This document shows, one piece after another, positions 1-27,153 of a stretch of DNA of 27,153 nucleotides; positions within the stretch are counted from its first letter, which is position 1, and every line of letters starts with the position of its first letter. The DNA is from a virus: positions 1 through 27,153 of IMG/VR virus record IMGVR_UViG_3300025133_000512. One strand, written 5' to 3'. The notes beneath the pieces were generated by a model. It saw only the letters and a program-made list of their open reading frames with translations, was not told where the DNA came from and did no database searches. Both the position numbers and the translations under genes were made by a program.

Positions 1-717
1 ACCCACAACGGTGTCTGCTAATTCTAATGTATAGTGAACTACCGTCTTGCCTTTGACCACCGCCATCGCACCCAGGTGAGCAAGAGCCATAGACTTGCCC
101 GCACCCGTTGGAGCAACCACCACACCAAGTTCTCTCTTGCCGAGACCGCCCTTGGTAATCATATCAATCTCATCCCAGTGGGTAGAGACCGGGTTGCGCA
201 TCTTCATTTCAAAGCGATCAAGCACATCTTTGTGCCAGTCATGACCGTGGTCGTTGTCTGCGCCCAGGTTCATCGCTTCATTAATAACCTTTTGAATCTG
301 GTCAAAGCTCTGGGACTGAAGAAGATCTACTGATTTGAGGATGGCTTCCTTTAGTTTCTGCTTCTTGCAAAAGTCTAAGGATTTCTCTTTGACATACTCC
401 TCATCATCATCGGCAATAGAATTGCTCTTGATGCGAGCCATAAAATCAATGACCTGTTTAATAATACTATCTGAGTAATCCTCGGTCTGGGTCCGGACTA
501 CAGAAACCATAGCGTCGTAGGTGGGGTGTGGGTACGACTCTTTGTGACGGAACATCAGATCCACAAAGACTTGAAGGTATTTCAATTCGAGGTAACTGGT
601 ATCTAAGACCTCTTCCATCTGATTCGCGAAATTGCGATCAAAGAGAATGGTCTTTACCAGTTTTTCTTGAAAGGATTTTCCGAACTTACTAAATGTGTCG
701 TATTGTTGTTCGGGCAT
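1..717 (-). CDS. 41: Replicative DNA helicase, T4 gp41/DnaB-like (N-terminal part, cut by window edge)
   Basis: Hexameric replicative helicase that would unwind DNA ahead of the phage fork. The reading frame opens with ATG at 717 and stays open for 239 codons to base 1, so the C-terminal half is missing. Residues 1-180 are the helical N-terminal domain. A RecA-type core then begins with a Walker A loop, APTGAGKS, at residues 202-209, and HYTLEL near 228-233 matches the DnaB segment with a conserved Glu after the second strand. Walker B and the later DnaB motifs would lie beyond the edge. An AAGGA ribosome binding site sits about 7 bases before the ATG, and a possible promoter lies in the 54-base gap to the 5'-nuclease gene. 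It is the last visible gene of the gp32-UvsX-nuclease-helicase cluster, the company expected of gp41. The Walker A and neighbours are seen directly; gp41 rather than another DnaB type is inferred from context. Confidence 0.85.
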   Translation of the reverse strand, partial: MPEQQYDTFSKFGKSFQEKLVKTILFDRNFANQMEEVLDTSYLELKYLQVFVDLMFRHKESYPHPTYDAMVSVVRTQTEDYSDSIIKQVIDFMARIKSNSIADDDEEYVKEKSLDFCKKQKLKEAILKSVDLLQSQSFDQIQKVINEAMNLGADNDHGHDWHKDVLDRFEMKMRNPVSTHWDEIDMITKGGLGKRELGVVVAPTGAGKSMALAHLGAMAVVKGKTVVHYTLELADTVVG

Positions 718-735
718 TTAGATTCCTTATTCTTT

Positions 736-763
736 ACTATAACTTACTTGACGAAAATATAAA
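736..763 (-). promoter_or_regulatory. Candidate sigma70-like promoter before the helicase gene
   Basis: Reading the minus strand, TTTATA (758-763) is followed after 16 bases by TATAGT (736-741), just upstream of the helicase start at 717. The -10 box and the 16-base spacing are the same as in the stronger promoter before the SSB gene (3695-3722), including the A after TATAGT. The -35 box is poor (4 of 6) and the likely start would lie almost on the ribosome binding site, leaving a leader of only about 12 bases. Treat as tentative. Confidence 0.3.
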
Positions 764-771
764 GGGCACTC

Positions 772-1728
772 TCAAACTTTTTTATGAGAGTTCAGCATTA
801 ACATAAGTTCATCAATATTAAGAGTACCGATACCATCCTTGAGAAGCATTGTCCTAATTATGGTGCGATTGAGATCAACCCCGTCGTTCTGAATCGCATA
901 TTTGAGTTTGTTAACTCCTTGCGGTGATATGGTGCTTGTATATAGCTGCATGATTTCATAATTTAAGGCAATAATTTCTTCATTATCAACAACATTTTGA
1001 TATGCCTTGATTTTATTTTTATTATTTTTTGCATGTGTTAAAATGTCAACGAGCCCATAGTCTTTATTTTCCGAAAGGAAGGGAAATCTTTTAGCCATCG
1101 TCTTTAAGCCCAGTCCCCTAACCCCTTCTAAATTGTCAGATTTATCTCCGACGACGGCTCGTGCCCAGGCAAAGTTACGAGGATGTATGCCATATTCCTC
1201 AAGCACCTTTTTCTTGTTGATGACTTGCTCGTTCTTACCAGGGCGTAGCAAAATAGTTTTATCATCGCATAACTGTAAAAAGTCTTGGTCGTTAGAAACG
1301 ATTACCTTTTGCCACTCATCATATTCATTACAGTGACACAGCCAGGCGATAATGTCGTCAGCCTCTACATTCTCCAAGGACATCTGAAGAATGGGAAGTT
1401 GCTCCAAGTATTCGGTTAGACGCACAAGCTGGTCGTATTTATTTTCCCGCTCTGCTTCCGGGGTCGCAAACTCATACTCTCTGTTGAGCTTGGGGGCTTT
1501 GCGTCCGAGTTTATAGTTTTTGTTTTTCTCCCGCCGGGATTGTGAGCCGCCAGGACCTTCCCAACAAACAACAACTCGGTCAGGTTTAGCACGGCGCACT
1601 TCTTTCTGAAGGGAACGCATAAAACCAGTCAGTCCGCCAATTGGATTTCCGTTGATATCCAGTTGGGGAGACATGACATAGTTACGGATGAACATGTTTT
1701 GTCCATCAATAATCAGCAATCTTTTCAT
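772..1728 (-). CDS. rnh: 5'-3' exonuclease / flap nuclease, T4 RNase H-like
   Basis: A 318-aa FEN-family nuclease, close to the 305 aa of T4 RNase H. It would remove RNA primers and 5' flaps during lagging-strand synthesis. Metal-binding acidic residues appear in the expected order: D8 in LLIIDGQ, E57 in VVVCWEG (many relatives have Asp here), E122/D124/D125 in VEADDI, D147/D149 in SNDQDF, and D195/D198 in VVGDKSDN. The last run leads into the helix-3-turn-helix DNA-binding segment, GVRGLGLKT, near 202-210. The start is ATG at 1728 with GGAG five bases upstream. It sits 24 bases after uvsX and 54 before the helicase. The family A polymerase nearby has no 5'-nuclease domain of its own, so this separate enzyme is the likely primer remover. 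Confidence 0.88.
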   Translation of the reverse strand: MKRLLIIDGQNMFIRNYVMSPQLDINGNPIGGLTGFMRSLQKEVRRAKPDRVVVCWEGPGGSQSRREKNKNYKLGRKAPKLNREYEFATPEAERENKYDQLVRLTEYLEQLPILQMSLENVEADDIIAWLCHCNEYDEWQKVIVSNDQDFLQLCDDKTILLRPGKNEQVINKKKVLEEYGIHPRNFAWARAVVGDKSDNLEGVRGLGLKTMAKRFPFLSENKDYGLVDILTHAKNNKNKIKAYQNVVDNEEIIALNYEIMQLYTSTISPQGVNKLKYAIQNDGVDLNRTIIRTMLLKDGIGTLNIDELMLMLNSHKKV

Positions 1729-1752
1729 GGGGTCTCCGTAAGAGTAGTATTT

Positions 1753-2823
1753 CTACTTCTTACCTATTCTACACTCATCCTCTAGGATGTCAAGAACTCT
1801 TTTCTTAAACTTCTTATCTTCTAAGAGTTTCGGAAAGTCTTTACTTTGGAACTTTTTATCTTCCCCGTCAACATTGATAGTATACCAAGCGCCGCTGCGA
1901 ATACAGCCAGGCGTGCCAGCGATAGCACTAAGCCAGGAACCTTCATCATCAACGCCAACACGGTCGTTAGCAAGGTCAAATAATACATCGAACTGACAAC
2001 TCCTTGGTGATGGCCCGAAGCGGGACTTCATAGTCTTCGCACTGGTATGGAAACCAATGACCTGCTTCTTCTCGTTAATAATTTGTCCGTTGGACTTTCC
2101 CTTGTGCTGAGTCAACCAGACACGAGTTGAGGCGTGGTAGGGCAGCGCCTTGCCGCCGGGCTCCACTCGGTTGTCTCCGAACATCACGCCGATGTTGGTC
2201 TTCAACTGGTTAGTAAATACCAGGGCAATCTGTGCCTTGCCTAGCGTCTCGGTTACTTTCCGCATACCTTTGGCTAGTGCCTTGGCTGTCAGACCGATAC
2301 GGCTGTTGGGGTCATAGTCCCCCTCAATCTCAGCTTTAACTGGGGTTCCAGCCACACTGTCCCACACAATACAGACTAGCTTATCAGGTGCTTTCTCCCT
2401 GATGAGACCGATGAGGCGTTCAATGGTCTCAAACACCTCTTCGATCGTGCCAGGCTGAACATACATAAAGTTGTTCTTTGTATCAAGTCCTAGCTGTTCC
2501 ATAAAATCTGGGGATGCTGCGTTCTCTGTATCAATATAAACAGCAACGCCTCCCATCTTCTGGCAGTTGGCTAGGATCTGAGTCACAACAAGACTCTTGC
2601 CGCTGGCAGACTCACCAGCAATCGTGGTGAGCTTGCCGACAGGGATGCCTCCGTCTCGGCGGTTAGAAATAATATAATCAAGAAGAGTCGAACCCGTTGG
2701 AATCCAAGTCTTCACATCTGTGGGGTTGTCCCCGTGCAAATCGTATGCAATATTCTCTTTAGCTGCCTTGTTTAATTCGCTGCGCAAATCACTTACAAGG
2801 CTGTTTCCAGACCTAGTAGCCAT
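1753..2823 (-). CDS. uvsX: Recombinase UvsX/RecA
   Basis: A 356-aa RecA-family strand-exchange ATPase that would pair homologous DNA for recombination-dependent replication and repair. Visible features are a Walker A loop GESASGKS at residues 70-77, YIDTEN near 97-102 with the catalytic-type Glu, a Walker B strand ending VCIVWDS near 150-156, the L2-side signature FTNQLKTN near 203-210, and PGGKALPYHAS. The length is close to T4 UvsX (391 aa) and bacterial RecA. The C-terminus is basic and lysine-rich. The ATG at 2823 has GGAG about five bases upstream. It lies downstream of the gp32-like SSB, separated by a 64-base gap that holds a GC-rich hairpin. UvsX and gp32 act together at single-stranded DNA in T4, which matches this arrangement. 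UvsX as opposed to a bacterial-type RecA is an inference from phage context. Confidence 0.93.
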   Translation of the reverse strand: MATRSGNSLVSDLRSELNKAAKENIAYDLHGDNPTDVKTWIPTGSTLLDYIISNRRDGGIPVGKLTTIAGESASGKSLVVTQILANCQKMGGVAVYIDTENAASPDFMEQLGLDTKNNFMYVQPGTIEEVFETIERLIGLIREKAPDKLVCIVWDSVAGTPVKAEIEGDYDPNSRIGLTAKALAKGMRKVTETLGKAQIALVFTNQLKTNIGVMFGDNRVEPGGKALPYHASTRVWLTQHKGKSNGQIINEKKQVIGFHTSAKTMKSRFGPSPRSCQFDVLFDLANDRVGVDDEGSWLSAIAGTPGCIRSGAWYTINVDGEDKKFQSKDFPKLLEDKKFKKRVLDILEDECRIGKK

Positions 2824-2845
2824 TTAAACTCCATTTCCATAGGGA

Positions 2846-2869
2846 GGGGCACCTGTAACCCCGTGCCCC
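2846..2869 (-). promoter_or_regulatory. GC-rich intergenic hairpin between SSB and uvsX
   Basis: Perfect 7-bp arms GGGGCAC and GTGCCCC enclose a 10-base loop, and the stem can grow by one G-U and one G-C pair. On the minus-strand transcript it sits after the SSB stop and ends roughly 22 bases before the uvsX ATG. No U-run follows, so it is not a standard intrinsic terminator. An mRNA stability or processing element, or a translational control element, is possible. Confidence 0.45.
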
Positions 2870-2887
2870 CCTGCGGGTGCTGGTCAA

Positions 2888-3658
2888 CTAAGACAGCAAA
2901 TCGTCGAACGCTGACTCGATGTCGGCAACGCCTTCCAAGTTATTTTCAGTCTTGGTCGTGGCGTTGTTATTATAGCGAGTGGTTTCCGAATCCGTGGTGG
3001 TTTCGGTGTCACCCAAGGTGTCGTTGAGAACCTTCTCACAATCCTCGTAAGAGGAAACTTCAAAAATGTCTGAAGCGTCTTTGATAGTTTCAAGAAGAGT
3101 GTTGACTTCTTCTTCGGTCTTCGCCAGCTTGCTGGTGCGGCGCATGGGGCGCACATCAGTCGTTGGGAATGATTGACCCGACTTCTTGCCGTAGTCAATG
3201 CGAATGTCCGTACCCTTTTCGGTATCGGTAATGTCCCCGTACTCGGGGTCAAGAACTACATCAAGCAGTGCTTGGTAGGTGGTGCGGGAAAAGCCCCACC
3301 AGCGAACGCCCTTGTCCTCTTCGCCACGAACGACGATGGGAGCGAACACTCGCATCTTAGGCCAGAAGCGTTTGGCTGCTTCCTTGGAGCCATCAGTGCC
3401 TTCGTTCCAAAGGCGGGTTCCCCACTCTGCGATGGGGTCAGCATCACCGTTAGTGCGTGGGCTGAGGACGGTAGTCTTACCTTCGGCACCCATGCCGTAG
3501 TGGTAATACGCCTCAAAGAAAGGGTCGCCATTCGGCGGACAGACAAGTCGCAACTGGTGCGTGCCTTCCTCTGGCTTCCAAAAGTTATCCGAAGAGTCTC
3601 CTCCTCGGCTCGTAAGAGCAGCGTGCTTCGCCCTCATCTTGCTCAAGTCAATACCCAT
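2888..3658 (-). CDS. 32: Single-stranded DNA-binding protein, T4 gp32-like
   Basis: A 256-aa protein with the layout of gp32: a short basic N-terminus (LSKMRAKHAA) for cooperative binding, a core beginning near NFWKPEEGTHQLRLV (25-39), aromatic-rich strands around FWPKMRVFAPIVV and RWWGFS (98-124), a Thr/Asn-rich linker near 216-240, and an acidic tail ending IESAFDDLLS that in gp32 recruits partner proteins. The only cysteines are C40 and C207, so the Cys/His zinc site of T4 gp32 is absent. ATG at 3658 has a strong AAAGGAG site 7 bases upstream and a good promoter behind it (3695-3722). UvsX follows directly. Its role would be to coat exposed single strands and organise helicase, polymerase and recombinase. 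Confidence 0.85.
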   Translation of the reverse strand: MGIDLSKMRAKHAALTSRGGDSSDNFWKPEEGTHQLRLVCPPNGDPFFEAYYHYGMGAEGKTTVLSPRTNGDADPIAEWGTRLWNEGTDGSKEAAKRFWPKMRVFAPIVVRGEEDKGVRWWGFSRTTYQALLDVVLDPEYGDITDTEKGTDIRIDYGKKSGQSFPTTDVRPMRRTSKLAKTEEEVNTLLETIKDASDIFEVSSYEDCEKVLNDTLGDTETTTDSETTRYNNNATTKTENNLEGVADIESAFDDLLS

Positions 3659-3694
3659 TGTATTTCTCCTTTACTGGTTAGTTGACCGTAATCT

Positions 3695-3722
3695 ACTATA
3701 CCACATCACGAGAGGGTGTAAA
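3695..3722 (-). promoter_or_regulatory. Sigma70-like extended -10 promoter for the SSB-uvsX-nuclease-helicase cluster
   Basis: On the minus strand TTTACA (3717-3722, 5 of 6 to the -35 consensus) is followed after 16 bases by TATAGT (3695-3700, 5 of 6 to the -10 consensus). TGG precedes the -10 box, giving the TGn extended -10 element. It lies directly downstream of the stop codon at 3724 and about 37 bases before the SSB ATG, leaving room for the AAAGGAG ribosome binding site. The spacing and placement suggest recognition by unmodified host RNA polymerase, as expected for an early or middle replication operon. Confidence 0.65.
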
Positions 3723-3723
3723 G

Positions 3724-4158
3724 CTAATTTTCTTGGGGGGGGTCTTCTATTTTAAAAATCTTCACAACTTCAAGGGGATGTACTTTAAGTTTTTTTCCCG
3801 CCGTTAATAAGAGGCAACTCTCATAAACCGACCAGTCTAGTTTGAGATCCCGACCCGTTTTCCCATCATGTTGGGAGGCCACGGCGGCATTCAACGCATT
3901 GATGGTATAAAGGGTGTTAGTCTGCTTTTTTCGGTGGACCCTCATAGTGTAAAGACGAGGGTGAAAAGGAGATCCTCTCTCGACTACTGCGTTATAGGTG
4001 AGAAGCTGTTTCTGAGGCTCCTCTGTGTGTCTAAATAAAAATATAAAGTTATTCGTCAAATTCATATTATTAGCAATGAAGTTAACTTCACTGAGGATTT
4101 CTTCCTCTTCAACATTTGTAAGAAATGAGGCTAACAAAAGTCCTCGGGAGTTCTTCAT
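3724..4158 (-). CDS. Conserved-looking hypothetical protein, 144 aa
   Basis: Not recognised. The 144-aa product has no signal peptide or membrane segment. It opens with a hydrophobic strand (RGLLLASFL, 5-13), then an acidic helix (EEEEILSEVNFIANN) and a strand NFIFLF (37-42). The middle has a basic patch, RVHRKKQTN (73-81), followed by LYTINALNAAV (83-93), which looks like a strand-helix core, then KLDWSVYESCLLLT (106-119) and a C-terminus of alternating Lys and hydrophobic residues. The composition suggests a small alpha/beta cytosolic protein that may touch nucleic acid. It lies 45 bases downstream of the tubulin-like gene and directly upstream of the SSB promoter, so it closes the polymerase-tubulin-like transcription segment. 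A role in replication is inferred from position only. Confidence 0.7.
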   Translation of the reverse strand: MKNSRGLLLASFLTNVEEEEILSEVNFIANNMNLTNNFIFLFRHTEEPQKQLLTYNAVVERGSPFHPRLYTMRVHRKKQTNTLYTINALNAAVASQHDGKTGRDLKLDWSVYESCLLLTAGKKLKVHPLEVVKIFKIEDPPQEN

Positions 4159-4203
4159 GGGCGGCTGCTTCCTTATACAAGTCGGTTAGTATAAGTAGTT
4201 CGG

Positions 4204-5070
4204 CTACAGAGATTTAGAAGCGTCTTCTAGGGTTTGGACCGAAGAAGAAAAGAGCACACATAAAATCATCAAATCATTGTAACTTGTCGCATGAACCGAA
4301 TAACTGACAGAGGAGGCACTCTCTTGGAAATCCTTCACATGATCCTTGATTTTTCTAATCAGTGTCTTATCCTCCTCTAGTTGAGTCGAGGGAATTCCGT
4401 AATAGAAGTGGATGCCGTCAATCGCCTCTAGGGGGTAAAGAAATTTAAGACTTCGGTCGTTGTCGAGCGATGAAATGCCATATGTCGCTATGCGACATGT
4501 AGAAGGGATATCCACCTTTGATGATAAGACGGAAGGGCTGTGATTAAAGTAATTTATCATAGCCACTACATAAGAAATAAAATTGGCTAATTGCTTCTCA
4601 TAGTCTTGGATAGAGGCGTCCTCCATCAGACCCTCAGCAGTGGACCGGTCCAGTAAAAGCACGGTCTCGAAGAGCCCCGAGCGAGCGAACTCCTGAAGGA
4701 TACCAAAAGTTATGCGATCGTCTCGTTTTTGTATTTCTGAGATCATTGGACGCTCGGGTGCCACATATAATATATTAATGGAGGCGTCTTTGATGGTCTC
4801 CAAAATTCTCAAGAGGGCCCCGTTGATAGGATGCCCCCCCTCTACCACTACCAACACCTCATCCCCTGGGCGTATAGAGCGCAAATAAATAGAGCACTCC
4901 TCAGCATCTATGTTTTTTTCGTAAGCCTCCATATCGTCCTGAGCAGGAATGGAAAGGCTCCCCCGTTCATCCAGGTCGGTGCCTATCTTGTACACCCGAT
5001 ACTCAGGGTACACTATGAGTTCATCCGCAATGGCACACCCCAAGCGGCCGAATCCGATTACTTTATCCAT
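4204..5070 (-). CDS. Divergent tubulin/FtsZ-fold protein (putative, degenerate GTP-binding loop)
   Basis: A 288-aa protein whose order of elements follows the FtsZ/tubulin fold. Residues 3-19 (KVIGFGRLGCAIADELI) fit strand 1, glycine loop and helix 1. RVYKIGTD (25-32) fits the FtsZ INTD region. GDEVLVVVEGGHPINGALL (69-87) fits the strand and T4 loop where FtsZ has the GGGTGTG signature. INILYVAPER (98-107) fits the next strand. Residues 111-175 fit the segment ending in DTLIVIPN and a long helix, here ETVLLLDRS plus ANFISYVVAMINYF. Residues 190-275 resemble the C-terminal domain, with GIHFYYGIP, a helix, and DLMILCVLF. The T4 signature is degenerate and no clear T7 catalytic Asp pair is seen, so GTPase activity is doubtful. 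The start overlaps the polymerase gene by 13 bases, suggesting coupled translation. The first 35 residues alone could suggest a TrkA-N Rossmann domain, but the rest does not fit that. This is a fold-level inference. Confidence 0.5.
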   Translation of the reverse strand: MDKVIGFGRLGCAIADELIVYPEYRVYKIGTDLDERGSLSIPAQDDMEAYEKNIDAEECSIYLRSIRPGDEVLVVVEGGHPINGALLRILETIKDASINILYVAPERPMISEIQKRDDRITFGILQEFARSGLFETVLLLDRSTAEGLMEDASIQDYEKQLANFISYVVAMINYFNHSPSVLSSKVDIPSTCRIATYGISSLDNDRSLKFLYPLEAIDGIHFYYGIPSTQLEEDKTLIRKIKDHVKDFQESASSVSYSVHATSYNDLMILCVLFSSSVQTLEDASKSL

Positions 5071-6272
5071 GCTTGAAGGTTTCCTAATGTGTTTCCGCTA
5101 CTAATATTTATCTGAAATTCTCCAAAATTTGTAGAAGACATCAACGAACAAACATCCTCGACAAGGCTGTCATCTGACTTTTTCATATCAATTACGATAG
5201 CGTCGTGAATTAAAAAAGCCACCGAGGAGCCGGAGGAGGATGAGCGTAAAAGGTAGTCTACCTTAAGGGCTTGTTTAAGAAATAGCTCGGCAGCCGTAGA
5301 CTGAACCAGATAGTTAATAGCATGATGGTCCGAGACGTTTTCAATGGTCCGCCCATAAGGCGTGGTTATATTCCCATCCCTATAGAAATTCGTCAAGATA
5401 TGTTGTTTGGGATAGAATGAATCCAAACGCTCTGCGGCAGAGGTTGTGGTAGCACTGGAGGATCCATAGAGCCAAGCAAAAAAAGCAACTTTGGCATCAT
5501 TGCGGGTAAGAGCGTCACCAAAGACCTGCTCCAGATGATAGGTATGAACATCCTCCTTCGGCTGATCCTTGCCGAGGAGCCCCAATAATGTCCGGACCTC
5601 TGCCCCATTAAAATCAATCTCAAGAAAATAATCATTAGACGGCAAAACAGCCTCTCGCAATGATTTCGGAAGAGTTAAAATAGGGAAGGTGCCCTGTCGA
5701 TTTGTTAGGCGTCCAGTCTTAGTGCCAAACTGATTATAGACTACATAGGAGGAATTGTTCATCGCTGTGACGTAGCTTTTAAGCTTAGGTACTGTCATAT
5801 AACTTCCCATTTTACGTTGGTCAAGCTGAACTTTGCGGTTACTTATATCCTCCAGCAACATAGAGACATGTCTATGAAATTCATACCGAAGGGGGCGGGG
5901 GCACTTCGCAAAAACATATTCGGTGATCTGGTTTTTTACTCGGCAATAATCCACCAGAAAACGTGAGGGGACTAAATCATAAAAACAAGTATCATTTAAA
6001 TCTACCTGTGATATCTGGAGGGAACGGCGAAACGCTCTCATCTGCTTGGAGACATCGGACCAGTCGTCCTTTAAATATTCCGGTATCACTTGGTCGAGGG
6101 GCTTCCCCTCCAGGTAAAGGGAGGCATAATCTATATCATAATCCCTTAAATAGGAGGCGAACTTCCACGTCTTGCTGATCTCCGACGGGAAATCACCCCG
6201 ATCAAAGATCAACCTATCGTTACAAAAGATGCCTAGGCATTCGGCTTTATCGTCTAAGGTTTGAAATAACAA
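5058..6272 (-). CDS. Family A DNA polymerase, polymerase domain only
   Basis: A 404-aa Pol I-type DNA polymerase with thumb, palm and fingers. FGTKTGRLT (182-190) is the template/thumb signature. Motif A is EIDFNGAEVR (218-227) with catalytic D220 and E225. Motif B holds R257, K261, F265 and Y269-G270; F265 matches E. coli Phe762. NYLVQSTAAEL (320-330) precedes motif C, LIHDAIVID, with H356 and D357 but Ala358 where Pol I has Glu. Only about 100 residues precede the thumb, so the 3'-5' exonuclease is absent or reduced to a remnant and the 5'-nuclease domain is missing. Start is TTG at 6272 with AAGGAA six bases upstream. The frame is shared with the upstream gene, whose TAA lies 18 bases earlier, so no earlier start exists and the next Met is residue 78. 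It replaces the family B gp43 expected in a T4-like genome. Confidence 0.88.
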   Translation of the reverse strand: MLFQTLDDKAECLGIFCNDRLIFDRGDFPSEISKTWKFASYLRDYDIDYASLYLEGKPLDQVIPEYLKDDWSDVSKQMRAFRRSLQISQVDLNDTCFYDLVPSRFLVDYCRVKNQITEYVFAKCPRPLRYEFHRHVSMLLEDISNRKVQLDQRKMGSYMTVPKLKSYVTAMNNSSYVVYNQFGTKTGRLTNRQGTFPILTLPKSLREAVLPSNDYFLEIDFNGAEVRTLLGLLGKDQPKEDVHTYHLEQVFGDALTRNDAKVAFFAWLYGSSSATTTSAAERLDSFYPKQHILTNFYRDGNITTPYGRTIENVSDHHAINYLVQSTAAELFLKQALKVDYLLRSSSSGSSVAFLIHDAIVIDMKKSDDSLVEDVCSLMSSTNFGEFQINISSGNTLGNLQAWIK

Positions 6273-6290
6273 GGAGGGTTCCTTCCGGGA

Positions 6291-7784
6291 TTATATTATA
6301 TCTCCCACCTCCTCATATGTTAATGGCCTCTCAGAAAATGGTCCCAACAATTCTTCATGAATAAACCTCAGCGCAAACAAATAGTCCTCACCGGGAGACA
6401 GCCGATAAACATTTAAAAAACTTCGGATGTCTTTCGTTTTCTGTTGGGGGGTCTTTTCTACCTGTCTCTCAAACAGCCGAAGTTGATAATAGCACTTTAG
6501 CGACCATTCTTCTCCATATTCAGTATCACTGCCAAAAATTTCCATAGTGGCAGGAGATCTTTGGTGGACATGGGCGTCAGTCGCCTCACACCCAAAGTTC
6601 GGACGAGGGCTAGACACCTGGGAAGTGGTCTGAACAAAGGCATTGTAAAATTGTAAGAGATACGGTTTAAGGATGGGCATGTCATTGGTCCAAGTCTCGA
6701 TAAAATCTGCTGCGAAGACCTTTTCAAACACCTCCCCGCCAGTAGCAGCAGACCTAATATCGGTTGGAGCGGTGCGATACTTAAAATACCCAGGATAGAG
6801 AGTTGTCCCGATCTGATAAATATTCACATGCCGCTTAATGTTGTTGTATTGAGGAATTTGAGAAAAACCATAATAATCAACAGGTGGCACATACCCCGCT
6901 ATAACCGGGTCATCGCATCGAGTAGTGTTCTTAATGTCTTGGGGGGGATTGGCAATAGGGACGCCATACATATACTCCTGCATTGCTCGGCTTGCTAAAT
7001 TCGCCACCAAACGAAAGGGGATATGCTGATCAATCGAAAAGCCATACTGTGCTGCTATGTTGGCGACTAGTTGAAATTCAGGTCCCCCCCATTTATTCAT
7101 TTTCTGAATGTCGTCGTCATAGCGATCCTTTGACACTTCAATGACAAGCCCCGACATGAGGGGAGCAGAAGCGGGAGATTCTAAAAACCCAGACAAAGTG
7201 ATCGGGCCCACATAGCTCAAGATATTTTCTATATAATTGGAAAACTCAGCAAGAAAAGTTTCAACGTCTAAGACCCGGCGTTGTCGTTTTGCTGCTGCCA
7301 TGTATTGATCGGTGAACACTGGAAATACTTGATCGACGAGCCACTTATCGTAGGCGACCTCAGTGGAGGTCCACCCCTTATAAATTTGGATCTGGGACCA
7401 AGGGCTCTCTTTTGGTAAAATATTATTAGCTGCCAGATCTTGTATTTTCTCAGCAAAATCTCGCCATGCATCAGCCACGAACCCAAGAGCGTAGTGAACT
7501 TTATTATCAGCACAATAGCGGAGCGTCTTTAAAGAGGACTCTCGGGGGACCACCGAATTGCCTACGCTATTAATGGTGCCGTAGTAGCTATCCCTTCCCC
7601 AAGTGTTTACCATATTAGGCACGGTACCCATGGGAAAGATTTCGTCTCGATATAACTTGCGTCCGGCGAACGTGGTGATGGAAGGTGCGCCGTTGATGAC
7701 AGGGGGAAAGAGGAAATCATCCTCAGTATTTTTGGTTCCGTTGCCCACATAGGTATTGCGATGGAATGGCTTTACAATAGTCAT
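6291..7784 (-). CDS. Unknown protein, 497 aa, probable virion/baseplate component
   Basis: Not recognised as a named family. The 497-aa product lacks signal peptide and membrane segments and is rich in Tyr, Trp, Pro and Asn, as virion proteins often are. Residues 140-205 are helical (YDKWLVDQVFPVFTDQY, then LAEFSNYIENILSYVG), followed by PITLSGFLESPASAPLMSG and a helical block QLVANIAAQYGF...FRLVANLASRAMQEYMYG near 232-270. Later come Pro/Tyr-rich loops (YVPPVDYYGFSQIPQYNN) and a C-terminal helical part. Its ATG overlaps the stop of the hub gene in an ATGA arrangement, so it is translationally coupled to the hub and probably belongs to the baseplate or tail. It is the last structural gene before the DNA polymerase, which starts 18 bases after its stop. 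The structural role is inferred from coupling and composition. Confidence 0.65.
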   Translation of the reverse strand: MTIVKPFHRNTYVGNGTKNTEDDFLFPPVINGAPSITTFAGRKLYRDEIFPMGTVPNMVNTWGRDSYYGTINSVGNSVVPRESSLKTLRYCADNKVHYALGFVADAWRDFAEKIQDLAANNILPKESPWSQIQIYKGWTSTEVAYDKWLVDQVFPVFTDQYMAAAKRQRRVLDVETFLAEFSNYIENILSYVGPITLSGFLESPASAPLMSGLVIEVSKDRYDDDIQKMNKWGGPEFQLVANIAAQYGFSIDQHIPFRLVANLASRAMQEYMYGVPIANPPQDIKNTTRCDDPVIAGYVPPVDYYGFSQIPQYNNIKRHVNIYQIGTTLYPGYFKYRTAPTDIRSAATGGEVFEKVFAADFIETWTNDMPILKPYLLQFYNAFVQTTSQVSSPRPNFGCEATDAHVHQRSPATMEIFGSDTEYGEEWSLKCYYQLRLFERQVEKTPQQKTKDIRSFLNVYRLSPGEDYLFALRFIHEELLGPFSERPLTYEEVGDII

Positions 7785-10513
7785 TCGCTGTCTCCCGGCA
7801 TCCGCTCATGAATCGCCTCTATAGTTGAAGTAAAGGTGCCTGGACCAATTTCATGGCTTGATTTAACGACCCGGTAATAACCGCCTAGCTTTAGTTGTTT
7901 GGCGGCTTCGTGCCCCAGGGCCATATCAGCATTAATGTAAATCATACTCCCGTTTATCAGTGTATTGTTTCCCACCATGGTCAGAGAACAGTCTTGGGGC
8001 AACACCATTATGCCTGCTCTGTTTGTGGGCGTGCTGCTTTCAATATTCATGGCTCGAACTTGGGGCATCTGCTTTTCCGAGAAGGCGAACTTTTTAGCCA
8101 AGCCGGTGTCGGCTCCTACAAAAAAGTGATAAATTCCCCTCGCCTCGTCTTCGTCTCGAATGCCGTTAAGGTTGGATCCTTGTTCGGCAAAAATAAGCAA
8201 ATAGTTGACACTCTGGCGCTGTAACCATGGGTTATCAGGATGTACATAGGCGGACTTAATCTCTTCGATAGCTCGGGAAGTAAGAAAATTGCGTGCGCTT
8301 TTGGTTTCTGTGCGGTTCCTGGACGAATTGAAGTTGGTGGTCTGCACCTGGGCGTTGTTGGACGAGAGCGAGGAAATCTTCATGGGATTGAGCCGGAGAG
8401 GGACTGTTGTGTACCCAAACTTAATCTTGTTTTTGGGCTTCTTTCCGCCGGCAAAGTTCATCATTGGAGATACGAGATCATTGAGAATAGAATCTAAAAA
8501 CCTCCGGAAGGGAAAAGACTCTCTCTCCATAGCCACTATATTTTCACTAAACCACTGTGTAAACGTGGTTAATGCGATGGGAATGTCGGCGAGGGGCAAA
8601 GCGACACCGGGAGCATAATGTTTGTATCCCATCGCATGTGGATGGTAACTCCCCATGATAAGGGCAGCCTCGGATCCGCCCTCGATTGGGGCGTTGGCTA
8701 GGGCGACCGAAAGAATATCACCTAAGCGCATATAAAAAGTGCCATATGGATCATCGAGATTGTCTTGCGTGGCTGCTTCATTGTCCAGGGGATCCAGAAC
8801 ACGCTCTTGTGTTAAATATTCATTGAGGTCGGTAGTTCCCCGAAGACGGTCAGCTTGGGCAAGCCCCATCAATTTCGCTTCGATTTGAGCGTCCTGGTGG
8901 GCACCGAGGGAGGCTCCTCCACGGGTAAGCTTTACAGACCTCAGGTTGGCATTTCGGTCTCCAAGGTTCACAGGACCACGAAGTCCCCCAACCGTGGTCC
9001 TAACAGTGAACAGGACCTTGCTCTCGATAATTCTTTTCATGAAAATTTGGTACCGAATCGTCCGGACGATACGTTGGGCAAACGACAAATAAACACTAGC
9101 CTCATCCAACTGTGCGTTCAGCTTTTTAAGTTGATCATCAGAAGCGGGGTCCTTTCTTGATTGTGTCCCGGTGGTGCTTCTACGGGCTCGTGTGGTCTCT
9201 CTTAGGTCTATTTCTTCCTCGATTAATTCAATCTCGGCTTTGATCCCCTTTATCGTGCCAGTAAAGCCGTGGGTGAACCCGAGAGGCAGGACGGTTCTGC
9301 CGTCCCAGAAAACTGACGCACCCATATCCCAAATGGCACCCGGTGTTGCTGCGGCCGCTCGACCTAGGTTTTTGAGGGTAACCCCCCCAGAGGCATCCAC
9401 GGTGGTGCTATTGGGATCAATGACCATGAGCGCCTTGTTGCGATTAGCAATCTGGTGTTCTATGTAGCCGTCTTTATATAAATTCTTCTGGCTCTCCTGT
9501 GCGACAGGGAGGGCAAGCGTCAGGTCTTCGATGGCTGGGCGGGTGGCCCAGCCCGCCAAGATGTCCGTATGATTAGTCAGCATTTGCGCATCGAAGCTTC
9601 CCACATATTCGATAGAGAGCGTGACAGTCCCATTCTCGCCAAAGCTGATATTATACTTGCTCAAATTGAGCAAAATGACTCTTTGCGACGCCTTTACCCC
9701 ACTCACAAAACTATCTGTCAACATTTTTAACTCAGTGTTTTGAGGAATAGCCCAGCCGCATTTAACCTTGAGGACCTTGAAACCTTTAGCGCCAGAATCA
9801 GCCTCTAATTCCTGGGGTAATTTTCCCTCCTTGATAAGTTCTTTACGGCGTTGAATACGCTTTTTTAACCAGTCGAGGCGGGGGGTGGGGTCAGTGGGCT
9901 CAGGAGTGCGGGAAGACGGCTTTGGATCTATGTCTGTCTTAATAAAGTTCAAATAAGTAGCATTGAGAAGCTCTACCATAGATCCGAAATATAGTTCTAA
10001 GTTAGCTTTAATGATTCGATCGCCTTGGTGCTTGTTGTCGAAATTCCAGCTAAAAGATTTTACCCCGACATTCGTCCCCAACTGCTCCCGTGATTCGGTA
10101 ATTTCCTTGAGCACCCCCTGGGATCTCAGCCCCGCAAACTCAATCATTTTTTGTGCCGACACATAGTCACTAAATAAAATAGGTTCGTCAGAGAACGAGG
10201 TTTCTCCATTGGGTGTCTTACCTCCAATATAAAACTCTAACTTGGGCTGCAAAACCGACAGTTGGTCGGACTTGGCTCGCATGAAGTCGATCGTGTCGGC
10301 AGAATTTATTATAAGATTGGGGATATCATTAGCAGCGCCAAGATAATGAAAGATATCACTACTATGGCGGTTAAAAGCTGTGCCTCCGGCTACGACATGC
10401 TGGACGCTATTGGGAGCTAACTGATATTGGTTGAGCAAGAGAAGAGTTTGAATATTCTCCCTTCTGAGTGCTTGCGCTTCTGTCTCAGAAATTTTATCTG
10501 GTGTGGCTGCCAT
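7781..10513 (-). CDS. Baseplate hub protein, T4 gp27 / gpD-like (putative), 910 aa
   Basis: A very large hub candidate, more than twice T4 gp27 (391 aa). The strongest sign is the C-terminus, GGYYRVVKSSHEIGPGTF followed by STIEAIHE, the form seen at the end of gp27/late-control-D hub proteins where a small beta domain closes the hub. An N-terminal part (about 80-340) has tail-tube-like beta segments such as KSFSWNFDNK and GTVTLSIEYVGSFDAQ. The middle contains charged helices (IKGIKAEIELIEEEIDLRET near 425-445; a Lys/Arg-rich helix near 213-235). No lysozyme domain is evident. It follows the LysM protein by 3 bases and overlaps the next gene by 4, so expression is coupled. The position after the tape measure, tube cap and LysM genes is where a hub gene is expected. 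Hub identity is an inference from the C-terminus and order. Confidence 0.55.
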   Translation of the reverse strand: MAATPDKISETEAQALRRENIQTLLLLNQYQLAPNSVQHVVAGGTAFNRHSSDIFHYLGAANDIPNLIINSADTIDFMRAKSDQLSVLQPKLEFYIGGKTPNGETSFSDEPILFSDYVSAQKMIEFAGLRSQGVLKEITESREQLGTNVGVKSFSWNFDNKHQGDRIIKANLELYFGSMVELLNATYLNFIKTDIDPKPSSRTPEPTDPTPRLDWLKKRIQRRKELIKEGKLPQELEADSGAKGFKVLKVKCGWAIPQNTELKMLTDSFVSGVKASQRVILLNLSKYNISFGENGTVTLSIEYVGSFDAQMLTNHTDILAGWATRPAIEDLTLALPVAQESQKNLYKDGYIEHQIANRNKALMVIDPNSTTVDASGGVTLKNLGRAAAATPGAIWDMGASVFWDGRTVLPLGFTHGFTGTIKGIKAEIELIEEEIDLRETTRARRSTTGTQSRKDPASDDQLKKLNAQLDEASVYLSFAQRIVRTIRYQIFMKRIIESKVLFTVRTTVGGLRGPVNLGDRNANLRSVKLTRGGASLGAHQDAQIEAKLMGLAQADRLRGTTDLNEYLTQERVLDPLDNEAATQDNLDDPYGTFYMRLGDILSVALANAPIEGGSEAALIMGSYHPHAMGYKHYAPGVALPLADIPIALTTFTQWFSENIVAMERESFPFRRFLDSILNDLVSPMMNFAGGKKPKNKIKFGYTTVPLRLNPMKISSLSSNNAQVQTTNFNSSRNRTETKSARNFLTSRAIEEIKSAYVHPDNPWLQRQSVNYLLIFAEQGSNLNGIRDEDEARGIYHFFVGADTGLAKKFAFSEKQMPQVRAMNIESSTPTNRAGIMVLPQDCSLTMVGNNTLINGSMIYINADMALGHEAAKQLKLGGYYRVVKSSHEIGPGTFTSTIEAIHERMPGDSE

Positions 10514-10516
10514 TGC

Positions 10517-10855
10517 TTACACCATTGCCAAGACTTCTTGAAGGGGCTGGGGAATGTAAATAATGTCACCAACCTTAAAATCTGATTCGGTAGGCTTTTT
10601 GTTATACCAGGCGATCACCCACCACATCTTGGGGTCTTGATAATATTCGTGAGCCAAGTTATATAACTTGTCGGTAGATCCCCAAAGATAAGGAATCGAC
10701 TGAAGAGAATTGATCTGCTGATTAGTTGGATAATTAAATCTGGCTGTCCCATACTGGAATATCTGCTTAACGTCCCTGTCTTTAAAAAACACCTTATAGT
10801 ATTCCTTGCTGTCATTAAGGAACATCTCCCTGTTATCATAACGTGTGCTTGCCAT
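10517..10855 (-). CDS. 53: LysM-domain baseplate protein, T4 gp53-like
   Basis: A 112-aa protein. The N-terminal half (RYDNREMFLNDSKEYYKVFF) is followed by a segment near 52-68 (SIPYLWGSTDKLYNLAHEY) and by DPKMWWVIAWYN, then VGDIIYIPQP (95-104). This is the beta-alpha-alpha-beta LysM pattern used in phage baseplates, with the WWVIAWYN helix typical of gp53-type and gpX-type proteins. T4 gp53 is about 196 aa, so this is a shortened version. In T4 it holds wedge to hub. It is separated by 12 bases from the tube-cap gene and by 3 from the hub gene, inside the expected tube-cap/LysM/hub cluster. Family is clear; the exact T4 equivalent is inferred. Confidence 0.7.
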   Translation of the reverse strand: MASTRYDNREMFLNDSKEYYKVFFKDRDVKQIFQYGTARFNYPTNQQINSLQSIPYLWGSTDKLYNLAHEYYQDPKMWWVIAWYNKKPTESDFKVGDIIYIPQPLQEVLAMV

Positions 10856-10867
10856 TAGTACTTCTCC

Positions 10868-11746
10868 TTATTTCTTGGCCGCCGCACGGCGGTCAAAGTC
10901 AGCCATTTTTCGAGCTTGGTCTGCTTCGAAGGCAGCAGGGTCGTGCTCGGCGCTTGGTCCTATAGGAGTCGAGCGGGCGGCGGCGGAGGGACTATTAGGG
11001 TCCACCACTCTTTGCCCGGACACTGGCGGGTTGGGTGGCTTGACCTTGGTTGCCCATATGGTGGATTGGTGATCCCCGTAGGGGAAGCCTTGTGATCCCC
11101 CTCGGAAATAATAGGTGCCCTTGTCGCTCTTCACTCCCTGGCGGAAACCTAAGGAGTGCTCATGAAGGACCGTCAATTCAAAATTGAGCCGGATAGCCTT
11201 GGGGAGGTACTCTACCCCACCCGTCTTCAGGGGACCCCCGCCGGAATAAGTAAACATACCTTCTTCCAAGAGTGGGTCCATTGTAAGTCCATTCACATAT
11301 CCCAAAAGAGGTCCTCCGGTTGCGCCGTCTTGAATCAAATTACCAAATTTTACTTTAAGAAGAGGTCCCATGTTAATAGTTGAGGCTCCTTGTCGGTCCT
11401 CGTACAACGGGTATAGAAATGTAAAAAGTTTATTTATTTTTGCCATGTTTTCGGCTGCCTGTTTGACACCCGAAGAGGGAACCACCCACGCAACAGAGAG
11501 AGCACGACGGGTTTGACTAAATGTCGATATAGGATCCATGCGTCCGAACACCTGCTCCGCAGTCCATTCCGAGTTATAGGCATCACTAAACCCATCCAGA
11601 AAAGCAGAGAACTCAACGAAATTTCGCTTCTTGGCGTTGCTCGTAGGCACATGCTCAATGTATAAAGTGTAACCTTGATTATAAAGATCTTGCTCCCCAG
11701 GGAGCCCTGTCTTCATTGGGTATTTAGGATAACTATTGTTTGCCAT
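10868..11746 (-). CDS. Baseplate tail-tube initiator / cap, T4 gp48/gp54-like
   Basis: A 292-aa protein with a tube-like fold expected to sit between hub and first tube ring. Residues 30-125 carry beta-strand patterns (YTLYIEHVP, NFVEFSAFL) and SQTRRALSVAWVVPSSG, followed by a helix ending NKLFTFLYPLY. Next come LLKVKFGNLIQDG, GPLLGYVNGLTMDP and AIRLNFELTVLHEH, the strand-rich set typical of gp48/gp54 and of small baseplate tube proteins in other phages. The C-terminal 70 residues are Pro- and Ser-rich and charged and may be disordered. T4 gp54 is 320 aa and gp48 364 aa. The gene follows the tape measure by 13 bases, as gp48 follows gp29 in T4. Only one such protein is visible here, so it may serve for both. 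Confidence 0.6.
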   Translation of the reverse strand: MANNSYPKYPMKTGLPGEQDLYNQGYTLYIEHVPTSNAKKRNFVEFSAFLDGFSDAYNSEWTAEQVFGRMDPISTFSQTRRALSVAWVVPSSGVKQAAENMAKINKLFTFLYPLYEDRQGASTINMGPLLKVKFGNLIQDGATGGPLLGYVNGLTMDPLLEEGMFTYSGGGPLKTGGVEYLPKAIRLNFELTVLHEHSLGFRQGVKSDKGTYYFRGGSQGFPYGDHQSTIWATKVKPPNPPVSGQRVVDPNSPSAAARSTPIGPSAEHDPAAFEADQARKMADFDRRAAAKK

Positions 11747-11759
11747 TGTTCATTGTTCC

Positions 11760-14057
11760 CTAAGAGATATTGAGAGGGTTAGTAGCCTCGTTATACACAT
11801 CAACAACCGTCTCGCCAAACACCCTATCATTGACGACAAGTTGTATTGGCTGCCTCATGCGCTGAACTGTTTGTCCCCCAGTTCTCCCCTGTCCCGCATT
11901 CGCCGTAGCTGTAGCAGCGTTGCGCATAGCCACCTTGTCCGCTGCCTTAGAGGCATTAAAGGTGGCTTGAACTTCCCTCATCACAGCTTTCATGTTTTCA
12001 AGTTCCCCAGTACCCACTGTGGTGGATACGGTAACAATACGTTCAAGGCTTGCCATAGAATCACTGGCTGTGTCAAACTCGTTGAAAGCACTGGCTAAAT
12101 CTCCAAGCTCCGCAATGAAAGATTTCATGCCCCCTAAGACTTCTGAACTCCCTAGGCGTGCCATCGCACTAGCAATAATGTCTAGAGACCCAGCAATGCC
12201 CGAGGTTTTATTTCCCAAGGCGGAAGCAATCACCCCCAAAGCAGCCCCTAGGGCCGCCAAGGCGATCGACAACCCAAGCAAAGCTGCTATGCCGGCAGCA
12301 AAAACAACTGCTCCTATGCCACTGTACATTATGGCACCGAGCCCTAGTATAGCCAAGCCCAAGAGAACGATGGCACCAGTGGCAGTCGCTAATTCATTAA
12401 GCCCAATCTCCTTAAACGAACCTAGGGATAACCCTAGGGCCCCCAAGGATAAAGCCAACAAAAGCAGAGCGCCTGCGCCTTTAGCAATATCGGCAGGAGT
12501 AATGGTCCTCATAAAGTTAAAGAAGGCGCTCAGTCCAGCGCCGATTGAAGTAAGGAATCCTGGCATCGTAGGGGCGACGAACCCCAGAGTAGTAGCCAAA
12601 CTAGCGAACCAAGTCCCGACGACTGGCAAGACTGTCGATAAACTAAACAATACCGTCAAAATACCCTTCATAGCCGCCACAAACACCAAGACTTTAGCAA
12701 TGCCGGATTCCGCTAAAAATTTGATGAAGCCCATAATGATCTCTACTACTGGAGTCATTTCAATGACGATTTCCTGAAGTAGGACCTTGAACTTGTCCAT
12801 AGCTTTGGTCATTTTTTCTGCTCGTTCTCGGAGTTCTTTCTGTTCTTTGTTGTAGAGGCGCATCTTGGCGGGGTCACCAAAAAGACGGCTAGCCAAATCT
12901 ACATCCACCCCAAGCACATCCGCAATAGCTTGCTTTTGTCGGCGGTCCATGTCCTTAAAGTTCTTACCCCGTAGATCAAACTCTTGTCGCAATATTTTAA
13001 TGCGGTCCTCGTGGCTCGCTGTCATCATTTCTACAGAGTTCAATTGAAGTCCGATTTGAGCATTAAGTTTGCCGGCTAAGTCAGCAGCGCCCTGGAATGT
13101 ATCAAACGCTTCCGCAATATTAAAAGCTTCCTGAAGCTCCATGCCCAGGGCTCGTGCCTGTGTTGCCAACTTTTTGAAAACCTTGGTGCCCTCGTCGCCG
13201 TATCGAGCCAACTGCGGCTGGAGCGTTTGGAAATCTTTTACCATTTGTGATGTTGGCAAACCAATCTGCTGTCCTAGGCGATCAAAATCCTTAGCCGCAG
13301 CGATGGCGGATCCCCTGGTCATGTTCATTCCACGAGTTAAGCCGTCGAGGAGGAGTCCTGTCTCTCCAGCTTCGATTCCCATTTTGGAGAATTCAGCAGC
13401 AAGTACTCCTATCTCTAGACGAGCAGTCCCGCTATAAGTTGCAAACAGAGTCATACTGGATCCCACGCCGGAAACAGTGCTCCCCAATTCTTCCAGCGTC
13501 ATTCCGAGGCCGTGGGTCTCCCCAGCCAGGGCAGTGATGTCCCCCGAAAAAGCCTCGGTATAGCCCGTAGCCTGAGCGAGGGCAACATTGGCAGCATCCA
13601 AAGAGTGAGCCATTTGAATAATTTGAGTAGTGAGTCCTTTGAATGAACCAATCTGGTCCAATTGGAGTCCAGTTAGTTGGCTAGTGAGATCAATAGCTTC
13701 CTTTTGGAGATCAATTTCTTCTTGTCTAGCTTCGTTGACTTTGTCTAAAGCTTCGTTATACTCTTCAGTTATTTTTCTAAGCCTGGCTAAACGGCGTTGT
13801 TCGCTGGAAGATAGATCTTTCCCGAGAGCTTGGAGCTTTATTTGTTTTTCGATTAAGGCGTTTTTCTTCTCGTTTAGTTTATTAAGCCTCTGGATGTACT
13901 CTTCATCCACCCCATAAGCCTCGGCGAGTAGCTTTTGGGTGTCGCTCAAATTCTTGGCTGCTTCTTCTTGTCGGCGGAGAAGCTCAATCCTGTCCTCCAG
14001 GGCTTGTTGCTCTTCTGGAGTAAGGGGCGGGGGGGTACCGTTGGGGGGTAATGGCAT
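11760..14057 (-). CDS. Tail tape measure protein (T4 gp29 role)
   Basis: A 765-aa tape measure, longer than T4 gp29 (590 aa), which predicts a somewhat longer tail if length scales as usual. The N-terminus is Pro-rich, then a long charged coiled coil runs over about residues 14-130. A helical region with many Gly, Ala and Leu follows (about 150-400). Two strongly hydrophobic stretches lie near 430-500 and 525-615, with repeated Leu/Ala/Gly segments such as LLLLALSLGALGLSLG, compatible with membrane insertion when DNA is injected. The C-terminus, QPIQLVVNDRVFGETVVDVYN, is a strand pair typical of tape measure ends that contact the tube initiator. It lies between the chaperone pair and the tube-cap gene, the canonical tape measure position. 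Identification rests on length, composition and order. Confidence 0.88.
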   Translation of the reverse strand: MPLPPNGTPPPLTPEEQQALEDRIELLRRQEEAAKNLSDTQKLLAEAYGVDEEYIQRLNKLNEKKNALIEKQIKLQALGKDLSSSEQRRLARLRKITEEYNEALDKVNEARQEEIDLQKEAIDLTSQLTGLQLDQIGSFKGLTTQIIQMAHSLDAANVALAQATGYTEAFSGDITALAGETHGLGMTLEELGSTVSGVGSSMTLFATYSGTARLEIGVLAAEFSKMGIEAGETGLLLDGLTRGMNMTRGSAIAAAKDFDRLGQQIGLPTSQMVKDFQTLQPQLARYGDEGTKVFKKLATQARALGMELQEAFNIAEAFDTFQGAADLAGKLNAQIGLQLNSVEMMTASHEDRIKILRQEFDLRGKNFKDMDRRQKQAIADVLGVDVDLASRLFGDPAKMRLYNKEQKELRERAEKMTKAMDKFKVLLQEIVIEMTPVVEIIMGFIKFLAESGIAKVLVFVAAMKGILTVLFSLSTVLPVVGTWFASLATTLGFVAPTMPGFLTSIGAGLSAFFNFMRTITPADIAKGAGALLLLALSLGALGLSLGSFKEIGLNELATATGAIVLLGLAILGLGAIMYSGIGAVVFAAGIAALLGLSIALAALGAALGVIASALGNKTSGIAGSLDIIASAMARLGSSEVLGGMKSFIAELGDLASAFNEFDTASDSMASLERIVTVSTTVGTGELENMKAVMREVQATFNASKAADKVAMRNAATATANAGQGRTGGQTVQRMRQPIQLVVNDRVFGETVVDVYNEATNPLNIS

Positions 14058-14068
14058 CTACAAATACC

Positions 14069-14404
14069 TCAGTTGCGAATGGGCCAAGCTATTCCAGCTT
14101 CCCTTTCAAATCTCTTGATCGCAACATCTAGTTTAGATTTCTGAGAATAGGTCATCGGGTTGTCTAGCCCGTACTTTTTAATATAATTCATGTACCGTTT
14201 TTCGTTGACGAGGGCATCAGTAAATCTTTCTACTTCTATTTTGTTCCCTCGAACTCGGACGGGGATGCGGCGACCTTTGTACATTTTTGAAAGTAAATAT
14301 TGTATCCACGCCGCAAAGACGTGGAGGATGTTTTCGTTGAGTTCACCCTTGCGAGCGGACCCCAGGTCAAATACTAATTCTTCTAGTTGTTCTTCAGTAA
14401 GCAT
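14069..14404 (-). CDS. Small hypothetical protein between tail chaperone and tape measure, 111 aa
   Basis: Not recognised. The 111-aa product starts LTEEQLEELVFDLGSARKGELNENILHVFAAWIQYLLSKMY, a helical start with an aromatic patch. A basic beta segment follows (RRIPVRVRGNKIEVERF, 45-61), then a mainly helical charged C-terminus ending AGIAWPIRN. ATG at 14404 has GAGG seven bases upstream. It follows the chaperone extension stop by 64 bases and precedes the tape measure by 11. In that place it may help tape measure folding or hub assembly, as gp28 or gp51 do in T4, but no sequence match is claimed. Confidence 0.7.
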   Translation of the reverse strand: MLTEEQLEELVFDLGSARKGELNENILHVFAAWIQYLLSKMYKGRRIPVRVRGNKIEVERFTDALVNEKRYMNYIKKYGLDNPMTYSQKSKLDVAIKRFEREAGIAWPIRN

Positions 14405-14468
14405 AATAAATCCTCGGCAACAAACACAGTTGCTTAATAAATAGTCTTTAGATAAGATTTATGAACAA

Positions 14469-14669
14469 CTACCGGCTGCGAGATTTTGCTTGCCGCATAG
14501 CTTGTTCATGTTGTTCGGCTTCATCTTTTTTCTGTTTTCCCAAACGGGACAAAAACCAGCGCCTCAACACGACCGGAAGGTTGTAAGCCTCAAAGAAACT
14601 CCACCCTCCATAATATTTTAGTTGAAAGAATTCTTCGTAAACACTTTCGGAGTATGCGTCACTTAGGCC
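14469..14669 (-). CDS. Frameshift extension of the tail assembly chaperone (66 codons, +1 frame)
   Basis: This reading frame is +1 to the gp26-like gene and overlaps its last codons. It is open only from 14684, after an in-frame TGA at 14685-14687, and ends at TAG 14469-14471. After the T-run it encodes GLS then DAYSESVYEEFFQLKYYGGW, then SFFEAYNLPVVLRRWF and a charged helix rich in Lys, Glu and Gln. The aromatic-rich composition looks like folded protein, not random out-of-frame sequence. No ATG, GTG or TTG occurs before the GTG-TTG pair half way along, so it can hardly start by itself. It is best read as the C-terminal part of a fusion of about 352 aa made when ribosomes slip on the T7 run. 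Lambda G/GT, P2 E/E' and Mu use the same logic at the same gene position, between tube and tape measure. Confidence 0.75.
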   Translation of the reverse strand, partial: GLSDAYSESVYEEFFQLKYYGGWSFFEAYNLPVVLRRWFLSRLGKQKKDEAEQHEQAMRQAKSRSR

Positions 14670-15528
14670 AAAAAAAGTCGATGGTCAGCGGAACCTCCAT
14701 GTCCGCAGAGTATCCGCATGAACTGCACTCGAATGTTTGGGTTAGATCAATATTAGGCGAGACCGCCGCATAGAAAGTTCTCAAGAACCGTGAGTCTCTA
14801 GCCGGCATTGCGTTAACAAAGCTCGCTATAGTCACTACATCGTCTGAGCCGTTAACCGACACGATGAAGGCTCTAAACTGGTCTGTAAGCGTGGACTCAC
14901 TCAGCTTTTTCTTGGCTTTGCGCTGGGCTTTCTTGAAGAGTTCCATCTCGTCATGACCAGTTAAAAGACGGCACTCAACCTTCGCCTTAGTCATGGGGGT
15001 CTCGATGAGGAAAGTGTTGCGTTCTGTCAAGGTAGCATCGTACTTTTCCAAAGCGTTATCAGGCGTGGTAACGGCACCCTCATTTAGATCAAAAGCATAT
15101 TCGCTTTGCTCCTGGCAGGATGGGCAAGTAGCTTTAGTCTCGTAAATATTGCCATAACCAGTAACTCGGGCACCAATAATAAGAGCGTTTTTATCTCCCA
15201 CTAGTAATGAGTTTACATCTATGTTTTTATCTACAATGAGATTTTCAAGGACTCGATCAATCGCTACCCCAGCCTTGACCAGCGAACGAGAAGTGAGAAT
15301 ATCCTCCTCTTTGGCTGTCATATACTTAATCTCAATGGTTGAAGTATCATGAAGCGGGTGCCCAGGGGGATAAAACTTACCGTCGCTTGGCAATTGAACC
15401 ATCTCGGTGGGCGTTGCCCAAGAGAAACCACCCCCGGTCTGTGCCGTTACAGCAGCAGCGGGAGGGTTCTCATCAATTTCTAGAATATCTTCGTCCTCAA
15501 AGCCGAGGCGCTCTTTGTTTCTACTCAT
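14659..15528 (-). CDS. 26: Baseplate hub / tail assembly chaperone, T4 gp26-like
   Basis: A 289-aa protein of the T4 gp26 baseplate family (gp26 is 208 aa). The family signature SDGKFYPPGHPL (48-60) lies after an acidic, Pro/Ala-rich N-terminus. Two CxxC pairs, C135/C138 and C268/C271, look like a zinc ribbon split by a helical domain rich in Lys (200-215). The protein ends IDFFWPK, a common ending of gp26 homologues. In T4 gp26 helps assemble the hub with the tape measure. Here it sits between the tube and the tape measure, the place of frameshifted tail chaperones in other phages. A TTTTTTT run at codons 285-287 lets ribosomes enter the 66-codon extension at 14469-14669, giving a long form of about 352 aa. 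Start ATG at 15528. Confidence 0.78.
   Translation of the reverse strand: MSRNKERLGFEDEDILEIDENPPAAAVTAQTGGGFSWATPTEMVQLPSDGKFYPPGHPLHDTSTIEIKYMTAKEEDILTSRSLVKAGVAIDRVLENLIVDKNIDVNSLLVGDKNALIIGARVTGYGNIYETKATCPSCQEQSEYAFDLNEGAVTTPDNALEKYDATLTERNTFLIETPMTKAKVECRLLTGHDEMELFKKAQRKAKKKLSESTLTDQFRAFIVSVNGSDDVVTIASFVNAMPARDSRFLRTFYAAVSPNIDLTQTFECSSCGYSADMEVPLTIDFFWPK
14670..14676 (-). promoter_or_regulatory. Putative programmed ribosomal frameshift site (T7 run)
   Basis: On the minus strand the codons read GAC TTT TTT TGG CCT AAG TGA. Moving Phe-tRNA from TTT by +1 keeps perfect TTT pairing and continues GGC CTA AGT GAC in the extension frame; a -2 slip also works and adds one Phe. The short-form stop is only four codons downstream. 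A GGAGG Shine-Dalgarno-like motif (14694-14698) lies 17 bases upstream, farther than the usual stimulators. No convincing downstream pseudoknot was found by eye. Confidence 0.65.
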
Positions 15529-15555
15529 GTACTATAACCTTTCTAAAGAAACTTT

Positions 15556-16095
15556 TTATCCACTTTTGCCGACAGCATATTTCACAGCGTTTCCGGTAGT
15601 GGTCACCGTGGCATAATCATACACAATCTCAACAGTGATCTCAACCATATCGTCAGAAGTATAATCTAATGCGCCGCCGAAATCAATGCTCGAAATCCAG
15701 GGGTTTTCAAGCTTCCATGTTTCCACAATCTCACCCTCACCGTCAATTTGAGAAATGCTCAAACCAATCAAACCGTTTTTGACCGAAGCGGCCTTGCTTA
15801 TGGTTCCACGTTTGTCCTGACTGACAGGTTCTTGGTATCCCGAAGCCTTGAAACGTTCCATCATCGTCTTGGCCATATCAGGATCTAAGGGGTCAACCAG
15901 AGTTATTGAAATGGGATCCCAAGTCGCTCGTCCGGGATACTTAAAGGTGTGATTCAAAAACACATGCTCAATCGAGTTAACGCTCACCTTGGGCTTGTTC
16001 GCCGTCTTAATGACCCAAACCGGGATATTTCCCATGTTGAGAATAAACCGATATCTACGCTTAGGGTCCAGAGTGGAGTTGCTCCAAAATTTCAT
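15556..16095 (-). CDS. 19: Tail tube protein, T4 gp19-like
   Basis: A 179-aa tube subunit (T4 gp19 is 163 aa). The pattern of a short N-terminal helix, then RRYRFILNMGNIPVWVIK, VSVNSIEHVFLNHTFKYPGR, WDPISITLVDP and ISSIDFGGALDYTSDDMVEI, then a final strand VEIVYDYATV, matches the beta-sandwich of contractile-tail tube proteins. The phrase WKLENPWISSIDFG is typical of gp19 homologues. It follows the sheath by 45 bases and precedes the gp26-like chaperone by 27. The subunits would stack into the inner tube through which DNA passes. Start ATG at 16095 with AGGAG upstream. Confidence 0.9.
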   Translation of the reverse strand: MKFWSNSTLDPKRRYRFILNMGNIPVWVIKTANKPKVSVNSIEHVFLNHTFKYPGRATWDPISITLVDPLDPDMAKTMMERFKASGYQEPVSQDKRGTISKAASVKNGLIGLSISQIDGEGEIVETWKLENPWISSIDFGGALDYTSDDMVEITVEIVYDYATVTTTGNAVKYAVGKSG

Positions 16096-16140
16096 CTGAG
16101 TGTTCTCCTGTTATTAGTATATAGTGTTTTCATAACTTTT

Positions 16141-19100
16141 TTAATCCTCAAACGAAGCGCCGCTGTTGGTCACGACAAAATCAATGGCGAAGAATTCGGC
16201 AGCCCGAGTAGGCTTCACCAACAACTTAGCATAGATGATGTTACGATCAATCAAATCTGGTGTCGTGGTGGTTTGATCTAGAATCAGCTTAAAGTCTTCG
16301 ATGCCAAATTGTGATTGAACGTCACGAAGAATAGGGGTCGCCTGTTGAGTAAAACGGATCCATGTATCTTGTGTGTTCGGGGCGAAGAGCAACCGAGAAG
16401 CGATGAAAGATATTTCTCGCTTCAAGTAGATCAGCAACCGGCGCACGTTAATACGATCCAATGCGGAGGCTGTCTGTTGGAGAGTCTTTTGTCCAAATAT
16501 CACAATCCCTTCTGCCGGGAACTTAGCAATCGGATTAATGTTTGCTTCATAAAGCGAATCCCGATCTGCGGATGTCAATCGCTTTGACACATCCAAAACG
16601 GGAACACCACCTCCGCCATCAGACAGACCACCTCGGGCAAAGCCAGCAGGCGCAAACCACGGGGCAGCGATCTTGTCTGTGTTGGAAAGAGCACCCAATG
16701 CCACCACTGAAGGTGGGGACCACAAGGTACGGCCAGAAACACTATCGTTTATCAATACCCACGGATAATAAGTAGCACCGTAGCTAGTATTAATATTTCT
16801 ATCCACAAGAGCGTCTACAGCCGCCTTGACTGTGAAGCTGTTGCGGGACTGGGCAGATTCAGCGTTAGCAGTATCAGGAGTGTATACCTTCTGGATGTCG
16901 ATAATAGCCAAAGAGTCGCCTCGGTCCTGAACGGCGTCTAAAAGATAATTGGTTACCGCATTTTGTGTAATTCCGGGAATGGTTGCGGCATTCATTTGTA
17001 CAACTTCCGGATCTGATATTATGTTTATCGCCTTCTTCAGACTGAACAGTGGGTAAGAGTCTTTCTCGTCGGTAGCGGTATCAAACGCTGTCGAAAGACG
17101 GAAGGGGTCACGCTCGGTGATATCGAAACCGTCAGCACCACCATGAAGAAGGGTTGTAAACTGGTCATATCCGGCAGCCAAAGTCCCGGTATAACTATAC
17201 AGGGCTGATAGGCTTGTGCCGGCGGGTCGGTACGCACCGTTCCAGCCCCCGGACTGGGCCTCAAACGAAGAGTTCAAGGTACCCGACACATTATCCAGCG
17301 AAAACACCCACGACAACTGAACTGGGTCCGAGGTCGATAAGGATTGAGGGACCATAGGAAGATCATGGGTGGTTCCAGCCGGGCTTGTTTCTAGTCCCGA
17401 GCAGCGGGGGCGCACCATGTCCTGTATTTGATAGGTGTATGTAGGGTCGGTCGGTGTACGCCCTGTCCATGCTCCCCAGTAAACAGACCCGTTATCCTTA
17501 GGGTTGCCCCAGGTGCTTTGTTTCCTAAGCGGGACAGTGGGGAAATTGATTGACCCACTAAACTGTATTTTGTTTAGTCCACCAGTAAAGTTGGTAAGAA
17601 CGTTAAGGGCACCGGTAAGGGTCTCTGAGTTGGTCTGGACCCCATCAACACCCAATTGTACCTGTGTTATGGTGATTACATTAGCGCCTGGTGAGGCGGC
17701 GGTAATCTTACCGTTAGCAGTGTTGCCGGTGGTGTTAATAATCGTCTCGTAGATTTTGGCAGCCATGTCATTGTCGCTGCCAATGCCGGCGATGCCGATC
17801 ACCATTCCAGTGGTGGTGGTGACGGTGTTGTCAGTAGTGAACACATGAGAAGTACCATAGCTATCCACCAATGTAATCGTCTCCCCATCGCCGATGACGC
17901 CGTGAGCGCCGATGGTGAGGGTGCAGCTTGCGGCTGCGGAGGCAGGTAGATCACCCAACGACAGAACCATATTCGGGGCGTCGTCTTGTCCATGACCACC
18001 GAGGCGACCGAACACTGATGCTCCACCGCCGTCAACCATGTCAGCAGCAGCAGGAAGCTCTGTCGAGGGAAGGGTGTTGGCAGCTTGGCGTCCGAAACTG
18101 GTAGATCCAGAACAAACTGTCACTCCTCGGTACTTCGGCGGGCCAAACATACCGAAAGGAAGAAGGCGGCTATCCGTAGATCCACGATCCACATCCTCAT
18201 CCATGTCCACCCTAATATAAACGGAGTTATTACCATATTGCCCGTATTCACGGTTGCCAGCGATAGAGGCATCATATACCTCGTACTTATCGCCGACGAC
18301 CTTGGCAATATAATTGCTCGAAGCGGGATTCAGAGTTAACCCGTCAAATCTCTCCAGCACTACTGGCACCGAGTCGGTGTCTGAGAGTTTGCGAATGACT
18401 AAAGAAAATGTTCCATACTCCTCAAAGTCTCCTCTTGGAGCCTTAATGTTAGTGATGGAGATTTTTATCTCCTGTTGAGCCCAAACGCCTGCGGTGAGTG
18501 AGACACAGCGGAAAAGCTTTTGCATATTCTTTGGTTCATAATTTGCGGCAACACCAAGATCTTGAGAAATGAACCAGCCTGTTGTGCTGTTCTGGGCACC
18601 GAACTGGAAGTTTGATTGTTGCTCGGTGCCGGTGCCACCATTGACCATGGGCCACACAACGACGTGTGCCGAGGAATCGATGCTCGACCCTAATACACCT
18701 AGGCTACCGGAGGCGTCTGCCAAGAGCGACCTTTCAAACGTTTCCCCAAGCCAATATTCTCCGCCTTGAGCGGCGGCTTGGGCGGTCGTACTAGTGATGT
18801 CATCATTAGTGAGAGACGGGTTAGTGTTTAATACGTTGCGCAAGTAATTGGGCTGATTTGGGTCTAGACTTATTTTTACCGTCTTTCCGCTAGCTACCGT
18901 TCCATCCGGAGAGAACCCAAGGGTAAGCTCTTTGTTGGTCATCTCATACATTTCACAACACGATCCGGTGGTTGCACCGTCAGTGCGGGTGCCCTGTATG
19001 TACATGCGCCCTTCCGGAACATAGAACGTCGCTGCCAACGAGCCTGTAACAGTAGATCCGCCAACGCCAGTATTGGTGGTCTCTAGTGTTCCGGAGGGGA

Positions 19101-19521
19101 AAACAAAGAGTCCCCATGCTCCGCCGCCGGTCACTGTTGAATTGGCAGTCCCGGCTTTCCAGCCCGCCTTACCGGCAGCAGTCGCATCCGAGGATTCTTC
19201 CCCTAGTAGACGCACATAGGTCAGAGGGCTGCTATTTCGTAACCATGCCTGAGCAGCATAAGCGCCGTATGTGGGGGCGCTGGTGTTACCCTCTCTCCAA
19301 TAGTCTCCCGGCTCAGAGCCCGGAATAGGGTTGCCAAACGTCGTTACGAACTCGGAAAAAGAAGCGACTTGGACAGGTACCATGCCTGGTCCTTTGCGTG
19401 CGGTACCGATGACTACCGGTCCTACAGCCCCAGGAAGATCTGGGAGTTGGGAGTTGTCGATTTCGTCAATGTAGACGCCGGGTGAGATGAATTTGAACTT
19501 TCTTGAAGAATTATCCGCCAT
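16141..19521 (-). CDS. 18: Tail sheath protein, T4 gp18-like, unusually long (1126 aa)
   Basis: Contractile sheath subunit. The N-terminus, KFISPGVYIDEIDNSQLP (about 10-27), followed by VVIGTARKGP and a Phe-rich loop, is the gp18 start. The C-terminus has the conserved sheath core: RRLLIYLKREISFIASRLLF, DTWIRFTQQATPILRDV, FKLILDQTTTTPDLIDRN and AAEFFAIDFVV. T4 gp18 is 659 aa, so about 470 residues are extra. They lie between about residues 120 and 820 and are rich in Gly, Thr, Ser and Asn. A sub-domain near 530-650 (LTIGAHGVIGDGETITLVDS, then a Thr-rich stretch and ITAASPGANVITITQ) looks like a separate beta domain. The insert would face outward and decorate the tail. The ribosome binding site AAAAGGAG lies 12 bases from the ATG, a long spacing. 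Confidence 0.9.
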   Translation of the reverse strand: MADNSSRKFKFISPGVYIDEIDNSQLPDLPGAVGPVVIGTARKGPGMVPVQVASFSEFVTTFGNPIPGSEPGDYWREGNTSAPTYGAYAAQAWLRNSSPLTYVRLLGEESSDATAAGKAGWKAGTANSTVTGGGAWGLFVFPSGTLETTNTGVGGSTVTGSLAATFYVPEGRMYIQGTRTDGATTGSCCEMYEMTNKELTLGFSPDGTVASGKTVKISLDPNQPNYLRNVLNTNPSLTNDDITSTTAQAAAQGGEYWLGETFERSLLADASGSLGVLGSSIDSSAHVVVWPMVNGGTGTEQQSNFQFGAQNSTTGWFISQDLGVAANYEPKNMQKLFRCVSLTAGVWAQQEIKISITNIKAPRGDFEEYGTFSLVIRKLSDTDSVPVVLERFDGLTLNPASSNYIAKVVGDKYEVYDASIAGNREYGQYGNNSVYIRVDMDEDVDRGSTDSRLLPFGMFGPPKYRGVTVCSGSTSFGRQAANTLPSTELPAAADMVDGGGASVFGRLGGHGQDDAPNMVLSLGDLPASAAASCTLTIGAHGVIGDGETITLVDSYGTSHVFTTDNTVTTTTGMVIGIAGIGSDNDMAAKIYETIINTTGNTANGKITAASPGANVITITQVQLGVDGVQTNSETLTGALNVLTNFTGGLNKIQFSGSINFPTVPLRKQSTWGNPKDNGSVYWGAWTGRTPTDPTYTYQIQDMVRPRCSGLETSPAGTTHDLPMVPQSLSTSDPVQLSWVFSLDNVSGTLNSSFEAQSGGWNGAYRPAGTSLSALYSYTGTLAAGYDQFTTLLHGGADGFDITERDPFRLSTAFDTATDEKDSYPLFSLKKAINIISDPEVVQMNAATIPGITQNAVTNYLLDAVQDRGDSLAIIDIQKVYTPDTANAESAQSRNSFTVKAAVDALVDRNINTSYGATYYPWVLINDSVSGRTLWSPPSVVALGALSNTDKIAAPWFAPAGFARGGLSDGGGGVPVLDVSKRLTSADRDSLYEANINPIAKFPAEGIVIFGQKTLQQTASALDRINVRRLLIYLKREISFIASRLLFAPNTQDTWIRFTQQATPILRDVQSQFGIEDFKLILDQTTTTPDLIDRNIIYAKLLVKPTRAAEFFAIDFVVTNSGASFED

Positions 19522-19570
19522 TTTAAACTTATTCTCCTTTTAAATAATGCCTATGTAAAAATCTGTGTAT

Positions 19571-19618
19571 AGGGAGTTACACTAATATTAAATAGTTCGA
19601 TAAAGTACCAAACTCCCT
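19571..19618. repeat. 8-bp inverted repeat in the sheath leader
   Basis: AGGGAGTT (19571-19578) and AACTCCCT (19611-19618) are perfect inverted copies 32 bases apart in the 104-base gap between the gp15-like stop and the sheath ATG. The space between is AT-rich. The arms could close a large loop on the mRNA or be a binding site. The loop is long and such a match could be chance. No clear promoter was recognised in this gap. Confidence 0.3.
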
Positions 19619-19625
19619 GCTCTTC

Positions 19626-20528
19626 TTAGGGACGATATTTTTCTTTTTTACCATAATGAAAATCTGGTATATCTCCTACGATGCTGCGCTCTCGACCCAT
19701 GGTTACTTTGACTGCTGATTCCCGGCGAACGATTGTAGGTGTCTCTTGATTAGTTTCTCCACCGACTATGAAGCCCAAGACTCGTATAGTGATATTAGTC
19801 TTGAAAAGCCTCTCCGCAACATCAAGACCGGAAGAATTATTATCTAAAGCAAAATCGGGCTCCATGAATGCTTCGTAGGTGTTCCCCTCGTGGGACACCT
19901 GAAAGACACTCGGGGTGCTGGTCCGAGCAAGGAAAGGCGCAGCAACCTCATTCATCTGCTGGGCATAATTTGTCGTTATCCCAATTGTATAGGTCACTTC
20001 AATAAATGTCGGCATTGGTACTAGCAATGTCTCATAAACAATGTCGTCGTTATTGCTACTAGGAAAGGTTTGAAAAGTTTTGTCTGTCCCGGTGGCTGAC
20101 TTCCGAATCGCATTAGCGTTAGCAAAGTTCTTAGTTTTATCCTGTTGGACTCGGCGTGTTATCTCTATCGATCCCCCTTTTTTGTAGTAGTCATAGTAGG
20201 GAGGTATATAAACCCCATAGCGCCCTTTGTTTTGGGGGTTTCGATTAATGGATGTGCGCAGCACGGATAGAAGGGGGTACTCAAGGGTGCGTCCCCCTGA
20301 TTTGTCAGGGCTCCCTGAGCGGATATGGCGTTCATTTTTTATCTGATAGGCTCTTTCAGGTACCGAAAATATAACCGGAACTTTCTTGTATCCTGAATTG
20401 GCGGTGGCAAATATATTAAGTTCATCATTGATATAATTATAGATAGCATAATCTATGTCTTCCATGTTTGAAGGACTAAAGGGATACGAAATAGTGTCAG
20501 TAACATTAGGACGTGGTTCACTTGGCAT
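19626..20528 (-). CDS. 15: Tail terminator / proximal sheath stabiliser, T4 gp15-like
   Basis: A 300-aa neck-side tail protein (T4 gp15 is 272 aa). KKVPVIFSVPERAYQIK (48-64) matches the RVPITYASKEH region of gp15. EYPLLSVLRTSINRNP matches its next strand. PMPTFIEVTYTIGITTNYAQQ, then MNEVAAPFLART, matches the gp15 segment PSPIKMIYELSIFT and its following helix. TNITIRVLGFIVGG matches the closing strand. It caps the finished tail tube and sheath for joining to the head. The start overlaps the gp14-like gene by 11 bases. Two more neck genes lie directly upstream and the sheath downstream, as in the T4 gene order 13-14-15-18-19. The match is from memory of gp15 and not a computed alignment. Confidence 0.75.
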   Translation of the reverse strand: MPSEPRPNVTDTISYPFSPSNMEDIDYAIYNYINDELNIFATANSGYKKVPVIFSVPERAYQIKNERHIRSGSPDKSGGRTLEYPLLSVLRTSINRNPQNKGRYGVYIPPYYDYYKKGGSIEITRRVQQDKTKNFANANAIRKSATGTDKTFQTFPSSNNDDIVYETLLVPMPTFIEVTYTIGITTNYAQQMNEVAAPFLARTSTPSVFQVSHEGNTYEAFMEPDFALDNNSSGLDVAERLFKTNITIRVLGFIVGGETNQETPTIVRRESAVKVTMGRERSIVGDIPDFHYGKKEKYRP

Positions 20529-21042
20529 TGAAGAGTCCCTCCCGAGCTTGTTTACAAACTGCCGTAACCTCTAATGATGTTCCGTCCGCAAAGTCGCTAT
20601 CTTGCCCAAAGAGGTAACGGGGCTCGAAAACATCCACGATCTCAAAGTACATTCCATCATACTGAACATAATCTCCAAGGCGGACAAACAGGTTTTGATC
20701 AGCCGTTAGGCGGCGCTTATGGAAATGAATGGTGATATTATACAAGTTGTCGAAACCTAATTGTGTCTGGGTCCTGTCGGACCCATTAAATTCGACGAGC
20801 GAATACACCCTTACTGGCGGGAGGTACGTTTTTTGAATAGCCTCTCCATACAGCGGATGATAATTAGTCTTCTCCATATCGAGTGAAAAATATAAAACCT
20901 GTTGACCGATGATGCGTTCGATGACTTCATCGTTAATCTGTTTGACAAAATTACGTTCGGCCTTCCCCACGAAGAGAGGAGGTGGCGGAGATGCTGGTTG
21001 AGACCACCTGTTGGCGTTGGACCCTGCTTTCCATGTTGGCAT
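20518..21042 (-). CDS. 14: Neck protein, T4 gp14-like
   Basis: A 174-aa protein, shorter than T4 gp14 (256 aa). KAERNFVKQINDEVIERIIG begins the fold, followed by QQVLYFSLDMEKTNYHPLYG, which fits the gp14 segment VECYYVPREYVSPDLIFGE. GDYVQYDGMYFEIVDVFEP (123-141) and RYLFGQDS fit the gp14 segment [20 protein letters not shown] with FYQLGQ. The first 25 residues are Pro/Ser-rich and probably flexible. It forms the collar between head and tail with gp13-like protein, whose gene ends 4 bases upstream, and overlaps the gp15-like gene by 11 bases. The pairing of both strands of similarity with the gene order makes the call fairly safe. Confidence 0.72.
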   Translation of the reverse strand: MPTWKAGSNANRWSQPASPPPPLFVGKAERNFVKQINDEVIERIIGQQVLYFSLDMEKTNYHPLYGEAIQKTYLPPVRVYSLVEFNGSDRTQTQLGFDNLYNITIHFHKRRLTADQNLFVRLGDYVQYDGMYFEIVDVFEPRYLFGQDSDFADGTSLEVTAVCKQAREGLFNAK

Positions 21043-21046
21043 TTAA

Positions 21047-22333
21047 TTACCCCACATAGATACCTTGCGGTATCTTGGCTAATACTTCTTGGACACTCGC
21101 CTGAAGGGCTTGGTCCCCTTCTGCCAGTTTTCCGTAAACTAACTCGTCAAACACTGCTTTAAGTTCATCCCGAAGAGAGGTTTGCTCTTCCTTGGCCTCG
21201 CTAATAAGAGCGGGTCCATTGAGAGTTACATCGTTACCCGGTATAGGAATTGACCCCAGTTTTGAGCGAACTTGTCCTAGTGTCTCCTTGGATAAAGAAA
21301 GGGCAAAGCGACGAATCCATTGTTTCCCAATGCTATTGATGTTTATATAGGGCACATTTGGAAAAGGTAGAGAGTTCAGATTGTTAACCCCGTCAGCGCC
21401 ATATTTTCTATCAGATTGCTCATCAAAGGCGTCTTCGCTGACTCGGAAATCCAGCCAAAACTTTCGAGGGAATCCCCCGTCAGGGGTAGGATAAATGCGT
21501 AGGCGATTGTTGTTAATCTCAAAAGAATAATGAGAAGCACGGACATGCATGTCCTCTTTGAAAGCATAGGCTTGTAAAACATTTTGCCATGCTGGTACCA
21601 ATTGAAAAGTGCTATCATCCGCATACATGCCGTAAGTAGATAAGTTTCCTACTGTTCCTATTGGGTAGCCTCCGAAAAACTGCCACATCGAACCTGGCGT
21701 TTTATAATACACCTTCTGAATCGTAATCGCAGATTTCCCTACTTTTCCGAAATATGGCAAAGCGTTGGGGTTTCCCGGATCAACAGAGGCGCTGTAAATA
21801 ATAGACTGAAGGTCATAATCTTGTTGGTTGGCGACTGGTGTGAAAGAGGCTGAGTATATTCTTTGTGACGCTCCTACGGGGACGTGGAGGCTTGCCCCTC
21901 TGGCGATGTGAGTAGCATATCCCAATTGAAAACGAGGGAATTTCAGATTGGGCTTAACATCAATACCCTTATCATATGCTGTGAACTCGCCATCTTGATT
22001 AAAAGACCCCGTAGTATTGCCGAGCATATCCGATAAAACATTTTTGGCCTGATGGGTGTTCAGTAAATAAGAATATTCTAGGCAAGCCTCCTCGTAGGCA
22101 TTATAAACATTCGAGGGGGTGATCTCCAAATCTAGAACGTTTCCCCCTAATTTATTATAAACATATGCAACCTGATCAACCGCCCCAGAGATGAAAGACC
22201 TTACGCCAGAATCCCCATCGCCGGCTGATGTGTAAATTCCATAAGCCAAGGCTGTTGATACCGCCGTAAGCGTGCCTGTAGCCGGGAGGACTACAGAACT
22301 TACAGTGCTTTTAGGTTGAAGATTAGTTGGCAT
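21047..22333 (-). CDS. 13: Neck / head completion protein, T4 gp13-like
   Basis: A 428-aa connector protein, longer than T4 gp13 (309 aa). The helical segment LEITPSNVYNAYEEACLEYS (69-88) matches the gp13 start VELTPDQIYDCIQRALELY. The middle is beta-rich with many Tyr and Gly. The C-terminal part near 340-395 has RRFALSLSKETLGQVRSKLG, SIPIPGNDVTLNG and an acidic helix, the form seen at the end of gp13 proteins. The gene opens the neck-tail unit, following the major capsid terminator (22392-22425), with an AGAGG ribosome binding site before the ATG. It would seal the portal after DNA packaging and receive the tail. Similarity is judged by eye. Confidence 0.65.
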   Translation of the reverse strand: MPTNLQPKSTVSSVVLPATGTLTAVSTALAYGIYTSAGDGDSGVRSFISGAVDQVAYVYNKLGGNVLDLEITPSNVYNAYEEACLEYSYLLNTHQAKNVLSDMLGNTTGSFNQDGEFTAYDKGIDVKPNLKFPRFQLGYATHIARGASLHVPVGASQRIYSASFTPVANQQDYDLQSIIYSASVDPGNPNALPYFGKVGKSAITIQKVYYKTPGSMWQFFGGYPIGTVGNLSTYGMYADDSTFQLVPAWQNVLQAYAFKEDMHVRASHYSFEINNNRLRIYPTPDGGFPRKFWLDFRVSEDAFDEQSDRKYGADGVNNLNSLPFPNVPYININSIGKQWIRRFALSLSKETLGQVRSKLGSIPIPGNDVTLNGPALISEAKEEQTSLRDELKAVFDELVYGKLAEGDQALQASVQEVLAKIPQGIYVG

Positions 22334-22391
22334 TTAGAATGTACCTCTTTTATGGATATTATTAATTAGGCTAGTCATCGTAGACTTTACT

Positions 22392-22425
22392 AAAAATAAA
22401 AGAAAACCCCGCCACAAGGACGAGG
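22392..22425 (-). terminator. Intrinsic terminator after the major capsid gene
   Basis: On the minus strand CCTCGTC and GGCGGGG form a 7-bp stem (with G-U pairs) around a 5-base loop (stem-loop 22407-22425), followed by TTTTCTTTTATTTTT (22392-22406). This is a textbook rho-independent terminator, 37 bases downstream of the capsid stop and 60 before the gp13-like ATG. It would separate high capsid expression from the neck and tail genes. Confidence 0.88.
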
Positions 22426-22462
22426 TAATCTTTCGGTTTATTCACCGGGATTGATTTTTAAA

Positions 22463-24235
22463 TCAAACCAAGTCGTGAACCACCACTAGACCATACATGT
22501 CAGGACGTACCATGGCTTTGGCATAGCGAGTCATCACGCCCTTGCGGGGCACGAAATCTTCGGTACCAAAGATGGTAGGCGTGACTTGCAGCGGTACATA
22601 GGGAGCGTATACAAAGCCGCTCTCCAAGAAGCTGCTGCCACGACGACCAGCCAAGATCAGGTTGCGTGGGAAGTAAGGATCGACGTATACGTCCATCTTA
22701 CGACTCAGGCTACCCACCTTAACAGCGCCCCAACTACCTTTTTCCTCATCCACGACGGCATCCGCACGGAAACCAGCAGTGAACTCCATGATGCCAGCCA
22801 CTTCTGGCGACGTGACAACAAAGTTGGCACCCCCTCGAAGTGTCTTGCGATGGATACGGGCGCTAAGATCATTAACGCTTTCGAGAAGGGTCTCATACCA
22901 CTCACTGACGGTGCCAGTGAAGTCCGGGTACAGCGACGTCGTAACGTCCTTGCCCGATTCACGATTCAAGAAACGTCCTGGCTGACGGCTCCAATGGAGC
23001 ATTCCGCCGGTCTGTCCCTTGACAAGATCCTCAAGGATTTCTTGATCGATCTCAAGAGCAATGTGCTCCGAAAGAACGCTTGTAAGCTCAACTTCAGCGT
23101 CGAGATTATGATAAGCATTCAAATCCTGAGCAAGCTCCGGAGTCCACTTAGCCTTCAGCTTCTTGGTCATCGCTGTCACAGCCATGGAATCAACCTTGAT
23201 GTCGATTTCGGGAATCTTACCACTGTTTTCGAGGGCCCAGGGAGCCACGCCACGGATCGAGCCGATCGCTTCGCCGTTGCGGAATCCATCTTTGATGGGC
23301 CATGAAATACCACCGGCTGCGTCGGCGAGGTTGGCTCGTCCAACGAGGGGTGAAGCTACGGCATTGGTCACCGATCCGTCAATCGACGCAAAGACAAACA
23401 AGAGGTTATCTCTTGCCGACCCCGAGAACTGCGTCAAGCGGCGGACTAGAGTAATAGCACCGCCGCCAGAGACGGTGGGAACTTGAATAGAACCAGTGCC
23501 GACCGAAATGGCCACCAGATCATCGAAGTTCAAGTTACTAAAGCTAGCAACAGGCTCTTCAGCGATCAAAAAGTTGGTTGTGCCCGAAACAAATGCCGGG
23601 TCATCACGCAACACGCCAATGATGTTGTTGTTGTTACCATAATCCGAGATACCAAACGTTCCGGTTTCCTTGACGGTAAGCTGGAGGTTGGTTGCCGAAC
23701 CAGTGGGGCTCGAATAACCATTATTCAAGCTGTAAAACGATGTTTCATCGCCAAGGTGAGGATTGGTGCTGGAGTCCAGAACACCAAGATCAACACCACC
23801 TGTGATGCCAACGCCAACAACGCCGCCACCATAAACAGAACTACCATACAATTCACCCAAACGGTGAGTTGGAGGTTCTGCGGTGCCCCCGTTCGAATCC
23901 GCACTATAGACGAAATCGAGGAAGAAAATGAGACCGCTAGGCAGGCTCATGGGTTGGACCGAAACAAGGTCCTGGGCCAAAAGGTTACCGAAAACTCGGC
24001 GAACCAATGGGAAAGCAACTGCGGCGAAACCTTCGACGTCGCCGGCTTGCATGGTGCTGGTCTCTTTAAGCAATTGAGCAGCCTGGTTTTCCAGAAGTCG
24101 AGCCATGTTCGAACGCTTTACGTCGTCGAGCCCCTCTAGAAGTCCAGTGCGTTGCCATTTGCCCAGAAGAGCTTCACCTTCGTTGGCAAGAGAGCGTGCT
24201 CTGATGCCTTCTGTTAGTGTATCTACTACTGACAT
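22463..24235 (-). CDS. 23: Major capsid protein, T4 gp23-like
   Basis: A 590-aa HK97-fold capsid protein (T4 gp23 is 521 aa). FPLVRRVFGNLLAQDLVSVQ (75-94) followed by PMSLPSGLIFFLDFVYS matches the gp23 hallmark MVRRAIPNLIAFDICGVQ and PMNSPTGQVF. KAKWTPELAQDLNAYHNLDA, SEHIALEIDQEIL, then SGFVYAPYVPLQ and GVMTRYAKAMV match the later gp23 core. Residues 110-320 are more variable and Gly/Ser-rich and carry the surface insertion. A gp21-type cleavage site (L/I-x-E) is at L56-K57-E58, just before the mature part, so 58 residues are probably removed. The scaffold gene lies 13 bases upstream, and a strong terminator follows. Start ATG at 24235 after an AAGGAG site. Confidence 0.93.
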   Translation of the reverse strand: MSVVDTLTEGIRARSLANEGEALLGKWQRTGLLEGLDDVKRSNMARLLENQAAQLLKETSTMQAGDVEGFAAVAFPLVRRVFGNLLAQDLVSVQPMSLPSGLIFFLDFVYSADSNGGTAEPPTHRLGELYGSSVYGGGVVGVGITGGVDLGVLDSSTNPHLGDETSFYSLNNGYSSPTGSATNLQLTVKETGTFGISDYGNNNNIIGVLRDDPAFVSGTTNFLIAEEPVASFSNLNFDDLVAISVGTGSIQVPTVSGGGAITLVRRLTQFSGSARDNLLFVFASIDGSVTNAVASPLVGRANLADAAGGISWPIKDGFRNGEAIGSIRGVAPWALENSGKIPEIDIKVDSMAVTAMTKKLKAKWTPELAQDLNAYHNLDAEVELTSVLSEHIALEIDQEILEDLVKGQTGGMLHWSRQPGRFLNRESGKDVTTSLYPDFTGTVSEWYETLLESVNDLSARIHRKTLRGGANFVVTSPEVAGIMEFTAGFRADAVVDEEKGSWGAVKVGSLSRKMDVYVDPYFPRNLILAGRRGSSFLESGFVYAPYVPLQVTPTIFGTEDFVPRKGVMTRYAKAMVRPDMYGLVVVHDLV

Positions 24236-24248
24236 TTTATTAATCTCC

Positions 24249-25244
24249 TTATTTGTTATCAGTGTTATTTAAACCCGCAAGGGTTGCCCAACGGTTAAGT
24301 GTTGGGGCTGAAGAATCGGCGGTGTTTTTGTCATTATGACGGCTACTAAGAATCACTGAGGACTTTCTGGAGACTACTTCAGACAACGATTGTGTTTTGC
24401 GCTGACGTGTGTGCGCCATTGTCTTTTGAAGAGTTTCGAAAATTGTTCTCGATTCTTCCGCTGATTTTGCATGACTGACCAACTCAGCAATTTTAGTTTT
24501 TTGCTGCTCATTCAAGGAGGTGTCAGTAAGAACTTTATTGGTATATAAAAGCCTTGCATTTTGTAAATTTAATTCTTCAAGTTTGGTTTTCAATTCTTGA
24601 AGAATACGTTTCATTTTTTTATTGTGAGCACGAAGAGACTCGTTTTGGGCGGATGCTTGGCGTAGTTCCTCTACTTCACTTTTATCCATTCCGTCTGTAT
24701 AGTCATAGCGAGTGACTGCTTCTTCTCGGTCTTCATACTCTTCTTCATCCGATTGGTCAACGAGTGCCTCGACATCCTCGGGTGAGATCTCTACGGATAA
24801 CATCTCCTTAAACACCTCAACAAGTTCGTCTTCGGTGATTTCTACTTCATCGGATCTGTTAGCGGGGGCGTCCTCGTCCTCAATTGATAGGTCTATGCCT
24901 ACCTCATCGGCGATCTCTTCCCTGTCTAGCTCTAGAGTATCTCCATCCTCTTCCTCCGCCGCAGCCAAAATATCATCCAGATCAACGACGACGATCTCCT
25001 CTTCTGTATCTCGGGGCTCGTGAGCCATAGGGACTTGTTCCATGGCTGTATTTTCTATGTCTGTGGCGCTCTCAGCATCAGGCTCTAAAGGGGCTGGATC
25101 AGCAGGGTCTTGCTCTAGTAGACGACTCACTGCCGACTTGACCTCTTCCGAATACTTTTCGACAATCATAGATTCTGCGTTTTTAAGGGCAGCATCACGC
25201 AATGACGACGCATCGATTATAGCTTGCTCTAGCATGTTGGACAT
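24249..25244 (-). CDS. 22: Prohead core scaffolding protein, T4 gp22-like
   Basis: A 331-aa scaffold candidate (T4 gp22 is 269 aa). The N-terminus is helical, then residues about 48-190 are extremely acidic, with runs such as VVVDLDDILAAAEEEDGDT and VEITEDELVEVFKEM. A long coiled coil follows (about 195-275, KSEVEELRQASAQNESLRAH and on), then a basic, Ser-rich stretch and RWATLAGLNN at the end. Acidic content with coiled coil fits an internal scaffold that is degraded later; several L-x-E and I-x-E sites are present. It directly precedes the major capsid gene, as gp22 precedes gp23 in T4. ATG at 25244 has GAGAGGAA six bases upstream, which favours it over the Met three codons later. Confidence 0.8.
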   Translation of the reverse strand: MSNMLEQAIIDASSLRDAALKNAESMIVEKYSEEVKSAVSRLLEQDPADPAPLEPDAESATDIENTAMEQVPMAHEPRDTEEEIVVVDLDDILAAAEEEDGDTLELDREEIADEVGIDLSIEDEDAPANRSDEVEITEDELVEVFKEMLSVEISPEDVEALVDQSDEEEYEDREEAVTRYDYTDGMDKSEVEELRQASAQNESLRAHNKKMKRILQELKTKLEELNLQNARLLYTNKVLTDTSLNEQQKTKIAELVSHAKSAEESRTIFETLQKTMAHTRQRKTQSLSEVVSRKSSVILSSRHNDKNTADSSAPTLNRWATLAGLNNTDNK

Positions 25245-25338
25245 AGAAAATTCCTCTCGTGGTGAGAATATATCAATTTAAATAGTTTGGAACGGGACTA
25301 AAGACCCGTATTTCTCTCAGGGGGTATCTTTTATATCA

Positions 25339-25815
25339 TCAAACATTGATGCCTGAGCCTGTCAGATTGTATATAGGGGCTGGATTGATACTTGTGAGGG
25401 AAGCGTAGAGAGTCCAAAACACTCCGTCGCCAGGAGTGCCGACTTCTTTAATCCATACCCGAGAACACTTTACGTCTATGGTGATTGGGTTTTTCCACGT
25501 TTCGCCAGCAAGCACATCGTAAACAGGAAAGTGAGCATAGTGCCCGACGCTCTCAACTCGGGGATTGGCAGGGTCAGCAAATGCGAGCACCAATTGGCAC
25601 GAGTTTCCTGAGAATCCGAGACTGCTGTAGGGCATCAAAGTGATAGATTTAGTAACGGCAGGAAAGATAATTTCTTGTTGGGTGCCGGCAGCCAGAGGAT
25701 AATTGCCGCTCCCTGTTACATAAGGATATCCCGAAACTTGATAAGCGCCTGCGCTCCCTAAGCCAGGAGTCTGAAATCCCTGTCCGTAGTTAGTTGTATC
25801 CGGAGATGTTGCCAT
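25339..25815 (-). CDS. Small beta-rich protein, second copy of a tandem paralogous pair (158 aa), possible capsid decoration
   Basis: A 158-aa paralogue of the next gene upstream. Both start MATSPDT-NYG, share PGLGSAGAYQVSGYPY, IIFP-VTKSITLM, LAFADP-NPRV, VKCSRVWI and SLTSINP, and end GSGINV. It is rich in Gly, Ser, Pro and beta-branched residues, has no Met-rich or charged helices and no membrane segment, so a compact beta-sandwich is likely. Position between the bS21 gene and the scaffold/capsid genes suggests a head protein such as a decoration or vertex protein. GGAGG lies before the ATG. The function is inferred from place only; no family is recognised. Confidence 0.7.
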   Translation of the reverse strand: MATSPDTTNYGQGFQTPGLGSAGAYQVSGYPYVTGSGNYPLAAGTQQEIIFPAVTKSITLMPYSSLGFSGNSCQLVLAFADPANPRVESVGHYAHFPVYDVLAGETWKNPITIDVKCSRVWIKEVGTPGDGVFWTLYASLTSINPAPIYNLTGSGINV

Positions 25816-25869
25816 TATTTTTTCCTCCGTCTAAAAGCTTGATTTCGCTTAAACGGGTGGCGTATATGC

Positions 25870-26325
25870 TTAAACATTAATACCTGAGCCACTTAAGTTA
25901 TACATGGTACCAGGGTTGATACTGGTTAGCGACGCATAGAGAGACCATTGTGATGCTGCTCCACCCATGTTTTGGATCCACACTCTAGAACATTTTACGT
26001 CCAGAGTAACGGGTGTGGTATATTTTCCAGCGCCCTGGTGATTGGGGAATTCTACAGCATGTCCCAGTCCAGTCACTCGGGGGTTGGTGGGGTCAGCAAA
26101 TGCGAGCAGCAGCACGGCACCTCCGCTATTATCATAAGACATTAAAGTGATAGACTTGGTAACGGAAGGAAAGATAATTTCCTTTATAGCGGTACCGGCC
26201 AGTGTGTGGGCTGTGCCGCTCCCGGTCATATAAGGGTATCCGGAAACCTGATAGGCACCAGCACTGCCCAGACCAGGGGTAGTGAACCCTCGACCGTAAT
26301 TGGATGTATCAGGGCTCGTCGCCAT
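25870..26325 (-). CDS. Small beta-rich protein, first copy of a tandem paralogous pair (151 aa), possible capsid decoration
   Basis: A 151-aa protein, paralogous to the gene at 25339-25815. The first 30 residues and the last 10 are nearly the same in both, while the loop near residues 65-75 differs in length and sequence (NSGGAVLLLAF here, LGFSGNSCQLVLAF there). The ATG overlaps the stop of the bS21 gene by one base (TAATG), and GGAGGAG lies at the end of that gene, so the two are translationally coupled. Small beta-sandwich head proteins in such positions often bind the outside of the capsid. The two copies may occupy different sites. Confidence 0.7.
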   Translation of the reverse strand: MATSPDTSNYGRGFTTPGLGSAGAYQVSGYPYMTGSGTAHTLAGTAIKEIIFPSVTKSITLMSYDNSGGAVLLLAFADPTNPRVTGLGHAVEFPNHQGAGKYTTPVTLDVKCSRVWIQNMGGAASQWSLYASLTSINPGTMYNLSGSGINV

Positions 26326-26606
26326 TATCTACTCCTCCGCTTAAATTTATCTCTGGTTGTAAATAGTTCTGTACGCTTCTTATTTATCTTTTGGATTAAT
26401 CTTTTTTTGTTCCGCTTGCGTTCGGCACGGACTTGAGTAGGCTTCACAAAGTGACTTCGCTCCCGCACCTCCTCTACAATGCCCTCTTTTTTAACCTTGC
26501 GAATAAACTTCCTCACCATTTTTTCAGCATCACCGCCGCATTCATGCGCCGATACAGTGAGCGTCCCCTGAGCAGGGCGGTCGTTAATGTTCCTTTTGTG
26601 TTTCAT
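26325..26606 (-). CDS. Phage-encoded ribosomal protein bS21 homologue
   Basis: A 93-aa basic protein. RKFIRKVKKEGIVEEVRERS (32-51) and HFVKPT lines up with E. coli bS21 [20 protein letters not shown] and FYEKPT, keeping the R/K spacing, the Gly, EV, RxR and the KPT motif. A lysine/arginine-rich helix follows (59-80, AERKRNKKRLIQKINKKR). The 15-residue N-terminal extension and RRSR C-terminus are extra. bS21 sits on the 30S platform near the anti-Shine-Dalgarno end of 16S rRNA, so a phage copy could change which mRNAs start translation. The ATG follows the previous stop codon with no gap, and the gene end overlaps the first decoration-like gene. bS21 genes are known from other phages. Unlike those neighbours it is highly basic, as a 30S protein should be. 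Confidence 0.82.
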   Translation of the reverse strand: MKHKRNINDRPAQGTLTVSAHECGGDAEKMVRKFIRKVKKEGIVEEVRERSHFVKPTQVRAERKRNKKRLIQKINKKRTELFTTRDKFKRRSR

Positions 26607-26999
26607 TTATCTTTTCTTTCCGGCAGCAATGGCTGCCCAGCTTCCAGCGCCAGGTAAGGCGCTAATGTCTAATCCCGGATCCCCTGCTGATATTCCAGAG
26701 AGAGGTCCATTTCCTTTTCCGTCTGGAATTGGAGAGGTTCCCTCAAACAAACCAGGGTTGGAAAACCTTTTCTTTAAGTCTTCATATCGTGGTCCCGCAA
26801 CGGCTCGGAGCACCTCCTGTTTAACAGCGTTGGCTCGTGGCTGTGAGACGGAAGGAGGTGCCGAGGACTCGGATAAACGGGGAGGACTTGCATGAAGCCC
26901 TCCGACCACCTCCGTAATAATGCCCGATAAGACGCCCTCTTCAAAGATGACCTCCTTCACGCATTCTTTAATAATATTTTTGAGTTCCGATTTTTTCAT
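26607..26999 (-). CDS. Hypothetical protein, 130 aa, helical N-terminus
   Basis: Not recognised. The start at 26999 (MKKSELKNIIKECVKEVIFE) is preferred to the ATG at 27047, because the latter lies inside the upstream gene, 11 bases of gap remain, and the 16 extra residues would be out of frame with a visible site. An amphipathic helix (KNIIKECVKEVIFEEGVLSG, 7-26) is followed by GIITEVVGGL, then a Ser/Pro/Ala-rich stretch, a charged helix with YEDLKKRFSNPGLF, and a Gly/Pro/Ser-rich C-terminus ending AIAAGKKR. The stop codon directly adjoins the bS21 start. It may be a small virion protein; only the location suggests so. Confidence 0.65.
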   Translation of the reverse strand: MKKSELKNIIKECVKEVIFEEGVLSGIITEVVGGLHASPPRLSESSAPPSVSQPRANAVKQEVLRAVAGPRYEDLKKRFSNPGLFEGTSPIPDGKGNGPLSGISAGDPGLDISALPGAGSWAAIAAGKKR

Positions 27000-27010
27000 T
27001 GTTCTCTTTC

Positions 27011-27153
27011 TTATGAGGTTAGTTGAGTTCCCGCAATTATCTGCCATTGTTCACTAGTGGCGTCCCAGACAAAATGTGCCCCTTGTGTCATGCCGCCAGC
27101 ATTAGACAATTCGACCCCATAGGTGGAGTTGATTGATCCTTCGACTAACGCAG
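27011..27153 (-). CDS. C-terminal end of an unrecognised gene, cut by window edge
   Basis: An open frame runs from the right edge (first whole codon at 27151) to TAA at 27011-27013, 46 codons long. It reads ALVEGSINSTYGVELSNAGG, MTQGAHFVWDATSEQWQIIA, then GTQLTS. The Ser/Thr/Gly-rich, beta-prone composition with an aromatic strand fits a structural head or fibre protein. It precedes the 130-aa gene by 11 bases. Nothing upstream can be seen, so identity is left open. Confidence 0.65.
   Translation of the reverse strand, partial: ALVEGSINSTYGVELSNAGGMTQGAHFVWDATSEQWQIIAGTQLTS

Follow-up and report, generated by a model that had tools for sequence, protein, structure and literature searches.

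The window analysed here, a stretch of 27,153 nucleotides (positions 1 to 27,153 of the IMG/VR virus record IMGVR_UViG_3300025133_000512), carries a series of replication genes on its minus strand. Among them lies a gene (P0001, 4204..5070) that starts with ATG and encodes a protein of 288 residues, hereafter the pseudo-tubulin, which we describe as a T7-less, TubZ-derived member of the tubulin/FtsZ superfamily on the basis of its open reading frame, an AlphaFold2 model with fold search, profile homology to TubZ and dN/dS. Overlapping its start by 13 nt is a gene for a PolA-like DNA polymerase of 404 residues (5058..6272, minus strand; Pfam DNA_pol_A), Klenow-type and with most of the 3'-5' exonuclease region absent. 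Downstream on the same strand follow orf144 (3724..4158), a gp32-like single-stranded DNA-binding protein (2888..3658), a UvsX/RecA recombinase (1753..2823) and a 5'-3' exonuclease (772..1728). This arrangement agrees with a preliminary description of the DNA, in which the 4204-5070 frame had been called a divergent tubulin/FtsZ-fold protein coupled to a phage DNA polymerase within a T4-like replication cluster. Every motif cited in that description (GFGRLGCAIADEL, KIGTD, VVVEGGHPINGALL, ILYVAPER, ETVLLLDRS and MILCVLF) is present in the frame, and both relatives and dN/dS speak for a real gene. Elsewhere in the window, near the capsid genes, two adjacent paralogous frames of 158 and 151 residues (25339-25815 and 25870-26325, minus strand) share the pattern MATSPDT.NYG.GF.TPGLGSAGAYQVSGYPY and represent a tandem duplication.

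The number of relatives grew with the breadth of the search. A first search of IMG/VR returned 7 and a later one 47 loci; the other members of a 39-sequence alignment were 44-76% identical to the window protein. A scan with a wider alignment found relatives on at least 561 viral contigs, with identity down to 30%, so that the "degenerate copy" of the preliminary description is not an isolated oddity but belongs to a large family carried by uncultured, T4-like marine phages. Four pairs of relatives with unsaturated dS gave dN/dS values of 0.03-0.05, and the gene is therefore under strong purifying constraint. One locus (L225, G009:C1:11224-12063) has a single TAA stop within the pseudo-tubulin match, either a real disruption or an assembly error. 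The protein is acidic (pI 4.65) and so is unlikely itself to bind DNA.

Structure prediction from the 39-sequence alignment gave a confident model (pLDDT 91.0, pTM 0.90) with two domains, a GTPase domain and a C-terminal domain joined by the central helix H7, and with the tubulin/FtsZ fold over the full length of the chain. In a Foldseek search against the PDB the top matches were FtsZ proteins (E 1.4e-12, TMq 0.70). By VIA-align the best match was CetZ (3zid; Z 24.6, rmsd 3.0 over 261 residues), TubZ scored Z 23.1 and FtsZ 22.5, with a range of about 21-22.5 for FtsZ and tubulin, and all 712 chains compared had Z of at least 8. Among viral models, the best match was an FtsZ of an uncultured phage (TMq 0.76), followed by other phage tubulin-like proteins. 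The proposed tubulin/FtsZ fold across nearly all 288 residues is thus upheld. A plain Rossmann (TrkA-N) domain, the outcome that would have spoken against it, is ruled out by the model and by tubulin-fold matches at Z 21-25 that include the C-terminal domain.

Sequence comparison placed the protein more precisely. The single pseudo-tubulin had no significant match in Pfam or PHROG, where the PHROG tubulin PhuZ did not match P0001, and a profile of the narrow family found no tubulin in Pfam, PHROG or the PDB. A wide family alignment of 59 sequences was compared by HHalign with TubZ, represented for Bacillus cereus by a 4ei7 fragment taken from an alignment, using unrelated ORFs and reversed sequences as controls. 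The wide profile matched B. cereus TubZ with 95% probability (E 3.1e-8, score 59.7, 195 columns) and the intact TubZ encoded by the phages themselves with E 2.7e-7 (score 56, 252 columns), while the best unrelated ORF reached 24.2 and the best reversed sequence 23.2, less than half the TubZ scores. E. coli FtsZ scored 15.7, showing no significant similarity. With the narrow family the TubZ score (29.4 against a background of 26.2) was suggestive only; the wide family was decisive. Judged by sequence, the pseudo-tubulin is therefore a relative of the TubZ branch, a result that is independent of the structure model. The kinship with FtsZ claimed earlier holds for the fold but not for the sequence; FtsZ as nearest sequence relative is ruled out, having given no signal in the narrow or the wide comparison, and a profile search for tubulin or FtsZ succeeds only with the wide family and only for TubZ. 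An hmmsearch with the 59-sequence alignment against PDB sequences retrieved only KtrA, weakly (E 0.005), as expected from the shared GxGxxG start.

The alignments revealed which parts of the tubulin nucleotide site are kept and which are lost. The T1 loop GFGRLGC (residues 6-12; 5035..5055, minus strand), comparable to GLGMGGC of TubZ, retains its glycines: G6, G8 and G11 occur in 39/39 sequences of the smaller alignment and in 58, 59 and 57 of 59, respectively, in the larger. The T4 loop, in agreement with the altered signature noted before, reads GGHPING (residues 78-84; 4819..4839, minus strand) in place of GGGTG[TS]G. Its form in the clade of the window is GG[DE]P[IV][ST]G, and in distant clades GxGx[IV]SG, which is nearer to the canonical motif and was lost in the window clade. 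No T3 GAG motif was seen in the family. The catalytic Asp pair, previously reported as not visible, is indeed missing: the T7 remnant (residues 177-193; 4492..4542, minus strand) has no conserved acidic residue, and no mainly acidic column corresponding to NxDxxD occurs at residues 174-199 of either alignment. In the model, H7 (154-176) is followed by the next long strand (S7, 194-200) with no helix between, as judged from DSSP and alignment columns, and thus both the T7 acidic pair and helix H8 are gone in every member examined.

In a tree of the family, one long branch (length 0.81) with support 100/100 separates the window clade from the rest. The distant clades carry N142 (44/47), N162 (44/47) and H170 (47/47), whereas in the window clade position 142, at the T6 position LDRST (residues 140-144; 4639..4653, minus strand), is Arg or Lys in 34/39 members, 162 is mostly Ser and 170 is Ala. 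By analogy with other tubulins, the T6 and H7 asparagines are expected to contact the guanine base. Other residues are shared by all: G8, Y24, L87, Q126, R130, S131 and G132 are invariant in 59/59 members, four of them in QEFARSG (residues 126-132; 4675..4695, minus strand) at the end of H5 before strand S6, and M171, N173, T196 and G198 are nearly so. Judging by strand order in the model, Y24 (before S2), Q126-G132 and the end of H7 would lie on the side opposite the nucleotide, where T7 and H8 would sit, and we read this conserved patch as a remodelled binding face.

The linkage to the polymerase gene is persistent. In all 47 window-clade loci the PolA-like gene ends -1 to 13 nt from the pseudo-tubulin start, the two genes usually overlapping by 8 nt, with TTG as the start codon, and orf144 is the next gene in 44/44 of the loci with room for it. 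In distant clades a polymerase lies within 0.81 kb upstream in 44/50 loci with room and is adjacent in 20; the other 6 have no recognisable polymerase upstream, and orf144 was not found downstream of the pseudo-tubulin in these clades. In L258, L261, L281 and many other distant-clade loci polymerase and pseudo-tubulin stand ~300 nt apart, a gap that could hold a single small gene. Two cultured phages, Flavobacterium phage immuto and Microcystis phage Mel-JY01, have a homologue of orf144 directly after the polymerase gene, and a wide-profile search of their whole records and of that of phage G found no pseudo-tubulin. Given this shared operon, the pseudo-tubulin is either an insertion in it or a loss from it, and the polymerase is the neighbour that it keeps. 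The 144-residue orf144 product itself (HRKKQTNTLYTINALN), common to immuto and Mel-JY01, has no significant match in Pfam or PHROG. We also observed that the pseudo-tubulin, polymerase and orf144 of locus L009 are 100% identical to those of the window, whereas RecA is 88% and the exonuclease 80% identical, a contrast that marks a recombination boundary downstream of orf144.

The model of the polymerase (pLDDT 91.8) matches the large fragments of Bst and KlenTaq at Z 25 while being ~130-180 residues shorter. D220 and D357, the catalytic aspartates of the enzyme, do not vary. Motif C of the window enzyme (5058-6272) reads HDA versus the usual HDE. No separate PF01612 3'-5' exonuclease gene was found in three long contigs. 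A PolIII alpha-type replicase is encoded as well in each of the 8 long contigs tested, for example a DnaE-type protein of 1136 residues with PHP, alpha NTPase, finger and HHH domains (L228 12051-15461; contig 3300008952_002488, 52051-55461). With two DNA polymerases per phage, the main replicase may be another than the PolA-like enzyme, which may be specialised.

Searching long relatives of the window, we found a second tubulin. An ORF above the Pfam Tubulin cut-off is present in 6/8 of them and encodes an intact TubZ-like protein of 378 residues (Pfam Tubulin and TubZ-like_C; nearest PDB sequence TubZ 4ei7), as at L058 1399-2535, L226 9974-11110 and some 80 further loci of IMG/VR. Its motifs are complete (T1 GAGQGGG, T3 GAG, T4 GGSGGGT, T7 FDATD), and conservation across 80 loci is 84-100%. 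In the 12 contigs with both genes TubZ lies 28.5-32.6 kb upstream of the pseudo-tubulin on the same strand, and a profile search recovered the pseudo-tubulin in two further TubZ contigs, so that both genes occur in 14/14 window-clade contigs with room. The window spans only 22 kb upstream, and we infer a TubZ in its own phage from its clade. In a 172-kb relative TubZ stands just before T4-type terminase and portal genes. Two small ORFs of about 109 and 127 residues, resembling membrane proteins, flank the intact TubZ, followed by terminase and portal. One TubZ-bearing phage also encodes a GroEL-like chaperonin (L229 11844-13430; Cpn60_TCP1, E 7e-64); HSP60 has been reported often in tubulin-bearing jumbo phages (PMC7824862). 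In 9 distant-clade contigs, including some of 95-204 kb but possibly incomplete, neither Pfam nor a phage TubZ profile detected TubZ, and with these contigs a universal partnership of TubZ and pseudo-tubulin is rejected.

The known phage tubulins TubZ and PhuZ are GTP-driven filaments. The pseudo-tubulin resembles TubZ (B. cereus RepX, 4ei7) in fold (Z 23.1), in its T1 motif GLGxxGCAIA, in the profile match over 195 columns and, within the wide family, in the H7 signature N..[IV]....H..N[VL]. It differs in its size (288 residues versus about 380-480), in lacking the T7 acidic pair, H8 and T3 GAG, and in its linkage to the polymerase gene, its neighbours being polymerase and orf144. Similarly, it is homologous over 252 columns to the intact 378-residue TubZ of its own clade (L058 and others) and shares contigs with it, but the latter has intact nucleotide and T7 motifs and lies beside terminase and portal. 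Its two-domain fold agrees with those of FtsZ, CetZ and tubulin from one end of the chain to the other (Z 21-25), though its catalytic side is missing and E. coli FtsZ has no significant sequence similarity. PhuZ of nucleus-forming jumbo phages is likewise a phage-encoded tubulin fold, and structure-library matches include tubulin-like proteins of large phages; the pseudo-tubulin, however, has neither T7 nor H8, and capsid and terminase mark its phages as T4-like. PhuZ retains the T7 catalytic loop and forms dynamic filaments, and reviews treat phage TubZ and PhuZ as systems that form filaments and serve in partition and centring (PMC7950403). The window's phages share a polymerase/helicase/exonuclease module with the Far-T4 phages (Rhodothermus RM378 group), and the nearest counterparts of their gp23 come from Flavobacterium immuto, Mel-JY01, RM378 and uncultured phages; neither tubulin nor FtsZ figures in the paper on the Far-T4 genomes (PMC4360716). 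We found no relatives of the pseudo-tubulin among 50,697 phage records and confirmed no cellular ones in genome_contigs, and no account of a phage tubulin that lacks T7 or is linked to a polymerase was found in the open-access literature. The family, which uncultured viruses carry in abundance, was missing from the cultured-phage records searched and escapes the Pfam and PHROG models, and so is probably labelled hypothetical in all annotations.

What might such a protein do? Lacking T7 and H8, a subunit could not contribute its share of the GTPase site to the next subunit below and hence would not activate hydrolysis there, which makes a self-driven treadmilling or motor filament unlikely. We tentatively favour, with a probability of roughly 0.45, a non-motile, TubZ-derived protein that would serve the PolA-like polymerase as an adaptor or accessory factor; no simpler reading accommodates all clades. 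It is consistent with the polymerase linkage (47/47 and 44/50 loci), with strong purifying selection and with the intact catalytic aspartates of the polymerase; the gene order of T4-like phages is conservative, however, and the synteny may stem from nothing more than co-regulation. The polymerase, or some other member of the replisome, is proposed to dock on the underside that the loss of T7 and H8 would expose in the model, formed by Y24, Q126, R130-S131-G132 and the end of H7. In distant clades the predicted pocket retains T1, GxGx[IV]SG, the T6 Asn and the H7 Asn and would probably bind a guanine nucleotide without hydrolysing it, so that the adaptor could be nucleotide-gated; in the window clade, with these asparagines gone, it would probably be a constitutive scaffold.

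The retained nucleotide-side face of the window-clade protein could in addition cap or seat the phage's own TubZ filament, tying replicating DNA to the filament. An alternative role as filament cap or nucleator, in which the protein occupies one end of phage TubZ filaments like a minus-end subunit and organises them at the replication site, seems to us rather unlikely. End-binding would follow from a nucleotide-side face that is kept and a T7 side that is absent, and a partner is at hand: in the same 14/14 contigs an intact TubZ lies about 28-33 kb upstream and is read from the same strand, with its T1, T3, T4 and T7 motifs intact and 84-100% conserved, and a phage factor organising the PhuZ spindle has been postulated (PMC7950403). 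Yet TubZ hardly varies, whereas the pseudo-tubulin with which it would be paired differs by about 50%. The 9 distant-clade contigs, moreover, have a pseudo-tubulin but no detectable TubZ, so that TubZ capping is unlikely as the ancestral role and could not have been it if these clades truly lack TubZ. A broader variant would be a two-tubulin cytoskeleton in which a polymerase-bound pseudo-tubulin seats or caps TubZ filaments, joining replication to filament positioning or feeding the packaging machinery, and in which nucleotide independence arose when the lineage acquired TubZ; we consider it a speculative and unlikely elaboration.

Somewhat more doubtful still is a static cytoskeletal scaffold, that is, hydrolysis-free polymerisation into stable filaments that organise the replication compartment. 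Both domains of the tubulin fold are complete, and PhuZ T7 mutants form non-dynamic filaments (PMC7950403), but here H8, which makes up much of the lower longitudinal interface, is missing besides the T7 residues, and there was no sign of self-association. Improbable, too, is an inhibitor of the host's FtsZ, or of some other tubulin of the host, that would act as a decoy subunit and keep filaments from growing and the cell from dividing during infection. Phages block FtsZ by other proteins, the fold is shared with FtsZ and the catalytic side is absent as in a terminator subunit; against this stand the location in a replication operon, a coupling to polymerase that persists over great divergence, sequence kinship with TubZ rather than FtsZ, and selection that is purifying, not diversifying, in the close pairs measured. 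Finally, an ordinary Rossmann (TrkA-N/NAD-binding) protein resembling FtsZ by chance can be set aside as very improbable, since the GxGxxG after strand 1 and the D ending strand 2 of many members, the weak TrkA_N match (0.12) and the KtrA hit are outweighed by the whole-length tubulin-fold match, C-terminal domain included, by TubZ homology spanning T1 to H7, and by TM values of only 0.32-0.35 between the model and the Rossmann proteins of BFVD.

Overall, the tubulin fold would be put to a new use by a widespread, strongly selected family of catalytically dead TubZ relatives with ties to a DNA polymerase. In the window clade, where decay of the pocket coincides with a separate intact TubZ, the family would offer a natural test of the division of labour between a motor tubulin and a dead one.

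Follow-up and report, generated by a model that had tools for sequence, protein, structure and literature searches.

We report that the tail assembly chaperone of an environmental T4-like phage is almost certainly produced in two lengths, a short and a long form, through the skipping of one base by some ribosomes at a run of T residues. The stretch of DNA analysed, referred to here as the window, is an entire 27-kb IMG/VR virus record (27,153 nucleotides). The evidence comes from two overlapping reading frames, from the conservation of the slip site and of the frame offset among relatives, from selection on the extension that the second frame encodes, and from homology to chaperone pairs that are produced by a shift of -1. 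We put at about 0.8 the probability that slippage by +1 in the ribosomal P site yields the pair of products, TAC-N (short) and TAC-NC (long). On this reading the rule that tail chaperones come in a short and a long version extends to a very large group of environmental T4-like phages, in which annotation has split off or missed the extension.

The chaperone gene and its overlapping frames

The short form matches PF12322 with 59.7 bits (cut-off 24.5) and phrog_150 with a value of 4.5e-17, and these profile matches identify the gene as a T4-like tail assembly chaperone (TAC-N/TAC-NC) of a contractile-tailed phage. The features of the locus are collected in Table 1. On the minus strand, positions 14682 to 14659 read ATC GAC TTT TTT TGG CCT AAG TGA, and the zero frame accordingly ends in IDFFWPK and a stop codon. 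Read in the +1 frame, the same bases become ACT TTT TTT GGC CTA AGT, and this frame stays open for 66 codons after the slip. The first ATG, GTG or TTG of the +1 frame in the window falls at residue 33 of the extension, in the middle of the domain. The sequence agrees with the first-pass annotation of this DNA on all of these points: it had described the IDFFWPK ending, the overlapping +1 frame with its extension of 66 codons, the lack of a start codon before the middle of that frame, and the meeting of the two frames at GAC TTT TTT TGG.

Table 1. Features of the chaperone locus and its neighbors in the window
Feature	Coordinates	Strand	Basis
Tail tube gene (gp19-like)	15556..16095	-	PF06841, 2.5e-5
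gp26-like short chaperone ORF (TAC-N, PF12322), 289 aa	14659..15528	-	ORF and profile match
Shine-Dalgarno-like GGAGGT, 16 nt upstream of the T run	14693..14698	-	Nucleotide-level conservation in the window's clade
T7 slippery run	14670..14676	-	Kept in relatives
First Phe codon, TTT	14674..14676	-	
Second Phe codon, TTT, proposed P-site codon; followed by the T of TGG	14671..14673	-	
TGG (Trp), A-site codon at the proposed shift	14668..14670	-	Conserved in relatives
TGA, zero-frame stop of the short form	14659..14661	-	Sequence
+1-frame extension, C-terminal domain of TAC-NC (66 codons, 14669-14472, and TAG, 14471-14469)	14469..14669	-	
111-aa ORF between chaperone and tape measure	14069..14404	-	ORF
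Tape measure gene	11760..14057	-	phrog_167, 6e-8

The gene order of tube, chaperone and tape measure had also been proposed in the first-pass annotation. The order itself is correct, but the 111-aa ORF intervenes before the tape measure gene. A tube gene lies upstream of the chaperone in 73 of the 76 relatives with enough flanking sequence. The 111-aa ORF was detected only in L001-L030, a set that approximately coincides with the clade having the GGAGGT motif described below.

The short form and the extension were modelled as two separate parts. The model of the short form has a pLDDT of 84, and its matches in a viral structure library are gp26-type proteins. A fold search of the PDB returned nothing significant for the short form, the best relevant match being the tail assembly chaperone of HK97 (2ob9, E 1.3), and profile searches of PDB sequences gave no credible match. 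The extension is modelled as three helices (pLDDT 85). DUF6760 is weakly matched by 26 of 57 extensions (best 3e-5), and the window's own match falls under the curated cut-off.

Conservation of the slip site and the frame offset

Of 161 relatives on viral or genome contigs, 160 have a YTT_T site followed by an extension in the +1 frame; the relatives keep the T run and the offset to which the first-pass annotation had drawn attention. The first set comprised 80 relatives from viral contigs, one of them truncated (L031) and one irregular (L073), and 78 of its 79 readable members carry the +1 extension. A second scan yielded 69 further non-redundant viral loci, all with YTT_TGG and, over the length that each contig covers, with a +1 extension, and a scan of genome contigs added 13 loci, all +1. 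Scans with the chaperones of XacN1, SP-15 and PA5oct gave few or zero new loci.

The same offset is found in isolates, namely Microcystis phage Mel-JY01 (TTT TTT TGG CCT) and Flavobacterium phage immuto (TTT CTT TGG CCT), and in the more distant SP-15, LIS04 (TTT TTT AGT), GXN1 (TTC TTT CGT) and the 484-kb assembly LR756508, where the site is reduced to TTT C. The Mel-JY01 extension (L082:4734-4970) is annotated as a hypothetical protein; it is the +1 extension of the chaperone upstream of it, and its annotation could be corrected. The exception to the rule of YTT_T with a +1 extension is L073, which around position 2540 has the non-slippery TTC TTC TGG, no canonical heptamer, and an extension in the -1 frame. 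An extension in that frame, as expected for a classical -1 slippery heptamer, was found at no other locus of the +1 group. The L073 junction may be either a sequencing indel or a real switch.

The T7 run is intact in most loci. It is interrupted as TTT CTT TGG in seven contigs and in phage immuto, and as TTC TTT TGG in six contigs and in L123; both variants preserve YTT_T, contain four consecutive T's at most, and keep the +1 offset. The fact that interrupted runs keep the offset argues against sequencing error, against transcriptional slippage and, for the most part, against a shift of -2. A homopolymer sequencing error that splits one long gene has nothing in its favor beyond the T run itself. 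More than 120 contigs, as well as finished phage genomes, contain the run. The offset is common to about 160 independent contigs and to finished isolate genomes, and the zero-frame stop is retained 3-8 codons past the slip site. The conserved offset across viral and genome contigs rules this explanation out, and with it the miscounted T run that the first-pass annotation had kept in mind. Transcriptional slippage, in which RNA polymerase would drop one T or add two within the run, fits the presence of T7 in most loci, but the same offset is found where the run is interrupted and where, as in LR756508, only TTT C is present; we regard it as very unlikely.

It could also be supposed that the extension is a separate protein, made by re-initiation or from an internal start in the overlap. 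The annotation of a separate CDS in Mel-JY01 and the start codons present in the open +1 frame of some relatives point in this direction. However, the window has no start before residue 33 of the extension, 31 of 80 loci lack one ahead of residue 15, the conserved domain starts at residue 1, and the conservation of YTT_T would be left unaccounted for. A separate protein is therefore highly improbable, and the concern that relatives might encode the extension as a gene of its own comes down to the Mel-JY01 ORF, which is the same +1 extension.

Selection on the extension and codon choice at the site

A comparison of the window with L001 gives the extension a dN of 0.05 and a dS of 2.1 when it is read in the +1 frame. 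In the other frames the pattern for this DNA is reversed, and other sequence pairs agree. These values indicate that the extension evolves as a protein in the +1 frame only. Because it is kept in the +1 frame of relatives and is selected in that frame alone, the extension is not a product of chance. Three features expected of a programmed +1 shift, namely a conserved slippery site, a conserved offset and selection on the second frame, are present at this locus.

Codon choice at the site is strongly biased. The second, and last, Phe position is TTT in 136 sequences, TTC in one and CTT in seven, while Phe codons elsewhere in the same genes are TTT and TTC in a ratio of 1012:322 (24% TTC); the Fisher test of this difference gives P=2e-14, which overstates the evidence because the sequences are related. 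When one representative is taken for each of 27 clusters, the bias at the last Phe codon has a binomial P of 8e-4. A preference for TTT holds at the first Phe codon as well (137 of 144, P=3e-9).

Proposed mechanism

From these patterns we infer a ribosomal mechanism, its +1 direction, its efficiency and its function. Most ribosomes would terminate at the TGA of the zero frame and produce TAC-N. A minority would slip forward by one base while peptidyl-tRNA-Phe sits on the second UUU and UGG occupies the A site; the tRNA would re-pair with the overlapping UUU, GGC would become the next codon, and translation would run on into the 66-aa domain to give TAC-NC. The ratio of short to long form would be set by the efficiency of the slip. 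By analogy with gpG/gpGT of lambda, the short form may coat the tape measure protein, and tube subunits may be recruited through the extension.

A +1 slip in the P site, from UUU_U to UUU or from CUU_U to UUU, accommodates both variants of the interrupted run. It resembles the shift in prfB, the gene of RF2, whose site CUU_UGA offers the same choice in the P site, CUU_U in most species and UUU_U in a minority, followed by UG (PMC5009743). The two differ in that prfB has a stop codon in the A site and a Shine-Dalgarno sequence at 3 nt, whereas the A-site codon in the window is UGG and the group to which the window belongs has a Shine-Dalgarno-like motif 16-19 nt away or none. The enrichment of TTT at the first Phe codon is not required by a pure P-site slip; it could be explained by weak pairing in the E site, which has been proposed as favoring +1 at RF2 (PMC5009743), or by a -2 shift. 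For LIS04, the +1 mechanism would need the slip to occur at the first Phe codon.

A Shine-Dalgarno-like element and the direction of the shift

In the window's clade, codons nine to seven before the P-site codon conform to NTG GAG GTN and thereby form GGAGGT(G), a strong Shine-Dalgarno-like sequence located 16 nt from the T run and 19 nt from the P-site codon. The Glu codon of the motif is GAG in 79 of 81 loci, compared with 38% in the same genes (P=1.5e-29, a value that ignores kinship), and the preceding codon has TG as its last two bases in at least 75 of the 81, including cases in which it encodes Leu. Most genes in the window have Shine-Dalgarno-like sequences ahead of their starts, and therefore the host probably uses such sequences. 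Known Shine-Dalgarno stimulators are found at 3 nt for +1 shifts and at 9-14 nt for -1 shifts (PMC5009743), and the spacing of 16-19 nt matches neither rule. Outside the window's clade GGAGGT is absent in many relatives. About half of all loci lack it, and the offset is still kept in them.

As for downstream RNA structure, no prominent stimulator was found, the signal being weak (mean z -0.8, with 17% of loci below -2). None of the known +1 stimulators, that is, a Shine-Dalgarno sequence at 3 nt, an A-site stop or a downstream structure, was found at the site, where TGG occupies the A site. Not every known +1 site requires a stimulator. UUU_UGG presents itself as a simple and widely conserved candidate +1 site that has no A-site stop and would lend itself to assay in E. 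coli. The distant Shine-Dalgarno-like element may be a stimulator of a new type and can be tested as such.

The distance of this element is of interest in connection with a ribosomal shift of -2, in which the tRNA would move from T4-6 back to T2-4 and one extra Phe would be added, with the motif perhaps pulling the mRNA back. Such a shift ends in the same frame as +1, it needs TTT at the first Phe codon, which is the codon seen there in nearly all sequences, and the motif lies farther upstream than it does at -1 shifts. The T7 run and the CTT variants are both compatible with it, since the tRNA-Leu of the latter could re-pair on UUC, and this leaves TTC TTT as the one type of variant that counts against a -2 shift. 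In the seven contigs with TTC TTT TGG and in GXN1, however, a middle-position mismatch (UUU to UCU) would be needed, and the loci that lack the motif, about half, have the offset nevertheless. We consider a -2 shift unlikely. The first-pass annotation had allowed for a slip of either +1 or -2; the TTC TTT TGG variants and the alternation of UUU_U and CUU_U favor +1, while some doubt comes from the TTT enrichment at the first Phe position and from the remote placing of the motif.

Relationship to T4-like phages that shift by -1

Judged from their sequences, most other T4-like groups examined slip backwards at this point and this large uncultured group slips forwards. Homologous genes of cyanophages and of Vibrio, Aeromonas and Agrobacterium phages shift by -1, mostly at T_TTT_TTC. 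A -1-frame extension at T_TTT_TTC or T_TTT_TTT is present in S-PM2, P-SSM2, syn9, C48C1, Vibrio CZ01, AsFcp_2, Mendera, OLIVR5, X1, PA5oct and XacN1, and Vibrio K474 and Serratia 3M also shift by -1, at other T-rich sites. The frameshifted gp26 of the cyanophages, Vibrio CZ01, AsFcp_2, OLIVR5, Mendera and X1 has in common with the window a homologous short protein, a homologous extension and a shift at the homologous FF position; it differs in direction and site, the window's shift being +1 at YTT_T. Several genes annotated as gp51 in cyanophages and Vibrio phages (S-PM2 L176:1191-1364; L180, L181, L185) look like -1-frameshift extensions of gp26 and not like stand-alone genes.

In an hhalign comparison the +1 extensions are collinear with the -1 extensions (Prob 90, E 2e-7). 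A weak collinear alignment (P 2e-4, Prob 21) joins the -1 extensions to the C-terminus of T4 gp51; the +1 extensions gave no direct match to the gp51 C-terminus, and the link runs via the -1 extensions. T4 gp26 (TAC-N) and gp51 (TAC-NC) both belong to PF12322, and only gp51 extends beyond position 235 of phrog_150. T4 and the window thus share the family and the logic of a short and a long form, whereas T4 has two separate genes, gp51 being the fused form as a gene of its own, and the window has one gene and a shift. A tree built from the short forms may need no more than one or two changes of direction; it has long deep branches, and a single +1 group is weakly supported (25). One homologous gene pair with two shift directions at one homologous site amounts to a natural experiment. 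We tentatively suggest, as a possibility that goes beyond the +1 slip itself, that in the window's clade GGAGGT(G) at its off-rule spacing of 16 nt helps drive an unusual shift, +1 or even -2, and that the direction flipped at the homologous site between T4-like lineages with the protein outcome kept.

Comparison with other tail chaperones

Vladimirov, Gautam and Davidson (2022; Virology 566:9-15) reportedly found that several T4-like groups have conserved frameshifting and that T4 itself relies on genes 26 and 51, and Xu, Hendrix and Duda (2004) are said to have covered a wider set of tail-chaperone frameshifts. The lambda gpG/gpGT pair and that wider set are likewise encoded directly ahead of the tape measure gene and have a frameshifted C-terminal extension, and they probably do the same job. 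Lambda, in contrast, shifts by -1, and the window's chaperone is unrelated to it by sequence as far as tested, the fold match to HK97 2ob9 being non-significant.

T4-like tail chaperones are credited to Vladimirov, Gautam and Davidson in the passages on the subject in PMC12846349 and PMC10885494, and an alternative layout consists of one short gene and one fused longer gene (PMC10885494). The Vandenendeviridae phage Adele has a -1 frameshift at GTTTTT in its tail chaperone (PMC12846349). It resembles the window in its short and long forms and its T-rich slip site, differing in direction; the likeness described here is one of site and logic. No description of a +1 shift in PF12322 chaperones was found in the literature searched, which did not extend to the 2022 article of Vladimirov and colleagues itself. 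The +1 direction, its wide conservation and the GGAGGT conserved 16 nt upstream in the window's clade are apparently new here. The first-pass annotation had known of no such shift in gp26-type proteins; the +1 direction does appear to be undescribed, but gp26-type proteins were already recognized as T4-like chaperones, and frameshifted versions of them have been published.

Other genes in the window

A 404-aa ORF (5058-6272, minus strand) matches family A DNA polymerase over its polymerase part, and no polymerase domain was recognized in the ORFs that adjoin it. Genes for UvsX (1753-2823), an exonuclease (772-1728) and SSB (2888-3658) are located nearby. The tail sheath protein (16141-19521, minus strand; 1126 aa) is matched by sheath families only from about residue 564, its long N-terminal half being without a match. 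A 93-aa protein encoded at 26325-26606 on the minus strand contains a ribosomal protein S21 domain (PF01165, 8.6e-8, above the cut-off) and represents a phage-encoded bS21.
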